Part shown: positions 1-64,000 of the stretch, piece after piece
How the letters are laid out: each line of letters starts with the position of its first letter
How positions within the stretch are numbered: position 1 is the stretch's first letter
From: Micromonospora ureilytica
GTDB lineage: Bacteria > Actinomycetota > Actinomycetes > Mycobacteriales > Micromonosporaceae
Direction: 5' to 3'
DNA length: 64,000 bases
NCBI RefSeq assembly: GCF_015751765.1
Contig: NZ_JADOTX010000001.1
Span: 868,001 to 932,000 of the forward strand
The notes under the pieces: generated by a model
Databases searched by the model: none
Told to the model about the DNA's origin: nothing
The model's input: the letters and a program-made list of their open reading frames with translations, nothing else
Translations under genes and position numbers: made by a program

Positions 1-1494
1 GAAGTGCACCGTCCCGGGCGTACCCCGGTCCGGCGGGCTGATGTCACCGAGGGCGGTCCAGGTGGATCGGGCGCCGTCGTTGCGCCACGCCGGTATCCGA
101 CCGTCGGGCTGAACGATGACGTGATCGGCGTCGCCGTCGCCGTCGAGGTCGGGGAAGTGGGTCTCCGAGCCGGCCGGGGTGGCGTCCCGGAACTCACCGA
201 TCGGGTCCCAGCGCGGGCCGATGCCGTTGCGGGGCTCCGGCCGCCACTGGTAGAAGTCCTGCCCGACCACCAGCCGCGCTCCGAGAGCGTTGGCGGAGGG
301 TTGCAGGGAGCCGCCGAGCCCAGGCGTGAAGATCTGCCCGTCCTTGAACTGCCACCGGGACACCTCTGCCTGCTCCGAGCAGAGGGTGCTGCCGGTGCTC
401 CGGGAGTTCGCGTCCCAGGACAGACACCGCTCGGTCGCCGGGTCGACCTGCGGCCAGGCGAGCTGGTACTGGCCTCCCGCCGTGCTGAAGCGCACCTGTA
501 GGGCCTCGTCGAGGCTGCCGCGCGGCGTCCTGACGTGTGGTCCGATGTCGTCGCCGTCGTTCGTCTTCAACGCGATCACCGCGTGCTCTAGGTGGCGGGC
601 GAAGAAGCGGTACGTGTCGCCGGGGACCGGGGCGTAGCAGTCCCGCTCGGCGGTCGTCCGGGGCGCGAGACCACCGCCGGAGCCGCAGCCGGCGTTCACG
701 ACATAACGGACGTACCTGTGGTCGGAGTTCCCGCCGCGAACCTCGGCGTTGATGGTGTTGTTGTTCCCGTTGCTGGCATAGGCGAAGTCCAGCTCTTCGC
801 CGCCCTCGTGGGTGGGCTGGCCCGCCGCGACGATGTGGCTCTGCAACGCGGCAGGCATCCGTGCCGGGTCCTGGTTGAAGTCGGCGAGCACCATCCATTC
901 GCCGGTGGGGCGGCCAGCCATGAACTGCCGCGCCGTCTCGATGATGTCGGCGGCGTCGTTGGCGCGGTTCGCACCGTTGGACAGCGCGTGGGCGGTGAAA
1001 TACCAGTCGGTGCCGATCTGGACGCCCATCATCGGCCGCGAGTTGAACCGCGAATGCACCGGCAGGATCACGCCGTCGCTCACCGTCTCCCGGGTGACGA
1101 TGGCCAGGCCGTTTCGTCGTTGACCGGGGTCGGCCCAGTAGATCTGCACTAAGTCCGGGCGGTCGTTCGTGCCGATGTTGTACAGATGCTCGGTGACGCC
1201 GGCCTCGGTGAACTGACGATCGGTCCACACCGCCCCGGGGGGAGGTTCGCTGCCCGCCTCCTGGAGCGCGGCGACCTGCACCCCTTCCTGGTGGAACATC
1301 TGCTGCACAGCGGCCACCCACCGGGACTCCGGACGCCCTCCGCCCCCTTGATGCTGGCCCTGCATGTTCCAGGACCCCGCGATCAGGTCCCGCGCTACCG
1401 CTACCGCCGGTGTCGGCGGTTCCAGGGCATACAGAACCGTCGACACCGTCGTCATTGCGATGATCGCGGCCAGCCGCCTGCGCACCACGCCCAC
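1..1494 (-). CDS. Secreted CdtB-like nuclease with lectin-like and FG-GAP-like tail, partial (C-terminus off the left edge)
   Basis: The frame is open from a GTG at 1494 to the window edge (498 codons, no stop). GGAGGA at 1506-1501 sits 6 nt before this GTG and decides the start. An Arg-rich n-region and hydrophobic stretch (residues 5-24) look like a signal peptide. Residues about 36-265 carry the DNase I-fold (EEP) signature of cytolethal distending toxin subunit B: SWNMQG (41-46), ALQEAG with E79, TAHALSNGANR, LADFNQDP near 203, and NSDHRYV near 255. All catalytic-type residues (E, H, D/N, D, H) are present. After this comes a region with paired Cys (RCLSWDAN...LCSEQ...RWQF) resembling a ricin-type trefoil, then DLDGDGDADH near 445, a calcium-binding FG-GAP/VCBS-like repeat. 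Family knowledge predicts DNase or phosphoinositide-phosphatase activity; the target is unknown. No CdtA or CdtC gene is visible, so the lectin-like tail may replace them. Confidence 0.8.
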   Translation of the reverse strand, partial: MGVVRRRLAAIIAMTTVSTVLYALEPPTPAVAVARDLIAGSWNMQGQHQGGGGRPESRWVAAVQQMFHQEGVQVAALQEAGSEPPPGAVWTDRQFTEAGVTEHLYNIGTNDRPDLVQIYWADPGQRRNGLAIVTRETVSDGVILPVHSRFNSRPMMGVQIGTDWYFTAHALSNGANRANDAADIIETARQFMAGRPTGEWMVLADFNQDPARMPAALQSHIVAAGQPTHEGGEELDFAYASNGNNNTINAEVRGGNSDHRYVRYVVNAGCGSGGGLAPRTTAERDCYAPVPGDTYRFFARHLEHAVIALKTNDGDDIGPHVRTPRGSLDEALQVRFSTAGGQYQLAWPQVDPATERCLSWDANSRSTGSTLCSEQAEVSRWQFKDGQIFTPGLGGSLQPSANALGARLVVGQDFYQWRPEPRNGIGPRWDPIGEFRDATPAGSETHFPDLDGDGDADHVIVQPDGRIPAWRNDGARSTWTALGDISPPDRGTPGTVHF

Positions 1495-1643
1495 GTCAAA
1501 TCCTCCAGACCGACCTCGTCGCCCGCCACCGAGACCAGGGAGACGATGCGGCAGCGGAGACCCGCACCGCATCGGCAGAAATTGCCTATTCGGGCCGGGG
1601 TGGGCTGGCCAGCGTCCGATCCGCCGCTACGGATCCGGTGTCG

Positions 1644-2462
1644 TCAACCCAGTCGATCCAGCTTCTCGCGAGCGGCAGTGTCGGGCCGAGGCGTGAGGAC
1701 CACGAGGCGCAGGTCGGTGTTCTGGGTGGTCAAAACGTTGGCGTCCAGCGGGATGGCCCCCGCGTCCGGGTGGACGGCGGTCTTGTGCGCGCTCTCGTGA
1801 TGGGCCACCGCGCGGAGGGCCCAGAGGCGGCAGAACCTGTCGTTGCCGGCCATCCGCGAGATCAGTGCCGCCACGTCGGGGTCGTTCGGATAGCGGGCGC
1901 TGGTGGCGCGCAGGTCGGCCACCAACGACTGCTCGAAGTAGGCGCGCTCGGTGTCGGTCTGGCGGACTCGGGGGTTTCGGGATTCGAACTGGACGATCAA
2001 GGCGTTGCGATCGTCGGCGGTGGCGCCGGCGGGGTCGCCGAAGACGGCCGCGAACAGCCGGTTCCAGTGCAGCAGCCGCCACACGGCGTCGTAGACGGCC
2101 GCCGGGGTGTCGCCGAGGTGGTCGATGACGCGGTGCAGGCTGCTGGGGATCAGGTGGGGTATCCGGTCCGGGGCCGCGGCGAAGCCGGCGAGGCGCATCA
2201 GGTGCGCCTCCTCGTCGTCAGAGAGTCGTAACGCGCGGGCCAGGGAGGTGCACACCTGCGCCGATGGTGTGGCGGCCCGGCCCTGTTCGAGGCGTGCCAC
2301 GTACTCGGGGGAGATGCCGGCCAGTGCTGCCAGCTCGCCGCGTCGTAGCCCGGCGACGCGGCGAGGTGACGCGTTCGAGAGACCGGTCGCGGCCGGGTCC
2401 GTGCGATCCCGCCAGGCCCGCAGCGCGGCTCCGAGGTCATTCATGAACCCATGATCCGCCAT
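1644..2462 (-). CDS. XRE-family regulator with MmyB-like ligand-binding domain
   Basis: 272 aa. Residues about 20-75 form a Cro/C1 helix-turn-helix (RRGELAALAGISPEYVARLE), followed by the MmyB-type PAS-like domain (AVYDAVWRLLHWNRLFAAVF, then the ANDRFCRLWALRAVAHHE-like region), the usual architecture of a large actinobacterial family of single-component regulators that bind small hydrophobic ligands. The start at 2462 is supported by GGAGG about 4-5 nt upstream; an internal ATG at 2444 is the alternative. It is divergent from the VOC gene at 2551 with an 88-bp gap, so it may control that gene, but no operator was recognised. The C-terminal tail is rich in Thr and Arg and has no known motif. 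Confidence 0.88.
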   Translation of the reverse strand: MADHGFMNDLGAALRAWRDRTDPAATGLSNASPRRVAGLRRGELAALAGISPEYVARLEQGRAATPSAQVCTSLARALRLSDDEEAHLMRLAGFAAAPDRIPHLIPSSLHRVIDHLGDTPAAVYDAVWRLLHWNRLFAAVFGDPAGATADDRNALIVQFESRNPRVRQTDTERAYFEQSLVADLRATSARYPNDPDVAALISRMAGNDRFCRLWALRAVAHHESAHKTAVHPDAGAIPLDANVLTTQNTDLRLVVLTPRPDTAAREKLDRLG

Positions 2463-2550
2463 CGGACCTCCGGGGAGCTGGGTGGTACCAGCGGTACGCG
2501 GAAGACCTGTGCCTTCCACAGTGCTGGCTCGGCCCTTCAGGATGGGGATC

Positions 2551-3018
2551 ATGAGCAGAGTGACCAGAATGCATCACATCGGAGTGCCAGTCAGCGATTT
2601 GGCCCGGTCGGTGAGGTGGTACGAGGACGTCCTCGGCATCGCGCCGAACGGCGTGACGATCTCGGCGACGAACCCGGCGATCGGTGCGGTTGTCGAGGTC
2701 GAGAACGCGTCGATGCGGGCATCCTTCGCGTTGGCCGGTGACAACGTCCTGCTGGAACTCATCCAGTACGACAGCCCGCAGCCGAGGCCCTTCACCGGGC
2801 GCAACTCTGACGTTGGGGTGATGCACCTGTGTTTTGAGGTCGACGACCTCGACTCGGCGCACCGCGACCTGGTGCGGCGGGGCGTGCACGTCAACGCCGA
2901 CCCGGTCGTGCTCCAGGACGGTGATGGGGTTGAGGCGGGGGCACTGGCCGGGACGAAGATCCTCTATCTCCGTGACCCCGACGGCATCCAGCTGGAACTG
3001 TTCGAGTTGCCCTCGTAG
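2551..3018 (+). CDS. VOC-family (glyoxalase/dioxygenase fold) protein
   Basis: 155 aa with two babab modules of the vicinal-oxygen-chelate fold. The four usual metal positions are all visible: His in MHHIGVPV, Glu in LLELIQY, His in VMHLCFEVDD and Glu in QLELFELPS, so it is probably a working metalloenzyme (lactoylglutathione-lyase, epimerase or extradiol-type chemistry) and not a binding-only resistance protein. The substrate cannot be read from sequence. ATG at 2551 was chosen because VOC proteins begin a few residues before the HHIG strand; an in-frame ATG at 2542 is possible. The gene is divergent from the XRE regulator, which suggests ligand-responsive control. Confidence 0.82.
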   Translation: MSRVTRMHHIGVPVSDLARSVRWYEDVLGIAPNGVTISATNPAIGAVVEVENASMRASFALAGDNVLLELIQYDSPQPRPFTGRNSDVGVMHLCFEVDDLDSAHRDLVRRGVHVNADPVVLQDGDGVEAGALAGTKILYLRDPDGIQLELFELPS

Positions 3019-3129
3019 GAGCGCCGACTCCGGACCGGGCGCCCGTCCCGGTCGGTGCGCTGCTCTGGATACCATCGGTGGGGCCGAACAAACGGAGGGC
3101 ACTATTCGTCCGGCGACACGCAGAGGCTG

Positions 3130-5826
3130 ATGACAGATATCAGGTCGGGATTGTTCGTCGCTCGCGAGGCGGAGTTGGGCGAGATCGCCTCGGTGACGGC
3201 AGCCGCGGCGCGGGGCCGTGGTAGGGCGATGCTCGTTCTCGGTGATGCGGGGATCGGCAAGTCGACGCTCATCGGTGCGGTCGCTTCGCGGCTCGACGGA
3301 TGGCAGGTGCTGCGGGCCGGTGGTGTCGAGTTCGAGAGCGAGCTGCCCTACTCGGCCCTGCACCAGTTGTGCGCGCCCGTGCTCGACCACCGCGCTGGGC
3401 TCCCCGTACCGCAGCGGAGCGCGCTCGACGCGGTGTTCGGGCTGCACGCCGGGGTCAGGCCGACCCCGATGCTTGTCGGGCTGGCCGTCCTGGGCCTGCT
3501 GAGTGCCGTAGGCCGGCGCAGGCCGGTGTTCTGCGCTGTCGACGACGTGCAGTGGATCGACGCGGGCTCGCGGCAGGTACTGGCATTCGTCGCGGCACGC
3601 GTGGCGGTGGAGCGGGTCGCCATGGTGTTCGCTGCCCGCGACGTCGCCTCGGTGTCGGAGCTCGGTCGCCTACCCGCCCTCACTCTCACCGGGCTCTCCG
3701 ATTCGGAGGCCCTCACCCTGCTGCGGTATCGGGCACCCTTTGGCCACGAGGCAGCGATCGTGCAACGGATCCTCGCCGAGGCGGCCGGCAATCCTCTCGC
3801 CCTGGTGGAGTTCGCCCGCGACGCCGGACCGCTCGGGCTACCCGGGGACGCCGGGCACCGCGCCGTCGAGCACCGGTTCGTGAGTCGGTTCCTGCGGCTG
3901 CCGGCACCCACGCGCTCGATTCTGGCGCTGGCCGCGGCGGAGCCGACAGGCGACCTCGCTTTGCTGCGGCGTGCCATGGCGATCCAGGGGCTGGATGCCG
4001 TGGACCTGGCCGCGGCCGAGGACAGCGGCCTGTTGGTGATCGGGCCCCGGGTGCACTTCCGGCATCCGTTGGCGCGTTCCGCGGTGTACCTGTCGACTGG
4101 CGCCGGGGCGCGACGGCAGGCCCATGCGGCGCTCGCCGCCGGTACGGACGTCGACGTCGATCCCGACCGTCGCGCCTGGCACCAGGCGAACGCGATCACC
4201 GGCCCGGATGAGGAGACCGCGGCGGAACTGGAGCGTTCGGCCGGACGGGCACAGCGCCGCGGCGGATTCGCGGCCGTGGCCGCGTTCCTCGAGCGCGCGG
4301 CCCGACTGACACCCGGCCGGTCGCGGCAGGCCCGCCGGTTGTTGGCCGCGGCTCGGGCGCGGTTGAGTTCGGGGGCACCCTCTGCCGCCCGGGAGTTGGT
4401 GGACGAGGCCGAGCGTCTCCAGCCGGACCCCGTCGACCGCCGCGCCGCGCGACTGCTGCGCGCGACGATCGACTATCACGTGGCGCGCAGTATCCCGGCG
4501 ACGATCGCGCTCATCGAGGCGGCCGACGGCGTGGGGCCCGATGAGGTCCGCGAGACCTACCTGGAGGCGTTCGCATCGCTCATGTTCAGCGTCGACGAGC
4601 CGGGGAGGTTGCGGCGGCTCGCCCTGCACATCCGGGAACGGGTGCCCCAGCGTCAGCCGCCACGCCCGGTCGACCTGCTGCTGCGGGCGTTGGTCGAGCA
4701 GCATCTCCGCCCGGTGGACGAGGCGATGCCGCTGATGCGCCGTACGGTCGACGCCTTCCGGGACCACGCCCGCACGCCCGACGCGGATCCGTGGTGGATG
4801 GAACGTGCCTGTGTGTTGAGCGTCGACATCGGTGACAGCGATGCCATGGAGGAGATCGCCGACCGTCAGGTGGAACTCGCCCGGGCGCAGGGGGCCTACG
4901 CGATCCTTCCTCATGCGTTGCGCTTCCAGGCGGTCGCCCGGACGATCGTGGGTCGCTTCGCTGACGCGCAGATCTGCATCATCGAGGCGCGTGCGGTCGA
5001 CGAGGCCGCCGGGACGTCAAACCTCGTCGGGTCCGACCTGATGCTTGCCGCCTGGAGCGGAGACGTCGACCGGTTCCGCGAGATCCGGGAAAAGCTGCGC
5101 GGCTGGGTGGGGGTGAAACCCACCGCGCTGCACTACGCGAACGGCGTGCTGTGCAACGGCAGCGGCGACCATGACGCCGCCCTCGACGCGTTGCTGCTCG
5201 TGCGGGACCAGCACCGGCGCGGCGCGTACGCGGTCACCGCCTTCCATCACGAGCTGGTCGAGGCCGCCGCGTACGTCGGACGTCCCGAAGAAGCCAAGGA
5301 ATCGGCTGAATGGATCGGGGATGTCGCACGGGTCAACCCGAACGCGTGGACGACCGGTGCGCATCTACTGGCGAGTGCGCTGCTCGACCCGGGGCTCGGC
5401 GCGCAGGACCATTACCGTGCCGCGATCAGCCGGTTCGCTGGGAGCAGGATGCGAGTCCACTACGCGCGTGCCCGACTGCTCTACGGGCAGTGGCTGCGAC
5501 GGGTCGGCCGTCGCGCCGAGGCGCGGGCGGAGCTGCGCGCCGCGCACGAATTGCTCTCCACCATCGGCGCGCGCGGGTTCGCCGGCCGCGCCGCCCGCGA
5601 ACTGGATGCCATCGGCGAGCCGACCCTGGCCGACGACGCCGATCCGCTCGCGGGGCTGAGCGCCCGCGAACTACTCGTCGCCCGCAAGGTCGCCTCCGGC
5701 GCAGGCACCAAGGAAGTCGCCGCGCTGCTGTTCGTCAGCCCGCGAACGATCGACGCCCACCTGCGCAACCTCTACCGCAAACTGGGCATCACCTCACGCC
5801 GGCAGCTACGAGAACTACTCCGCTGA
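3130..5826 (+). CDS. LuxR-family ATPase regulator (LAL type)
   Basis: About 898 aa from ATG 3130, normal for large ATP-binding LuxR regulators. Walker A is GDAGIGKST (residues 38-46), Walker B VFCAVDDVQW (about 134-143); the middle is an alpha-helical, TPR-like sensor region; the last 60 residues are a LuxR/FixJ helix-turn-helix (LSARELLVARKVASG...SPRTIDAHLRNLYRKL). Such proteins are ATP-driven transcription activators, often tied to secondary metabolism or carbon use; the target is unknown here. The start is uncertain: a GGAGGG at 3094-3099 lies 30 nt upstream without a start codon at proper spacing. Transcription ends at the strong hairpin at 5852-5886. Confidence 0.9.
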   Translation: MTDIRSGLFVAREAELGEIASVTAAAARGRGRAMLVLGDAGIGKSTLIGAVASRLDGWQVLRAGGVEFESELPYSALHQLCAPVLDHRAGLPVPQRSALDAVFGLHAGVRPTPMLVGLAVLGLLSAVGRRRPVFCAVDDVQWIDAGSRQVLAFVAARVAVERVAMVFAARDVASVSELGRLPALTLTGLSDSEALTLLRYRAPFGHEAAIVQRILAEAAGNPLALVEFARDAGPLGLPGDAGHRAVEHRFVSRFLRLPAPTRSILALAAAEPTGDLALLRRAMAIQGLDAVDLAAAEDSGLLVIGPRVHFRHPLARSAVYLSTGAGARRQAHAALAAGTDVDVDPDRRAWHQANAITGPDEETAAELERSAGRAQRRGGFAAVAAFLERAARLTPGRSRQARRLLAAARARLSSGAPSAARELVDEAERLQPDPVDRRAARLLRATIDYHVARSIPATIALIEAADGVGPDEVRETYLEAFASLMFSVDEPGRLRRLALHIRERVPQRQPPRPVDLLLRALVEQHLRPVDEAMPLMRRTVDAFRDHARTPDADPWWMERACVLSVDIGDSDAMEEIADRQVELARAQGAYAILPHALRFQAVARTIVGRFADAQICIIEARAVDEAAGTSNLVGSDLMLAAWSGDVDRFREIREKLRGWVGVKPTALHYANGVLCNGSGDHDAALDALLLVRDQHRRGAYAVTAFHHELVEAAAYVGRPEEAKESAEWIGDVARVNPNAWTTGAHLLASALLDPGLGAQDHYRAAISRFAGSRMRVHYARARLLYGQWLRRVGRRAEARAELRAAHELLSTIGARGFAGRAARELDAIGEPTLADDADPLAGLSARELLVARKVASGAGTKEVAALLFVSPRTIDAHLRNLYRKLGITSRRQLRELLR

Positions 5827-5851
5827 CGGAGCCGGGCCGACCGAGCGACGA

Positions 5852-5886
5852 AAGGGCCCCGCCGGTACCAGACCGGCGGGGCCCTT
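5852..5886. terminator. Bidirectional terminator, 15-bp perfect stem
   Basis: AAGGGCCCCGCCGGT at 5852-5866 and its exact complement at 5872-5886 flank a 5-nt loop (ACCAG). The stem ends in AA/TT on both strands and lies between the convergent LAL gene (+) and SRPBCC gene (-), so it can serve both. Confidence 0.88.
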
Positions 5887-5894
5887 GGGTCACG

Positions 5895-6530
5895 TCAGCG
5901 CCGGGCCCGATCACACTCCCGTTCGGCACGCGTCTTCAGCTCCGTCAGCCACGTCTCCAGACCCCCTCCGAGAGCCACGGTGGAGAAGTCGACGTCCTGC
6001 TCCACCTGGTCACCGCGCCACGTCTCCTCGGTACGCACGAGAACCCGACCGTCGACCTCGGTGAACGTCCACACGTGCACCCCCTCGTCGATGCGCAGAC
6101 CCGCACCGATCGCCGGGCCGTCCCACCGAAGACACCTCTGGTGCTCCAGCTGCCGGACGGTGGACGTGACGACGAGGGTCGTGTCGGGATTCAGCGCGGT
6201 CTCGGGGACCGGTGTCGTCCACCGGAACGACGAACCGGGACGCAGTGGCCCGGGATCGAGCCGCTTGCTGGACAAGACCGGCTTCTGCCACGACGGCCAG
6301 CGCTCCACGTCGGTCTGCAACCTCCAGACGGTCCGTAGCGGAGCGTCGATCGTCGTCTCCGTCCGATAGCGAATCTTCGCCGCGGTGTCGACAGTCCTTC
6401 CCGCACATCGCACCGTCGCATGGTCGGCACCGACATCGTGCCTGACCTCGGCCCGAGCCGGCGCACCTGCGGTGCCCACGAGGCCGGCCACGACCACTGC
6501 CGTCGCGACGGCAAACACACGATTCTTCAT
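5895..6530 (-). CDS. Secreted SRPBCC (START/Bet v1-like) protein
   Basis: 211 aa from ATG 6530, beginning MKNRVFAVATAVVVAGLVG followed by an APARA-type signal peptidase site, so export is likely. The mature part is an SRPBCC domain (TTIDAPLRTVWRLQTDVERWPSW, PGSSFRWTT, RCLRWDG, GVHVWTFTEVDGRVLVRTEE). These helix-grip folds bind hydrophobic ligands or act as polyketide cyclases and lipid carriers; no enzyme role can be assigned. Its ATG overlaps the stop of the upstream paralogue (ATGA, 6530-6527), so translation is coupled. Exported SRPBCC proteins are less common than cytosolic ones. Confidence 0.8.
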   Translation of the reverse strand: MKNRVFAVATAVVVAGLVGTAGAPARAEVRHDVGADHATVRCAGRTVDTAAKIRYRTETTIDAPLRTVWRLQTDVERWPSWQKPVLSSKRLDPGPLRPGSSFRWTTPVPETALNPDTTLVVTSTVRQLEHQRCLRWDGPAIGAGLRIDEGVHVWTFTEVDGRVLVRTEETWRGDQVEQDVDFSTVALGGGLETWLTELKTRAERECDRARR

Positions 6531-7012
6531 GAGGCGGCCACCGCCTCGGCGGTGCCCTTGAGTCGTTCCAGCCACCTGGCGAGGGTCGTGTCGAGGCCCT
6601 CCTGGAACGGCCCAGGCTCGGCATCGACAGGCGGGCCCGCGAAGGACTCCTCGGTCGACACCTCCACACCGTCGCCGGCCGGAGTGAGCGCCCAGACGTG
6701 GACACCGAGGACCCCGTCCGGTCCGTCACCGTATCCCCGCCACACGAGGCGTTCCCGCGGCCGTACCTGAACGATCGTCGACTCGATCTCCATGCCCGCG
6801 GCCGACCAGCGGAACACGGAGCCCGGGGCGAGCGGACCGGGTGTCTCCACGCGTGCGTACGGGATTTCTGGCAGCCAGGTCGTCCATGCGTCGATGTCGG
6901 TGAGGATTCGCCACACGGTGTCCGCCGACGCGGTCACCGTGACGCTGTGGCGGCTGACCACCGGGGCCGACACGTCAATACCGGCCTCGTCGGTGTCCGT
7001 AGTGTTTTCCAT
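6527..7012 (-). CDS. Cytosolic SRPBCC-family protein
   Basis: 161 aa with no signal peptide. It carries the same SRPBCC signature as its neighbour: VTASADTVWRILTDIDAWTTW, LAPGSVFRWSAAGMEIES, RLVWRGYGDG, GVHVWALTPAGDGVEVSTEE, DTTLARWLERLK. The two proteins align along their whole length, which points to a tandem duplication in which one copy gained a signal peptide. First gene of a two-gene unit; the product could be a polyketide-cyclase-like or ligand-binding protein. Confidence 0.82.
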   Translation of the reverse strand: MENTTDTDEAGIDVSAPVVSRHSVTVTASADTVWRILTDIDAWTTWLPEIPYARVETPGPLAPGSVFRWSAAGMEIESTIVQVRPRERLVWRGYGDGPDGVLGVHVWALTPAGDGVEVSTEESFAGPPVDAEPGPFQEGLDTTLARWLERLKGTAEAVAAS

Positions 7013-7384
7013 CGTGAAGCCTCTCTGCGGTCACTGACCATCGAATCGCCGGGCATGAGAGTGAGCCGCTAGATCCACACCCGGCAGATGCGATCGTGCC
7101 AAGACGGCAACCGCTACACATCGGCAAGAACTACCTAGTTCGCGGTACGTGGGCCGGCCACGGTGAGGAGCCTTACCTCCGTGCCTGTTACCGGCCTCAG
7201 CACGTGGGTTGTCTTCGCGGTGCCTCTCGCGCACTCCGCCGGCGGTGGTGCGTTGCTCCGCCTAGGTCCCACTCGTCCTGCTGGGTACCGGCCGGTGTGG
7301 CTTTCTGTGGCCTGCCTCTTGACTTCCCTTAAAGCCGGGCGTAAACAAGGCACAAGCAAAACGAAACGGCGGTGAAACAACAAC
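7013..7384. other. Divergent intergenic region with the PTS operon promoter
   Basis: Holds the promoters of the SRPBCC pair (-) and the PTS operon (+). Apart from the promoter at 7319-7347 and the GAAAC repeats listed separately, no gene or RNA was recognised. Confidence 0.6.
7319..7378 (+). promoter_or_regulatory. Sigma-70-type promoter and probable DeoR-family operator of the PTS operon
   Basis: TTGACT (7319-7324), a 17-nt spacer, then TAAACA (7342-7347) form a good housekeeping promoter 38 nt before the regulator start. Just downstream, GAAAC occurs at 7363-7367 and 7374-7378, an 11-nt period, inside an A-rich stretch that is unusual for this genome. Its place between promoter and first gene suggests an autoregulatory operator; that part is inference. 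Confidence 0.65.
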
Positions 7385-8146
7385 ATGTACGCCGAAGAGC
7401 GACAGCAGGAGATCCTTCGCATCGCCCGGGACGTGGGTCGGGTCGAGGTGGCTGGCCTGGCCGATCAGCTCAACGTGACGTCGGAGACCATCCGCCGCGA
7501 TCTCACCATCCTGGAGCGGGCCGGCGTGCTGCGCCGAGTCCATGGTGGAGCGATTCCGGTCGAACGGCTCGGGTTCGAGCCCGCGCTGGCGGCGCGTGAC
7601 GCGGTGCTCATCGAGGAGAAGGAGCGCATCGCCAAGCTCGCCTTGAGCGAGGTGCCGGAGGAGGGCGCGATCATCCTCGACGCCGGCACCACGACCGCCC
7701 GGCTGGCCCAGCTGCTGCCGGTCGACCGTGAGCTGACCGTCGTGGTCAACTCGCCGGTCATCGCCACGACCCTCGGTACCTATGCCAACCTCAACGTCCT
7801 GCTGTTGGGTGGACGGGTCCGCGGGAAGACCCTGGCGACCGTCGACGACTGGGCGCTGTCGCCGCTGGCCCACCTCTACGTCGACGTCGCATTCATCGGG
7901 ACCAACGGCATCTCGGTCGAGCGTGGACTGACCACCCCGGACCCGTCCGAGGCGGCGGTGAAGCGGGCGATGGTTCGTGCGGCCCGCCGCACGGTGGTGG
8001 TCGCCGATCACACCAAGCTCGGCAACGACTATTTGGCCCGGTTCGCTGAGCTGGCCGACGTCGACCTGCTCATCACCGACAGCCGTGCCGACCTCGACCT
8101 GGTCGGTGACCTGGAGTCTGCAGGCGTTCGGGTGGTACGCGCATGA
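7385..8146 (+). CDS. DeoR/GlpR-family sugar-phosphate-responsive repressor
   Basis: 253 aa. The N-terminal helix-turn-helix (MYAEERQQEILRIARDVGRVEV...QLNVTSETIRRDLTILE) is the classical DeoR pattern, followed by the DeoRC sensor (IILDAGTTTARLAQLLP, VVNSPVIATTLG, VDVAFIGTNGIS, KRAMVRAARRTVVVADHTKLGND). Repressors of this family are released by phosphorylated sugars. As first gene of an operon with a fructose-1-phosphate-kinase-like gene and PTS components it is most likely the local repressor (FruR-like). It ends 13 nt before the kinase start. Confidence 0.9.
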   Translation: MYAEERQQEILRIARDVGRVEVAGLADQLNVTSETIRRDLTILERAGVLRRVHGGAIPVERLGFEPALAARDAVLIEEKERIAKLALSEVPEEGAIILDAGTTTARLAQLLPVDRELTVVVNSPVIATTLGTYANLNVLLLGGRVRGKTLATVDDWALSPLAHLYVDVAFIGTNGISVERGLTTPDPSEAAVKRAMVRAARRTVVVADHTKLGNDYLARFAELADVDLLITDSRADLDLVGDLESAGVRVVRA

Positions 8147-8159
8147 GAGCGGGCCGGGC

Positions 8160-9068
8160 ATGATCGTCACCGTCACCCTCAACCCCAGCCTCGACCGGGC
8201 CGTGGAGGTCGACTCCCTCACCCGGGGCGAGGTCATCCGGGCTGCCACCGCTCACCTTGACCCCGGCGGCAAGGGCGTCAACGTATCCCGTGCCCTGCTG
8301 GCCAACGGGGTGCCGTCGGTAGCGGTGTTGCCGTCCGGCGGTGACGAGGGCAACCAGCTCATCCGCCTACTGAAGGCGGAGGGTGTGGAGGTCCTCGCCG
8401 TGTCGATCTCCGGAAGGACCCGTTCCAACATCACCCTGGCCGAGCCCGACGGCACGGTCACCAAAATCAACGAGCCTGGCCCGACCATGTACCGCTCCGA
8501 GTTCGACGAGGTGATCGACCGTGTGCTCGCCCGTGCCAGCGGTGCCGACTGGGTCGTGCTGTGCGGCAGTGTCCCGCCCGGCCTGCCCGCCGACGCTTAC
8601 GCTCAGTTGTGCCGGAAGCTGCGCGCTGCCGGCGTCAGGGTCGCCGTCGATACCAGCGGTCCTGCCCTACGCGAGGCCGCCTTGGCCGGGGCGACTCTGC
8701 TCAAGCCCAACCGCGACGAACTGGCCGAAGTGGTCGGCACCCCGCTGAAGGACCTCGGCGATGTGGTCGATGCCGCTCAGTGCCTGCGGGCATGGGGAGC
8801 CGGCACCGTCGTGGCCAGCCTCGGCGCTGACGGCGCTGTCCTGGTCGATGCCGAAGGGGTCCGCACCGGCACCTGTCCGGTCGCCCGGCCCCGGAGCACC
8901 GTCGGCGCCGGCGATGCGTTGCTCGCCGGGTTCCTCGCTGCGGGCGCGCATGGTGCCGCCGCTCTCGCTGAGGGCCTGGCCTGGGGCGCCGCCGCGGTGA
9001 GCCTGCCCGGCAGCCGAATGCCCGGTCCAGCGGACCTCCACCGCCACGACGTCACCATCCACCCCTAG
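8160..9068 (+). CDS. fruK: 1-phosphofructokinase-like PfkB kinase
   Basis: 302 aa, PfkB/ribokinase family. [17 protein letters not shown] opening, [11 protein letters not shown] (substrate-binding GG), [17 protein letters not shown] and the anion-hole/catalytic motif [13 protein letters not shown] are all present. The opening TLNPSLDR and NVSRAL are typical of FruK and LacC, which phosphorylate fructose-1-phosphate or tagatose-6-phosphate. The permease downstream is mannitol-type and a zinc dehydrogenase is also in the operon, so the true substrate may be a keto-sugar phosphate made by that dehydrogenase. The gene symbol is by family resemblance only. Confidence 0.85.
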
Positions 9069-9127
9069 CCGGACGAGCTTCTTCCCTGCGGCCGTCTGGA
9101 CCGCCCCTCGATGAAGGAGATACCCCC

Positions 9128-10288
9128 GTGACCTCCTCTTCCTACACACCAGAGGTGAAGGGCCAGGGCCTCAGAGCCAATGTGCAACGCCTCGGCGGCT
9201 ACTTGGCCGCGATGGTCATGCCCAACATCGGCGCGTTCATCGCCTGGGGCCTGATCACCGCACTGTTCATCCCGACCGGCTGGATCCCCAACAAGACCCT
9301 GGCCGAACTGGTCGGCCCGATGATCAGCATCCTGCTACCGGTGCTCATCGGCTACACCGGCGGCCGGCTGGTCCACGGCCAGCGCGGTGCCGTCGTGGGC
9401 GCGGTGGCGACCATGGGCCTCGTCGTCGGCGCGGATGTGCCGATGATCCTCGGCGCGATGATCATCGGGCCGCTCACGGCCTATGTCCTCAAGCTGTTCG
9501 ACGGCCTGATCGAAAACAGGATCCGTCCCGGCTTCGAGATGCTGGTCGACAACTTCAGCGCCGGCATCATCGGCGCCGCGATGGCCATCGGCGGTGTCTA
9601 CGGCATCGGCCCGGTGGTCGAATGGCTCACCAAGCAAGCCGGCTCGGGCGTCGACTGGCTCGTCGGCAAGGACCTGCTGCCGCTGACCTCGGTACTCGTC
9701 GAACCCGCCAAGGTGCTCTTCCTCAACAACGCCATCAACCACGGCGTGTTCGGCCCGCTGGGCATCGCCGAGGCGGCCGACAAGGGCAAGTCGATCCTGT
9801 TCATGATCGAGTCGAACCCCGGCCCCGGTCTCGGTCTGCTGCTCGCCTTCATGGTCTTCGGCCCACGCGCGCTGCGCCCCAGCGCCCCAGCCGCGATCAT
9901 CGTGCAGTTCCTCGGCGGCATCCACGAGATCTACTTCCCGTACGTGCTGATGAAGCCGAAGCTGATCCTCGCCATGATCGCCGGGGGTGCGGCCGGCGTC
10001 GGCACCTTCGTGATCACCGGTGCGGGCCTGGTCGCCACCCCCTCGCCGGGCAGCATCTTCGCCTACCTCGCCGTCACCCCCAAAGGCGGCCACTTCGGGG
10101 TCATCCTCGGCGTCGTGATCGCCGCCGCCGTCACCTTCGCCGTCGCCTCAGCCCTGCTCGGCTTCGGGCGCGGCGAGCCCGCCGCGGACGCTCTCGGCCC
10201 CGACGAGGAGACGGCTGTCCGCCCGGACGAGGAAAGGGCCATCGACCCCGACGAGACCCTCGACAAGTCGGCAAAGCAGGAGGTCTGA
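9128..10288 (+). CDS. PTS mannitol-type transporter subunit IIC
   Basis: 386 aa membrane permease (about 8 hydrophobic segments). GTG at 9128 is preceded by GAAGGAGA at 9113-9120. The motifs [11 protein letters not shown] and [15 protein letters not shown] are hallmarks of the mannitol (MtlA/CmtA) EIIC family. A charged tail rich in Asp and Glu (last ~35 residues) replaces the IIB domain that is fused in many MtlA proteins; here IIB is encoded separately 4 nt downstream. It should take up and phosphorylate a hexitol (mannitol or a similar polyol) together with the IIB and IIA products. Confidence 0.92.
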
Positions 10289-10292
10289 ACAT

Positions 10293-10601
10293 ATGTCCAC
10301 CATCAACGGCACCGACATCAAGAAGGTCGTCGTCGCCTGCGACGCAGGCATGGGCAGCAGCGTGATGCTGGCCAGCCAACTTCGGCGGCAACTCGCGAAG
10401 AACGCGGTGACCGTCGAGCACACGCCGATCAACTCGATCCCGGCGGACGCGGACGTGGTCATCTGCCACCAGGGGCTCGCCGCACGGGCCCGGGTCAGCG
10501 CGCCCGACAAGGTGATCGTGCCGATCCAGGTGTTCATCGGCGACCCGGCCGTCACCAGGGTCGTGAACGCGGTGCAGCGCGGTGGTGAGCTGAGTGGCTG
10601 A
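10293..10601 (+). CDS. PTS mannitol-type subunit IIB
   Basis: 102 aa single-domain IIB. The phosphorylation loop VVACDAGMGSS carries the active-site Cys (about residue 16), and HTPINSIPADADVVICHQ matches the mannitol IIB P-loop fold. It takes phosphate from IIA and passes it to the incoming sugar. It starts 4 nt after IIC and its stop overlaps the IIA start by 8 nt, so subunits are translated in a coupled way. Confidence 0.92.
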   Translation: MSTINGTDIKKVVVACDAGMGSSVMLASQLRRQLAKNAVTVEHTPINSIPADADVVICHQGLAARARVSAPDKVIVPIQVFIGDPAVTRVVNAVQRGGELSG

Positions 10602-11028
10602 GCTACTGGCCCGTGACGCGATCCGGCTCCACGAGCGGGCCGGATCGCGGGACGAGGCGATCAGCCGCTGCGGCGCGGTACTCGTCGAGGTCGGCGCGGT
10701 CGCCCCGGCGTACGTGGACGCGATGCTCGCCCGCGAGCAGAGCGTTTCCACGTACATCGGGGAGGGCGTCGCCATACCGCACGGAACGCTGAACAGCAAG
10801 GAGTCGGTCCAGCGCGACGCCCTCGCGGTGCTGCGCTTCCCGGACGGCGTCGACTGGGACGGCTTCGACGTGCGGGTCTGCGTCGCCATCGCCGCGGCCG
10901 GCGACGGGCACGTGGACATCCTGGCCCAGCTCGCCTCGGTGCTGATGGACCCGGCGCAGGCGCAGCGGCTACGAGAGTCGACGAGCGCCGATGACGTGAT
11001 CACCATCCTTGAAGGGAACCCCTCGTGA
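10594..11028 (+). CDS. PTS mannitol-type subunit IIA
   Basis: 144 aa, GTG start at 10594 overlapping the IIB stop. EIIA of the Mtl/Fru type: STYIGEGVAIPHGT contains the phospho-accepting His, and AIAAAGDGHVDILAQLASVL is the second conserved block with a further His. It accepts phosphate from HPr. The stop (TGA, 11026-11028) overlaps the GTG of the dehydrogenase (GTGA). Confidence 0.92.
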   Translation: MAELLARDAIRLHERAGSRDEAISRCGAVLVEVGAVAPAYVDAMLAREQSVSTYIGEGVAIPHGTLNSKESVQRDALAVLRFPDGVDWDGFDVRVCVAIAAAGDGHVDILAQLASVLMDPAQAQRLRESTSADDVITILEGNPS

Positions 11029-12065
11029 AGGTTGTCCGATTCCACGCACCCGGCGACGTCCGCATCGAGGACGCGCCCGAGCCCACGCCGGGCCCCACCG
11101 ACGTGAAGATCCGCGTGCGGGCATGCTCCACCTGCGGCACCGACGTGAAGATCTCCCGCTTCGGCCACCACCACATCGCCCCGCCGCGCGTCATGGGCCA
11201 CGAGATCGCCGGCGAGATCGTCGAGGTCGGCGCCGACGTCACGGGCTGGCAGCCCGGCGACCGGGTCCAGGTCATCGCCGCCATCCCGTGCGGTCAGTGC
11301 GCCGAGTGCCGGCGCGGCCGGATGACCGTGTGCCCCAACCAGGTGTCGATGGGTTACCACTTCGACGGCGGGTTCGCCGAGCACATGGTCGTGCCGCACA
11401 ACGTCCTCGCCGTCGACGGACTCAACCGGATCCCCGAGGGACTCAGCTTCGCCGAGGCATCCGTCGCCGAGCCTCTCGCCTGCGTCCTCAACGGCCAGAA
11501 CCTCGCCGGTGTGGGGGAGGGCGACGACGTGGTCGTCGTGGGCTCCGGGCCGATCGGCTGCCTGCACGTCCGCCTGGCCCGCTCGCGCGGCGCGGCCCGG
11601 GTGTTCCTCGTCGACCTCAACCGCGAACGCCTCGACCTGGCCGCCAACCTGGTCCGGCCGGACGCGGCGATCTGCGGTGCCGAGACCGACGTCGTCGACG
11701 CGGTACTCAAGCTCACCGAGGGCCGGGGTGCCGACGTCGTCATCACCGCCACGGCCGCCGGCGTCGCCCAGGAGCAGGCGGTGCAGATGACGGCGCGGCA
11801 GGGCCGGATCAGCTTCTTCGGCGGCCTGCCGAAGGACAAGCCGGTCATCTCCCTGGACTCCAACCTCGTGCACTACCGCGAACTGACCATCGTCGGCGCC
11901 AACGGCTCCAGCCCGGAGCACAACAAGGAAGCGCTGCGACTCATCGCCGACGGCTCCGTGCCGGTCGCCGACCTCATCACCCACCGCCTGCCGCTCGACC
12001 GCGCCCTCGATGCCTTCGGCATCGTGGCGCGTGGCGAAGCGATCAAGGTGACGATCGAACCCTAG
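11025..12065 (+). CDS. Zinc-dependent polyol (polyol-phosphate) dehydrogenase, MDR family
   Basis: 346 aa medium-chain dehydrogenase. Catalytic zinc: Cys in ACSTCGTD and GHE in VMGHEIAGE; structural zinc: the four-Cys lobe CGQCAECRRGRMTVC; Rossmann motif VVVGSGPIGCLH. Closest families are sorbitol/L-iditol dehydrogenase and galactitol-1-phosphate or sorbitol-phosphate dehydrogenases (GatD-like). Inside a PTS operon the natural substrate is the hexitol phosphate delivered by EII, oxidised to a ketose phosphate for the PfkB kinase. Typical MtlD (mannitol-1-phosphate dehydrogenase) belongs to another family, so this is a substitution or the sugar is not mannitol. Confidence 0.85.
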   Translation: MKVVRFHAPGDVRIEDAPEPTPGPTDVKIRVRACSTCGTDVKISRFGHHHIAPPRVMGHEIAGEIVEVGADVTGWQPGDRVQVIAAIPCGQCAECRRGRMTVCPNQVSMGYHFDGGFAEHMVVPHNVLAVDGLNRIPEGLSFAEASVAEPLACVLNGQNLAGVGEGDDVVVVGSGPIGCLHVRLARSRGAARVFLVDLNRERLDLAANLVRPDAAICGAETDVVDAVLKLTEGRGADVVITATAAGVAQEQAVQMTARQGRISFFGGLPKDKPVISLDSNLVHYRELTIVGANGSSPEHNKEALRLIADGSVPVADLITHRLPLDRALDAFGIVARGEAIKVTIEP

Positions 12066-12074
12066 GGGGATCCG

Positions 12075-12350
12075 ATGCCCACCAGAACAGTTCTCGTCGG
12101 CTCCGCCAGCGGGCTGCACGCCCGACCGGCGGCGCTGTTCGTCGCCGAGGCGGCGAAGCAGCCGGTGCTGGTCACCATCCGCAGCGGCGACAAGAAACCC
12201 GTGCCGGCCCGCAGCATGCTCGCCGTGCTGTCGCTCGGCGCCAAGAAGGGCACCGAGGTCACCCTGGAGGCCGACGGCGACGGCGCCCAAGCCGCCGTCG
12301 ACACCCTGGCCGAACTCCTCGAACGTGATCTGGACGCCGTCGATGCGTGA
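12075..12350 (+). CDS. ptsH: Phosphocarrier protein HPr
   Basis: 91 aa. GSASGLHARPAALFVAEA carries the active-site His of HPr, and ARSMLAVLSLGAKKG the regulatory-Ser region. It carries phosphate from EI to EIIA. The leading GGGGA at 12065-12069 gives a suitable ribosome binding site. The stop overlaps the EI start by 8 nt. Finding HPr inside a sugar-specific operon suggests this PTS is self-sufficient. Confidence 0.93.
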   Translation: MPTRTVLVGSASGLHARPAALFVAEAAKQPVLVTIRSGDKKPVPARSMLAVLSLGAKKGTEVTLEADGDGAQAAVDTLAELLERDLDAVDA

Positions 12351-14016
12351 ACTTCGGGGGATCGGGGCCAGCCCCGGTGGTGCGGCGGGGCCGGTCTACC
12401 GGCTGGCCCCGCCGCCGGCCCTGCCGCCGCTGGTGGAGACCGTTGATCCCGAAGCCGAGAAGACCGCCGTCCGGGCTGCGGCCGTCGCCGTCGCCGCCGA
12501 CCTGGCCCGTCGCGCGGACACCGCCCTGGACGCGACCGCCGCCGAGGTCCTGCGCGCGCAGGTCATGATGGCGCAGGACGAAACGCTCATTGACGCGGCC
12601 GACATCGCCATCGACGGCGGTGCGGACGCGCCGCATGCGATCACCGACGTGCTCGCCGGGCACCGGGCCGCCTTCGAAGCCGCGGGCGGGTACCTCGCCG
12701 AGCGGGTCAGCGACCTCGACGACCTGCGGGACCGCCTCGTCGCGGCGTGCCTGGGGCAGCCGATGCCGGGCGTGCCGGACCCTGGCCATCCGTACCTGCT
12801 CATCGCCCGCGACCTGGCGCCGGCCGACACCGCCGGCCTCGAGCCGGGCCTGGTGCTGGGCCTGATCACGGCCGAGGGCGGACCGACCAGCCACACCGCG
12901 ATCCTGGCCCGGACACTCGGTATCCCGGCCGTGGTCCGCTGCCCGGGCATCCTGGACGTGACCGACGGCGCGCTGGCCAGTCTCGACGGCACGAACGGCG
13001 TCGTGGTGGCCGGTGTCTCCGCCGAGACGGTGACCACCGTGAACGCGGACCGGCTCGCGGAGATCGAACGCCGCGCCCGCTCCCGAGGCCCCGGGCGAAC
13101 GGCGGACGGCCATCCCGTCGCGCTACTGGCCAACATCGGCTCTGCCCGCGACCTCACCGGCGAGGTTGAAGGCGTCGGCCTGTTCCGCACCGAGCTGCTC
13201 TACCTCGACCGCAGCGATCCGCCGTCGCACGAAGAGCAGGTCACCGCGTACCGCGACGTCTTCGCCGCGCTGCCCGGTCGCAAGATCGTCGTGCGCACCC
13301 TCGACGCCGGCGCCGACAAGCCGCTGCCGTTCCTGCGTCTGGCCGTTGAACCCAACCCTGCGCTGGGCATCCGCGGTCTGCGGGTCGCGCGGCAGACACC
13401 TTCCGTGCTCACCACGCAGTTGGCCGCGATCTCGGCGGCGGCTGCGGCGACGGACGCCGACGTCTGGGTGATGGCGCCGATGGTCGCCACGGCGGCGGAG
13501 GCGGCAGCGTTCACTGAGTCCTGCCGCGAGCACGGCCTGCCGACCGCCGGCGTGATGATCGAGGTGCCGGCCGCGGCCCTGCGCGCCAGCCAGGTGCTGC
13601 GCCACGCGGACTTCCTCAGCGTCGGCACCAACGACCTCAGCCAGTACACGTTCGCTGCTGACCGCATGTGCGGCGACCTTGCTGACCTGCTCGACCCGTG
13701 GCAGCCCGCGCTGATCGCTCTCCTCGCCGTCTGCGCGACAGCCGGCGTCGAGGCGGGCAAGCCAGTCGGCGTGTGTGGAGAGTCCGCAGCAGATCCCGAT
13801 TTCGCCCTGGTGCTGGCAGGACTGGGCATCACCAGCCTGTCCATGGCGCCCCGCAGCATTCCGGTGGTGCGCGAGTCCCTGGCCGCGCACACCCTGCACG
13901 AGTGCCGCCAGATCGCCGAGGCGGCCCTTGCCGCCCCCAGCCCGGAAGCAGCTCGGGCGGCGGCGGTCGGTGCTTCGCGTCAGCTCCGTTCCGGCGACGG
14001 CGTGTCCGTGCGGTGA
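12343..14016 (+). CDS. ptsI: PTS enzyme I (PEP-protein phosphotransferase)
   Basis: 557 aa, the usual EI length. Start ATG 12343 (MRELRGIGASPGGAAGP) gives the standard beginning. GGPTSHTAILARTLGIPAVV holds the phospho-His; SVGTNDLSQYTFAADR and GVCGESAADP are the PEP-binding and Cys motifs of the C-terminal barrel. It starts the phosphate chain PEP to EI to HPr to IIA to IIB. It is the last gene of the operon; an imperfect hairpin follows at 14015-14040. Confidence 0.95.
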   Translation: MRELRGIGASPGGAAGPVYRLAPPPALPPLVETVDPEAEKTAVRAAAVAVAADLARRADTALDATAAEVLRAQVMMAQDETLIDAADIAIDGGADAPHAITDVLAGHRAAFEAAGGYLAERVSDLDDLRDRLVAACLGQPMPGVPDPGHPYLLIARDLAPADTAGLEPGLVLGLITAEGGPTSHTAILARTLGIPAVVRCPGILDVTDGALASLDGTNGVVVAGVSAETVTTVNADRLAEIERRARSRGPGRTADGHPVALLANIGSARDLTGEVEGVGLFRTELLYLDRSDPPSHEEQVTAYRDVFAALPGRKIVVRTLDAGADKPLPFLRLAVEPNPALGIRGLRVARQTPSVLTTQLAAISAAAAATDADVWVMAPMVATAAEAAAFTESCREHGLPTAGVMIEVPAAALRASQVLRHADFLSVGTNDLSQYTFAADRMCGDLADLLDPWQPALIALLAVCATAGVEAGKPVGVCGESAADPDFALVLAGLGITSLSMAPRSIPVVRESLAAHTLHECRQIAEAALAAPSPEAARAAAVGASRQLRSGDGVSVR

Positions 14017-14040
14017 GCCGGTCACGGTCACCGGCGGCTC
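14015..14040 (+). terminator. Possible terminator after the PTS operon
   Basis: GAGCCGGT at 14015-14022 can pair with ACC and GGCTC at 14030-14032 and 14036-14040, leaving a 3-nt bulge. It overlaps the EI stop codon and has no T-run, so it is a weaker candidate than the other hairpins here. Confidence 0.4.
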
Positions 14041-14180
14041 GTCGTTCAGATCGTCCAGCCCAGGGATAGCACAGGCCGGCCTCGATGAGCATCACCGGCC
14101 GAAGTGGTCGATGGTGGTGGCCTGCTGGACCACGACGAGCGCGTCCCCCAATGACAGCGTGGACGCGCCCGAGGCGTCAG

Positions 14181-14217
14181 TGACGCGGCGTCATGATCGC
14201 TGGTGACGTGGTGTCAC
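14181..14217. promoter_or_regulatory. Two adjacent palindromes, candidate operators
   Basis: TGACGCGGCGTCA (14181-14193) is a perfect 13-bp palindrome and GTGAC/GTCAC (14203-14207, 14213-14217) a second one 22 nt further on. They lie in the 290-bp gap before the small GNAT gene. Both share the TGAC half-site, which suggests one dimeric regulator; the identity is unknown. Confidence 0.4.
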
Positions 14218-14306
14218 TGTTCGTAGCTGGGTGAGCGCCGAACACTGGGGTGGTGACCGCCGCGCCGGTCGGCCCCGTATCGGACATGAAATCTGATGGA
14301 GGACAC

Positions 14307-14615
14307 ATGGTAGTGAATGTGAAGGATGCCCCCGAGGCCAAACAGTACGAGGCTCGGTTCGAGGGAGAGTCCAAGGTCGCGGGTATCGCGCAGTACATCC
14401 GCACCACGGAACTCATCGCGTTCGTGCACACCGAGGTCTCGTCGGAGTACGAGGGCAGGGGAGTTGGGGCGGCCCTGGCCCGCACCGGCCTCGACGAGGC
14501 CCGCGCCGCGGGCCTGCTGGTCCTGCCCACCTGCCCATTCTTCGCGGGGTGGATCGCCCGGCACCCCGAGTACCAGGACCTGGTGTACCAGTCCCGCAGC
14601 AGAGTCAGCGACTGA
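14307..14615 (+). CDS. Small GNAT-type (YjdJ/COG2388-like) acetyltransferase
   Basis: 102 aa from ATG 14307 with GGAGGA at 14298-14303. Short GNAT domain: FEGESKVAGIAQYIRTTELIAFVHTEVSSEYEGRG is the strand pair and VGAALARTGLDEARAAGLLVLPTCPF holds the acetyl-CoA-binding region; the end WIARHPEYQDLV is typical of this minimal family. The family's acceptor is not known. An in-frame ATG at 14286 is possible but lacks a ribosome binding site. Confidence 0.85.
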   Translation: MVVNVKDAPEAKQYEARFEGESKVAGIAQYIRTTELIAFVHTEVSSEYEGRGVGAALARTGLDEARAAGLLVLPTCPFFAGWIARHPEYQDLVYQSRSRVSD

Positions 14616-14648
14616 ACAGCAGGGCAAGTCAGCGAGATGGAGGTCGGT

Positions 14649-14702
14649 ATGAGCAGCGGAACCGCGAAGAAGGCATACGAGGGCGACTCCGTCGGACAGT
14701 AG
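14649..14702 (+). CDS. Possible 17-codon small ORF
   Basis: ATG 14649 is preceded by GGAGG (14639-14643) at 5-nt spacing, an excellent ribosome binding site, and reads MSSGTAKKAYEGDSVGQ to a TAG at 14700-14702. It lies between the GNAT gene and the peptidase gene. It may be a microprotein, a leader, or the stub of a degraded gene. Support is only the ribosome binding site. Confidence 0.25.
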   Translation: MSSGTAKKAYEGDSVGQ

Positions 14703-14781
14703 ATCGTGCGCGGAGAATCCCTTGACCGTCTGGCGGCGACAGGGTTTTCACTGGTGCGGCAGTCTTGAGTAGGGGAGTCAG

Positions 14782-16245
14782 ATGCGAAAAACCTTGTCGG
14801 TCGTGCTCGTTTCGGCGGTCGCGGCGATGTCGCTGGTGTCGGTTCCGGGGGCTTCCCAAGCGACGGCGCAAAGCGGGTTGAAGTGGGGTCCGTGCCCCGC
14901 CGACAGCGCCCTTCCCGGACTGGAATGCACGACGGTCCAGGTCCCCCTGGACTATCGGAAGCCGCAGGGGCGGCAGCTCGACGTGGCGGTCTCCCGTCTG
15001 CCGAGCAAGGACCCGTCGCAGCGCCGGGGCGTGTTGGTGACCAACCCGGGCGGTCCCGGCACCGGGGGACTGATCTACCCGGGCCTGCTCGCCGGCAATC
15101 TGTCGCCGCAGCCGCTGCCGCGCAGCGTCCAGGACCAGTACGACGTGATCGGATTCGACCCGCGCGGTGTGGGCCACAGCTCGCCGGTGACCTGTGACGT
15201 GACGCCGGAGCAGATTGCGCGGCGCAACCTTTGGTACCCGGCTGACGCGGCCGGCGTACGGAAGGACGCCGAGATAGCGAAGGCGATGGCCCGGCAGTGT
15301 GCGACATCGGAGACGGCCGCGCTGCTGCCCCACATCACCACCGCGAACACCGCACGGGACATGGACCGCATTCGGGAGGCGCTGGGCGAGCCGAAGATCT
15401 CTTACCTCGGTGTGTCGTACGGCACCTACCTCGGTGCGGTCTACACGACGATGTTCCCCCAGCACAGTGACCGGTTCGTGCTCGACAGCAACCTCGGCCC
15501 CGGTGGTTACGACCTCACCGCCATGCGAAGGCTCGGCCGCGGCCTGGAGGACCGGTTCCCGGACTTCGCGAAGTTCGCCGCCGCCAATCCCCAGTACGGA
15601 CTGGGCACGACGCCGAAGCAGGTGCGCGCGAAGTTCTTCGACCTCGCCGCGCGACTGGAGAAGTCACCGGTGCAGGGCGTGGACGGTTCGTTGTTCCGGG
15701 GGATCACGTTCGACCACCTCTACAGCGACGTGAGCATGCCCACCCTGGCCGCAGCGTGGAAAGCGCTCGACACGAACCAGCCGATGCCGCCCGAGCCGCC
15801 GCCCGCGAATATCGACAACGCCGTCTCCGGCCGCCTGCATGTCATCTGCGGCGACTCGAAGTGGCCGAGTTCCGTCCGCGACTACCAGCGGGCCGTCGCG
15901 GTCCACCGGGTCAAGTACCCGTTGGTCGGTGCCGCCGCGGCCAATATCGGTCCGTGCGCGTTCTGGCCGTCCCCGGTCGAGCGGCCGGTGCGCATTGGTG
16001 ACCGAGGGCCTTCGAACGTGCTGATGGTACAGAACGTTCGCGACCCCGGGACCCCGCTGGTCGGCGCCCGCGAGCTCAGAAAGGCGTTCGGTGGCCGGGC
16101 GCGGATGGTGACGGTGGACCAGGGTGGTCACGGCGCCTACCTGCTCTTCGCCAAGAACATGTGCGCCAACAACACGGTGACGACCTTCCTCACCACCGGC
16201 CAGCGTCCGCGGCACGACGTCGCATGTGCGGCCGAGGCCGGCTGA
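14782..16245 (+). CDS. Secreted TAP-like alpha/beta-hydrolase (tripeptidyl aminopeptidase family)
   Basis: 487 aa. Signal peptide MRKTLSVVLVSAVAAMSLVSV with an ASQATA site. Alpha/beta-hydrolase with TNPGGPGTGG (oxyanion-hole), DVIGFDPRGVGHS, and nucleophile elbow GVSYGTYLG (Ser near residue 217); NVRDPGTPL and QGGHGAYL provide the acid and His, and the C-terminal TAP-like domain closes with Cys-rich MCANNTVTTFL. Homologues such as Streptomyces SlpD/Tap cleave N-terminal tripeptides outside the cell. Ribosome binding site GGGGAG lies just before ATG. A hairpin terminator follows at 16302-16345. Confidence 0.9.
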   Translation: MRKTLSVVLVSAVAAMSLVSVPGASQATAQSGLKWGPCPADSALPGLECTTVQVPLDYRKPQGRQLDVAVSRLPSKDPSQRRGVLVTNPGGPGTGGLIYPGLLAGNLSPQPLPRSVQDQYDVIGFDPRGVGHSSPVTCDVTPEQIARRNLWYPADAAGVRKDAEIAKAMARQCATSETAALLPHITTANTARDMDRIREALGEPKISYLGVSYGTYLGAVYTTMFPQHSDRFVLDSNLGPGGYDLTAMRRLGRGLEDRFPDFAKFAAANPQYGLGTTPKQVRAKFFDLAARLEKSPVQGVDGSLFRGITFDHLYSDVSMPTLAAAWKALDTNQPMPPEPPPANIDNAVSGRLHVICGDSKWPSSVRDYQRAVAVHRVKYPLVGAAAANIGPCAFWPSPVERPVRIGDRGPSNVLMVQNVRDPGTPLVGARELRKAFGGRARMVTVDQGGHGAYLLFAKNMCANNTVTTFLTTGQRPRHDVACAAEAG

Positions 16246-16301
16246 AGGCTGACGCAGGCGAGTCAATCAGTCGTACGGGTTTCCCGAGCCTGGATCGGAC
16301 A

Positions 16302-16345
16302 CCGGCGTGGCCCCCGCCGCTGGAGGGAAGCGGAGGCCACGCCGG
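16302..16345 (+). terminator. Terminator hairpin after the TAP-like peptidase
   Basis: CCGGCGTGGCC (16302-16312) pairs exactly with GGCCACGCCGG (16335-16345); the loop itself can pair CCGC with GCGG. It separates the peptidase gene from the convergent GNAT gene. Confidence 0.75.
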
Positions 16346-16525
16346 GGATCTGGGACGGCAGGCGGGCTGCTGCGCGTGGTCGAATGACCAACGCCGGCCG
16401 TGAGGTTCGGCTCCTGTCCGTTGCGTGAAGGCAGACCCGACGAAAACGTTAGCGTCACGCTGTTGAGGAATTCTTCCCTGCCAGGGAACGCGGCGGCTCC
16501 ACCCAGCACGACCGCCGCTGCGGTG

Positions 16526-17017
16526 TCAGGCCGTGTTATCGACGATGGCGCCGAAGTGACTCGCCAGGCGGATGGCCCGAACGTTTCCCGTCCTGATCCG
16601 GGCTTGTTGAACGGGGTGGCCGTGCGCGACGGCGAGGCCGACCACGTGCCGGGCCACCGCGGTGCCGACTCCACGGCCCTGCCATGCGTCAGCGATCAAC
16701 AGGGCGATCTCGGGCGGTCCGCAGTCCTGCCACAGAAGGTGGGCGAGACCGATCAGCCCTGGCCGCTGCGGACAGACGATGAGGAACGTGTAGCCGCGAT
16801 CAGGGTCGACCAGATGCCGCCACTCGGCGCGGCGGATCCGGTCTCGCGACCCCTGGTAGCGAGCCCTGCGGCTCTCGGCGGAGCACTGCCAGCGGTGCAG
16901 ATGGTTGGCCGCCTCGAGATCGGTGGGAGTGGCTCGGCGAAGGTGCAGTCGTAGCCCGGCAGATGTCATCACGTCCACGTTGTCGTGCTGACTCTCAACG
17001 AGGAGCCCCTGCGGCAC
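16526..17017 (-). CDS. GNAT-family N-acetyltransferase
   Basis: 163 aa from GTG 17017, which has GGAG about 8 nt upstream; an in-frame ATG at 16969 is the alternative. GNAT fold: LRRATPTDLEAANHLH start, GYTFLIVCPQRPGLIGLAHLLWQ, and the acetyl-CoA loop ALLIADAWQGRGVGTAVARHVVG with QGRGVGT. The ending HGHPVQQARIRTGNVRAIRLASHFG is typical. Substrate unknown. The gene is monocistronic and convergent to the TAP-like peptidase gene. Confidence 0.88.
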   Translation of the reverse strand: MPQGLLVESQHDNVDVMTSAGLRLHLRRATPTDLEAANHLHRWQCSAESRRARYQGSRDRIRRAEWRHLVDPDRGYTFLIVCPQRPGLIGLAHLLWQDCGPPEIALLIADAWQGRGVGTAVARHVVGLAVAHGHPVQQARIRTGNVRAIRLASHFGAIVDNTA

Positions 17018-17173
17018 GAATCTACTCCAAGGCTGGTAACGAAGGCTGTTCGGAGAAAGGCAGCGCCATCTTCAAGCGCACCACATACCGAGTGACCGAG
17101 ACTGGGTCTCCGTACGACCGGAGGAGCGGTGAACCGCTGCGGGCCCGGACCCGTGAACTGAGCGTTCGCGCCG

Positions 17174-17210
17174 CCGGACCGGGAGGGGTTGGCACATCCT
17201 CCCGGTCCGG
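17174..17210 (-). terminator. Terminator downstream of amtB
   Basis: CCGGACCGGGAGG (17174-17186) and its perfect complement (17198-17210) form a 13-bp stem with an 11-nt loop, 60 bp past the ammonium transporter stop on the minus strand. Confidence 0.78.
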
Positions 17211-17270
17211 CCACGGAGATCCGTGGTGAGCTCGCCCGCGGCCCTGCGCGGCGACCGTCGACGCGGTCGG

Positions 17271-18590
17271 TCAGTGGGCCGACGGCCCGTTGGCGCCACC
17301 GACACTCTGGTGTCGGGCGGTCGGGGAGTGCGACCAGATGCCGATCGTGCCAACAGGATCGGCATCCGCCTCCCTCGTGGCGAAGTCGTAGGCGTTCTCG
17401 GTGTGCAGGACCTGGTCGACCCGGGTGACCTCGTCCGAACGCGTCACCCGGAAGCCGATGGTTACATCAATGGTCTTGACCAGCAACCACGTCAGGGCCA
17501 GGGAGTACGCCGCGACGGCGAAGGCGCCGATCGCCTGCTTCAGCAGCTGCCCCGCACCGGCACCGGCCACGAGGCCGTCCGTCACGTCGAAGACCCCGAT
17601 GAGGAGGGTGCCGACGACACCGCCGACCGCATGCACAGCCACGACGTCCAGCGAGTCGTCGTAGCCGAACCGGTCCTTCAGGCTGACGGCCCAGGCGCAG
17701 CCGACACCAGCGATGACGCCGATGGCGATCGCACCCCAGATGTTCACGACCGCGCAGGCCGGAGTGATGGCCACCAGGCCGGCGACCGCTCCCGAGGCAG
17801 CGCCCAGCGAGGTGAAACCGCCCTTGCGGACCCGCTCCCACACCAGCCAGCCGATCATGCCGGCACCGGCCGCCACCTGCGTGTTCATGAAGGCGACACT
17901 GGCGGTACCGTTCGCGGCGAGGGCCGATCCGGCGTTGAACCCGAACCAGCCGAACCAGAGCAGGCCCGAGCCGAGCATCACGAGGGGCAGACTGTGCGCC
18001 CGCATCGACTCCCGCCGGAAGCCGACCCGATTTCCGAGGACCAGTAGCGCGCCGAGGGCGGCCATGCCGGCGTTGATGTGGACTGCCGTGCCTCCGGCGA
18101 AGTCCTTGACGCCGAGCTTGAAGATCCAACCGCCGGACTGCCAGACCCAGTGGGCCACCGGGAAGTAGACGACTGTCACCCAGAGGGCGACGAACAGCAT
18201 CCACGCGCCGAACTTGGTGCGGTCAGCGATCGCTCCGCTGATCAGCGCCGGCGTGATGACGGCGAACATCATCTGGAAGACGGCGAAGGCGAGGACCGGA
18301 ACGCTGCCGGTCAACGTGGTGTCCGAGATTCCACTCAGGCCCACATTGGACAGGTCACCGATGAGTCCGCGCCCACCCACGTCCTCGCCGAAGGCGAGCG
18401 AGTATCCGTAGGCCACCCAGAGAACGCTGACGATACCCAGGCTGACGAAGCTCATCAGCAGCATGTTGACCACGCTCTTCGCGCGGACCATGCCGCCGTA
18501 GAAGAACGCCAGTCCCGGGGTCATGAGCATGACCAGCGCGGCGCTGGTCAGAACGAATGCGGTGTCACCCGCGTCGAAGCCTTCTGGCAT
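17271..18590 (-). CDS. amtB: Ammonium transporter
   Basis: 439 aa, about 11 membrane segments. FDAGDTAFVLTSAALVMLMTPGLAFFYGG is the classical Amt N-terminus; AHWVWQSGGWIFKLGVKDFAGGTAVHINAG holds the second-helix signature, and conserved channel His occurs in AVHINAG and VVAVHAVGGVVG. ATG 18590 has a GGAG 9 nt upstream. The polar tail ends around TRSDEVTRVDQVL. It imports ammonium for the glutamine synthetase gene that lies immediately upstream on the same strand. No GlnK/GlnD genes follow it, unlike many actinobacterial amtB operons. Confidence 0.95.
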   Translation of the reverse strand: MPEGFDAGDTAFVLTSAALVMLMTPGLAFFYGGMVRAKSVVNMLLMSFVSLGIVSVLWVAYGYSLAFGEDVGGRGLIGDLSNVGLSGISDTTLTGSVPVLAFAVFQMMFAVITPALISGAIADRTKFGAWMLFVALWVTVVYFPVAHWVWQSGGWIFKLGVKDFAGGTAVHINAGMAALGALLVLGNRVGFRRESMRAHSLPLVMLGSGLLWFGWFGFNAGSALAANGTASVAFMNTQVAAGAGMIGWLVWERVRKGGFTSLGAASGAVAGLVAITPACAVVNIWGAIAIGVIAGVGCAWAVSLKDRFGYDDSLDVVAVHAVGGVVGTLLIGVFDVTDGLVAGAGAGQLLKQAIGAFAVAAYSLALTWLLVKTIDVTIGFRVTRSDEVTRVDQVLHTENAYDFATREADADPVGTIGIWSHSPTARHQSVGGANGPSAH

Positions 18591-18670
18591 CGAGGTGCAC
18601 TCCACGTCTTGAGCGCCGCCGCGTCGCGGCGGCGGCGGTGGGATTTCGTACGGGAAGGGGGGCCGGCGCC

Positions 18671-19690
18671 TCAGGCGAGGTCGGCGGCCTCCAGGGCGGT
18701 GCAGCAGGTGTCGACGATGAGCCGGGTGACGGTGTACGGGTCGACGTTGGCGTTGGGCCGGCGGTCTTCGATGTAACCCTTCTTGTCGATCTCCACCTGC
18801 CACGGGATGCGGACGGAGGCGCCACGGTCCGAGACGCCGTAGCTGTACTCGCTCCAGGGCGCCGTCTCGTGGGCACCGGTGAGGCGAGCCTCGACGCCGG
18901 CACCGTAGCTGCGGATGTGCTCCAGCGGCTTGTCACCCCGGCCGAGGGACTCGCAGGCCTCGATGATCGCCGCGTAGTTCTCGCGCATCGCGCTGGTGGA
19001 GAAGTTGGTGTGGGCGCCGGCGCCGTTCCAGTCACCCCGCGCGGGCTTGGGCTCCAGGGTGGCGGAGATGCCGAAGTCCTCCGCCGTGCGGTGCAGCAGC
19101 CAGCGGGCGATCCAGAGCTGGTCGGCGACCTCCAGCGGCGACAGCGGGCCGACCTGGAACTCCCACTGGCCGGGCATGACCTCGGCGTTGATGCCGGAGA
19201 TGGTCAGGCCCGCGGCCAGGCAGTTGTCCAGGTGCTTCTCGACCAGGGCGCGGCCGTAGATCTCGTCCGCGCCGACACCGCAGTAGTAGCCACCCTGCGG
19301 GGCCGGGTAACCGCCGTCGGGGAAGCCCAGCGGGCGGGAGCCCTGGAAGAACGTGTACTCCTGCTCGATGCCGAACAGGGGCTGCTGGGCCGCGAACCGG
19401 TCGGCCACCGGGCGCAGCAGGGCCCGGGTGTTCGACTCGTGCGGGGTGCCGTCGATGTTGAACACCTCGCAGAGCACCAGCAGGTGCGCCCCACCGCGGA
19501 TCGGGTCGGGGTAGGTGGCGACCGGCTCCAGGACCCGGTCGGAGCTGCGGCCCTCGGCCTGGCTGGTGCTGGAACCGTCGAAGCCCCACGTGCCCGGCTC
19601 GACGCCGTCGGCGACGATCTTCGTCTTCGACCGCAGCTTCGCGGTCGGCTCGGTGCCGTCGATCCAGATGTATTCAGCCTTGTACGCCAT
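18671..19690 (-). CDS. glnII: Type II glutamine synthetase
   Basis: 339 aa. The opening MAYKAEYIWIDGTEPTAKLRSKTKIV, the short length, WGFDGSSTSQAEG, FGIEQEYTFF, INAEVMPGQWEFQVG and GDWNGAGAHTNFST identify the eukaryote-like GSII family, not the 470-aa GlnA. It condenses glutamate with ammonia using ATP. GlnII is not adenylylated and is usually controlled at transcription (GlnR in actinomycetes). It lies between amtB and the glutaminase on the same strand, 80 bp and 67 bp apart, so the three may be co-transcribed, with opposite enzymatic directions in one unit. Confidence 0.95.
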   Translation of the reverse strand: MAYKAEYIWIDGTEPTAKLRSKTKIVADGVEPGTWGFDGSSTSQAEGRSSDRVLEPVATYPDPIRGGAHLLVLCEVFNIDGTPHESNTRALLRPVADRFAAQQPLFGIEQEYTFFQGSRPLGFPDGGYPAPQGGYYCGVGADEIYGRALVEKHLDNCLAAGLTISGINAEVMPGQWEFQVGPLSPLEVADQLWIARWLLHRTAEDFGISATLEPKPARGDWNGAGAHTNFSTSAMRENYAAIIEACESLGRGDKPLEHIRSYGAGVEARLTGAHETAPWSEYSYGVSDRGASVRIPWQVEIDKKGYIEDRRPNANVDPYTVTRLIVDTCCTALEAADLA

Positions 19691-19757
19691 GTGTCTCTTT
19701 TCTCCTGTGCTCGGGCCGGATGGCCCGGTCGACGTAGTGATGGGACGAACGTGCGGC

Positions 19758-21443
19758 TCAGACCGCCGCGAGCGGCGTGTCAGTTCGCACGGGATGGGTG
19801 TTCGCTGCCGGGCCCGCAACGCCCAGCACCGACGTGAGTACCGTGGCGACCCGGTCGTGCGCGCCTCGCTCGGCGTCGTCGAGCGCGGTGCCGCCCCAGC
19901 GGTCCCGCAGAGTTGGATCGGCCCCGCGGTCCAGGAGGTACTGGACCACGTCGAGGTTTCCCTCGGAAGCGGCCAGGTGCAGCGCCGTACGTCGGTCGTA
20001 GTCGGCGGAGTTGGGATCCTCTCCCGCCGCCAGCGCGAGCCGGACGTACTCCAGATCACCGTGGCTCGCGGCCCACAGCAATCGCGTGGTCGACGCCACC
20101 TCCTCCTCGTTCCTTCCGCGCCGTGGGTCGCGCTTGCCGGAGTCCTCGCCGGTGGCCAACGTGTCGTAGACGTGGAAGTTGAACCGGTTGACGAGTTCCT
20201 TGCAGAAGGCGACCCCCCGGACGGAGTTGCCCAGGGCGTCGAGGCGCGGCGACCAGACGCAGATGCCCAGCACGCCGGGAACCACGATCATGAGTCCGCC
20301 GGAGACGCCACTCTTCGCCGGCAGACCGATCGCGAAGGCGAACTCCCCGGAGTAGTCGTACATCCCGCACGACGACATCAGGGACAGGCACTTGCGGACG
20401 GTGTCGGCGGAGAAGATCCGTTCCCTCGTCAGGGGATTGACGCCGCCGTTGGCCAGCGAGGCGGCCACGACCGACAGCGACCGTGCGTCGACCTCGATCG
20501 AGCAGCACTGGAAGTAGAACTCCAGCGTCTCGGTGAGGTCCGTCCCGTCCGGGAAGGCCCGGTGCTCGCGCATGAAGTAGCCGAGGGCGAAGTTCCGGTC
20601 GGCCGTGCGGCGTTCCGAGAGGTAGACGGCGTTGTTGAACCCGACCGCCCCGCCACCGGCCAACCTGCGCCATGTCTCGGCGACGTGGTCGAAACGGTCG
20701 GCCATCTCACAACTGGGGCGCAGCAGCGAGCAGCACATGATGGCCCCGGAATTGATCATGGGGTTGTGGGGGAGGCCCTCGTTGTTCAGCGTCAGCTCGT
20801 TGAACCCGCGACCGCTGGGCTCCCGCCCCACATGCCGGTGGACCTGCTCGGCGCCGTGCTGTTCCAGCGCGAGACAGTAGTTGATCGGTTTGCAGATCGA
20901 CTGGACGCAGAAGACACTCTCCGCGTCTCCCAGCGCGAAGCGCTGCCCGTCGGTGGTGCACAACGCGATCCCGAATTTTTCCGGATCGACGCGGCCCAGT
21001 TGCGGGATGTAGTCGGCAACCTGCCCCTCGTCGACACCCCTGAGCCCCTCGTAGATCGCGAAGATCTCCGTTCGGAGCGCGGCGAAGTCCGGAATGACGA
21101 GATCCCCGCGAAGCGATTTCTCGATGACGCCGCCGCCCGCCCTGCACAGTGCGATGAAGCGGGTCAGGTCGATCCGTGCCGGCCCGTCGGCACCCAGGGC
21201 GGGACGCAGCTCGCCCCGCACCTGGGCCAGACGCGGATCCGCCTCCGAGATTCCCGCTGCGCGCAGCCGGTCGGCGAGGTCGACCAACGAGACCGTGCCC
21301 TGCGGGTCGACAGTGAAGGAGGCGAACAGCTTCCCGTATTCTCCGGCTCCGGAGTCGTCGATGGCCGACGATGTGACGGGGTTGCCCGACCACGCCTGGT
21401 CGATGCGACGCGGCGCGGTTCGGGGCTTCTTAATCGGGGGCAT
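19758..21443 (-). CDS. glsA: Animal-type glutaminase with EF-hand-like N-domain and C-terminal ankyrin repeats
   Basis: 561 aa from ATG 21443. Residues about 35-115 resemble the helical EF-hand-like domain of mammalian GLS (YGKLFASFTVDPQGTVSLVD, DPRLAQVRGELRPAL). The catalytic domain (about 120-415) has CVQSICKPINYCLAL with the Ser-x-x-Lys pair, HRHVGREPSGRGFN, PHNPMINSGAI, DRNFALGYFMREH, EFYFQCCSIEV, SCGMYDYSGEFAF and GLPAKSGVSGG. The tail has ankyrin units (TRLLWAASHGDLEYVRLALA, DRRTALHLAASEGNLDVVQY). Bacterial YbaS-type glutaminases are about 310 aa and lack both extra domains. It hydrolyses glutamine to glutamate and ammonia. No clear ribosome binding site precedes the ATG. Confidence 0.93.
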   Translation of the reverse strand: MPPIKKPRTAPRRIDQAWSGNPVTSSAIDDSGAGEYGKLFASFTVDPQGTVSLVDLADRLRAAGISEADPRLAQVRGELRPALGADGPARIDLTRFIALCRAGGGVIEKSLRGDLVIPDFAALRTEIFAIYEGLRGVDEGQVADYIPQLGRVDPEKFGIALCTTDGQRFALGDAESVFCVQSICKPINYCLALEQHGAEQVHRHVGREPSGRGFNELTLNNEGLPHNPMINSGAIMCCSLLRPSCEMADRFDHVAETWRRLAGGGAVGFNNAVYLSERRTADRNFALGYFMREHRAFPDGTDLTETLEFYFQCCSIEVDARSLSVVAASLANGGVNPLTRERIFSADTVRKCLSLMSSCGMYDYSGEFAFAIGLPAKSGVSGGLMIVVPGVLGICVWSPRLDALGNSVRGVAFCKELVNRFNFHVYDTLATGEDSGKRDPRRGRNEEEVASTTRLLWAASHGDLEYVRLALAAGEDPNSADYDRRTALHLAASEGNLDVVQYLLDRGADPTLRDRWGGTALDDAERGAHDRVATVLTSVLGVAGPAANTHPVRTDTPLAAV

Positions 21444-21773
21444 GACGGGCTCGACTACTCCGTAGAAAGTTGGTGTCAACGCGGCCACCGGCGCATTTAC
21501 TCGCGCCTCCCGGCATTCGGCCGGCAAGCCTCGCACAGTGGAAAGGCTACGGAGGGCCAGTGCACGGTCGCTTTATTCCGACTGACCGCCGGCTGGTCAC
21601 CGGGTATGCATCGCCGTCGGTGCCGAGCCCTGCCTGTCGTCAACTATTCGTCAACTGCGGCCGCCTATAACTACCAGCCTGACCGATGGCAGTGACGGGC
21701 CTCATCCTCGGCCCAGGAATGTTCACGGCGAACCAGGGCACGTAGGAGCGGACTGATGATTCAAGGAGTGGAC
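21444..21773. other. Divergent promoter region with an 11-bp direct repeat
   Basis: Separates the glutaminase (-) and DJ-1/PfpI (+) genes. CGTCAACT occurs at 21638-21645 and 21649-21656, an 11-bp period that fits OmpR/PhoB-type response regulators. The GlnR consensus was looked for and not seen. Nothing else recognised. Confidence 0.45.
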
Positions 21774-22466
21774 ATGACAAAGGTTCTGATGGTGTTGACC
21801 TCGCACGACCAGTTGGGCGACACCGGTCACAAGACCGGCTTCTGGCTTGAGGAACTGGCAGCGCCCTACTACCGGTTCCGCGACGCGGGGTGGGACGTGA
21901 CGCTCGCCTCGCCCCGGGGCGGTCGGGCACCCCTGGACCCGAAGAGCGACGAGCCGGACTTCCAGACCGATCAGACCCGCCGTTTCACGGCGGACGCCGA
22001 AGCGCAACGTCAACTCGCGACGACGGTACGGCTCGACTCGGTGTCCGTCGACGACTTCGACACCGTCTTCTACCCGGGCGGCCACGGCCCCCTCTGGGAC
22101 CTCGCCGAGGACAACGACTCCATCAAACTGATCGAGCAGGTCGTCGCGGCGGGCAAGCCGATCGCCCTGGTGTGCCACGCTCCGGGCGCCTTGCGGCACT
22201 GCGCGACGCCCGACGGCCAGCCCCTGGTCGCCGGGAAGCGGGTAACCGGGTTCACCGACAGCGAGGAGGAGTACATGGGCCTGACCAAGGTCGTGCCCTT
22301 CCTCGTCGAGGACGAGCTGGTCGCCAAGGGTGCCGAGTTCTCCAAGGCGGCCAACTTCGAGTCGTACGTGGTGAGCGACGGGCTGCTCATCACCGGCCAG
22401 AACCCGGCTTCCTCGGGTCCGGCGGCGGATCAGCTGATCTCGCTGGTGAGTCGGGCCGGCGCATAA
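21774..22466 (+). CDS. DJ-1/PfpI-family protein (Hsp31-like)
   Basis: 230 aa. ATG 21774 has AAGGAG at 21763-21768. TGFWLEELAAPYYRFRDAGWDV, SPRGGRAPLDP, DTVFYPGGHGPLWDL and nucleophile elbow ALVCHAPGAL (Cys near residue 130) are diagnostic of the Hsp31/YajL-type class I amidotransferase superfamily. Members act as glyoxalase III, deglycase-like or chaperone stress proteins. Cys, the Glu in GFWLEE and the His after Cys are kept, so catalysis is plausible. It is convergent to the truncated oxidoreductase gene. Confidence 0.9.
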   Translation: MTKVLMVLTSHDQLGDTGHKTGFWLEELAAPYYRFRDAGWDVTLASPRGGRAPLDPKSDEPDFQTDQTRRFTADAEAQRQLATTVRLDSVSVDDFDTVFYPGGHGPLWDLAEDNDSIKLIEQVVAAGKPIALVCHAPGALRHCATPDGQPLVAGKRVTGFTDSEEEYMGLTKVVPFLVEDELVAKGAEFSKAANFESYVVSDGLLITGQNPASSGPAADQLISLVSRAGA

Positions 22467-22480
22467 CCTCGATCATCTCC

Positions 22481-22512
22481 GTCCGGCGGGGCCACAGCGG
22501 TGCCCGCCAGAC
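22481..22512. terminator. Possible bidirectional terminator
   Basis: GTCCGGCGGG (22481-22490) and CCCGCCAGAC (22503-22512) form a 10-bp stem with one mismatch between two convergent genes. Confidence 0.5.
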
Positions 22513-22536
22513 GGCGACATCGATCGGAGATCAGAC

Positions 22537-23367
22537 TCAGCCGGCCCGTACGGTGTGGACTGCGGAGACTGCGGCGGCGCCTTCACCGACGGCGGTGGCC
22601 ACCCGCTTGGTGGAGCCGGAGCGGATGTCGCCGACCGCGAAGACACGGGAAGCGCTGGTCTGGAACGGCAGCGGCGCCTGGTGCGTGCCGGCGGGCAGCC
22701 GGCTGTCGGTCAGCACGAAACCGTCGTCGTCCGTGGCGATGCCCGTCATCCAGTCGGACGCCGGGTCGGCGCCGATGAAGCAGAACAGCCCTCGGCAGTC
22801 CAGCTTCGCGCATTCGCCCTCCGACGTCACGACTATCGCCGCGAGGGTGTCGTCACCCTGAAGCTCACGCAGGGTGCTGCGGGTGTGGACGTGGATCTGT
22901 AGATGGGCGTGAATCCGGTCGGCCAGGTACGCCGACATCTTCGCCTCGAGGTCGGCCGAGCGCACCACCAGATGCACAGTGCAGCCGCGTGCGGCCAGGG
23001 AAAGGGCCGCCTGCCCGGCCGAGTTGGCGCCGCCCACGACCGCCACCGGCTGCGACTCGTAGCCGCGCAGGTCGAGTTCGGTCGCGGCGTACCGGATGCA
23101 TCCGCTCTGCTCGAACTCCGCCCAGCGCGCGATGTCGAGGCGACGGTAACGCGCTCCGGTGGCGGCGACGACCGCGGACGTCTCGATTCGGGTGCCGTCC
23201 TCCAACTCCACGATGGGCCGCAACTCGTCAGAGACGTCGAGGCCGACCACCGCGCAGGGCGCGTAGATCTGAACGCCGAACTTCAGCGCCTGGATCATCG
23301 CCAGCCGGGCCAACTGCTCGCCGCTGACACCCGCGGGGATCCCCGATCGGGCGCAGAAATCCTCCAC
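22537..23367 (-). pseudogene. 5'-truncated thioredoxin-reductase-like flavoprotein
   Basis: 276 codons from a GTG at 23367. It keeps the NAD(P)H domain (PVAVVGGANSAGQAALSLA, HLVVRSADL) and the C-terminal FAD motif (VFAVGDIRSGSTKRVATAVGEGAAAV) of the thioredoxin-reductase-like family, beginning inside a region that in full proteins follows the first FAD motif (PAGVSGEQLARLAMIQALKFG). The N-terminal GxGxxG FAD-binding half is missing. An in-frame TGA lies at 23385-23383 and the divergent antiporter starts at 23450, so the missing part cannot be nearby: it was deleted, not frameshifted. It is probably non-functional unless it works as a partial subunit. Confidence 0.75.
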
Positions 23368-23449
23368 TCGTTGTCCACTTCTTCACGTCATCCTGGTCGA
23401 ACCGCCGGCGGCGCAGCGCCCGGCCCGAGACGAAGGACAGGGAGACCTG

Positions 23450-25111
23450 GTGTCCAGCCTCGCATTGGTGGTGGCGGTCGGCGTCGCCATCCTGACGGGT
23501 ACGGGCGCGGCCCGTCGTCTCCGGATCGCCCCACCGGTGCTGCTCCTGGTCGCCGGTGTACTTCTCGGGTTCGTGCCCGTACTGCGCGTGGTGCACCTGC
23601 CCCCCGAGGCCGTCCTACTGGTGTTCCTTCCGGTGTTGCTCTACTGGGAGGCGTTCACCTCCTCGCTGCGCGAGATCCGCAGGAACCTCCGGGTCATCGT
23701 GCTGCTGAGCACCTTCCTCGTGGTCGCGACCGCGGCGGGCGTGGCCACCGCCGCGCACGCGCTCGGGCTCGACTGGGGACCGGCGTGGGTGCTGGGCGCC
23801 GCGGTGGCGCCGACCGATGCCACGGCGGTCGGCGTCCTGGGCCGGATGCTGCCGCGCCGCATCGCGACCATGCTGCGTGCGGAGAGCCTGGTCAACGACG
23901 GTACAGCGCTGGTGATCTACACGCTCGCGGTCGGGATCACGCTCGGCGAGGAACACTTCAGCGTGGGTCGGGTGGCCGGCCTCTTCGCTCTGTCGTACCT
24001 CGGCGGCATCGCGGCCGGCGTAGCTGTCACGTTCCTCGCCCTGCAGGTCCGCCGCCGGCTGAGCGACCCGTTCCAGCACAACCTCCTGGCGCTGATGACG
24101 CCGTTGACCGCCTACCTGATCGCCGAGGCGACCGAGGTGTCCGGCGTCCTCGCGGCCGTGGTCAGCGGACTCTGGGTGGGCCGCGTCTCGCCGCGTCTGT
24201 TCCCCGGTAACGCCCGCCGGCACGTCCAGACCGTCATGGGCTTCGTGACCACGCTGGCCAACGCGGCGCTGTTCGTCCTGGTGGGGCTGGAGGCGCAGTC
24301 GGCCGTCCGCGGGCTGGACAGCACCGGGCTGGCCCACGGCCTGCTGGTCGCGGTCGTGGTCTGCGCGGTCATCATCGCGGTGCGGTTCGGCTGGCTGTTC
24401 ACCAGCCCGTATCTGATCCGGGCGATCGACCGACGGCCGCAGCAACGCGAAAGGCGGCTGAGTGGTAGGCCGCGGGCGCTCATGTCGGCGGCCGGCTTCC
24501 GCGGGGCCGTGTCGATGGCGGCAGCGCTGGCCGTACCCCATGCCCTGCCGTCCGGGGCGGAGTTCCCGGACCGGGATCTGATCGTCTTCGTCACGGCCGT
24601 CGTGATCGCCGTGACCCTGCTGCTCCAGGCGCCGCTGATGCCTCGGGTGACGCGGTGGGCCGGGCTGGATGCCGACGGGGAGGCCGAGCGGGAGCGCCGT
24701 CAGGCCGAGATCGGGTCCATGGCTCACGCTCTCGCGTCGCTGCCCGAGATGGCCGCGAAGCTGGGCACGAACGATGACGTGCACAGGCAGTTGCGGACGG
24801 AGTACGACCGCCGTCTGCGCGTGCTGCGCGACGGCGACGCCGACACCGGTCCCGACGAGGCCGCTGCCACCTACGAGCAGCAGTACGCGGATCTGCATCT
24901 CGCCGTCATCGACCACCGCCACGACACCGTCGTCCGGATGCGTGACCAGGGCGAGATCGACGACGAGGTGCTTCGCCGCGTGCAGGACGGCCTCGACCTC
25001 GAACAGGTCCACATGACCCAGCGCCGCGGCAACGACACTCAGGCCCTAGCTGGACTGCTCAGGGACACTGGTCGAGTCGGGGCGGACGACCCGCGTGGCG
25101 ATCTCCTGTAG
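23450..25111 (+). CDS. CPA1-type Na+/H+ (K+/H+) antiporter
   Basis: 553 aa, GTG start with AGGGAG upstream. About 12 membrane segments followed by a long polar tail. The ion-binding motifs are APTDATAVGVLGRML and ESLVNDGTALVIYTL, and the C-terminal helix block has GFRGAVSMAAALAVPHAL, all typical of CPA1/NhaP exchangers. The cytosolic tail (from about residue 410) is rich in Glu, Arg and Asp and may be a regulatory coiled region (EAERERRQAEIGSMAHALAS). Its last 66 bp overlap the 3' end of the convergent regulator gene. Confidence 0.93.
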   Translation: MSSLALVVAVGVAILTGTGAARRLRIAPPVLLLVAGVLLGFVPVLRVVHLPPEAVLLVFLPVLLYWEAFTSSLREIRRNLRVIVLLSTFLVVATAAGVATAAHALGLDWGPAWVLGAAVAPTDATAVGVLGRMLPRRIATMLRAESLVNDGTALVIYTLAVGITLGEEHFSVGRVAGLFALSYLGGIAAGVAVTFLALQVRRRLSDPFQHNLLALMTPLTAYLIAEATEVSGVLAAVVSGLWVGRVSPRLFPGNARRHVQTVMGFVTTLANAALFVLVGLEAQSAVRGLDSTGLAHGLLVAVVVCAVIIAVRFGWLFTSPYLIRAIDRRPQQRERRLSGRPRALMSAAGFRGAVSMAAALAVPHALPSGAEFPDRDLIVFVTAVVIAVTLLLQAPLMPRVTRWAGLDADGEAERERRQAEIGSMAHALASLPEMAAKLGTNDDVHRQLRTEYDRRLRVLRDGDADTGPDEAAATYEQQYADLHLAVIDHRHDTVVRMRDQGEIDDEVLRRVQDGLDLEQVHMTQRRGNDTQALAGLLRDTGRVGADDPRGDLL

Positions 25112-25375
25112 GGCCGCGATGTGGGCGCTCAGAGCCACGCGACCGGCCGTGGAGAGGTTGATCCAGGTCCGCGGGCGCTTGCCCACGTAACCCTTGCGCA
25201 CCTCGACGTAGCCGCCGTCGCTCAGCGCCGAGATCCGTTTGGACAGGGCCGAGTCGCTCAGCTCCACCGAATCGCGGACGAAGGCGAACTCGGCCCATTC
25301 CGTTCCCGCCAGCAGGGCCAGGATGGCCAGTCGGGTGGGATCGAGCAGCGCGGGATCCAGCTTCGGGTCGGTCAA
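25046..25375 (-). CDS. Winged-helix regulator (MarR/ArsR-like, HTH_27 type)
   Basis: 109 aa from TTG 25375, whose TTGA overlaps the stop of the membrane-protein gene upstream; GAGGG lies 8 nt before. The fold reads DPALLDPTRLAILALLAGTEWAEFAFVRDSVELSDSALSKRISALSDGGYVEVRKGYVGKRPRTWINLSTAG, i.e. a winged helix with wing GKRPRTW. This small family commonly pairs with a short membrane protein. The 3' end overlaps the antiporter gene on the other strand by 66 bp. Target unknown; the 31-bp inverted repeat in front of the operon is a candidate operator. Confidence 0.85.
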   Translation of the reverse strand: MTDPKLDPALLDPTRLAILALLAGTEWAEFAFVRDSVELSDSALSKRISALSDGGYVEVRKGYVGKRPRTWINLSTAGRVALSAHIAALQEIATRVVRPDSTSVPEQSS

Positions 25376-25830
25376 CGTGCGGTCCCTCTGGTGAGGATCC
25401 TGCGCTGCCACCACGGACCTGCGGCGGCCACCAGGACACCGCCGGCCAGTCCGCTCCACAGGGCGACGTGCGGGACCTCCATAGCCGTGGCGATCGTCGT
25501 GCCGCCGATCAGGACGGCCAGCGCCAGCAGGATCCAGAGCAGGCTCGCCGGGTCGGGCGTGATGCGCGGACGCACCGGCCGGCGGAGTAGCGAGCCGCCC
25601 AGCCGGGTGTTGCCCACCAGAGAGACACCCAGCAGCAGGAGGACGATGGCGATGCCCCAGGTGCGGACGAACTGTGGTTCACGGTCGGCGAGAACTCCGT
25701 ACGCCGCGATCAGGACCCCGGCCACGATCCAGCCCCACCGGGACCGGCCTGCCGCCGCTGCGGTCTGGGTCCGTCGCCGGTCGACGTCCCGCAGAGCCGC
25801 TCGGGCTTCCTCGGGTGTAGGGGTGTTCAT
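25372..25830 (-). CDS. Four-helix integral membrane protein
   Basis: 152 aa from ATG 25830 with GGAG 7 nt upstream. After a charged N-terminus (TPEEARAALRDVDRRRTQTA) there are four hydrophobic segments: WGWIVAGVLIAAYGVLA, WGIAIVLLLLGVSLVG, LLWILLALAVLIGGTTIA and VALWSGLAGGVLVAAAG. No catalytic motif. It is first gene of a two-gene unit with the winged-helix regulator (4-nt overlap), an arrangement seen widely in actinobacteria; it may act as sensor or anti-regulator, which is inference. Confidence 0.82.
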   Translation of the reverse strand: MNTPTPEEARAALRDVDRRRTQTAAAAGRSRWGWIVAGVLIAAYGVLADREPQFVRTWGIAIVLLLLGVSLVGNTRLGGSLLRRPVRPRITPDPASLLWILLALAVLIGGTTIATAMEVPHVALWSGLAGGVLVAAAGPWWQRRILTRGTAR

Positions 25831-25843
25831 CAGGGGACTCCTT

Positions 25844-25915
25844 CGTCTCGGCAAGTACTTGCTCGTACGGAAAGCTAGCACTCACTTTCCGTACGAGCAA
25901 GTACTTGCCGAGACG
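25844..25915. repeat. 31-bp perfect inverted repeat with 10-bp spacer
   Basis: Left arm 25844-25874 and right arm 25885-25915 are exact complements, separated by CTAGCACTCA. Each arm contains the 12-bp palindrome GCAAGTACTTGC plus CTCGTACGG. The left arm ends 14 bp upstream of the membrane-protein start, so the element sits in the promoter/5' leader of the regulator operon. It could be a multi-site operator, a leader hairpin or a relic of a small mobile element. Confidence 0.9.
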
Positions 25916-26041
25916 TCCGTCGCCGGTGGTAACTCTCTACTCACTGGAAATCATGTGCCGCGACGTTGAATTGCCCCCGCTGGTGGTGAATCACGAGAAG
26001 GGGGCGACCATGACAGGCCAGGCAGACTGGGGTCGGGACGG

Positions 26042-26308
26042 GTGGGCGGTGCCGAGTTCTCCGGCGGCCCGGGAACGACGGTGATTGTGCCCCGGGGCGC
26101 CTTTCACACGTTCGTCACCCCGACCGGCGGGAAGCTGTTGTTCGTCAGCGCGCCGGCCGGCAACGAGCAACTCTTCGAGGAACTCGGCAGCCTCGGCCCG
26201 AATCCCACCCCGGAACAGCTCGCCGAGGTCGACGAACGCTTCGGCACCACGCGCCTCCCTGGTGACGAGGGCCGCCCCTGGAGTCACCTGCGCGACGCCG
26301 CACGGTAG
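26042..26308 (+). pseudogene. C-terminal half of a cupin-domain protein
   Basis: 88 codons from GTG 26042. GGPGTTVIVPRGAFHTFVTPTGGKLLFVSAPAGNEQLFEELG is the second half of a cupin barrel with the late metal-ligand His (AFHTF), but the first conserved half (the G(X)5HXH block) is absent. The frame upstream does not restore it. Most likely a 5'-deleted gene remnant. Confidence 0.65.
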
Positions 26309-26469
26309 GCGACGATCGTCCGCCCTTCGATCACTCGGGCGATGGGGTTTCCATCCGCGATACGTTGTCGCGCCGTCGCTGTGAGCGTCCACTTTTCGTC
26401 AAGAGCGGGCCGATACGGTTCCAGGGACAAATCGGAATGGACGCCGCACGGAATCAAGGAAAGAGAACC

Positions 26470-27129
26470 ATGGCAGACAGTCGCGACATGTACCTCGTCC
26501 ACAGCGCTTTCCGTCGCGAGTTTCCCGTTGCTGCGGCACTCGTCCGGACCATTACCGCCGACGACAGCGCCGCCGCCGCACGGGTCGCCGACCACGTGCT
26601 CATCCTCACCGGCCTGTTGAACCTGCACCACGCCGGTGAGGACGAGAAGGTCTGGCCGAAACTGATGCAACGGGGCCCGAGGGAGATCGCGCCGTTGGTC
26701 GAGACGATGGAACGTCAGCACGAGGGCCTGCATGAGGCACTCGTCGAGGTGGAGAGTCGGGCCGGCGCCTGGCGCCGGACCGCGACCGCGGTCGACCGCG
26801 ACGCTCTCGCTGCGGCCGTCGACGCCATGGTTCCGCCGATGCTGGAGCACCTGGTCACCGAGGAGACGCACCTACTGGCGTTGATCGACAAGTACCTGAC
26901 GGACAAGGAGTGGGCCGAGGTGGGCGCGGCCGCGATGGCCACGATGCCGAAGAAGCTGTTGCCCATGGCCTTCGGGATGGTGCTGCGCGACGGCACTCCC
27001 GAGCACGTCGCGGGTCTCAAGGCGGTCATCCCGGGTCCGGCCTGGTTCGTGCTCTCCCGGCTCGGGCCGGGCGCGTACACCCGATACGCCCGTCGTCTGG
27101 GCCTGGACAGGGTGCGCAGCGCCGCCTGA
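26470..27129 (+). CDS. Hemerythrin-like domain protein
   Basis: 219 aa from ATG 26470 with AAGGAAAGAG upstream. A four-helix hemerythrin domain: His in YLVHSAFRREF, HH and E in LLNLHHAGEDEKVWPKL, two His in METMERQHEGLHEAL-like helix, and H/E in LEHLVTEETHLLAL. All di-iron ligands appear to be there. The C-terminal 60 residues (PKKLLPMAFGMVLRDGTPEHVAG) match the actinobacterial hemerythrin family that may take part in oxygen/NO or redox sensing. It ends at a very strong terminator. Confidence 0.88.
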   Translation: MADSRDMYLVHSAFRREFPVAAALVRTITADDSAAAARVADHVLILTGLLNLHHAGEDEKVWPKLMQRGPREIAPLVETMERQHEGLHEALVEVESRAGAWRRTATAVDRDALAAAVDAMVPPMLEHLVTEETHLLALIDKYLTDKEWAEVGAAAMATMPKKLLPMAFGMVLRDGTPEHVAGLKAVIPGPAWFVLSRLGPGAYTRYARRLGLDRVRSAA

Positions 27130-27149
27130 CCGGCACTGACAGTCGAGCC

Positions 27150-27187
27150 GACGAAGGGCAGCCGGAAAGATCCGGCTGCCCTTCGTC
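27150..27187. terminator. Bidirectional terminator, 17-bp perfect stem
   Basis: GACGAAGGGCAGCCGGA (27150-27166), loop AAGA, and the exact complement (27171-27187). It separates the convergent hemerythrin and GNAT genes and is symmetrical, so it can work both ways. Confidence 0.9.
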
Positions 27188-27253
27188 GTGCGCTCGGGCG
27201 CGGCGCGCCGCCCCGGCCGGCACCTGGGCGGCCGGGGCGGCGTCGCCGGAAGC

Positions 27254-28006
27254 TCACTCCGGGAGCTGGTAGAGGCGATAGCGGGCGACGGTGTCGAAGC
27301 CCATCTGCCGGTACACCGGCTCGCCCTCGGCGCTCGCCTGCAGCGTGGCGATCCGCCGCCCCGACTCACTGGTGATGCGCAACGCCTCGCGGGTGAGGGC
27401 GGTCGCGATTCCACGCCGGCGGAAGTCGGGGTCGGTGGCGATGCAGTACAGGGCGCCGACGTCGGTGCCGAGCGACAGGGTGCACGTGCCGACGGTACGG
27501 CCTTCGACGGTGCCCGCGAGCCGGACCACGTCGGGGTAGGCGAAGCCGAGTTCCCGGTCGACGACCATATCGAGGTCACCGGTGATGCCGAGCGGTCCGG
27601 CGTAGGTCTCGACGTACTCCCGCATCCCGACCGGGTCGACGACGGTCCGGATCGTCAGATCGGCGGGCGCTGCGGCCTCGGCCACAGTTGTCACGTCCAC
27701 CGCCATGATCGGCATGTCAGCGATCTGCTTCGCGCCCCGCTCGAGCAGGCCTTCGGCGGTGCCCTCGTCGCTGTCCGCGCCCACCCACCAGCCCCACCGC
27801 GAGCCGGTGAGGTGCTTCCTCACCTCCTCGATCGCGTCATCCAGCTGCCGACCGCGGACGCGAAGGACCCCGTTGAGCAGCGGGTGCGGGATGTCGGTGC
27901 GGTAGGTCGGCAGGTCGGTGTCGGGACGCGCGCCGGCCCAGCCGCACCAGTAACGGCGGTTGGCGGCGAGCTGCGGCTCCAGGTCATGGATGGAGTAGGT
28001 GGTCAT
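27254..28006 (-). CDS. GNAT-family N-acetyltransferase
   Basis: 250 aa. The C-terminal half is a GNAT domain: VVRLAGTVEGRTVGTCTLSLGTDVGALYCIATDPDFRRRGIATALTREAL with the RRGIAT pyrophosphate loop, ending YRQMGFDTVARYRLYQL. The N-terminal ~110 residues are a second, degenerate domain of unknown job. Its ATG overlaps the sigma-factor stop (ATGA), so the two are co-translated; it may modify a product controlled by that regulator. Substrate unknown. Confidence 0.87.
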   Translation of the reverse strand: MTTYSIHDLEPQLAANRRYWCGWAGARPDTDLPTYRTDIPHPLLNGVLRVRGRQLDDAIEEVRKHLTGSRWGWWVGADSDEGTAEGLLERGAKQIADMPIMAVDVTTVAEAAAPADLTIRTVVDPVGMREYVETYAGPLGITGDLDMVVDRELGFAYPDVVRLAGTVEGRTVGTCTLSLGTDVGALYCIATDPDFRRRGIATALTREALRITSESGRRIATLQASAEGEPVYRQMGFDTVARYRLYQLPE

Positions 28007-29016
28007 ACCCTCCAGGACCTGGTCCGGCGGCCAGAAGTTCGATTCGCCGGGGGAGTGATCTCCGGGCGGGTCGGCCGCGGGGTGTGCAGGAGGCGCACCT
28101 CACACACCAGGCCCTTCTTCTCGCGGAGCAGCCAGGTCCCGCCGGGCGGGCAGTGGAACGGATCCTCCGGCGGGTTGATGAAGGCGTTCTCCCAGATCGT
28201 GATGCCCGCACCAGCCACCACTCCGGTGATCTGGTGAGCGACGCCGGAGTCATAGTCCCGTCGCATAGCCGCGAAGACCGGTTCGCGGCCGATCGTCCGT
28301 TTGCCACTCGGCCAGCAGAAGGTCAGGTCTTCGGCCCAGCGCGCCGCCGCCTTGTGCATCGGCGCACCGTCGGACACCGCGGTCAGCACCGTCGAAGCCT
28401 CCTCGCGTCGTTCGGCCTGCAGGGACGTGGTCTCGTCGTGCCGCTCCTCGCGCAGGCGGGGCAGGACGTCGGCCAGCTGACGGCGCGCTTCGCTCAGGCG
28501 GCTGCGGACGGTGCCGATCGGGACCCCGCAGAGATCCGCGATCTGCTCGTACGAGTTGTTCTCGGTGAAGTAGCGCAGCAACGCCACCGTTTGCGCGGCC
28601 GGGGACAACTGGTGCAGTCCGTGCCAGATCCAGTCCCGCATGGCGCTGCGGTCGATGCGGGCAGCCGGATCGTCCAGCTCCGAGGCGAGCAGGTTCTCGC
28701 CGGCCACGCCGACCGGGACGGGCCGGTGCGAGCGGAGAAGCTTCCGGCAGTTGTTGCGCACGATGGCGTGCAGCCAGGGCCGCAACGCCGACGGGTCGCG
28801 CAGCTCGCCGATCCGGCAGAACGCCGTGATCGCCGCGTCCTGGCAGGCATCCTCGGCGTCGGGCCTGGCACCCAGGATGCGGTGTGCCACCGCGAGCATG
28901 CCGGCGTAGTGAAGCTCGAACAGCAGCGTGAAGCTTCGCGGATCGCCCAGCTGGGCGGCCCGGACCACCTGCTCCGCGTCGCCGGCCGACACGGGTCCCG
29001 ATGTTGGTAGGAGCAT
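28003..29016 (-). CDS. ECF sigma factor with C-terminal SnoaL-like domain
   Basis: 337 aa. Sigma region 2: FTLLFELHYAGMLAVAHRILG, DAEDACQDAAITAF, LRPWLHAIVRNNCRKLLR; region 4: LSPAAQTVALLRYFTENNSYEQIADLCGVPIGTVRSRLSEARRQL. From about residue 205 an NTF2/SnoaL-like domain follows (ALARWAEDLTFCW-like, GREPVFAAMRRDY, ITGVVAGAGITIWENAFI), as in sigma factors that carry their own regulatory domain and need no separate anti-sigma factor. The gene is divergent from the SARP gene at 29094 (77-bp gap), so control of that regulator is conceivable. Confidence 0.9.
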   Translation of the reverse strand: MLLPTSGPVSAGDAEQVVRAAQLGDPRSFTLLFELHYAGMLAVAHRILGARPDAEDACQDAAITAFCRIGELRDPSALRPWLHAIVRNNCRKLLRSHRPVPVGVAGENLLASELDDPAARIDRSAMRDWIWHGLHQLSPAAQTVALLRYFTENNSYEQIADLCGVPIGTVRSRLSEARRQLADVLPRLREERHDETTSLQAERREEASTVLTAVSDGAPMHKAAARWAEDLTFCWPSGKRTIGREPVFAAMRRDYDSGVAHQITGVVAGAGITIWENAFINPPEDPFHCPPGGTWLLREKKGLVCEVRLLHTPRPTRPEITPPANRTSGRRTRSWRV

Positions 29017-29093
29017 CCCGGAACGCTAGCTCGGGCTAGGGAAATCTTTTTCGGCGAACCGAACTTTCTTCCTGCGGCCTGGATCTGCAGTAC

Positions 29094-32000
29094 ATGCCCA
29101 TCGACACAAGCCAGGACCACGCCGTCGGCGAAAAGGCCCACGTCGTGCCCTGTTCAACCCCGACGTCCGTCTTGCCGAACGCGGCACCGTGCGATCCCGC
29201 GAGCCGGAAGAAAGGACGTTCGATTCAGTCACCGTCAAGTGAATCCTCACAAGAGCCCGTCGTCTCCGGCCGGTCACCGGAGCCGGAACCGGAGAACGCG
29301 CTGCACCTGCAGATCATGGGCCCGCTGCGGCTCTGGCGCGGTGCGGTCGAGCTGGACGCGGGCCCGCGTCAGCAACGCGGCCTGTTGGCGCTCCTCCTGG
29401 CTCGTGCGGGGCGGCCCGTCAGCACCAGCGATCTGACGCGCCTGATCTGGGGTCCGGACTCGCCGGCCAGCTCGGTGAACGTCATCCACAAGTACGTCGG
29501 AGCGCTGCGCCGTCTGCTCGAACCCGATCTACCGGCACGCGCTGCCGGCTCGTACCTGCTGCGGCACGGCAACGGATATCGCTTCGAGGCCGGGCCGGAG
29601 TCGCTCGATCTCAGCGCGTTCCGCAGCCACGTCTTGGCCGCGAAGTCCAGCCTCAGGCAGGACCGTCCCGCCGAGGCGCTCGACCACTACCTCGACGCTC
29701 TCGAACTGTGTCACGGTTCGGCCGGTGACTCCTTGATCGACAGCACGGCGGCGGCAGCGACCTTCGCCGGCATCGACAGCGAATTCTTCGACGCCGCGAT
29801 CGCCGCCGCCGCGGTGGCCGTGCGCGTGCGCCAGCCCGGCCGGGTGCTGGTCCCGCTGCGGCTCGCCGCGGAGATGGGCCGGCTCAACGAGCCGGTCCAC
29901 GCGTGCCTGGTGACGACGCTCGCCACGGCGGGCCATCAGGCCGAGGCACTGGCGGTCTACGGCGCGATCCGCGCCCGCCTCGACGACGAGCTGGGCATCG
30001 ACCCTGGACGCGAGCTCCAGGACGCCCAGCGGCGGGCCCTCACCCAGGCGGGGATGCCGCCCTCCGGGGACCCGGATCCGATCCCCGGGACATCCCGGCC
30101 GATTCCCCTGGTGCGCCCGGCGCAGCTTCCGCCGGACCTACCCCTCTTCGTGGGCCGCGGCACCGAGCTGGCGATCTTGAATGACCTGGTCACCGGGATG
30201 CGGGCCGCCGGACGGACGAGCCCTCTGGTGGTCGCGATGAACGGCATGGGCGGCGTCGGCAAGTCGACGCTCGCGGTGCACTTCGCGCACCGGGTGTCCG
30301 GCGAGTTCAGCGACGGGCAGCTCTACCTCGATCTCCGGGGTCACCTCGGCGAGGGGGAGAGCCGGCCGGCCGGCGATGCCCTGCGCCTCCTCCTGCACGC
30401 GGTGGGTGTGCCCGCCTCCGACGTTCCAGACACGTTCGACGCGCGGATCGGGATGTACCGGAGCATGACCGCCGGCAAGCGGATCCTGATCCTGCTGGAC
30501 AACGTCTGCGATGCCTCCCAGGTGCGTCCGCTGCTGCCGAACTCGGCGGAGAGTCTCGTGATCGTCACCAGCCGGCGGTCACTGGTCGGCCTGGCCGCGT
30601 TCGATGGCGCCCATCCACTCAGCGTCGATCTGCCCGACCTGCCGACGGCCCGTCGGCTGCTCGAACGCCGTCTCGCCGGCCTGCCGGCCGCCGGCACGGC
30701 GGGTGGGGAGATCACCGACGAGATCATCGAACTGTGTGGCCGGCTTCCGCTGGCGCTGGCCATCCTGGCGGCCCGGGTCGCCGTCCGCCCGCGACTGTCG
30801 CTCGCCTCCGTCGCCGCCGAGCTACGCGACGGCGCCCGCCGGCTCGGCGCGTTCCCGGGCGGGGGCGGCCTCAGTGATCCGCGTACCGCGTTCTCGTGGT
30901 CCTACCGCCAGCTCGGTCCCGGCGCCGCTCGGCTGTTCCGGCTTCTGTCGGTGGCCCTGGTGCCGGGTGTCACGGCCGCAGCCTGTGTGAGTCTCTGCGA
31001 CCGCAACCCCGACGACATCCGGGCGGAGCTGGCCGAGCTGATCGAGGCGGCCCTGGTGACCGAGCACGAGGACGGCCGGCTCACCTCGCACGTACTGGTC
31101 AGGACGTACGCGGAAGAGCTCCTCCGGGCCGAGGAGCCGGCGCCGGAACGACAGGCGGCGGTCAGCCGCCTGCTGCAGTACTACCTGCACAGCAGTTTCC
31201 GCGCGCAGGTGGTGCTTGAGCCGAACCGGACGCCGATCGAGCCGCCGCCGCCCCTGCCCGGTGTCGTCGCGGAGCAGCCGGAGACGTACGACGAGGCGAT
31301 CGCCTGGTTCGCGAGCCAGCGGGAGGTGCTCAAGGAGGCGGTCCGCCTGGCGGCCGACGTCGGGTACGGCATCGTGCCCTGGCAGCTCGCCATCACCATG
31401 CAGCAGTACCTGCAGTGGGCCGGGTACTTCCAGGACTGGGAAGACGTCATGAGGGTGGCGCTGCACGCGGCACGGGCGAGCCACGATGCCGTCGGGGAGG
31501 CGCACGTCCTGCGCAGCCTGGCCGGTGCGCGGTATGTGTTCGGCGCCAACGAGGAGTCGCTCCGCCTGCTCAGCGAGGCGCTGCCCATCTACCGGGCCCG
31601 GGACATGCGGCTGGAACAGGCGCTGGTGCACAACAACTTCCACCAGGTGCTCAGTGCGCTGAGCCGGCACGACCTCGCCCTCGAGCACAGCGAGAAGGCG
31701 CTGTCGCTGTCCCGCCTTCTCGGGAATCGTCGGGCCGAGATCTTCAGCCTCCTGTGCAGCGGGACGTCGCTCGCCGGCCTGGGGCGGGTCGAGGAATCAG
31801 CGCAGGCGCTGCATGAGGCCCTCGACCTCAATCAGCAGTTCGGACGCGGCCGCGAGGAGAGCGAGATCCGTTCTGCCATCGCCCACAACCTGGCCGAGTC
31901 CGGACGCGTCGACGAGGCGGTCGAGCAGCTGGAACTGTCGGCGGAGACGGCGCGACGCCTCGGGGACCGACCGTTGCAGTTCGACGCGTTGCGGCAGATG

Positions 32001-32153
32001 GCCGAGGTCCTGATCACCTCTGGCGAGATCCCCGCGGCGCAGCGGGTGTTCGAGCGCGCCGGCGCGGTTCTTGCCGGGTTGCAGGGCGGCGGCACCGACA
32101 GCATGCGTGCCTCTCTCATCCGTCTCGCCGAGTTGCTGTCCCCGCCGAGGTGA
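29094..32153 (+). CDS. SARP-family regulator with NB-ARC and TPR domains (AfsR-like)
   Basis: 1019 aa. After a low-complexity 65-residue lead comes an OmpR-like DNA-binding domain (LRLWRGAVELDAGPRQQRGL, SVNVIHKYVGALRRLLEP), a BTAD domain (to about 305), an NB-ARC ATPase (NGMGGVGKST at 382-391, ILILLDNVCDA, VIVTSRR) and TPR-like repeats (750-1010). This is the AfsR layout of antibiotic-pathway activators. The start codon is unsure: ATG 29094 has no good ribosome binding site. The DNA-binding half is clearly paralogous to the truncated gene at 36531. A hydrolase gene follows 55 bp later, probably in the same operon. Confidence 0.92.
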   Translation: MPIDTSQDHAVGEKAHVVPCSTPTSVLPNAAPCDPASRKKGRSIQSPSSESSQEPVVSGRSPEPEPENALHLQIMGPLRLWRGAVELDAGPRQQRGLLALLLARAGRPVSTSDLTRLIWGPDSPASSVNVIHKYVGALRRLLEPDLPARAAGSYLLRHGNGYRFEAGPESLDLSAFRSHVLAAKSSLRQDRPAEALDHYLDALELCHGSAGDSLIDSTAAAATFAGIDSEFFDAAIAAAAVAVRVRQPGRVLVPLRLAAEMGRLNEPVHACLVTTLATAGHQAEALAVYGAIRARLDDELGIDPGRELQDAQRRALTQAGMPPSGDPDPIPGTSRPIPLVRPAQLPPDLPLFVGRGTELAILNDLVTGMRAAGRTSPLVVAMNGMGGVGKSTLAVHFAHRVSGEFSDGQLYLDLRGHLGEGESRPAGDALRLLLHAVGVPASDVPDTFDARIGMYRSMTAGKRILILLDNVCDASQVRPLLPNSAESLVIVTSRRSLVGLAAFDGAHPLSVDLPDLPTARRLLERRLAGLPAAGTAGGEITDEIIELCGRLPLALAILAARVAVRPRLSLASVAAELRDGARRLGAFPGGGGLSDPRTAFSWSYRQLGPGAARLFRLLSVALVPGVTAAACVSLCDRNPDDIRAELAELIEAALVTEHEDGRLTSHVLVRTYAEELLRAEEPAPERQAAVSRLLQYYLHSSFRAQVVLEPNRTPIEPPPPLPGVVAEQPETYDEAIAWFASQREVLKEAVRLAADVGYGIVPWQLAITMQQYLQWAGYFQDWEDVMRVALHAARASHDAVGEAHVLRSLAGARYVFGANEESLRLLSEALPIYRARDMRLEQALVHNNFHQVLSALSRHDLALEHSEKALSLSRLLGNRRAEIFSLLCSGTSLAGLGRVEESAQALHEALDLNQQFGRGREESEIRSAIAHNLAESGRVDEAVEQLELSAETARRLGDRPLQFDALRQMAEVLITSGEIPAAQRVFERAGAVLAGLQGGGTDSMRASLIRLAELLSPPR

Positions 32154-32208
32154 TCGCGGCTTCCGACAAACGATGAACGTCATCAACCCTCGTAGGGAGT
32201 GTCGCTCG

Positions 32209-33081
32209 ATGAACAATCTCGTCCCCGGAACACACACAATGATCACAAACGGCGTCCGGCAGGTCTATCACGTCGCCGGGACCGGCCCGGTGATGATCAC
32301 CCAGTCGGGCGGGCCCGGCGTCGAGTACGCCTACCTGCGCTCCACCCGGTTGGAAGAGCACTTCACCATGGTCTACCCGGAGATCCCCGGCACCGGGGCG
32401 TCCGGGCCACTGCCCGAAGGGTCCACCTACGTGGACACGTACGTCGGTTTCCTGCACTCCCTCGTCGAGCATCTCGGCCAAGCTCGGGTGCACCTGCTGG
32501 GCCACTCCCACGGCGGCTTCACCGCTCAGCGGTTCGCGCTGAACCATCCCGATCGGGTCGCCGGCCTCGTTCTGTACAGCACGTCCCCGACCAACGGCGC
32601 GGAATTCTGGGCGACCGAGCAAGCCGAGGTCGACGCATACCTGTCCCGTCACGCCGGCAACCCGGAGATCGCGACGGTGGCAGCGGCGATCACCAGCTCG
32701 GTTCCTTTGCAGACCCACGCGGAGAAGACCGACCAGCTTCGGGCCTATCTGCCGATCAATTTCGCCGATTTCTGGGGTCGCCGCGCCGAATTCGATCGCC
32801 TCCGCGAGACCGTGCGGGCCTGGGTGGTACGACCGGGGAACAAGAGGTTCGACTATCGGCCGGAGTTGTCGTCGATCGGCGCTCGGACCCTGGTGATCAC
32901 CGGACGGCACGACTTCATCTGCGGGCCGGTCTGGTCCGAGATGCTGCACGAGGGCATCCCCGGTTCCCGGCTGACGATCCTCGAGAACAGCGGACACTTC
33001 GGCCACCTCGAGGAGCCGACGGCATTTCACGAAGCCGTGGACTGGATCCTGACCGAGGAAGTTCTCCCGTCGCGTCACTGA
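32209..33081 (+). CDS. Alpha/beta-hydrolase (proline iminopeptidase-like)
   Basis: 290 aa from ATG 32209 with AGGGAG 8 nt upstream; ATG 32173 is possible. ITQSGGPGVEYAYL is the oxyanion region (HGGPG in true iminopeptidases, here QSGGPG), YPEIPGTGASG, nucleophile elbow GHSHGGF (Ser near residue 98), acid in ITGRHDFICGP and His in NSGHFGHLE. All triad residues are present. It follows the SARP gene closely; the natural substrate (peptide or ester) is not predictable. Confidence 0.88.
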   Translation: MNNLVPGTHTMITNGVRQVYHVAGTGPVMITQSGGPGVEYAYLRSTRLEEHFTMVYPEIPGTGASGPLPEGSTYVDTYVGFLHSLVEHLGQARVHLLGHSHGGFTAQRFALNHPDRVAGLVLYSTSPTNGAEFWATEQAEVDAYLSRHAGNPEIATVAAAITSSVPLQTHAEKTDQLRAYLPINFADFWGRRAEFDRLRETVRAWVVRPGNKRFDYRPELSSIGARTLVITGRHDFICGPVWSEMLHEGIPGSRLTILENSGHFGHLEEPTAFHEAVDWILTEEVLPSRH

Positions 33082-33229
33082 ACCGGCCTTCTGTTCCCCG
33101 CGGTGCACTCCGTCTCTCGGGGAATCGTGCCGTCCGTCGGAGAGGTTTGCCGTGCTGCGTCACGGGTAGCCCGAATTCTCGCTCGCGTGCTGGATCGAAC
33201 GTGGGTGAACAGTCGGAGAGGAGCGCTCA

Positions 33230-34438
33230 ATGAAGGCTGTCGTCTTCCACGGCATTGGCGATATCCGGGTCGACGACGTGCCCGAGCCCCGCATCGAGGC
33301 ACCGACGGATGCCATCGTCCGCGTCACCACGGCGGCGATCTGCGGCACGGACCTGCACTTCGTGCGGGGCACGATGCCCGGGATGAAGCCGGGCAAGATT
33401 CTCGGGCACGAGGGTGTCGGGGTGGTCGAGGAGGTGGGGACGCAGATCCGCAACCTCAAGCCCGGCGACCGGGTGGTGATCTCGGCGGTGCTGGGCTGCG
33501 GATCCTGCTCCTACTGCCGCCGAGGGCTCTTCGCGCAGTGCGACAACGTCAACCCGTACGGGCCACGGGCAGGCACCGGCTCGCCTGGCTCACCCGAGGC
33601 GCAGGGCCCGTTCAACGGGCTGCAGGCGGAGTACGCGCGCGTCCCGTTCGCGCACACCAATCTGATCCGGCTGCCGGAGGCCGTCACCGAGGCGCAGGCC
33701 ATCACTCTCTCCGATATCTACCCCACCGGCTACTTCGGTGCGGTGCTGGCCGACGCCAGTGACGGCAACATCGTCACCGTCTGGGGTTGCGGTCCGGTGG
33801 GCCAGTTCGCTGTTCTCTCCGCCTACCAGCGAGGCGCGTCGCGGGTGATCGCGATCGACGGACACGCCGACCGGCTGGAACACGCCCGCCAGCGAGGGGC
33901 CGAGGTCATCAACTTCAACGAGACCGATCCGGTCGAAGCGATCATGGAGTTGACGAACGGGATCGGCGCCGACTGCGCCATCGACGCGGTCGGAGTGGAT
34001 GGCGAGAGCCCGAAGTCCGGCCCCGCCGCCGGTAAGGACGATGAGCGGAATCGCGAGGAGCAGCGCAAGATCTCCCCGAACCTCGACAGTGGAGGGAAAG
34101 ACGGGCACTGGAAGCCGGGAGACGCGCCGAGCCAGGCGCAGACCTGGGCGGTGGAGAGCCTCGCGAAGGTGGGCACCCTGGGGATCGTGGGGGTCTATCC
34201 GCCCGCCGACCGGTTCTTTCCGATCGGCACGACCATGGCCCGCAACCTCACTGTCCGGGCCGGCAATGGCAATCACCCCAGGTACATTCCGAAGCTGGCG
34301 GACATGGTGGCGTCCGGCCAAGCCCGCCCGGAAGACGTCGTGACGGAACACGAACCGCTCACGGACGCCATCGCGGCGTACCGCGAGTTCGACATGCGTA
34401 ACCCCGGCTGGCTGAAGGTCGCCCTGCAGACAACCTGA
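33230..34438 (+). CDS. Zinc-dependent alcohol/formaldehyde dehydrogenase (FdhA-like MDR)
   Basis: 402 aa, ATG with AGAGGAG upstream. MDR family: ICGTDLHFVRG and GHEGVGVV bind catalytic zinc, CGSCSYCRRGLFAQC the structural zinc, VWGCGPVGQFAVLSA is the Rossmann loop. The long insertion (about residues 265-305, rich in Lys, Asp, Glu and Gly, ending PGDAPSQAQTWAVE) is typical of the glutathione-independent formaldehyde dehydrogenase-like group of actinobacteria. Cofactor NAD(H) likely; natural substrate unknown. Confidence 0.88.
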   Translation: MKAVVFHGIGDIRVDDVPEPRIEAPTDAIVRVTTAAICGTDLHFVRGTMPGMKPGKILGHEGVGVVEEVGTQIRNLKPGDRVVISAVLGCGSCSYCRRGLFAQCDNVNPYGPRAGTGSPGSPEAQGPFNGLQAEYARVPFAHTNLIRLPEAVTEAQAITLSDIYPTGYFGAVLADASDGNIVTVWGCGPVGQFAVLSAYQRGASRVIAIDGHADRLEHARQRGAEVINFNETDPVEAIMELTNGIGADCAIDAVGVDGESPKSGPAAGKDDERNREEQRKISPNLDSGGKDGHWKPGDAPSQAQTWAVESLAKVGTLGIVGVYPPADRFFPIGTTMARNLTVRAGNGNHPRYIPKLADMVASGQARPEDVVTEHEPLTDAIAAYREFDMRNPGWLKVALQTT

Positions 34439-34851
34439 GACCGCGATGACCAGGCACCTGAACCGGTCTCGGGCATGTTCCGTGTGGATGTCGAACGGCT
34501 TCCGGACCTCCTGGAAGCCGGGTGACCGCCGGAATCCCACATGACACGCAACCACTTGACCCCACTTCTCGCCGTGCTCGCCGTCGGGGACGTGCGGATC
34601 GCTGGCGAGGATCCCGTTGCGGGTCGTCGGCCGAGCGAGCGGTCGTACCCGGAAATGGCCTCGGGCAGGCGGTATCCGAAGTGGGCGGCGGCCTCCAGCA
34701 TCGCCATCGCGATGCGGTTCGCCGCGTCGCGGTGGCCGTAGCGGGCGAGCCCGGCGGCGATGATCGGGTTGTCGTGTGGCCACACGGTCCCGAGGTGGTG
34801 GGCGTTCGGGCGTCTGCGGGGTGTGGCCGCCCACCGGCACGGGGTGGGGCG
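34439..34851. other. Gene-poor stretch with a glycosidase remnant
   Basis: Contains only the short decayed reading frame described at 34630-34821 (-). The remainder (34439-34629) has no recognisable gene or RNA. Confidence 0.55.
34630..34821 (-). pseudogene. Fragment of an amylo-alpha-1,6-glucosidase / trehalase-like (GH15-like) gene
   Basis: The minus strand reads NAHHLGTVWPHDNPIIAAGL, then RYGHRDAANRIAMAMLEAAA and YRLPEAISGYDRS. The WPHDN(x)3AAG block with ANRIA...LLEAA...RLPE is a signature of actinobacterial glycogen-debranching-like hydrolases of about 700 aa. Only some 60 residues remain, with no start, no upstream domain and unrelated sequence after GYDRS. A relic, not a gene. Confidence 0.72.
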
Positions 34852-36132
34852 TCACGCTGGAGTGACGGTTGCCCTGGTCCGGCCCAGGGTGGCGAGGAAG
34901 AGGATCAGACCTGCGGTGGTGAGGACGAACCCCGCCCACACCGTCGAGAGGGTTCCCCATCCGGCCCCGATGGTGACGGCGCCACCGATTGCGCCGAGCG
35001 AATTGGCGAGATTGAGGGCGGCCAGGTTGAGGGCGCCCATGAGGGTGGGCGCGTCCGGTGCGAATTCGGTCAGCCGTACCTGGATGGTGGGAATGGCGAA
35101 CATCATTGTCGCTCCGACGCCGAACAGCGCCGGCATCAGGACCAGGATCTCACTGCCGAAGAAACCAATGGCCACGAGCAGCACCAGGACATAGCCGAAG
35201 CCGTAGATCAGCGGTCGGCTGCCGTGCCGGTCGGCGGCCCGGCCGCCGAAATAGTTCCCGAATGCCATGCCGAGGCCGAAGACGGCAAGGGCGACGGGGA
35301 TGAGCGCCGGGCTCTCGTCCGCCGCGTCGGTGACGAACGGCCCGATGAACGTGTAGACGGCGAAGATGCTGGAGATGCCCAGCGCCGCGACCATGACCAT
35401 GAGCCAGACATCGAGTCGTCGAAGGGCGCCGAGTTCGCGTGCCACGGAGCTGCCGTGCAGGTCGTCGGTGCGTGGCAGCCACGCCAGCAGCGCTGCGCCG
35501 GCCAGAAGACCCACCCCGATGACGGTCCAGTAGGTGGCGCGCCACCCTGCGTGCTGGCCGACGAGGGTGCCGAGCGGTGACCCGAGGATGGTGGCCACGG
35601 TCAGTCCGCCCATCACGGTCGCGAAAGCCCTTCCGCCCTTGCCCGGGCCGTAGACGTACGCGGCGACGACCGCGCCGGCGCCGAAGTAGGCGCCCTGGAC
35701 ACTCCCGGTGATGAAGCGGAAGACGACGAGGGTGGCGATGCTCGGGGCCAGGGCCGAGAGGACGTTGCCGACGAGGAAGAGCGCGATCAAGCCCAGCAGG
35801 AGAGTACGGCGGTTGGCTCGAGCCGCGAGGAGTGTGATCGCCGGCGACCCGATCATGACACCGAACGCGTAGGCGCTGATCGCGTACGTCGCGACCGGGA
35901 TGGACGCGTCCAGATCGGCGGCGAAGAGTTGGATGATCCCGTTGCTGCCGAACTCGCCGGTGCCGATGGCGAAGGCGCCCAGGGCCAACGCGAACAGGGT
36001 CAGTCCCCTCCTGCGACCCGGCCCGGGAGCGGTATGCCGCTTCGCCTCCTGGGCGCGCTGAGATTCGTGCGGCTTGTTGTGTGTACCGGTCCGGGCCGGT
36101 CCGGGCCGGGTGTTGCTTGCTGACGCGGTCAT
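34852..36132 (-). CDS. MFS transporter, DHA1 family
   Basis: 426 aa, 12 membrane segments. Start ATG 36132 has GGACAGGG upstream. LFALALGAFAIGTGEFGSNGIIQLFAADL, RANRRTLLLGLIALFLVGN, VYGPGKGGRAFATVMGGLTVATILGSPLG (the G-x-x-x-G-P/L-G motif C of drug-proton antiporters) and FGNYFGGRAADRHGSRPLIYG identify the Bcr/AraJ-like drug or sugar efflux branch. A 40-residue polar tail precedes helix 1. Substrate unknown. Confidence 0.9.
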   Translation of the reverse strand: MTASASNTRPGPARTGTHNKPHESQRAQEAKRHTAPGPGRRRGLTLFALALGAFAIGTGEFGSNGIIQLFAADLDASIPVATYAISAYAFGVMIGSPAITLLAARANRRTLLLGLIALFLVGNVLSALAPSIATLVVFRFITGSVQGAYFGAGAVVAAYVYGPGKGGRAFATVMGGLTVATILGSPLGTLVGQHAGWRATYWTVIGVGLLAGAALLAWLPRTDDLHGSSVARELGALRRLDVWLMVMVAALGISSIFAVYTFIGPFVTDAADESPALIPVALAVFGLGMAFGNYFGGRAADRHGSRPLIYGFGYVLVLLVAIGFFGSEILVLMPALFGVGATMMFAIPTIQVRLTEFAPDAPTLMGALNLAALNLANSLGAIGGAVTIGAGWGTLSTVWAGFVLTTAGLILFLATLGRTRATVTPA

Positions 36133-36530
36133 GGAGCCCTGTCCTTGCCGAGGAATACCTTCCGGCAGATGATGACGACCGGTAGTTGACATCTTCTGGT
36201 TTTGTTCTTGAAGCAGCGCAGGACGTTGCTGTCCACAAGCGAGGCAGGCGACGGCCGAACCGAACAGAGCCGAACGACCGTGCCCGAACGCGGCAGCGCC
36301 GGCCGAACCACTCAGCTCGGCCGGGAACCTCAGCGCGCGGAGCAGGTGCCCCGATCCGTGATGAAACGGATGGGTTGGCGCTGGTACCGACAGAGCTGGT
36401 GTTTCCGCGGACTCGCCGCCGGGGGATTCCGACCTCGCCGCGCCGTCCTTCCGCCTGCGTCCGCTTCGCCCTGAGTCGTGAGCCCGTCGGTGCGGCCGGA
36501 CGTAGACTTGTCGGCGTCGCGAGCAGCGGG
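36133..36530. other. Intergenic stretch between MFS and truncated SARP
   Basis: About 400 bp holding the divergent upstream sequences of both genes. A TTGACA is present at 36186-36191 but no matching -10 box was found. No gene or repeat recognised. Confidence 0.5.
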
Positions 36531-37121
36531 ATGTTCACGATCCGTCAAGTGGAACAGGAGATCGAATTGTCGAAATCGGCCGGTGCCCGTCACGCCGACG
36601 ACGCACCACGGCCGGTCAGCGGCAGCCTGCGGTTCCAGATCCTTGGCCCCCTGCGGATCTGGCGCGACGACATCGAGCTGAGCGCCGGACCTCGCCAGCA
36701 GGGCTACCTGCTGGCGCTCCTGCTGGCGCGAGCAGAGCGACCGATCAGCGTGAGCAACCTGATCGAGCTCCTCTGGGGCGAGGACGCGCCAACCAGCGCC
36801 ACCAACGTCATCCACAAGTACGTCGGCACCCTGCGACGGCTGATGGAACCCTCGCTGCCGCCGCGCGCCATCGGCTCGTACCTGCGCCGGCACGGTGGCG
36901 GTTACCTGTTCGCACCCGGTCCTGGCACCCTCGACCTGGTCAGCTTCCGTGAGCTCACCAGCGCCGCCCGGGCAAGTCTCGCCCAGCGCGACCGAGGCAA
37001 GGCGCTCGACAGTTACGTCGAGGCACTGGAGCTGTGGCGCGGGCCGGCCGGCCTGCTCGGCCCGCTCGCAGGTGCGGCGGCGAGCGCATCCGTGGCAGGA
37101 GCCCACACCGGGAAGTTCTGA
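36531..37121 (+). pseudogene. Truncated SARP regulator (DNA-binding domain only)
   Basis: 196 codons from ATG 36531. It keeps an intact OmpR-like DNA-binding domain (FQILGPLRIWRDDIELSAGP, TNVIHKYVGTLRRLMEP) and the start of the BTAD domain, then ends in ELWRGPAGLLGPLAGAAAS plus a few unrelated residues at a stop. The full-length paralogue at 29094 continues for over 800 more residues. The deletion point lies near 37060. The remaining DNA-binding domain could still bind DNA and compete with the full-length protein, so a working mini-regulator is the alternative to a pseudogene. Confidence 0.7.
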
Positions 37122-37598
37122 CAGAAGACGTTTCCGGGCCGAGGCGCTGCTTGATCGCCCAGGGAATCTCCACGCACTGCTGTAGCTATGAGACAGCCTC
37201 TAGATTCGTTGAAGTTTGAATCGCTGGTTGGTACCGGTGCCGGGCGTCCACTGGGAGATGCGGGCACCGTCGGCGGTCGAAGCCTGCCAAACGTCCATTG
37301 CCAGACCGCTTTGCCGCCCCCCTCGGACACCAAATGCAGCATTCACGCCCGAGGCAGGCGGAGCGCGGTCGAGCATCTGATCGCCGCGGCTTCGCCGACC
37401 CATGTGTGCCGCCCGCTCTCCAATGCACGGTTGGAGAGGCCGCGCGCACCAGGATCAACTTCGCTGACCGACCCTGAACCGTCCTGAGTGTCCACGCGGC
37501 GGCTTCCTGCCGGGTGGATGCGAGAGTACGGTGGGCTCTGGTGTGCCGGGAAGTCTGGTCGGCGGTCATATCCGCGTCGGCTGGTGAGGACTTCCGCC
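37122..37598. other. Gene-poor stretch with lectin-domain remnant
   Basis: Contains the decayed ricin-type lectin end at 37200-37304 (-) and the upstream region of the ABC transporter genes. No other feature recognised. Confidence 0.5.
37200..37304 (-). pseudogene. Remnant of a ricin-type (beta-trefoil) lectin domain
   Basis: The minus strand reads LAMDVWQASTADGARISQWT and then TGTNQRFKLQRI followed by a stop. This is the end of a RicinB-like repeat (xxMDVxxxSTADGAxxxQWxxxGTNQRFxL) as found at the C-terminus of secreted actinobacterial glycosidases. The part upstream has lost similarity, so it is a 3' stub of a lost secreted enzyme gene. Confidence 0.65.
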
Positions 37599-38498
37599 AT
37601 GAACGATCTCGCGTTGCGCGCCATCAATCTGACTAAACGGTACGGCCGTTTCACGGCGCTCGACGACCTGTGCCTTGAGGTCCCCGTTGGTGAGGTGTTC
37701 GGGTTTCTCGGCCCCAACGGCGCAGGCAAGTCCACCACCATCCGCCTGCTGCTGGGACAGGTCCGTCCCACGGCGGGGCGTGCCTGGGTGTTCGACAGCG
37801 ACGCGGCGGATGTCGCCCGAGCGCATCGGTCGCTGGCGTACGTGCCGGCCGATGTGGCGTTGTGGCCGCAGCTGACCGGCGCGGAGATCCTGCACCTGCA
37901 GGCGTGTACGGGGCCGGGCGTTGATCTGGCGTACCGCGATGAACTGGTGCAACGGTTCGCGCTTGATACCAGCAAGCCGGCCCGCGCCTACTCGACGGGA
38001 AACCGGCAGAAGGTGGCCCTGGTCGCGGCGTTCGCGACCCGGGCGCCGCTGCTGGTGTTGGACGAGCCGACCAGTGGCCTCGATCCGCTGATGGAACGCG
38101 AGTTCCGGCTCGCTGTCGCCGAGGCCCGTGACCGCGGGCAGACCGTGTTTCTCAGCTCGCACCAACTGGCCGAGGTCGAGGCGGTCTGTGACCGTGTCGC
38201 GATCCTGCGGGCCGGCCGGCTCGTCGAGATCGCCACCATTGAACAAATGCGGGGTCTGCATCGCGCCGAGGTGACCGTGTCGTACGTCGGCGTACCGCCG
38301 CCCGGTCTTGATCTGGTTCCTGGCGTCGAGACGGTCGAGCAGGTCAGTCCTGGGCGACTACGGTTCTCGCTCATCGGGCCGCCGGCGCCGGCGTTGCGGG
38401 CGCTCGCCGCGGCCGAGGTCACCGCGTTGGCGGTCCGCGAACCGAGCCTTGAAGAGATCTTCCTCGACTACTACGGCGCCCAGGAGAGCATCCGATGA
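37599..38498 (+). CDS. ABC exporter ATP-binding protein
   Basis: 299 aa from ATG 37599. Walker A GPNGAGKST, signature AYSTGNRQKVAL (variant of LSGGQ), Walker B LLVLDEPTSGLDP, switch His in SSHQLAEVE. The C-terminal extension (RAEVTVSYVGVPPPGLDL...LEEIFLDYYG) is that of drug-resistance-type ABC-2 exporters such as DrrA-like proteins. Its stop overlaps the permease start (ATGA), so the two form an export system. Confidence 0.93.
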   Translation: MNDLALRAINLTKRYGRFTALDDLCLEVPVGEVFGFLGPNGAGKSTTIRLLLGQVRPTAGRAWVFDSDAADVARAHRSLAYVPADVALWPQLTGAEILHLQACTGPGVDLAYRDELVQRFALDTSKPARAYSTGNRQKVALVAAFATRAPLLVLDEPTSGLDPLMEREFRLAVAEARDRGQTVFLSSHQLAEVEAVCDRVAILRAGRLVEIATIEQMRGLHRAEVTVSYVGVPPPGLDLVPGVETVEQVSPGRLRFSLIGPPAPALRALAAAEVTALAVREPSLEEIFLDYYGAQESIR

Positions 38499-40126
38499 TC
38501 ACCAGGACGGTCCCGTCCGCCATCGGGCTCAGCGTGCCGGCCTCCCCCGGGAAGGCCGTCACCAGGCTGGCAGTGCGCCAGCTACGCCGCAGTGGCCTGA
38601 TCGTGCTGGGGCTCGTCGCTGCCCTGCCGGCACTCGTCGTGAGCACGTACAGCAGCGTCATGGCGGATCCCGCCGCGGCGGGCAGCATTGCCGCGCTCGC
38701 CGCCAACCCTGCCATTCGGACCCTGTTCGGCGAACCGATCGCCCTCGATCAGGCTGGCGGATTCGCGGTGTGGCGGGTCGGCACCTTTCTCGCTGTTCTG
38801 CTTGCCGTCTGGGCGATCCTGGCCACCACCCGCATCACCCGGGGTGAGGAGGACGCCGGCCGGTGGGACGTGCTGCTGGCGGGACGGGCGCCGCTGCGAG
38901 AGGTGGTGGCCCGCCATCTGGGCGCCGTGATGGTTGTTCCGGTCGCCGCGGGCGCCGCCGTGGCCGTGGTGTTGCTGCTGGCCGGTACCGATTCGGCCGG
39001 CGCCGCTGTGCACGGCGGCGGTGTCGGTGTGCTCGGGTTGTTCTTCGTCGCCGTCGCCGGGCTGGCCGCGCAGGTGTTCCCGAACCGGCCGGCCGCGACC
39101 GGAACCGCCGTGGCGGTGCTCGGTACCGCCCTGCTGACGCGCATGGTCGGCGACGGCCTCACCGGCTTTGGGTGGCTGCGCTGGCTGTCACCGTTCGGGC
39201 TGCTCGCCCTCAGCGAACCGTACGCGCGGAACCAGATCCTGCCGCTGCTGATTCTGCTGGCCGCCGCGGTGCTGCTGGCCGGCATCGCGGTTGCCGTCGC
39301 CGGCCGCCGTGATGTCCGCGGCGGGCTGATCGCGATCGCTGCCGGTCGCCACCCGCGGCTGATGCTGCTGAACGACGTGGGAGCGTTCGCGGCGCGGCGC
39401 ATGCTGCGGCCCCTCACCGGCTGGGCTCTGGGCATCGGCGCCTACTACCTGCTCATCGGCTTTACCACGGCGTCCGTCACCGAGTTCCTGACCGACAATC
39501 CGGCTCTCGCCGAGGAGGCGGCGCGCGCCGGGTTCACCGCACTCGGTGCGGTCGAGGGGTTCGCCGCGACCCTGTTCGCGCTACTGGCTTTGCCCGTCGG
39601 CGGGTTCACGGCGGTCCGCGTGTCCGCCTTCGTCGCGGCCGAGAACAGCCGCATTCTCACGCTGCTGACCGCCCAGCCGGTCACCCGGACCCGCCTGCTC
39701 GCCGCCGAGATCACCGCCACGGCCGCAGGCGCGATAGCCCTGGTGAGTGTCGCCGGGTTCGCCGTCTGGGCGGGCATCACCGCGACCGGAGGTGATCTCA
39801 GCTTGCTCGCAGCATTGAGTGGGGCCTGGAACACGCTGCCGATCGTGCTGCTCAGTCTCGGCGCGGCCATCCTCGCCGCTGGCTGGGCGCCGCGGGCGGC
39901 AGCCTTCGCCGGAACCTTGCCCGCGACCGGCGGGTTCCTGCTCCTGGTGATCGCCGACAGCGTCGGCGCACCCGGCTGGGTTCGCGGACTCTCGCCGTTC
40001 GCCCACCTGGCGCCGGTCCCGCTGACAGCGGTCAACTGGACCAGCACGCTGATCATGATCACGCTGGGCGTTGCCCTGGGCGTGGCCGGTGTCATGGGCT
40101 ATCGGCGGCGCGATCTTCAGGGCTGA
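38495..40126 (+). CDS. ABC-2-type exporter permease
   Basis: 543 aa with about 12 hydrophobic segments in two similar halves ([20 protein letters not shown]... and ...[21 protein letters not shown]), as in two-domain permeases of putative polyketide-antibiotic exporters of actinomycetes. [21 protein letters not shown] and [23 protein letters not shown] are the paired cytoplasmic motifs. It works with the ATPase encoded directly upstream. The cargo is unknown. Its last 10 bp overlap the convergent nhaA gene. Confidence 0.9.
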
Positions 40127-41478
40127 GGAGAATTGCGGGTCTCGCTCAGGCTGCCCGCGGGGTGCACGGGGACATCCTGTTGGTAGACGTCCGGGATGTT
40201 GTCACGGTTGGCGTCGGCGGTCTCGGCGTCGTGGATCCGCCGGTAGGTGCGGTTACGAAGCCGCAGGATGACCGTTGCCAGCAGCGCGGCGGTCAGAGAA
40301 CCGGCCAGTACGGCGACCTTGACGTGGTCGTCGCGTTCACTGCCGATCCCGAATGCCAACTCCCCGATCAGCAGCGACACGGTGAAGCCGATACCGGCGA
40401 GCACGGCCATGCCGAACACGTCGATCCAGGCGAAGCCGGTATCCATCTTCGCCCGGGTGAAACGGGTGACCAGCCAGGTCGCGGCGGTGATCCCGATCGG
40501 CTTGCCGGCGACCAACCCGACCACGATGCCGACGGCGACCGGATCGGTCAGCGCGGAGCCGAGCCCACCGAGCCCACCGACCGCGACTCCGGCGGACATG
40601 AACGCGAAGATCGGCACGGCGATGCCTGCGGAGATTGGCCGGAAGCGGTGCTCGAAGTGCTCAGCCAGACCAGGGCCCGCCTGCGGCCCGCCCGCCTTTC
40701 GGCTACGCAACACCGGGACCGCGAAGCCCAACAGAACCCCCGCGACGGTCGCGTGCACACCGGAGGCGTGCATCAGCGTCCAGGCGGCGAACGCCAGCGG
40801 CAGCAGCAGCCACCACGAACGAACCCGGCGTTGGACCAGCACGGTGAACGCGGCCAGCGGGAGCAGAGCACCCAGTAGGGGCAGCAGCGACAGACTCGCG
40901 GTGTAGAAGACGGCGATGATGGCGATGGCAAGCAGATCGTCGACGACGGCGAGGGTGAGCAGGAACGTGCGCATTGTGTGCGGCAGGCAGCGACCGATGA
41001 CCGCCAGCACGGCCAGGGCGAACGCGATATCGGTGGCGGTCGGGATCGCCCAGCCCTTGCCGTCCCCCTCACCCGCGGCGAGGTTGATCACCAGGTACAG
41101 CACGGCGGGGACGATCACGCCACCCACGGCGGCGGCGATCGGGACGGCGGCGCGGCGAGGATCCCGCAGGTCGCCAGCGACGAACTCCCGCTTGAGCTCC
41201 AAGCCGGCGACGAAGAAAAAGATCGCCAGCAGCCCGTCGGCTGCCCACGTCCCTACCGACAGGTTCAGGTGCAGCGCCTCGGGGCCGAACGTGAACGAAC
41301 GCACCGACTCGTAGCTGTCGGCCCACGGTGAGTTGGCCCAGACCAGAGCGGCGACGGCGCCGGCAAGCAGCAGGACTCCGCCGATGGTTTCCTTGCGGAG
41401 GACGTCAGCGATTCGGCGGGCTTCAGGCCATGAGCCACGACCGAAGACTTGCGGGCTGCGGGTAGGTGTTGGCGTCAT
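40117..41478 (-). CDS. nhaA: Na+/H+ antiporter NhaA
   Basis: 453 aa from ATG 41478 with TGGAGCG upstream. NhaA family: [70 protein letters not shown] (the adjacent Asp pair of the ion site) and [11 protein letters not shown]. Expels Na+ in exchange for 2 H+, active at alkaline pH. The long hydrophilic tail ([20 protein letters not shown]) is extra compared with E. coli NhaA. Stop codons of nhaA and the ABC permease overlap tail to tail. Confidence 0.95.
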
Positions 41479-42003
41479 GAACGCTCCAGTTTTCGGGGTC
41501 GGGTCGGACATTGCCGACCAGACTTCCCGGCGCACCTAAGAGTGATCTTACTGCGAGACGGTCCGAGCACGCCGAGCCGCCAGGTAGAACGTGACGAGCG
41601 CGATCGGCCTTGACGCATCGGCGACCCGCTTGCAGCGTTTTCGGCCGATTCGTCGCCGCTGTGCCCCACGCTGCCCATCGCCCATCCTGCCAAGTGGCCG
41701 GCTGGTTGCGGGAGATATCGCGCTACCGGCGTGGCCGTGGCCCCCGGCCGACTGGTTGCGGGTGATGATCGACACTTGGCCGTCAAGTCAACTCTCCTCT
41801 CACCGAAGAGTAGGGTCGGCGGCGTTGCCGAGATGTGGCGCCGCGTGCGCCCGGGCAGCGACAAGCTTCGTGAGCGAAGACGCTTCAGCGCCACGGCGAC
41901 GGCTATCCGCCGCGTCCCGGCACCCCGTAGGACAAGCAGCGCGGCCCAGCCGGCGTTGCCGGTGCGTGCCTGAGCGCGTGCACGTCGAGTGGAAATGAGA
42001 GTT
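41479..42003. other. Intergenic stretch with an imperfect direct repeat
   Basis: A 21-bp unit (core CTGGTTGCGGG) occurs at 41696-41716 and 41746-41766 with two differences. No gene is convincing: short open frames here lack ribosome binding sites and family motifs. It must contain the promoters of nhaA (-) and the SulP gene (+). Confidence 0.5.
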
Positions 42004-43500
42004 ATGTCGTCGCAGTCAGTACGGACGCCTCGATGGTCGCGCCCGCAGTGGTTGGCCTCGCCGCGCGTGTTAGGCACCGAGGTCCTCGCCGGACTGGTCG
42101 TCGCGCTGGCGCTGATCCCCGAGGCGATCTCGTTCTCGATCCTCGCCGGTGTGGACCCGAAGGTGGGCCTGTTCGCCTCCTTCACGATGGCGGTCACCAT
42201 CGCCTTCACCGGCGGCCGACCTGCCATGATCTCCGCCGCGACCGGGGCGATCGCGCTGGTCGTGGCACCCCTGGCCCGCGAACACGGACTGGGCTTCCTG
42301 GTCGCCGCGGTCATCCTCGGAGGGGTCTTCCAAATCGTCCTGGCGCTGGCCGGGGTGGCGAAGCTGATGCGGTTCATCCCCCGGAGCGTGATGGTGGGCT
42401 TCGTCAACGCCCTGGCCATCCTCATCTTCACTGCCCAGGTGCCGCACCTGCTCGGCGTGCCGTGGCTGGTGTACCCCCTGGTGGCGGTCGCGCTGGCCAT
42501 CATGGTGCTCCTGCCCAAGCTCACCACCGCCGTGCCGGCGCCACTGATCGCCATCGTCCTGCTGACCGCGCTCGTCGTCGTCGTGCACCTGAACGTGCCC
42601 AACGTCGGCGACGAAGGCACCCTGCCCGACAGCCTGCCGATCCTCGGCCTGCCGGACGTGCCGTTCACGCTCGACACGCTGACCACCATCGCCCCCTACG
42701 CCCTGGCCATCGCCCTGGTCGGGCTGATGGAATCGCTGATGACCGCCAAGCTCGTCGACGACATCACCGACACCCGCTCCGACAAGACCCGCGAGTCCTG
42801 GGGGCAGGGCGTGGCCAACATCGTCACCGGCTTCTTCGGCGGCATGGGCGGCTGCGCCATGATCGGCCAGACAATGATCAACGTGAAGGCGTCCAACGCC
42901 CGCACGCGCCTGTCCACCTTCCTGGCCGGGGTTTTCCTGCTCATCCTCGTCGTGGCCCTGGGTGACGTCGTCGCGCTGATCCCGATGGCCGCGCTGGTCG
43001 CCGTCATGATCATCGTTTCGGTGGGAACCTTCGACTGGCACAGCATCGCCCCCGCCACCCTCAAGCGGATGCCGGCCGGCGAGATCATCGTTATGGTGGT
43101 CACCGTCGCCGCCACCTTGGCCACGCACAACCTCGCTATCGGTGTCGTGCTCGGCGTCATCGCCGCCATGGTGATCTTCGCCCGCCGGGTCGCGCACTTC
43201 GCGCAGGTCACCAGCGTCCTCGACCCCGAAGAGACCACCCAGATCTACCGCGTGCACGGCGAACTCTTCTTCGCCTCCAGCAACGACCTGGTCTACCAGT
43301 TCGACTACGCGCACGACCCGGACCACGTAGTGATCGACATGAGCGCCGCGCATATCTGGGACGCCTCGTCGGTCGCCGCCCTGGACGCCATCACCAGGAA
43401 GTACGAGACCCGCGGCAAGAGGGTGGACATTGTCGGGCTCAACGCCGCCAGCGCGGAGTTCCACGAGAACCTCGCCGGCAAGCTCAAGGTCGGCCACTGA
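42004..43500 (+). CDS. SulP-family anion transporter with STAS domain
   Basis: 498 aa. About 12-14 membrane segments: [20 protein letters not shown] is the SulP signature, then [26 protein letters not shown] and [16 protein letters not shown]. The C-terminal STAS domain reads [24 protein letters not shown]. Members move sulfate, bicarbonate or dicarboxylates; the substrate is open. ATG 42004 is chosen because it begins MSSQSV; ATG 41995 and GTG 41989 are in frame. Stop and MerR start overlap (TGATG), so the regulator is co-transcribed. Confidence 0.9.
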
Positions 43501-43913
43501 TGGACGCCAGGGACACTGATGCGATGAGCGCAGGGCGCATGCAGATCGGCGAAGCCGCCGAACGGGTCGGGCTGAGCATCCGCACCATCCGCCACTACGA
43601 GGACGCCGGCCTCGTCGTCCCGTCGGCGCGCAGCGAGGGAGGGTTTCGGCTCTACACCGAACCGGACCTCGACCGTCTGCGCGTCGTCAAGCGAATGAAG
43701 CCGCTCGGGTTCACCCTCGAGGAAATGCGGGATCTGCTGACCATCCTCGACGCACTGAGCACCGCCGAGGGAGAAGACCGCGCCGTCCTGCAGGACCGCC
43801 TCGCGATGTTCCACACCGCCGCGCAGAACCGCGTCGAAGCCTTACGCGAGCAACTCGCCACCGCCGAAGGCTTCGCCCAGCAAATCCAGGACCACATCCA
43901 CCAACACGGCTGA
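43500..43913 (+). CDS. MerR-family regulator
   Basis: 137 aa. MQIGEAAERVGLSIRTIRHYEDAGLVVPSAR is a canonical MerR winged helix, followed by EPDLDRLRVVKRMKPLGFTLEEMRDLL and a coiled-coil dimer helix (NRVEALREQLATAEGFAQQI). No Cys cluster is present, so it is not a metal- or redox-type MerR. It overlaps the SulP stop by one base and presumably regulates that transporter. ATG 43524 is an alternative start. Confidence 0.9.
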   Translation: MDARDTDAMSAGRMQIGEAAERVGLSIRTIRHYEDAGLVVPSARSEGGFRLYTEPDLDRLRVVKRMKPLGFTLEEMRDLLTILDALSTAEGEDRAVLQDRLAMFHTAAQNRVEALREQLATAEGFAQQIQDHIHQHG

Positions 43914-44227
43914 CCTCGAAGACGTCACTGCAAAGCAGTCATGGCCGGGAGTTGCTGGTGCTGAGACGATTCGGTGGACCGGGTGCGGCCGCGGCTTGTC
44001 GTCGTTGTCCGCCGCCTGTGGGCCCTGCGTGGAAGCCATGTAGCACGTCTGTCAGCCAGCCGTCGGCTTTTCGGAGAGGGCGGTGCTGGGCGCGGTGGCG
44101 GCCCTCGTCGGCCGTCAGGCTATTTAGTCATCGGGGGTGCATCTCATCCCTGGGCACTGCGGCGACGTGGTACGACTGCTTCAGCGACTAGCCGACGGAG
44201 CGAGCGGGCCGGGTGACGAGGAATAGA
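43914..44227. other. Intergenic stretch without recognised features
   Basis: Between the MerR and LtrA genes. No hairpin, repeat or convincing small gene was seen; it should contain the LtrA promoter. Confidence 0.45.
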
Positions 44228-45442
44228 GTGGCCAATCTGCTGCGCAGGCGTGAGAGTCCGCAGCGGCCGACCTTCCTGGAACTGTTCTTCGATCTCGTGT
44301 TCGTCTTCGCGCTCACCCGGATTGTGCACGAGTTGGTGTTGGACTACACCAGGGGTCACGTCGCGGAGAGGTTGACCACCTCCCTTGCGGAGAACGGCGA
44401 GACTCTGTTGCTGCTGTTGGCGGTCTGGTGGATCTGGACCCAGACGGCATGGGTGACCAGTAGATTTGATCCGTTTCAGCCGCCGATCCAGTTCGTTGTG
44501 GTTGCGACGATGTACGGGAGCCTGCTCCTGGCGGTCGCGATTTCGGGGGCTCTCGCCGAGACTGGTCTGCTCTTCGCGAGCACCTATGTCGCGATTCAGG
44601 TGGGCCGCACCCTCTTCTTCGTAGGCGTCGTGCGAGGTCACAATCTGCGCCGCGTCAACATGCTGGCACTCATCTGGTTCGGCGCGTCGGCCGTACCGTG
44701 GCTCGCCGGAGCCTTCGCTCCCGAGGTAACGCGCAATTCGCTGTGGACGGTGGCCTTGGCGATCGACTACCTGGGGGCCAGACTCGGCTGGCCGGTACCG
44801 GGGCTGGGTCGCTCGCGGGGGTCCCCGTGGGCCGTCGCGGGCGAGCACCTGGCCGAACGCTACTGGCAGCTTGTCATTGTCGCGCTTGGTGAGACGATCC
44901 TGACCTCCGGATCGAGTCTTCTCCGCGGTCCGATCGTGGCGCAACGAACGATGGCCCTTACCTTGTCGTTCCTCACCACGGTATTGCTGTGGCGGATCTA
45001 CTTCTACCGAGCCGGCCAAATCCTGGGCGAGGCCATCGCGGCATCCGCCGATCCTGCCCGGCTCGGTCGGTTGGCCGAGTTCGCGCACCTGCTCATGGTG
45101 TCCGGCATCCTCGCCAGCTCAGCCGGCTCCGAACTCGTCCTCCTAGATCCATCCGGAGACGCGAAACCCGCCTGGGTCGGGGCCATCCTCGGTGGGCCTG
45201 CGCTCTACCTCGCCGGGCGCTCGGTATTCGAGTACGTGGCCTTCGCGCGGGTGTCCTGGCCGCGGCCGATCGGGATCTTCGTCCTCGCGGCCATGGCGCC
45301 GATCATGGTCGGCCTACCGCCCCTCGGGGTTGCTGCGGCAGCTGTCGCGGTCCTGCTCGGCGTTGCCGTCTCTGACACGATCCGAGCCCATGGACGTCCA
45401 CTGGAGGAGGCCTCGCCGCCCCGCTTCGGTGAGGTGAGGTAG
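44228..45442 (+). CDS. Low-temperature-requirement A (LtrA) family membrane protein
   Basis: 404 aa from GTG 44228 (GAGG at 44218-44221, 6 nt spacing; GTG 44213 is an alternative). About 11 hydrophobic segments. RPTFLELFFDLVFVFALTRI near the N-terminus and AERYWQLVIVALGETIL in the middle are diagnostic of LtrA, a family named from a Listeria cold-growth locus whose biochemical role is not established. Monocistronic, ended by the hairpin at 45563-45603. Confidence 0.9.
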   Translation: MANLLRRRESPQRPTFLELFFDLVFVFALTRIVHELVLDYTRGHVAERLTTSLAENGETLLLLLAVWWIWTQTAWVTSRFDPFQPPIQFVVVATMYGSLLLAVAISGALAETGLLFASTYVAIQVGRTLFFVGVVRGHNLRRVNMLALIWFGASAVPWLAGAFAPEVTRNSLWTVALAIDYLGARLGWPVPGLGRSRGSPWAVAGEHLAERYWQLVIVALGETILTSGSSLLRGPIVAQRTMALTLSFLTTVLLWRIYFYRAGQILGEAIAASADPARLGRLAEFAHLLMVSGILASSAGSELVLLDPSGDAKPAWVGAILGGPALYLAGRSVFEYVAFARVSWPRPIGIFVLAAMAPIMVGLPPLGVAAAAVAVLLGVAVSDTIRAHGRPLEEASPPRFGEVR

Positions 45443-45562
45443 AACCTGGTGCAGGTCTTGCCGTGCTGTTCGAGCCCGCCGGCCCGGACGAGGGCGCGTC
45501 GGTCGGGGTTGCTTGGTCGTCGGTGAGGTGGAGCGCCCGGCAAACGCGCGGGACCCGCGGGC

Positions 45563-45603
45563 GCACGGCCGGGAGGACAGGGGCCCGGTCCTTCCGGCCG
45601 TGC
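45563..45603 (+). terminator. Terminator after the LtrA gene
   Basis: 16-bp stem, 45563-45578 with 45588-45603 (GCACGGCCGG then AGGAC pairing with GTCCT then CCGGCCGTGC, one G-T wobble) and a 9-nt loop. It insulates the LtrA gene from the exporter leader that begins 45 bp further on. Confidence 0.75.
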
Positions 45604-45648
45604 TACGCTGCGCCCCATTGTCCTCACGTATTGATGGGAGGCGGGACT

Positions 45649-45705
45649 GTGAACATTCATTTCGTCATGCGTTTCCGCGCCATCAGGAGGCCAGTCGGCG
45701 CCTGA
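45649..45705 (+). CDS. 18-codon regulatory leader peptide of the MFS exporter
   Basis: GTG 45649 follows a strong ribosome binding site GGGAGG (45636-45641) and reads MNIHFVMRFRAIRRPVGA to TGA at 45703-45705. Codons 7-10 give Met-Arg-Phe-Arg. Arg-x-Arg motifs after Met (MRLR in the ErmD and Mef leaders, recalled from the literature) make ribosomes stall when macrolides are bound. The codons for this motif (45667-45678) coincide with RNA arm 1 of the attenuator described in the next entry. Position, ribosome binding site, motif and RNA arms agree, so a regulatory leader is the best reading. It is too short for a normal gene call. Confidence 0.7.
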   Translation: MNIHFVMRFRAIRRPVGA

Positions 45706-45745
45706 GCGGAAACGACGTTCCGTTTCCAAGGGTGGGAAGTCGTTG
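45669..45745 (+). promoter_or_regulatory. Translational attenuator in the 5' leader of the MFS gene
   Basis: Arm 1 CGTTTCCGC (45670-45678) pairs perfectly with arm 2 GCGGAAACG (45706-45714). Arm 3 CGACGTTCC (45713-45721) pairs with arm 4 GGAAGTCG (45735-45742) except for one bulged G; arm 4 is the ribosome binding site region right before TTG 45743. Alternatively GGAAACG (45708-45714) pairs with CGTTTCC (45721-45727), which excludes both other helices. A ribosome stalled on arm 1 would therefore free the exporter's ribosome binding site, as in ermC. Confidence 0.68.
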
Positions 45746-46987
45746 ACTCCGCTGACCAAAACATCTGACAAGCCTGCGCCGGTACTTGACAGCTCTTTCT
45801 GGAAACTGTTCTCCGCGTCGGCCACGGTTACCAGCGCCGATGGCATCGCCAGAGTGTCGCTGCCACTGCTCGCCACGTCGTTGACCACCAACCCGGTGCT
45901 CATCTCTGGCCTCACCGCGTTCTCGTTCCTGCCATGGCTAGTGTTCGGTCTACCCGGCGGCGCGCTGGCGGACCGGCTGGACCGTCGGGCAGCCATGTCG
46001 ACCGTCAACTTCATGCGGGCAGCCCTGATCGGTGCTCTCGTGCTGCTCATCATCACCGGCGTGGACAGCATTCTGGTGCTCTACGTCATCGCGTTCGCGC
46101 TCGGTCTCTGCCAGGTGGTGTACGAGTCGGCGGTCCGCGCCATCCTGCCCCAGATCGTCAACCGTCGCGGTCTCGACAAGGCCAACAGCTGGTTGACCGT
46201 CGAGGAGACCGTCGGCCAGAGCTTCGTCGGTCCGCCAGTGGGTGGGTTGCTCTTCAGCTGGTTCCGCGCCGCTCCTCTGCTTGGCGCTGCGATCGGCTTC
46301 GCGGTGGCCGCCGTCCTCGTGCTCGCCGTCCCCGGTCGGTTCCGACCGAAGCGCACCGAGCCGACGACCCTGCGCGCGGACATCCGCGACGGACTGCGCT
46401 GGCTCTGGCGGCACCCTTTGCTGCGCGGGTTCACGATCCTCAGTGGGCTGATAGCTGGATTGATGTCCATGGCTACCTCGCTCTTCGTCCTGTACGCGCT
46501 GGAGACGCTGAAGCTGAGCCCGTCGGTGTACGGCATCTTGTTCATCGCCATGGGGATCGGCGGCCTCGTCGGGTCTGCTGCGGTCGGTCCGCTGACCGCC
46601 CACCTCGGACGGCCGCGAATGATCAATATCGCCGTGACGATCGCCCCGGTGATGTTTGTCCTTCTCGGCACTGTTACGAACATCTGGGCGGCCGGCGTGT
46701 GGTTCTTCGGCATCGCGGTGGGCATTACGATGTGGAACGTGCTGGCGATGTCGCTGAAGCAGGCGTTGATCCCGGACGAACTGCTCGGTCGAGTGCTCGG
46801 CGCCCACCGCGTGGTGTTGTGGAGCGGCATCCCACTTGGCGCTGTGCTTGGTGGAGTCGTGGCCGCCGAGACCAGCGTGCCGACCGCGTTCGCGGTATCC
46901 GGTCTCGCCCAGCTCGTCGTCGTGGCCCTGCTCTACCGGCTGATCAACCGGCACCAACAGATGATCGTCGAGTCCGCCGGGTCCTGA
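45743..46987 (+). CDS. Mef-like MFS exporter (DHA3 family), probably drug-inducible
   Basis: 414 aa, 12 membrane segments, TTG start at 45743 with GTGGGAAG just upstream. DSSFWKLFSASATVTSADGI, SFLPWLVFGLPGGALADRLDRR (motif A), YESAVRAILPQIVNRRGLDKANSW and IPDELLGRVLGAHRVVLWSG are hallmarks of the DHA3 group with Mef macrolide exporters and siderophore exporters. The upstream leader ORF and RNA arms suggest induction by a ribosome-targeting antibiotic such as a macrolide. The cargo is inferred from this context only. Ends at a 19-bp terminator. Confidence 0.9.
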   Translation: MTPLTKTSDKPAPVLDSSFWKLFSASATVTSADGIARVSLPLLATSLTTNPVLISGLTAFSFLPWLVFGLPGGALADRLDRRAAMSTVNFMRAALIGALVLLIITGVDSILVLYVIAFALGLCQVVYESAVRAILPQIVNRRGLDKANSWLTVEETVGQSFVGPPVGGLLFSWFRAAPLLGAAIGFAVAAVLVLAVPGRFRPKRTEPTTLRADIRDGLRWLWRHPLLRGFTILSGLIAGLMSMATSLFVLYALETLKLSPSVYGILFIAMGIGGLVGSAAVGPLTAHLGRPRMINIAVTIAPVMFVLLGTVTNIWAAGVWFFGIAVGITMWNVLAMSLKQALIPDELLGRVLGAHRVVLWSGIPLGAVLGGVVAAETSVPTAFAVSGLAQLVVVALLYRLINRHQQMIVESAGS

Positions 46988-46995
46988 TCATTCAT

Positions 46996-47045
46996 GGCAC
47001 ACCACCGGGCGGTCTGGTGATCCACCGACTGCCCGGCGGTGTGCC
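46996..47045. terminator. Bidirectional terminator between MFS and zwf
   Basis: 46996-47014 and 47027-47045 form a 19-bp stem (GGCACACC...CGGGC arm) with one A-C mismatch and one G-T wobble, and a 12-nt loop, between convergent genes. Confidence 0.8.
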
Positions 47046-47259
47046 GCCCGTGTCAGGGCATCGCCCGACTGTCTCGGGCAGCGCGGCGGTCCGCGGCGGA
47101 ACGTCGCCGTCCTACCTGCCGATCGCCTACACCGGTGACGACCTGGTGGCCGGTCACCTGGTTCGCGTCCTGGCCGGCCTCACCTGGGCGGTGGTGCCCA
47201 GCCGGCCCCGGGACTGCTGGGTCGGCGTCCCGCGCGGCGACTACCATCGCGTGGCAGGG

Positions 47260-48753
47260 TCACGCGGAGTTGCGCCACTTGCGGCCGTTCCGGCCGATGA
47301 GCCGGTCGGCGTCGGTCGGGCCCCAGGATGCGGCCTCGTAGGTGGGGATCGGCAAGTTGTCCTTCTCCCAGTTGTCGATGATCGGGTCGACGATCCGCCA
47401 GCACTGCTGCACCTCGTCGCTGCGGATGAACAGCGACGCGTCACCGATCAACGCGTCCAGGAGCAGACGCTCGTACGCCTCCGGGGACTCCTCGACGAAC
47501 GTCTGGTCGTAGGAGAACTCCATCGTGGCCGTGCGGACCCGGAAGGAGTGGCCCGGCACTTTGGCACCGAAGCGCAGCGAGATGCCCTCGTTCGGCTGGA
47601 TCCGCAGGATCAGCGCGTCAGCATCGAGACCGGTGAGCTGGTCGGTCGGGATCGGCAGGTGCGGCGGCCGCTGGAACTGCAGTGCCACCTCGGTGAGCCG
47701 GGCCGGCAGGCGCTTGCCGGTGCGTACGTAGAACGGCACCCCGGCCCAGCGCCAGTTGTCCACGTTGAGCCGCATGGCGGCGTAGGTCTCGGTCCGCGAC
47801 AGGGGGTCGACGCCGGCCTCCTCGCGGTAGCCGGCCATCAGCTCCTCGCGGGTGCCGCCCCTGGTGTACTGTCCCCGGACCGCGGCCTCGGCGATGTCCC
47901 GGTCGGTGGGGAGTCGGATCGCCTGCAGCAGCTTCACCTTCTCGTTGCGCAGGCCCTCAGCCTCGAATGAGGCCGGTGGCTCCATCAGTGCCAGCGCGAG
48001 GACCTGGAGCACGTGGTTCTGCACGATGTCCCGCATCGCGCCGGCGTCTTCGTAGAAGCCGCCGCGGCTGCCGACGCCGAGGGTCTCGGCGACCGTGATC
48101 TGCACGTGGTCGACCCAGGAGCGATCCCAGATGGGCTGAAAGATCGAGTTCGCGAAGCGCAGCGCCAGCACGTTCTGGACGGTGTCCTTGCCCAGATAGT
48201 GATCGATGCGAAAGACCTGGTGCTCGTCGAACGCGCTGTGCACGACGCCGTCGAGCTCGCGGGCCGTGGGCAGGTCGCGCCCGTACGGCTTCTCGATGAC
48301 CAGGCGGGAGAAGGAGCCTTCGCGTGGCTGGTTGAGCCCGACACCGGCCAGTCCGTTGATTACCGGCTCGAAGGCCCCGGCCGGGGTGGACAGGTAGAAG
48401 AGCCGGTTGCCGGACGTGCCCCGCTGTGCGTCCAGCTCGTCGAGGGTCTCCACAAGCCGCTTATAGGTTTCCGGGTCGTCGTAGCCGCCGGTCACGTACC
48501 GCACGCCGCCCAGAAGCTGGCGCTTGCTGGCGAGGGTGCGTTCACCGAGGGCGCTCTCGGCGAACTGCTCGTCGGTCATCGACGTGCGCGCGACGCCGAC
48601 CAGCGCGAACTGGTCCGGGAGCCGCTCGTGACGAGCCAGGCTCTCGACTGCGGGCAGCAGCTTACGCCGCGTCAGGTCACCGGAAGCACCGAAGATCACC
48701 AGCGTGGCCGGCGGGGCACTCCGCTCCTGGATGAGCTGAGATGCGTGGTCCAT
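47260..48753 (-). CDS. zwf: Glucose-6-phosphate dehydrogenase
   Basis: 497 aa from ATG 48753, preceded by GGAGGAA. LVIFGASGDLTRRKLLPA (NADP loop), VIEKPYGRDL, RIDHYLGKDTVQN (active-site signature with catalytic His), YVRTGKRLP and FMEFSYDQTF-like tail identify G6PD. First step of the oxidative pentose phosphate pathway, supplying NADPH. Unlike the usual actinobacterial tkt-tal-zwf-opcA operon it stands alone here, so this may be a second copy of the gene. Confidence 0.95.
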   Translation of the reverse strand: MDHASQLIQERSAPPATLVIFGASGDLTRRKLLPAVESLARHERLPDQFALVGVARTSMTDEQFAESALGERTLASKRQLLGGVRYVTGGYDDPETYKRLVETLDELDAQRGTSGNRLFYLSTPAGAFEPVINGLAGVGLNQPREGSFSRLVIEKPYGRDLPTARELDGVVHSAFDEHQVFRIDHYLGKDTVQNVLALRFANSIFQPIWDRSWVDHVQITVAETLGVGSRGGFYEDAGAMRDIVQNHVLQVLALALMEPPASFEAEGLRNEKVKLLQAIRLPTDRDIAEAAVRGQYTRGGTREELMAGYREEAGVDPLSRTETYAAMRLNVDNWRWAGVPFYVRTGKRLPARLTEVALQFQRPPHLPIPTDQLTGLDADALILRIQPNEGISLRFGAKVPGHSFRVRTATMEFSYDQTFVEESPEAYERLLLDALIGDASLFIRSDEVQQCWRIVDPIIDNWEKDNLPIPTYEAASWGPTDADRLIGRNGRKWRNSA

Positions 48754-49130
48754 GGTCTGCGTTCCTCCGGGCACATGGGGTGTGGGGTTGGGGGGTGCCG
48801 TGCTGTCATGCCAGGAATTGTGCGGCTATGGCGGTAATGTGCGGGGCCACGTGGCGTGGCCCGTTGGTCGCGGAGCTTGAGCGTCGCATGCCGGGCTGAC
48901 GGGTAGGTGACTCGGTGGCGATTCGGTGCGGTCTGTCGGCGTACGAGGTGGTGGTACGAATGATCGTGGCCAGGCGACCCGCGGAGGTCAACGGGCTCGC
49001 CGACGGCGGCCCGAACCACAACCGACGGTATCCGGGGCGGATTGGTGCACGACTGAGGCGTACCGCAGTGTTCGCCTGACCGACGACTCGGTGTGAGGTC
49101 TCCGCCAGGTCCATCAACATCTATATAGCC
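48754..49130. other. Intergenic stretch without recognised features
   Basis: Between divergent zwf and the PHP-hydrolase gene. TATATA at 49122-49127 is the most AT-rich point but lies too close to the ATG for a normal promoter. No gene recognised. Confidence 0.45.
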
Positions 49131-50402
49131 ATGAGTGGACATCACCCGCACCACTGTCACCACGACCACGGATCCGACGACGACGTGCCGTACGGCCAGG
49201 TTGAGGTCCCCGCAGGCCTCGGCCGACGGGCGCTTCTGGCCGGTGCCGGCGGGACGCTGATGCTGGCCGCGCTACCGACCGCCGCCAGGGCGGCCAACAC
49301 GACGATGGCCGGCGCCCCGACCGCGGCGGTCGGCGCCGGCCGGTCATCCCTGATCACCCAGGGCACGATGTTGGTCCACGCCGACATGCACAACCACACG
49401 GTCATGTCGGACGGCGACGGCAGCGCCGAGGCCGCGTTCGCCTCGATGCGCGAGGCCGGTCTGGACGTCGCCGCCCTGACCGATCACGCCACCCTCTTCG
49501 CCATTGACGGGCTCAGCTCGTCCGAGTGGCGGACCACAGGTGACCTTGCCAACGCGGCCAACGACCCGGGTCAGTTCACAGCGATCCGCGGGTTCGAGTG
49601 GTCGCATCCGTTGCAGGGGCACATCAACGTCTGGAACACCTCCGACTTCGCCGACCTGTTGCGGGCCGGCAGCCCCAGCAGCCTGTACAACTGGCTCGCC
49701 GGCCGGCCCGGGGGTCTGGCGAGCTTCAATCATCCCGGTCGGGAGGCGGGCCGGTTCAACAACTTCTCCTTCAACGCCTCGGCCCGCGATCAGCTCGTGG
49801 GGTTGGAGATGTTCAACCGGACCGACGACTTCCTCTTCGAGGGCTGGTCGTCGGGTATGGCGTCACCGCTGGTGGCCTGTCTGAACGCCGGTTGGCGGCC
49901 GGCTCTGACCGGTGTCACCGACGAGCACGGCACCACCTGGGGCTTCCACGAGGGTAAGGGCCGCAGCGGCCTGTGGGTCGCCGAGAACACCCGCGCCGCG
50001 GTGTTCGAGGCGATGGTCGCCCGCCGTTCCTTCGCCACGCGCGTCTCGGGCCTACGAGTGGACGCCACCGCCAACGGCGTACGGATGGGCGGGGTACTGA
50101 ACGTGACCTCCGGCGACGTCCGGTTCCTGCTGGATCTGGACCGCGGCTCGGCCTGGGACGGCAAGCCCCTGCGGATCCAGGTCCTCCGTCCCGGCACCTC
50201 GGCGCCGACCGTCGTCGACGTCATCGACACCGTCAACGGTCAGGTCACCGACTTCACCGTGCCGCTCAACGTCACCGACGGCGACTGGGTGGTGCTCCGA
50301 ATCTCCGACCCGTCACTGCCCAACGGCACCCCCGGCCCAGCCGGCCACCCGTGTAACGACTTCGCGGTGGCCTACACCAGCCCCTGGTGGCTCCGGCCCT
50401 GA
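49131..50402 (+). CDS. Exported PHP-domain (CehA/McbA-like) metallohydrolase with His-rich N-terminus
   Basis: 423 aa. The N-terminus HHPHHCHHDHGSDDD is a strong metal-binding stretch, followed by GLGRRALLAGAGGTLMLAALP, a Tat-type (twin-Arg) signal ending at ARAA. The PHP domain has ADMHNHTVMSDGDGS, LTDHATLF, FEWSHPLQGHINVWN and SFNHPGREAG, which give the His/Asp metal ligands. A C-terminal Ig-like domain (about 315-420) follows. Tat export fits a metal-loaded enzyme, and the His tract may collect the metal. There is no good ribosome binding site at 49131; GTG 49188 would remove the His tract. Confidence 0.83.
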   Translation: MSGHHPHHCHHDHGSDDDVPYGQVEVPAGLGRRALLAGAGGTLMLAALPTAARAANTTMAGAPTAAVGAGRSSLITQGTMLVHADMHNHTVMSDGDGSAEAAFASMREAGLDVAALTDHATLFAIDGLSSSEWRTTGDLANAANDPGQFTAIRGFEWSHPLQGHINVWNTSDFADLLRAGSPSSLYNWLAGRPGGLASFNHPGREAGRFNNFSFNASARDQLVGLEMFNRTDDFLFEGWSSGMASPLVACLNAGWRPALTGVTDEHGTTWGFHEGKGRSGLWVAENTRAAVFEAMVARRSFATRVSGLRVDATANGVRMGGVLNVTSGDVRFLLDLDRGSAWDGKPLRIQVLRPGTSAPTVVDVIDTVNGQVTDFTVPLNVTDGDWVVLRISDPSLPNGTPGPAGHPCNDFAVAYTSPWWLRP

Positions 50403-50411
50403 CCTCCAGGG

Positions 50412-50471
50412 TGCCGGTCCCGGCACGGCGGGCCCGCCGCGGTCGGCTGCGTCGGTCGCCCGGGACCGGCA
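50412..50471. terminator. Bidirectional terminator between convergent genes
   Basis: TGCCGGTCCCGG (50412-50423) and CCGGGACCGGCA (50460-50471) are perfect complements; the loop has its own palindrome GGCGGGCCCGCC. Confidence 0.65.
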
Positions 50472-50491
50472 TTCGGGTTCGCGGGCGGTGC

Positions 50492-51835
50492 TCAGCGGGG
50501 TAGCGGGGGCAACGTCGGGCTGTCGAGCCAGGCACCGAACAGATCGTCCAGGGGCTCGCGGGCGAAGCGTTGGGCGTGCAGACGGAACTGCTCGGTCGTC
50601 ACCGTCGCGTGTGGGTGTTCGGCGACCCAGGCTCGCAGGAGCGCGAAGAACGACTCGTCGCCGATCCTCCTCCGCAGGGCGTGCACCGTCAGCGCGCCAC
50701 GCTTGTAGACCAGCGGGTCGAACATCCGGTCGACGCCCGGATCCGCGACGACGACGTTCCGCGGGCGAGCCGCGACCCATCCGTACCACCGCGCGGCCAG
50801 GGCGTCTGTCGACAGGTCGCCGCAGACGCCGGACCACAGCCACTCGGCGTAGGTGGCGAAGCCCTCGTTGAGCCAGATGTGCCGCCAGTCCGCCACCGTG
50901 AGGCTGTTGCCGAACCACTGGTGGGCAAGTTCGTGCACGATCAGCCGCTCGTGCGTGCGCCGCCCGTCGACGTGGTTTCGCCCGAAGACCGCCATGCCCT
51001 GCGCTTCGACCGGATCGTCGAGGTCGTCGTCGGCGACCACGACGACGTACTCCCGGAAGGGGTACGGCCCGAAGAGCCGCTGCAGCGCCGACATGATCTC
51101 ACCGTGTCGGCCGAAGTCGTGAGTGACGTGCCGGCGCAGCGCGGGCGGGATCGCCGCGCGCTGCGCCACCTCACCGACAGCCAGATCAACCATCTCGTAG
51201 CGTCCGATCTGCACGCTCATCAGGTACGGCGAGGTGGGCTCGCGCCGCTCGTACACCCAGGTCGTGCTGCCCGCGCCCCGTTGCTGGAGTACGGGATCAC
51301 CGGTCACCAGGACGGTGTACGGGGAGGAGGTCGTGACTGCCACCCGGAAGGTGGCCTTGGCACCGGGCTGGTCATCACACGGAAACCACGACGGCGATCC
51401 GTTCGGCTGGCTGGCCACGAGCACCCCGTCGCTGAGTTCCTCCCACCCGAGCTCGCCCCACCGGCCGGAGATGGGCACCGGCTTTCCCGCGTACCGAACC
51501 TCGACCCGGAAGGTGTCCCTGGCGCCGATCGGCCGCTCCGGTTTGATCTGCAGCTTGTCCGGCCGGTGCAGGTACTTCGCCGGGCGCCCGTTCACTCGGA
51601 CGTCCTGAACGCGCAGTCGACCGAGATCGAGAGTGAACCGAGAGAGCGACTGCAAAGCCGCCGCGGTGATGTCCGCCCGGCCGGCGAGCCGGTTCGACAC
51701 GACCCGGTAGTCGAGGTCGAGGTCGTAGTGCCGTACCCGGTAGCCGCCGTTGCCGTGCTCGGGCAGGTAGGAGTCGCCGGAGCGAGCGGCGCCCGGCGTT
51801 GCGCCGGTCGAGGCCGACGCCGCGTTTGGTTTCAT
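50492..51835 (-). CDS. M1-family zinc aminopeptidase
   Basis: 447 aa. N-terminal beta domain (YRVRHYDLDLDYRVVSNRLAG), then DDDLDDPVEAQGMAVFG in place of the GAMEN exopeptidase motif and the zinc site VHELAHQWFGNSLT...LNEGFATYAEWLW (HExxH-18-E). At 447 aa it lacks the C-terminal ERAP-like domain, like other short actinobacterial M1 enzymes. It has no signal peptide. Its ATG overlaps the stop of the Pls-type synthetase (ATGA, 51835-51832), so the two are co-translated. That coupling suggests it trims or degrades the peptide made by the synthetase. Confidence 0.9.
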   Translation of the reverse strand: MKPNAASASTGATPGAARSGDSYLPEHGNGGYRVRHYDLDLDYRVVSNRLAGRADITAAALQSLSRFTLDLGRLRVQDVRVNGRPAKYLHRPDKLQIKPERPIGARDTFRVEVRYAGKPVPISGRWGELGWEELSDGVLVASQPNGSPSWFPCDDQPGAKATFRVAVTTSSPYTVLVTGDPVLQQRGAGSTTWVYERREPTSPYLMSVQIGRYEMVDLAVGEVAQRAAIPPALRRHVTHDFGRHGEIMSALQRLFGPYPFREYVVVVADDDLDDPVEAQGMAVFGRNHVDGRRTHERLIVHELAHQWFGNSLTVADWRHIWLNEGFATYAEWLWSGVCGDLSTDALAARWYGWVAARPRNVVVADPGVDRMFDPLVYKRGALTVHALRRRIGDESFFALLRAWVAEHPHATVTTEQFRLHAQRFAREPLDDLFGAWLDSPTLPPLPR

Positions 51836-54800
51836 GCCGACCGTGCCGGTGACGCCGGCCAGGTGGTGATCGGGTTACCCAACCATCGGCTGTCGCACGG
51901 CACGGCGTCGCCGCGGGTCACCAGTGAACCGGGCCCGACGGTGGTCCGTGCCCCGATGCTCGCGCCCGGCAGGACGATGCCGTGCGGGCCCAGCGCGGCT
52001 CCCGCGCCCAGTGTCACCTGGTCCATGCTCATCACACGATCATGGAACAGGTGGGTCTGCACCACACAACCGCGGTTCACCGTCGCGCCGTCGCCGAGGC
52101 GCACCAGGTCGTACTCCGGCAGCCAGTAGGTCTCCAGCCAGACGCCCCGGCCGATCTTCGCACCGAGCGTGCGCAGCCACGCCGTCAGCAGTGGCGTGCC
52201 GGTCGCGAAGCGGACCAGCCACGGCGCGGCGAGGACCTCGACGAACGTGTCGGCGAGCTCGTTGCGCCACACGAAGGAGGTCCACAGCGCGCGCTCGGCG
52301 ACCCGGAAGCGCCCGACCAGCAGCCACTTCGCGGCCGTCGCGATGGCGGCGGCGACGATCGCCGCACCCAGCAGCACCGGTCCGGCGGCGAGAGCGGCCG
52401 CCCACCACCCGGCAGCTCGCCAGACGAGCGCGAGTGCGGCCAGGACGCCGATCGCCAGGGCGCCGGCGCACATCACCGGAACGATCCGGCACAGCTCGAT
52501 CGCTGCGCGGGCCAGCTTCAGCCGGAGCGGCGGGTCGAAGGTGCGGCTGGTGTCGGCTGCCTCCACGGTCCGGCGCAGCGGCATCGGCGGTGCGCCGAGC
52601 CAGGACGAACCCTTCTTCGCCTTGAACGGCGCTGACGACAACACCCCGACCAGGCCCCGCTTCGGCACCGAACGTCCGGGCGCCGCCATTCCCGAGTTGC
52701 CGAGGAACGCCTGCTTACCGATGCGGGCCGGAGCGACGCGCAGCCACCCGTGACTCAGCTCGTAGGTCGCGACCATGGTGTCGTCGGCCAGGAAGGCCCC
52801 GTCGGCGACCGTGGTCATCGCCGGCAGTGCGAGCACGGTGGAGGCCTCCACCCCACGCCCCACCTTGGCGCCCAGCAGCCGCAACCACACAGGTGTGAAG
52901 AGGCTGGCGTAGAGCGGGAACAGCCCCACCCGGGCCATCCCCATCAGCCGCTCGGTCGTCCAGACCTGCCACGCCACCCGCCCCTGCACAGCGTGATAGC
53001 CGGCGCGCAGGCCGATGCTGAGCGCCCGGACGGCCACGAGCACGAGCAGCGCATAGCCCACCACGTAGGCGACGGTCGCCACCGCGACGGCGGCCAGCAC
53101 CGCGCCGACAGTAGGTCGGACTGCGAGCGTCCAGCCGAGCAGGGCGAGCGCCGGCAGGGCGGCGACGACCGGGACCAGCCCCAGCAACTGAGCGGTCATC
53201 CCGTAGGCGAGCGGCCAGAGGCGTGCACCCATCCGCGATCGAGCGGGACGCTGCCCGGGCCACCCGTCCGAATCCTTGGCAACCGCGGCTGCGGCCGGCG
53301 AGCCGGCCCAGTGTTGGTTGGCCGGTACGGCGCCGGCCACCGTCGAGCCCGCGGCGACGCGGGCACCCTTGCCGATCCGAGCGCCCGGCATCAGGGTGCT
53401 GCGGGACCCGACCCGGGCGCCGACACCGACGCGGACCCTGCCGATGCGGACAACGTCGCCGTCCACCCAGTGACCGGAGAGATCGACCTCCGGCTCGATC
53501 GCCGCGCCGCGGCCCAGCTTCAGCAGGCCAGTCACCGGTGGAGCGGAGTGCAGGTCGACGTCGGCCCCGATCTGCGCGCCGAGAGCCCGGGCGTAAGTGA
53601 TCATCCATGATGCTCCGGCCACGCTGGTGGCGCCGGTCAGCTCGGCGAGGCGTTCGGCGGCCCACAGCCGCAGGTGCACGCCGCCACCGCGCGGATAGCT
53701 GCCGGGGCGCACCCCGCGCAGCAGCAGTCGCGCTCCTCCGGCGGCCAGGGCGATCCGGCCCAGCGGGCTGAACAGCAGGAGCCAGCCCAACGCCACCCAC
53801 CACCAGGACACGACCGGTGCCCAGGGCGCCGGAGCGACCAGGGCGAAGACGTTGCCGAGGGCAGCCAGGACGGTCAGCCAGCGCAGCCCGACCAGCGCCA
53901 TTATCGGCACCATCATCGCCGCCTGGATCAGCCCGGCGCGCCTCGGCGTCGGCCGGACCTCCCGGCGCGTCGCCGCCGAACTGTCGAGCGCATCGAGCAC
54001 CGCCGCGAGCCGCGACAGTTTCGGGTGGAGGTAGATGTCGGCCACCGAGACCCGCGGGTGCCGGCGCCGGATCCACGCCACCAGTTGCGCCGCGTTCAGG
54101 CTGCCGCCGCCGTGGGTGAAGAAGTCCGCGTCCGCCTCGGTGGGGCGTACGCCCAGGATCTCCGCCCAACCGCCGGCGAGCCATTCCTCCGTCGGGGTCA
54201 GCTCGCCCGCGGCGTCCTCAGCGGTCGCCAGTGGCCAGGGCAGCGCGGCCCGATCCACCTTGCCGGACGTCCGGGTCGGCAGCGCATCCACCACGGCCAG
54301 CAGCGGCACGAGCGCGGCCGGCAGTTGCTCACGGATCCGCAGCGCCGCCGTCGCCGCATCGAAGGTGACGCCGTCGTGCGGAACCACGTACCCCACCAGC
54401 AGTTGGTTGCCCGCGGCGGTGCGCTGCACCGCTGCGGCGGCACCGGCGACGTCGGGCAGCGCCTGCAGCGCGGCGTCGATCTCGCCCAGCTCGATCCGGC
54501 GTCCGCCGAGCTTCACCTGTTCGTCGCCGCGACCGACGAACAGGAGCCCTTCGGGCTCCGCCCGGACGATGTCACCGCTGCGGTACGCCCGCTGCCAGCC
54601 GAGCGTGGGCAGCGCCGCAAACTTCTCGGCGTCCTTGCCCGGATCCAGATAGCGGGCGAGCCCCACCCCGCCGATGACCAGCTCGCCGGTCTCACCCATC
54701 GCCACCGGCACGCCGGAGGCGTCGACCACGGCTAGCTCCCAGCCGGCCAGCGGTAACCCGATGCGGACGGGTCCCTCGCCGGTCATCCGCGCGGCGCACG

Positions 54801-55743
54801 CGACCACCGTCGCCTCGGTCGGCCCGTACGTGTTCCAGACCTCGCGACCCTCGACCGCCAAGCGCTGCACGAGCTCCGGCGGGCAGGCCTCCCCACCGAA
54901 GATCAGCAGCCGCACCTCCTCCAACGCCTCGACCGGCCACAGCGCAGCCAGCGTCGGCACCGTCGACACCACCGAGATGCGCTGCTCGGCCAACCACGGA
55001 CCGAGGTCGACACCGCTGCGGACCAGCGACCGCGCGGCCGGCACCAGACACGCGCCGTGCCGCCACGCCAACCACATCTCCTCACAGGACGCGTCGAACG
55101 CCACCGACAGCCCGGCCAGCACCCGATCCTGCGGGCCGATCGCCTCGCTCGCCTCGTCGGCGAGGAACAACCGCGCCTCGGCGTCCACGAAAGCCGCCGC
55201 CGCGCCGTGGCTGACCGCCACCCCCTTCGGGGTGCCCGTCGAGCCGGAGGTGAAGATGATCCAGGCGTCGTCGTCCGGGCCGGGCCGGCCGGTCCGACCC
55301 GCGGGGGTACGACGCAGCGACACCGCCAGCCCGTCACCGAGGACCGCAACGACCCCCGCCTCGGCGAAAACGAGCTCGGCGCGTTCCTCGGGATCGTCCG
55401 CGTCGACCGGCACGTAGGCGGCGCCCGCCGCGAGAACGCCGAGGATCGCCAGGTACAGCTCAGCCGTACCGGATGAGATACGGACGCCCACGCGGTCGCC
55501 GACACCGATGCCGTGCCCGTAGAGCGACCTCCGGACGGCCTCGACCTCATCGGCCAGGTCGCGGTACGTCAATGTGGTGGCACCGCTGTCGAGCGCACCT
55601 GCGTCGGCGTGCGCGCGCACGGAGTCGTCGAGAATGTCGACAAGCGTGCGGCGGGCCGGGGCCGAAGCGGATCGGAACACCGCGGGGATCGTTGGTGTGG
55701 CTGCTGACGGCGGTAGCGCGACCACCTGGGGTTCACTCGTCAC
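51832..55743 (-). CDS. Pls/PosA-family membrane NRPS (poly-basic amino acid synthetase type)
   Basis: 1303 aa from GTG 55743 (GTG 55749 also possible). Adenylation domain (about 30-530): WIIFTSGSTGTPKGVAVSH, VAFDASCEEMW, WNTYGPTEATVV, RTSGKVDRAALP. Carrier domain with DADFFTHGGGSLNAAQL (Ser attachment site). Then six or more membrane helices alternating with three soluble blocks rich in hexapeptide repeats (VGSRSTLMPGARIGKGARV, IGKQAFLGNSGMAAPGRSV, LGAGAALGPHGIVLPGASIG), the terminal region seen in epsilon-poly-lysine synthetase. Specificity residues read D-A-E-S-I-G-T-V-V-K, almost the lysine code recalled for NRPSs (DAESIGSVVK). Expected product: a peptide or homopolymer of lysine or another basic amino acid. 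Confidence 0.88.
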   Translation of the reverse strand: MTSEPQVVALPPSAATPTIPAVFRSASAPARRTLVDILDDSVRAHADAGALDSGATTLTYRDLADEVEAVRRSLYGHGIGVGDRVGVRISSGTAELYLAILGVLAAGAAYVPVDADDPEERAELVFAEAGVVAVLGDGLAVSLRRTPAGRTGRPGPDDDAWIIFTSGSTGTPKGVAVSHGAAAAFVDAEARLFLADEASEAIGPQDRVLAGLSVAFDASCEEMWLAWRHGACLVPAARSLVRSGVDLGPWLAEQRISVVSTVPTLAALWPVEALEEVRLLIFGGEACPPELVQRLAVEGREVWNTYGPTEATVVACAARMTGEGPVRIGLPLAGWELAVVDASGVPVAMGETGELVIGGVGLARYLDPGKDAEKFAALPTLGWQRAYRSGDIVRAEPEGLLFVGRGDEQVKLGGRRIELGEIDAALQALPDVAGAAAAVQRTAAGNQLLVGYVVPHDGVTFDAATAALRIREQLPAALVPLLAVVDALPTRTSGKVDRAALPWPLATAEDAAGELTPTEEWLAGGWAEILGVRPTEADADFFTHGGGSLNAAQLVAWIRRRHPRVSVADIYLHPKLSRLAAVLDALDSSAATRREVRPTPRRAGLIQAAMMVPIMALVGLRWLTVLAALGNVFALVAPAPWAPVVSWWWVALGWLLLFSPLGRIALAAGGARLLLRGVRPGSYPRGGGVHLRLWAAERLAELTGATSVAGASWMITYARALGAQIGADVDLHSAPPVTGLLKLGRGAAIEPEVDLSGHWVDGDVVRIGRVRVGVGARVGSRSTLMPGARIGKGARVAAGSTVAGAVPANQHWAGSPAAAAVAKDSDGWPGQRPARSRMGARLWPLAYGMTAQLLGLVPVVAALPALALLGWTLAVRPTVGAVLAAVAVATVAYVVGYALLVLVAVRALSIGLRAGYHAVQGRVAWQVWTTERLMGMARVGLFPLYASLFTPVWLRLLGAKVGRGVEASTVLALPAMTTVADGAFLADDTMVATYELSHGWLRVAPARIGKQAFLGNSGMAAPGRSVPKRGLVGVLSSAPFKAKKGSSWLGAPPMPLRRTVEAADTSRTFDPPLRLKLARAAIELCRIVPVMCAGALAIGVLAALALVWRAAGWWAAALAAGPVLLGAAIVAAAIATAAKWLLVGRFRVAERALWTSFVWRNELADTFVEVLAAPWLVRFATGTPLLTAWLRTLGAKIGRGVWLETYWLPEYDLVRLGDGATVNRGCVVQTHLFHDRVMSMDQVTLGAGAALGPHGIVLPGASIGARTTVGPGSLVTRGDAVPCDSRWLGNPITTWPASPARSA

Positions 55744-56094
55744 GGGCACCCGGCGTTCACCATTTTCGTCGTGCGGATCGGCGTCGACCAGGCGCGCGGC
55801 ATGCGGGCCGCCCTGGGCAGCCCTCAACGCTACGTCGCACCAGGCCGCAAGCGATGGTCAAGCAACGGCATCGTGTCCACCACCACAGCGACCCGCTGCG
55901 GGAACGTCGAACGGCTGCGACACGCCACTGCGGGTTCGGTCATCACACACCTCGCACGTCGCCTTCGGTGTCTTCACGGGTAGTGCCCCGGACATCGACT
56001 CGACATTCACTCGTTTGCGCAAAGTTCACCTGCTGGAGCGGCTGGCCCGTACGGGGTGGGCGGCGGATCAGGCCACCCACCCCTGGCGTCCGGG
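55744..56094. other. Upstream region of the Pls-type operon
   Basis: About 350 bp with no gene. GTTCACC heptamers occur at 55755-55761 and 56024-56030 but without the second 11-bp unit needed for a PHO box. The promoter of the synthetase must be here. Confidence 0.45.
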
Positions 56095-57300
56095 TCAGTA
56101 GCGACGCAGGATGCGCTTGTCGGCATCCAGGCGGCGGTCCAGCTTGATCACGATGAACTCGTTGTTGTCCGCTTGGCCGGCCGTGCGGCCCGAGGAGGAC
56201 GGGAAGTTGTTGTCGTTGAGGACGGCGATCGTTTGGTCGTCGAGGATCACCACGTCCTCGATGGTCTGGAACGGGAACGTGAAGGTGCTGGCGAACCCGC
56301 CGACGTGTCGCGGGTTGGCGATGTTCATCAGGTCGGCGACCAGCGTCTTGTCGAGGCGCCCGTCCCGGTTCCGGTCGCGCTTGTCGGCCAGGTAGATCCT
56401 CTTCACCTTCGCCGTCTCACCCTGACCGTTGTCCCGCTCGATGATCAGGAACCGGTCGCGGTCGACCATGATCGCGTCGCCGATCGCGTGGTCGGCAGCG
56501 TCGAGCGCGTAGGTCCAGCGCCGACCGGTGTAAGCGTTGGTCCTGACGTCGAACTCGTTGAGCCGGAGTGTGCCCGTCGGGTCGCCCGCGACCGTGCCCT
56601 CCAGCAGCGGATAGAGCGTGGCGCCGTCCGGTGACTGGGCCATGCCCTCGAAGCCCTTGCTGCTGGCGAGGTTGGCCGGGGTCGTACCGCGGGTCGGGTT
56701 CTCGGGAGCGAACACCCCCGGCAGTGGCACCGGCGCCTGCAGTAGGCGGCCCGCCCGGTCGAAGTGCAGCAGATACGGACCGAATTCGTCACCGATCCAG
56801 TAGGTGCCGTCGGCCGTCCGAGTGATCGACTCGACGTCGAAATCGGCACCGGTGAGCACCCGGTCGGCGCGGGTGAGAGCGAACGGAACCTTGCCGTACG
56901 GGTCGGTCAGGTTGATGCCGCCGACAACGTCGACGGCGCCGCCGGCGAAGCCGGGCGCGACCCGCTGGACACGCAGCAGGAAGTCGGCACTGTTGGCCTT
57001 GTTGCCGAAGCCGTTGTCCGACAACACGTCGAAGGTGCCGTCGGTGTTGCGCAGGACGCCGCTGAACCCCTGGACCGGTTGGTCGACGAACGGCGGGGTG
57101 ATGCCGTTGATGGGGGCAGTGCCGAGCGACGAGCCGGACGGTTCGCTGCCGGGAACGAAGGTCGCCGCCGGCAGCATGGCGAACTTGGTCAACTCGGCCC
57201 GGTTCCACGTGCTCCGCTCGGTGGCGGACGCGGCGCCCGGCAGCGTCAGGATCAGCGCGGCCACCGCAGCACCCAGGCCCACCCGCTTGCTTACTGCCAT
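56095..57300 (-). CDS. Secreted phytase-like esterase-domain protein
   Basis: 401 aa. Signal peptide MAVSKRVGLGAAVAALILTL with an ASA site. The body is the esterase-like domain of phytase (PFAM phytase-like): GFSGVLRNTDGTFDVLSDNGFGNKANSADFLL, DFDVESITRTADGTYWIGDEFGPYLLHFDRAG, GFEGMAQSPDGATLYPLLEG, FLIIERDNGQG, NEFIVIKLD. It probably forms a beta-propeller that binds calcium. GAGGA lies 5 nt before ATG. PHO-box-like repeats at 57512-57533 suggest phosphate control. It stands between the two NRPS genes but has no clear link to peptide assembly. Confidence 0.87.
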   Translation of the reverse strand: MAVSKRVGLGAAVAALILTLPGAASATERSTWNRAELTKFAMLPAATFVPGSEPSGSSLGTAPINGITPPFVDQPVQGFSGVLRNTDGTFDVLSDNGFGNKANSADFLLRVQRVAPGFAGGAVDVVGGINLTDPYGKVPFALTRADRVLTGADFDVESITRTADGTYWIGDEFGPYLLHFDRAGRLLQAPVPLPGVFAPENPTRGTTPANLASSKGFEGMAQSPDGATLYPLLEGTVAGDPTGTLRLNEFDVRTNAYTGRRWTYALDAADHAIGDAIMVDRDRFLIIERDNGQGETAKVKRIYLADKRDRNRDGRLDKTLVADLMNIANPRHVGGFASTFTFPFQTIEDVVILDDQTIAVLNDNNFPSSSGRTAGQADNNEFIVIKLDRRLDADKRILRRY

Positions 57301-57724
57301 CAGTCCTCATTTCGTCGGGAACGAAGGACCAGCTACTTCGCGGTAGTGATCCGATCGCAAGGTAGAGAGACGCGGTGAATTCGGACTGGCCAAAGGGAAT
57401 CCGCGCCCGAACCGTGCGGTGACCTTCAAGGCGACCTCGGGGCGAGCGCGTGTCCGTGGTCAGCGAGGCAACAGGGGCAGCGCAACCACGACCCCACTCC
57501 CACGTCGTCGAGTTCACGCGCAGTTCATCGCAACCGTTGTGCGACAACGATGTTCCCGCAGGCGGCGGCGGCGTTGGGCGGTAGGCCGTGGCGTTCATCA
57601 GGTGAACGTGCCCGTGATCAAGGTCCTTCCGGGTGTCGGTCGGTGTTCATCCGCGAACCTCAGTTGATCCCTAGGGTCTTGCGCCGGCACGCCTTTCGCT
57701 GTCTGCGACACCCGGGAGCCCTTC
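57301..57724. other. Divergent regulatory region between phytase-like gene and NRPS gene
   Basis: Contains the PHO-box-like repeat (57512-57533), a palindrome CGTTCATCAGGTGAACG (57592-57608) and one more GTTCATC at 57645-57651. No coding sequence recognised. The NRPS start at 57725 has GGGAG 6 nt upstream. Confidence 0.5.
57512..57533. promoter_or_regulatory. PHO-box-like direct repeat
   Basis: GTTCACGCGCA (57512-57522) is followed directly by GTTCATCGCAA (57523-57533), two 11-bp units sharing GTTCA. Actinomycete PhoP binds 11-bp direct repeats with a GTTCACC core. It lies 212 bp upstream of the phytase-like gene, which would fit phosphate starvation control. Confidence 0.5.
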
Positions 57725-60700
57725 ATGAGTCAGGCCATTGGCATCCGCACATCACCGGTGGGGGAGGGTCCACTGTGGCGGGCGATCGTCGCGCGGGCCC
57801 ACCGCCGGCCCGCGGCTACGGCGGTGGTTGACGGCGCGGGAGACCTGACCTACGCGGAGCTGGTTGCCCGCGTCGAGGAGCGGGTAGCGGAGTTGACGGT
57901 GGCCGGGGTGTCGGACGGCGACCTGGTGGGGCTGCGCATGCCGCGTAGCCGGGACGCGATCGTGGCGATGCTGGCGGTCCTGCGGGTGGGCGCGGGCTAC
58001 GTGCCCATCGACCCGGCCTATCCCGCGGAACGCCAGGAGCTCATCCTCGCCGACGCGAGGCCCCGCGCGGTCATCAGCCCGGACGGCGTCGCCGCGACGG
58101 ACACCCCGGTCGGAGCAGAAGCGCACGCGGCGGCTGGCACGGGAGCGGCGTACGTCGTGTACACGTCGGGGTCGACCGGGCGGCCCAAGGGCGTGGTCGT
58201 GCCGACGTCCGCGCTCGCCGCGTTCTGCGCCGCCGCCCGGCAGCGCTACGAGCTCACCGCCGCCGACCGCGTCCTGCAGTTCGCGTCGCTGAGCTTCGAC
58301 GCCAGCGTCGAGGAGATCTTCCCGGCGCTGACCTGCGGGGCAGCCGTCGTGCTGCGCGATGATGACATGATCAGTCGCCCCGACCTGTTCCTGGACGGCT
58401 GCGCGGGACTCGGCATCACCGTGCTGGACCTGCCGACCGCGTACTGGCACGACCTGGTCGCCGCCCTGGACCGTGGCGAGGCGACCCTGCCCGCCACGAT
58501 CCGGCTGGCGATCATCGGGGGCGAGGCCGCGCGGCCCGACGCGGTGCGCCGGTGGCAGCGTGCCGCCGGTCCCGGGGTACGACTGCTCAACACCTACGGG
58601 CCGACCGAGACCACAGTCGTCGCCACCGTCGCCGACCTGACCGACTGGGCCGGCGACGCCGTGCCGATCGGGCACCCATTGCCCGGCCTCACCTGTCGAG
58701 TACTCGCCGCGGACGGCGCCGAGGCCCCCGACGGTGAAGCCGGGGAGTTGGCGATCGGCGGAGCCCAGGTCGCCACCGGGTACCTGCGCCGGCCGGACCT
58801 GACCACCGAGCGTTTCCGGCCGGGGCCTAACGGCCGTGAGTACCGCACTGGGGACCGGGTGCGCCGCGCCGCGGACGGGTCGCTGGAGTTCCTGGGGCGC
58901 CTCGACGAGCAGATGAAGATCCGTGGCTTCCGGGTGGAGCCGGGGGAGATTGAGGCGGCCCTGCGGACCGCGCCGGGCATCGAGGACGCCGTTGTGTTGC
59001 TCGGTGAGCGGGGCGGCCAGGCGCGGCTGACCGGACACGTGGTGGCCGACCGCGGGATCGACCTGATCGCGGTTCGCGCCGCCCTGGCCGAAGTGCTCCC
59101 CGCGTACCTGGTCCCGGCTGCTCTGGTGCGCCACGACCGCCTGCCGATCACCGTGCAGGGCAAGGTCGATCGACGGGCCCTGGCCGCGGTTGTCCCGGAC
59201 GGCCCGGTCGTGGACACCGACCTCACCCCAGCGCAGCGCGCGGTGGCCCGGATCTGGACGGCGGTGCTCGGTATCCCGCAGGTACGCCAGAACGACGACT
59301 TCCTCGCACTCGGCGGCGACTCGCTCGACGCCATACGCATGATCAGCGCCCTGCGGCACGAGCACGGCGTGCAGCTGACGCTGAGCCGGCTGTACGCGGC
59401 GCCCACCCTGGCGGAGGTGGCGAATCTGGTCACGAGCGTCGGAACCGGCGGGGCGACCGAGACGGTCGCCGTGGCCGAGGGCGTCCCGGTGGCGCTGAGC
59501 TCACTGCAGCGGGACTTCTGGATCGCCGAGCAGGTCTGCGCCGCCCTGCCCGCGCACACCCTGGGCATCCGCTACCGCTTCGCCGAGCGGGTCGACCCCG
59601 CCGCGCTGGCCCGAGCCCTCACTGCGCTGGCTCGTCGGCACCCACTGCTGCGCGCCCGGTTTCCCGACGACGGTGCAGAGCCGCGGATGGTGATCGGCTC
59701 CGACGCCCTGCTCGAGCTGGCGCAGGGGGAGCCGGTCAAGGCGAAGTTCGACCTCGCCGCCGGGCCGCTCGCGCGGGCGTACCTGGGCGCCGACGGCACG
59801 GAGCTGGTTCTTCTCGTGCATCATCTGGTGTTCGACGGCTGGTCCGCCACTGTCGTCGGGGAGGAGTTGGCCGCGCTGTACCGCGCCGCCCGAACCGGTG
59901 CGGAGCCCGACCTGGCCCCTGCCGTCGCGCTGCCCGATCTGGCGGCGCGGAACACGGCCGCCCGCTCCGACGCGGACCTGCGGGAGTACTGGCGGCAGCG
60001 GTTCGTCGACGCGGACCTCGACCTGGAACTGCCCGCCGACCGGCCGCGCCCGGTAGCCCGGTCCTTCGCCGCCGCGCGGCTGACCCGTCACGTCGACCCC
60101 ATGCTATTGGAGCGGCTGCGCACCTACGGCCGAGGCGAGCGCGCGAGCCTGTTCATGGTGGTGCTCGCCGGGCTGCAGACGGTCCTCGCCCGCTACACCG
60201 GCCGAACCGACGTGACCGTGCTGACGCCGGTCGCCGGGCGCACCGGACCGGGCGAGGCCGCCCTGGTCGGGCCGCTGCTCAACATCCTGCCCATGCGAGG
60301 CGACGTGACCGGCGCACCGACGTTCGCCCAGCTGGTCGCACGAGTCCGCGACGCCGTCCTGGCCGACCTCGACCACCAGACACTCGCCCTTCCCGATCTG
60401 GTCGACGCGTTGGCGCGGCCCGGCAGCGGCAACCGGAACCGGGTCAGCCCGGTCATGCTCACCGTGCACAACACGCCGGCGCCGAACGACACCGCCATCC
60501 GGTACGCCGGAGAACTCCCGCCCGCCGCCACCATGGTGGACCTCGCCGTCGGCTTGGACTTCCCGACCGACGGACCGCTGCTCACCATCGACTACGCCAC
60601 CGAACTGTTCGACGAGCCACGGATGGCGGCGCTGGCCGACCACCTGCTCACCCTGCTGGCCGCCGCCGCGAGCGACCCGGATACCGACGTACTACGCCTG

Positions 60701-63700
60701 CCGCTGCTGACCGCCGAGGAGCGGCACCGGATCCTGCGCGACTGGAACGACGTCGCGGCACCCGTTCCGGACGCGACGACGGTCCACGAGCTGTTCGAGC
60801 GGCACGCCGCAGCCACACCCGACGCGCCGGCGCTGACGTTTCGCGGCGACACGATGAGCTACGGCGACGTGAACATGCGGGCCAACCGCATCGCCCGGCG
60901 GTTACGGGCCGCAGGTGTCCAACCCGGCGACCGCGTGGCGATCTGCCTCGACCGGGGCCTCGACCTGTTCGTCGCGATGTGGGGCGTACTCAAGGCGGGA
61001 GCTGCCTACGTGCCGCTCGACCCTGCCTACCCGCGCGAACGGCTCGACTACATGCTCGCCGACAGCGGTGCCACCGTGTCGATTGACGCCGCGTACCTGC
61101 GGGACCCGCTACCAGGCGACGGCAGCGACCTGCCGCCGGCCGCCGCCGCGGACGACCCGGCATACGTCATCTACACATCCGGCTCCACTGGCATGGCCAA
61201 GGGCGTCGTCGTGACACACCGCAACCTGGTACACGCCGCCGACATGTGGCAGCGCGCCTACGATCTCCGTCCGGAGTGGACGTACCAGCAGGCGGCCAGC
61301 TTCTCCTTCGACATGTTCGTCGGGGAGACGCTGCGGGCGCACACCACCGGCGGGCGGCTGGTCGTCGTGCCCCGGGAGACGCTGCTCGACCCGGCCGACC
61401 TGTACGAGCTGATGCGCACCGAACGGGTCGAGTGCACCGAACTGGTCCCGGCCGTGCTGCGCGGGCTGCTCGCGCACGCTGACCGAACCGGCGCGGGTCT
61501 TTCCTGGCTGCGGATGCTCATCGGCGGCGGCGAGAAGTGGCACGTGCACGAGTACGAGCTGGCCCGCCGCCTGGTCGGGCCGCACGGCCGGGTGGTCAAC
61601 GCGTACGGCGTGACCGAGGTGACAGTCGACAACGTATGGTTCGACGGCTCCGCGGCGCACCTGCCCTCCGAGGCGCCGCTGCCGATCGGGCGCCCGTTTC
61701 CCCGCAACCGCGTGTACGTGCTGGACGCCCACGGCGAGCCGGTACCCGCAGGTGTCGTCGGCGAGCTGTACCTGGGTGGAGCCGGTGTCGCCCCCGGATA
61801 CCACCAGCGACCCGAGCTGACCGCCGAACGTTTCATCGACGACCCTTACGCCCCGGAAGCCGGGGCCCGCATGTACCGCTCCGGCGACGCCGCCCGCTTT
61901 CACGCCGACGGCACAGTCGACTTCCTCGGCCGCCTCGACGACCAGGTCAAGGTCAACGGCTACCGGATCGAACTGGGTGAGGTGGAAGCCGCGCTGGGCG
62001 CCCTGCCGGGCATCTCGTCCTGCGCGGTCGCCGTGCACACCCCGACCTCGGGTATCGCCCGGCTGATCGGATACGTGGTCACGGCGACAGGCGAGGAGGC
62101 CGACGAGGCCGTGCTCCGCGACGCGTTGGGCCGCGCCCTGCCCGTGCACATGGTCCCCGCCCGCGTGCTGACCCTGAGCGCGCTGCCGTTGACACCCAAC
62201 GGCAAGCTCGACAGGCGCCGTCTGCCCGCACCGCCGCAGACCGCTGCCACACTGGCCGGCCCCGCGCCGGAGACACCACGGGAGAAGGCGATCGCCGAGG
62301 CATGGTCTGCAGTGCTCGGTGTCGCCGACATCGGTCTTGACGACAGCTTCTTCGCCCTCGGCGGGGACTCGTTCGCGGCGCTGAAGGTGGTCCGGCAGAT
62401 CACGCCGGCGCCCACGCTGCTCGACCTCTACCAGCAACCGACCGTACGCCGACTCGCGGCACTGCTGGACAGCCGCGTGGAGAACCCGCCCGCCGAGCGG
62501 CGGATGCTGCACCGGCTCACCCCGCACGACGCGGACCTCGCCGCCGGTGGCGTGACCGTCGTCGGCGTCCCGTACTCGGGCGGCAGCGCGGTCGCCTACC
62601 AGCCGCTGGCGGACGCGCTGCCATCCACCTGGGCGCTACTGGCCGTCGAGCTGCCCGGACACGACTACGCCCGCCCCGACGAGCCGCTGCTGCCCTCGGC
62701 CGAGGTCGCCGAGCGGGTGCTCGCCGAGCTGCGGGAGGTCAGCGGACCGGTGCTGCTGTACGGCCACTGCCTCGGCGTCGCCGTCACCATGCAAATCGCA
62801 CGGCGCGCCGAGGAGGCGGGCATCGAGCTCGCGGGTGTGGCGCTCGGCGCGGGCTTCCCGACGGCCCGGCTGCCGGGACGAGTCTTCGACTGGTTCTACC
62901 GGTTCGTGCCGACCGACGCGCTCACCTCGGACCGCGAGTACCTGGCCTACCTGCGGGGCCGCGGCGGCTTCACCGACGTGGACGACCCGCAGCAGCAGGC
63001 GTTCGTCCTACGCAACGTCCGCCACGACGCCCGCGACGCCGAGGAGTTCTTCACCACCGCCTACGGGGGGCAGACCGCCAGACTGAAGGCTCCCGTACTG
63101 GCCGTCGTGGGCTCACGCGACCGGGTGACCGAGCACTACCAGGAGCGCTTCCACGAGTGGGAGCACTTCGCCGAGGGCGGTGTGCGCCTCGCGGTCCTGC
63201 CCAAGGCCGGGCACTTCTTCGTCAAGTCGCACGCGCAGCCGCTGGCTGCCGAGCTCGTGGCGTTCGCGGGCGGCGCGACGACCGAACCGTTGCCACAGGA
63301 TCAGCAGGCGGGGCCGGCGCCGAGTCTCGCGCGCTTCGCGACCGTCGCTGCCGGTCAGTTCCTCTCGATGATCGGCAGTGGGCTCAGCGCTCTCGTACTC
63401 AGCATCTGGGTCTTCCAACGCACCGGATCCCTCACCGACTTCGCCGTCGTCAACGCGATAGGTCTGCTGCCCGGCATTCTCGTCGGGCCGATCGCCGGCG
63501 CGGTCGCCGACCGTTGGGACCGGCGACGGGTGATGCTCGCCAGCGACACGGTCGCGGGCCTGTCCATGGTGACGCTGGCCGTTGCGGTGTTCGCCGGTGG
63601 CGGCCTGCAGCTCTGGCAGATCTACCTGGCGGTGTCGGTCACCTCGATGGCTGGCGCGTTCCAACGGCCCGCCTACCTCGCGGCCGTCGCCCAACTGGTG

Positions 63701-64000
63701 CCCAAACGGTTCCTCGGGCACGCCAACGGCATCAGCCAGCTCGGTGTCTCGGTCGGCACCGTGTTCGCCCCGCTGCTCGGCGCCGGCCTGATCGCCACCG
63801 TCGGTGTTCCCGGCGTGCTGCTCATCGACACCGCCACCTTCATCGCCGGGGTGCTGTCCCTCCTGCTCGTGCGGTTCCCGAACCTGATGTTCCATCGCCG
63901 GGAAGAGGCGTTCCGCACCGAGATCGCCAACGGCTGGCGCTACATCATCCGCCGCCCTGGCCTACGGGCCGCGTTGCGGTTCTTCATCGTCGACCATGCC
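57725..64000 (+). CDS. Two-module NRPS fused to thioesterase and MFS transporter (C-terminus off the right edge)
   Basis: 2092 codons in one frame, no stop. Order: A1 (about 20-490; YVVYTSGSTGRPKGVVVP, NTYGPTETTVV), T1 (DDFLALGGDSLDAI, near 530), C (580-960; LLVHHLVFDGWS), A2 (1020-1500; YVIYTSGSTGMAKGVVVTH), T2 (DDSFFALGGDSFAAL, near 1550), a thioesterase (about 1600-1850; LLYGHCLGVAV, acid in GSRDRVTE, His in KAGHFF) and an MFS domain from 1865 (LARFATVAAGQFLSMIGSGL, VADRWDRRRVM motif A). Frame continuity at the TE-MFS junction (63242-63400) was read codon by codon. A1 code D-A-E-D-I-G-T-V-V-K and A2 code D-M-G-E-I-G-A-V-D-K resemble recalled Lys and Orn codes. The thioesterase has Cys where Ser is usual. 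Likely product: a basic dipeptide exported by the fused pump. Confidence 0.9.
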   Translation, partial: MSQAIGIRTSPVGEGPLWRAIVARAHRRPAATAVVDGAGDLTYAELVARVEERVAELTVAGVSDGDLVGLRMPRSRDAIVAMLAVLRVGAGYVPIDPAYPAERQELILADARPRAVISPDGVAATDTPVGAEAHAAAGTGAAYVVYTSGSTGRPKGVVVPTSALAAFCAAARQRYELTAADRVLQFASLSFDASVEEIFPALTCGAAVVLRDDDMISRPDLFLDGCAGLGITVLDLPTAYWHDLVAALDRGEATLPATIRLAIIGGEAARPDAVRRWQRAAGPGVRLLNTYGPTETTVVATVADLTDWAGDAVPIGHPLPGLTCRVLAADGAEAPDGEAGELAIGGAQVATGYLRRPDLTTERFRPGPNGREYRTGDRVRRAADGSLEFLGRLDEQMKIRGFRVEPGEIEAALRTAPGIEDAVVLLGERGGQARLTGHVVADRGIDLIAVRAALAEVLPAYLVPAALVRHDRLPITVQGKVDRRALAAVVPDGPVVDTDLTPAQRAVARIWTAVLGIPQVRQNDDFLALGGDSLDAIRMISALRHEHGVQLTLSRLYAAPTLAEVANLVTSVGTGGATETVAVAEGVPVALSSLQRDFWIAEQVCAALPAHTLGIRYRFAERVDPAALARALTALARRHPLLRARFPDDGAEPRMVIGSDALLELAQGEPVKAKFDLAAGPLARAYLGADGTELVLLVHHLVFDGWSATVVGEELAALYRAARTGAEPDLAPAVALPDLAARNTAARSDADLREYWRQRFVDADLDLELPADRPRPVARSFAAARLTRHVDPMLLERLRTYGRGERASLFMVVLAGLQTVLARYTGRTDVTVLTPVAGRTGPGEAALVGPLLNILPMRGDVTGAPTFAQLVARVRDAVLADLDHQTLALPDLVDALARPGSGNRNRVSPVMLTVHNTPAPNDTAIRYAGELPPAATMVDLAVGLDFPTDGPLLTIDYATELFDEPRMAALADHLLTLLAAAASDPDTDVLRLPLLTAEERHRILRDWNDVAAPVPDATTVHELFERHAAATPDAPALTFRGDTMSYGDVNMRANRIARRLRAAGVQPGDRVAICLDRGLDLFVAMWGVLKAGAAYVPLDPAYPRERLDYMLADSGATVSIDAAYLRDPLPGDGSDLPPAAAADDPAYVIYTSGSTGMAKGVVVTHRNLVHAADMWQRAYDLRPEWTYQQAASFSFDMFVGETLRAHTTGGRLVVVPRETLLDPADLYELMRTERVECTELVPAVLRGLLAHADRTGAGLSWLRMLIGGGEKWHVHEYELARRLVGPHGRVVNAYGVTEVTVDNVWFDGSAAHLPSEAPLPIGRPFPRNRVYVLDAHGEPVPAGVVGELYLGGAGVAPGYHQRPELTAERFIDDPYAPEAGARMYRSGDAARFHADGTVDFLGRLDDQVKVNGYRIELGEVEAALGALPGISSCAVAVHTPTSGIARLIGYVVTATGEEADEAVLRDALGRALPVHMVPARVLTLSALPLTPNGKLDRRRLPAPPQTAATLAGPAPETPREKAIAEAWSAVLGVADIGLDDSFFALGGDSFAALKVVRQITPAPTLLDLYQQPTVRRLAALLDSRVENPPAERRMLHRLTPHDADLAAGGVTVVGVPYSGGSAVAYQPLADALPSTWALLAVELPGHDYARPDEPLLPSAEVAERVLAELREVSGPVLLYGHCLGVAVTMQIARRAEEAGIELAGVALGAGFPTARLPGRVFDWFYRFVPTDALTSDREYLAYLRGRGGFTDVDDPQQQAFVLRNVRHDARDAEEFFTTAYGGQTARLKAPVLAVVGSRDRVTEHYQERFHEWEHFAEGGVRLAVLPKAGHFFVKSHAQPLAAELVAFAGGATTEPLPQDQQAGPAPSLARFATVAAGQFLSMIGSGLSALVLSIWVFQRTGSLTDFAVVNAIGLLPGILVGPIAGAVADRWDRRRVMLASDTVAGLSMVTLAVAVFAGGGLQLWQIYLAVSVTSMAGAFQRPAYLAAVAQLVPKRFLGHANGISQLGVSVGTVFAPLLGAGLIATVGVPGVLLIDTATFIAGVLSLLLVRFPNLMFHRREEAFRTEIANGWRYIIRRPGLRAALRFFIVDHA

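Follow-up and report, generated by a model that had tools for sequence, protein, structure and literature searches.

A conserved Arg-Phe-Arg leader with competing RNA helices before an actinobacterial MFS exporter, and related leaders before a GNAT acetyltransferase

Translational attenuators of the ermC type are built of four RNA arms, the first of which contains the stall site, and pikromycin is a natural ketolide from a Streptomyces. Arg-x-Arg is a documented arrest motif for ketolides and macrolides, as set out in work on the ErmDL leader (PMC8298421). There, translation of ErmDL in the presence of telithromycin halts at Arg6-Leu7-Arg8 while Leu7 occupies the P site and Arg8 the A site, erythromycin also arrests it at this place with less dependence on the two Arg residues, and the resistance of the pikromycin producer answers to ketolides only (PMC8298421). 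In pneumococci the leader MTASMRLR is required for the induction of mef(E) (PMC4335068). The lmrC attenuator of Streptomyces lincolnensis involves a transcription terminator and an ABC-F gene and responds to lincosamides, streptogramins A and pleuromutilins (PMC8546547).

We have analyzed a window of 64,000 nucleotides of Micromonospora ureilytica DNA, from a genome of 7.1 Mb in a single contig, in which a leader of 18 codons precedes an MFS exporter. By analogy, this leader probably acts in the manner of the leaders of ErmD and Mef(E), a likeness of function rather than of established kinship. Like Mef(E)L and its kin in streptococci (mef(E)/mel), it is an Arg-x-Arg leader before an MFS exporter, but Mef(E)L has 8 codons with the motif at the end and acts via a Rho-independent terminator (PMC4335068), whereas here the motif lies at codons 8-10 of 18 and no such terminator was found at the locus. 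With ErmDL and ErmK (core MTHSMRLR) it shares an M-R-x-R core, found as MRFR in the window and in one orthologue (L044), and a predicted arrest in which x occupies the P site and the second Arg the A site. ErmDL controls a methyltransferase and its arrest is demonstrated (PMC8298421), whereas the leader in the window stands before an exporter and its arrest is predicted; residue 7 of the exporter leaders is M, T, L or P. The lmrC system, the nearest actinobacterial case that we met, is alike in being an actinobacterial ribosome-mediated attenuation of a resistance-type gene, but with a terminator and another gene family (PMC8546547). Among the open-access papers listed in our searches, judged by title and the opening of the abstract, none describes a leader with RFR or RSR upstream of an MFS exporter or a GNAT in actinobacteria, a search in which subscription papers mostly lay outside, and the string MRFR did not occur in the part of the matching open-access literature that was covered. 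Against Rfam, the region 45400-46000 of the window gave 12 matches at E<=10, each under its gathering score, and six related loci gave none at E<=1.

Leader and exporter in the window

The elements of the locus, all on the forward strand, are the following.

45601..45609, +, extended -10-like element TGCTACGCT, a putative promoter element with conserved TGnTRnnnT
45636..45644, +, leader ribosome-binding site GGGAGGCGG, with GGGAGG at 45636-45641
45649..45705, +, leader ORF of 18 codons, VNIHFVMRFRAIRRPVGA, read from the sequence, with GTG start at 45649 and TGA stop ending at 45705
45670..45678, +, arm 1 CGTTTCCGC, leader codons 8-10 (Arg-Phe-Arg), the presumed stall site; pairs with arm 2
45699..45703, +, leader end, from codon 17 to the first stop base; can pair with 45730-45734 in the exporter ribosome site (helix X:4)
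45706..45714, +, arm 2 GCGGAAACG, directly after the leader stop; pairs with arm 1
45721..45727, +, arm 3, CGTTTCC; pairs with GGAAACG of arm 2 (45708-45714)
45728..45738, +, exporter ribosome-binding site AAGGGTGGGAA, read from the sequence
45743..46987, +, MFS exporter of 414 aa with TTG start; matches MFS_1 and MFS_3

The leader ORF, its ribosome site, the Arg-x-Arg at codons 8-10 and the TTG start of the exporter are thus where a preliminary description of this DNA had placed them. Between the leader stop and the exporter TTG there are 37 bases. A generic sigma-70 scan of 45440-45800 gave no consensus promoter pair, and a scan of the same region gave no terminator-like site, so that an intrinsic terminator was rejected and control is most likely exerted at translation. 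As a separate observation, AGGAGG at 45685-45690, in leader codons 13-14, resembles an internal ribosome-site-like element; GG.GG is kept at these codons in all ten exporter leaders, and the first five GNAT leaders considered below have GAGG.

The exporter had been called Mef-like. It does match the MFS_1 and MFS_3 families, and its best NCBIfam match is TIGR00900, the drug:H+ antiporter subfamily of the MFS (194.1 bits, under the cut-off of 319.6), but the Mef label is loose. The scores against Mef(A) (49.8 bits, cut-off 675), Mef(B) (48.2, cut-off 800) and Mef(En2) (22.4, cut-off 800) are all under their thresholds, and by the curated models the exporter is not a Mef. It has no relative by sequence in the PDB and none among 50,697 phage records, and the nearest protein in a protein search is a cluster with a Micromonospora ureilytica member, 98% identical.

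We consider it rather probable that the best explanation of the locus is a ribosome-stalling attenuator that senses a drug of the macrolide or ketolide type and raises the expression of the exporter. Starting from the leader ORF, the RFR motif, helices 1:2 and 2:3 and the -10-like element, all of them observed and conserved, the leader would be transcribed together with the exporter and translated. A drug of this type in the exit tunnel would arrest the ribosome when Phe9 occupies the P site and Arg10 the A site; the arrested ribosome would cover arm 1 (45670-45678), and arm 2, released from arm 1, would pair with arm 3. Refolding to 2:3 would then lead to more exporter expression, the predicted direction and last step of the switch.

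Conservation and distribution of the leader-exporter pair

Eleven close orthologues of the exporter were compared, the window and ten others at 68-79% identity. These ten are L034, L044-L048, Glycomyces paridis (L031 and L033, the same contig stretch), Actinokineospora terrae (L032) and two Streptomyces plasmids (L050 and L051). The leader is present in 10 of the 11, spread over several groups of actinomycetes. The single orthologue without it, a case of the kind that the preliminary description had named as refuting, is that of Glycomyces paridis, in which the exporter starts directly behind another gene. Since the leader is conserved in close orthologues, we take the observation as real. In A. 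terrae the middle of the exporter has been lost by an internal deletion (L032, 3001-3280), with the leader intact. Both plasmids have an AIR-synthase-related gene after the leader-exporter cassette, and L050 carries an integrase and a Tn3 transposase within 4 kb of it.

Leader length is 18 codons, or 17 in L047, and the leader stop lies 36-39 bases before the exporter start. Arg-Phe-Arg at codons 8-10 is invariant in all ten, as is GGAGGCGG (45637-45644) within the leader ribosome site, and the TGnTRnnnT element lies 32-43 nt upstream of the leader start in each of them. Outside RFR and the initiation codon, conservation reaches 9/10 at codons 6, 13 and 18 only, while codons 4, 5, 7, 12, 15 and 16 are highly variable. 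With three to five Arg codons in each of the ten leaders, an amino-acid attenuator that senses a shortage of charged Arg-tRNA would be conceivable. This is extremely unlikely in our view: the gene controlled is an MFS protein of the exporter type and not one of arginine metabolism, and the only invariant Arg codons are R8 and R10, R14 being Gly in 3 of the 10.

Model R1 was built from three exporter leaders and model R2 from 15 leaders. R2 detected the leader in 10 of the 11 close orthologues but, at E<=1, not in any of the 33 homologues of greater distance (L002-L030, L035-L037 and L049), each scanned on both strands with 1500 bases upstream; the ten exporter leaders are themselves among the 15 sequences from which R2 was built. 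Two extra weak R2 matches in leader-bearing loci, L032 5428-5512 (E 0.039) and one on the opposite strand of L044 (E 0.54), were taken for chance. In a tree of 12 exporters (without L032, L036 and L037) the leader-bearing proteins and the leaderless one of G. paridis form one clade with support of 100/100, two homologues of 48-49% fall outside it, and the inner branches are mostly open. Placed on this tree, the presence of the leader takes two changes, as good as 123/500 sets of shuffled labels, and judging by the sequences it would fit one gain and one loss.

The search of genome contigs gave two exporter orthologue loci. No orthologue above 41% was found among 60 relatives, which include 36 other genomes of the same genus, and in a class sample of 394 genomes the window's own exporter was the only match at E<=1e-90. 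The 330 genomes of its family contained six matches, three above 70% including the window's own and the rest at 45-48%; the 41 relatives of genome G609 returned the same two orthologues again, and the three genomes of the family of G040 had no exporter match. Family f15, with 390 genomes, contributed six matches, of which five had an identity of 73-79% and the sixth 49%. From their named relatives, f15 was taken for Pseudonocardiaceae and f33 for Streptomycetaceae. On plasmids there were two exporter matches above 60%, and a search with the leader DNA matched these same two exporter records alone, so that no plasmid carried it before another gene. The cassette appears to move, because it is found on two Streptomyces plasmids and no orthologue above 41% exists in the 36 congeners.

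Mutually exclusive helices and the exporter ribosome site

In the window, helix 1:2 is a perfect helix of 9 bp (45670-45678 with 45706-45714) and helix 2:3 has 7 bp (45708-45714 with 45721-45727). As arm 2 is common to both they are mutually exclusive, just as had been proposed. A perfect 9-bp helix anywhere was obtained in 221 of 20,000 dinucleotide-preserving shuffles of 45649-45745, and two overlapping helices like those of the window in 1/20,000. The region 45630-45775 folds only mildly better than shuffled sequences (z -1.8; 11/200 shuffles fold as well), with helix 1:2 missing from the minimum-energy structure and present in the centroid.

Across the ten exporter leaders helix 1:2 has standard pairs in 90 of 90 cells, and helix 2:3 in 93.8%. 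Eight of the nine pairs of helix 1:2 never vary. The remaining one is U-A in eight leaders and C-G in two, a double change that is synonymous in leader codon 8, and compensation within the exporter leaders is confined to this single pair; the covariation score was reached by 7/500 shuffles. As RFR lies within mutually pairing arms, RNA pairing alone could preserve part of the motif. The exporter start is TTG in 9/10 and GTG in the other, so that the weak start noted at 45743 is a conserved feature. A conserved 5' region without drug response, in which the structure affects the stability of the mRNA or holds expression at a constant low level, would also have a use for weak starts. Two conserved and mutually exclusive helices together with an invariant in-frame motif exceed the needs of such a static element, and we regard it as very unlikely. 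An exporter induced by a drug would be in keeping with the invariant RFR, with the compensated change that is synonymous in codon 8, with the conserved weak start and with the patchy, plasmid-borne occurrence of the gene.

A fourth arm was also part of the earlier proposal, which expected helix 3:4 to cover the exporter ribosome site. As letters this helix is present in the window (45713-45721 with 45735-45742, 8 bp with one bulge). Arm 4, GGAAGTCG, nevertheless adjoins the AAGGGTGG core of the ribosome site and overlaps it by one base. Compared with related genomes, the R-x-R leader and helix 1:2 are found in 10/11 with one compensated pair, but 3:4 is not kept. We have rejected it as a general feature: its GGAA partner is missing in L050 and L051, and in L034 the region is different. 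The locus has arms and a presumed stall site in arm 1 as in the ermC type, but no conserved 3:4 helix was found.

The preliminary description further held that a stalled ribosome opens the exporter start, and here ensemble folding did not bear it out. Over the ten exporter leaders the ribosome site had a mean unpaired probability of 0.40 when helix 1:2 was imposed and of 0.43 when a ribosome was stalled at codon 9. Counting changes larger than 0.05, it went up in five leaders (the window's own among them, from 0.29 to 0.43), down in two and stayed about level in three. The cost of opening the exporter site and start rose slightly on average, from 8.3 to 8.8 kcal/mol. In the GNAT leaders introduced below (n=29: 30 leaders minus L064, which has no open gene start, with L071 and L080-L082 left out) the mean fell from 0.43 to 0.36 upon stalling, the site being more open in 8 and less open in 15. 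The analysis thus supports the pairing and its exclusivity but not the final step of the switch, for which folding gives no consistent opening of the site. The leader, RFR, the exclusive helices and the weak starts of the original interpretation stand, while the 3:4 hairpin and the opening by stalling are not supported.

A different arrangement is suggested by helix X:4, in which leader codons 17-18 (CCGCCU) pair with the exporter ribosome site (AGGUGG), prolonging 2:3 in most orthologues. Here 2:3 plus X:4 would be the closed state, and 1:2, or a ribosome late in the leader (codons 13 to the stop), the open one, so that the exporter would respond to slow translation of the leader end or slow termination and not to arrest at RFR. 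X:4 is paired in 88.3% of cells over the ten exporter leaders and X:4 plus 2:3 in 91.4%, with two pairs changed on both sides, a result reached by 15/500 shuffles. The combined state is favored at equilibrium (mean P(2:3) 0.78, mean P(X:4) 0.66), and codons 17-18 are mostly Ala-Ala (7/10 and 9/10) despite lying downstream of RFR. P(X:4) exceeds 0.5 in 7/10 leaders, there mostly prolonging helix 2:3, and in these the modeled extension would leave the site closed rather than opened. Still, we hold this arrangement to be unlikely. X:4 is mismatched in L034, L050 and L051 and has a probability near zero in the window itself, its covariation score is no better than that of shuffles (176/500), the GNAT leaders have different ends, and arrest at the invariant RFR would shut the gene.

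Related leaders before a GNAT acetyltransferase

Over 397 genomes of the order, model R1 matched five places besides the window, all of them leaders of 17-18 codons before one kind of GNAT acetyltransferase of 300-303 aa. A search of 188 genomes of the class with model R2 gave matches in five: the window's own leader, three before the GNAT (one of them, L056, with E 0.045 in this search, precedes the GNAT) and a marginal one before an alpha/beta hydrolase. In the Streptomyces family, R2 matched 25 places in 23 of 150 genomes, 23 of them new. Each was read, and in all 23 such a leader precedes the start of the same GNAT, including the five places with E > 0.003. In 21 of the 23, a count that excludes L071, the leader is followed by an ORF that measures 200 aa or more; in L064, as read here, the frame is not open. 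Among 17 plasmid records with a GNAT match, five were looked at; the leader is present in three at 56-73% identity and absent in two at 36-43%. Altogether the GNAT leaders (L039-L043, L053, L054, L056-L079 and L080-L082) come from a Micromonospora-like genome, from f15 and from Streptomyces. One of the enzymes (L040) had no NCBIfam match, and another (L053) no relative by sequence in the PDB.

The GNAT leaders have 15-21 codons, with R/C-S-R/L/H/C in arm 1, before a GNAT of about 300 aa. The motif in the 34 leaders is RSR in 19, RSL in 7, RSH and CSH in 3 each, and CSR and RSC in one each. In the 22 GNAT leaders listed from the Streptomyces family, arm 1 is in frame with a start codon at a ribosome site. 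Over the GNAT folding set it begins at codon 7, 8, 9 or 11, figures uninformative on frame since the folding script put the leader start in frame with arm 1. In an alignment of fifteen exporter and GNAT leaders the register is kept and all gaps measure 1 or 3 bases, and over these 93.3% of the cells of helix 1:2 pair. Twelve cells are changed on both sides, which none of 500 shuffles reached, a control that ignores relatedness and includes GNAT leaders themselves found with a model of helix 1:2. The double changes fall in two pairs of the helix, and by that measure 370/500 shuffles do as well.

The occurrence of the same kind of leader before both genes bears on the identity of the inducer. 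By analogy with the known Arg-x-Arg leaders we infer a macrolide for the exporter. GNATs inactivate several translation inhibitors that are not macrolides, and the same attenuator might answer to another ribosome-targeting compound, neither macrolide nor ketolide. The kindred leaders before a GNAT speak for this, as does the third motif position, at which 14 of the 34 GNAT leaders have a residue other than Arg (Arg-x-Arg is found in 19). We nevertheless judge it improbable, Arg-x-Arg being a documented ketolide and macrolide arrest motif (PMC8298421), and invariant in the exporter leaders. For a macrolide- or ketolide-sensing attenuator a ketolide is the first candidate as inducer, because the resistance of the pikromycin producer answers only to ketolides (PMC8298421).

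The conserved leader before the exporter and the related one before the GNAT point to an uncharted family of ribosome-sensing switches. More tentatively, with a chance that we put slightly short of even, they would form a class of actinobacterial attenuators as yet undescribed, with arm 1 embedded in the codons that encode an arrest motif of the R-x-R type and arm 2 beginning at the leader stop or a little way behind it, the RFR branch driving a mobile exporter and the mostly-RSR branch a GNAT common in Streptomyces. If this is true, the leader would single out the GNAT as a hidden resistance enzyme that antibiotics can induce. From a leader that senses a drug one can read directly what its resistance gene responds to, and a leader class common to an exporter and an acetyltransferase in actinomycetes would provide a built-in readout of the inducer for two gene families that are unstudied; it would also offer a natural test of why R-x-R motifs exist.

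The marginal match before the alpha/beta hydrolase (L055, around 1500-1600 on the minus strand) is a leader of 16 codons with similar arms, directly before a protein similar to an esterase whose structure is known (4ao6, E 3.4e-18). This esterase-like protein may be a third client of the leader class. We have given it little weight, because several matches at its level (E 0.02 per genome, over 188 genomes) are expected by chance and arm 1 is in another frame. In L039-L041 and L057-L059, finally, the sequence of arm 1 and its flank (TCCCACC) complements that of the leader's own ribosome site (GGAGGTGGGA or a similar sequence), and from this complementarity these GNAT leaders may be self-closing.
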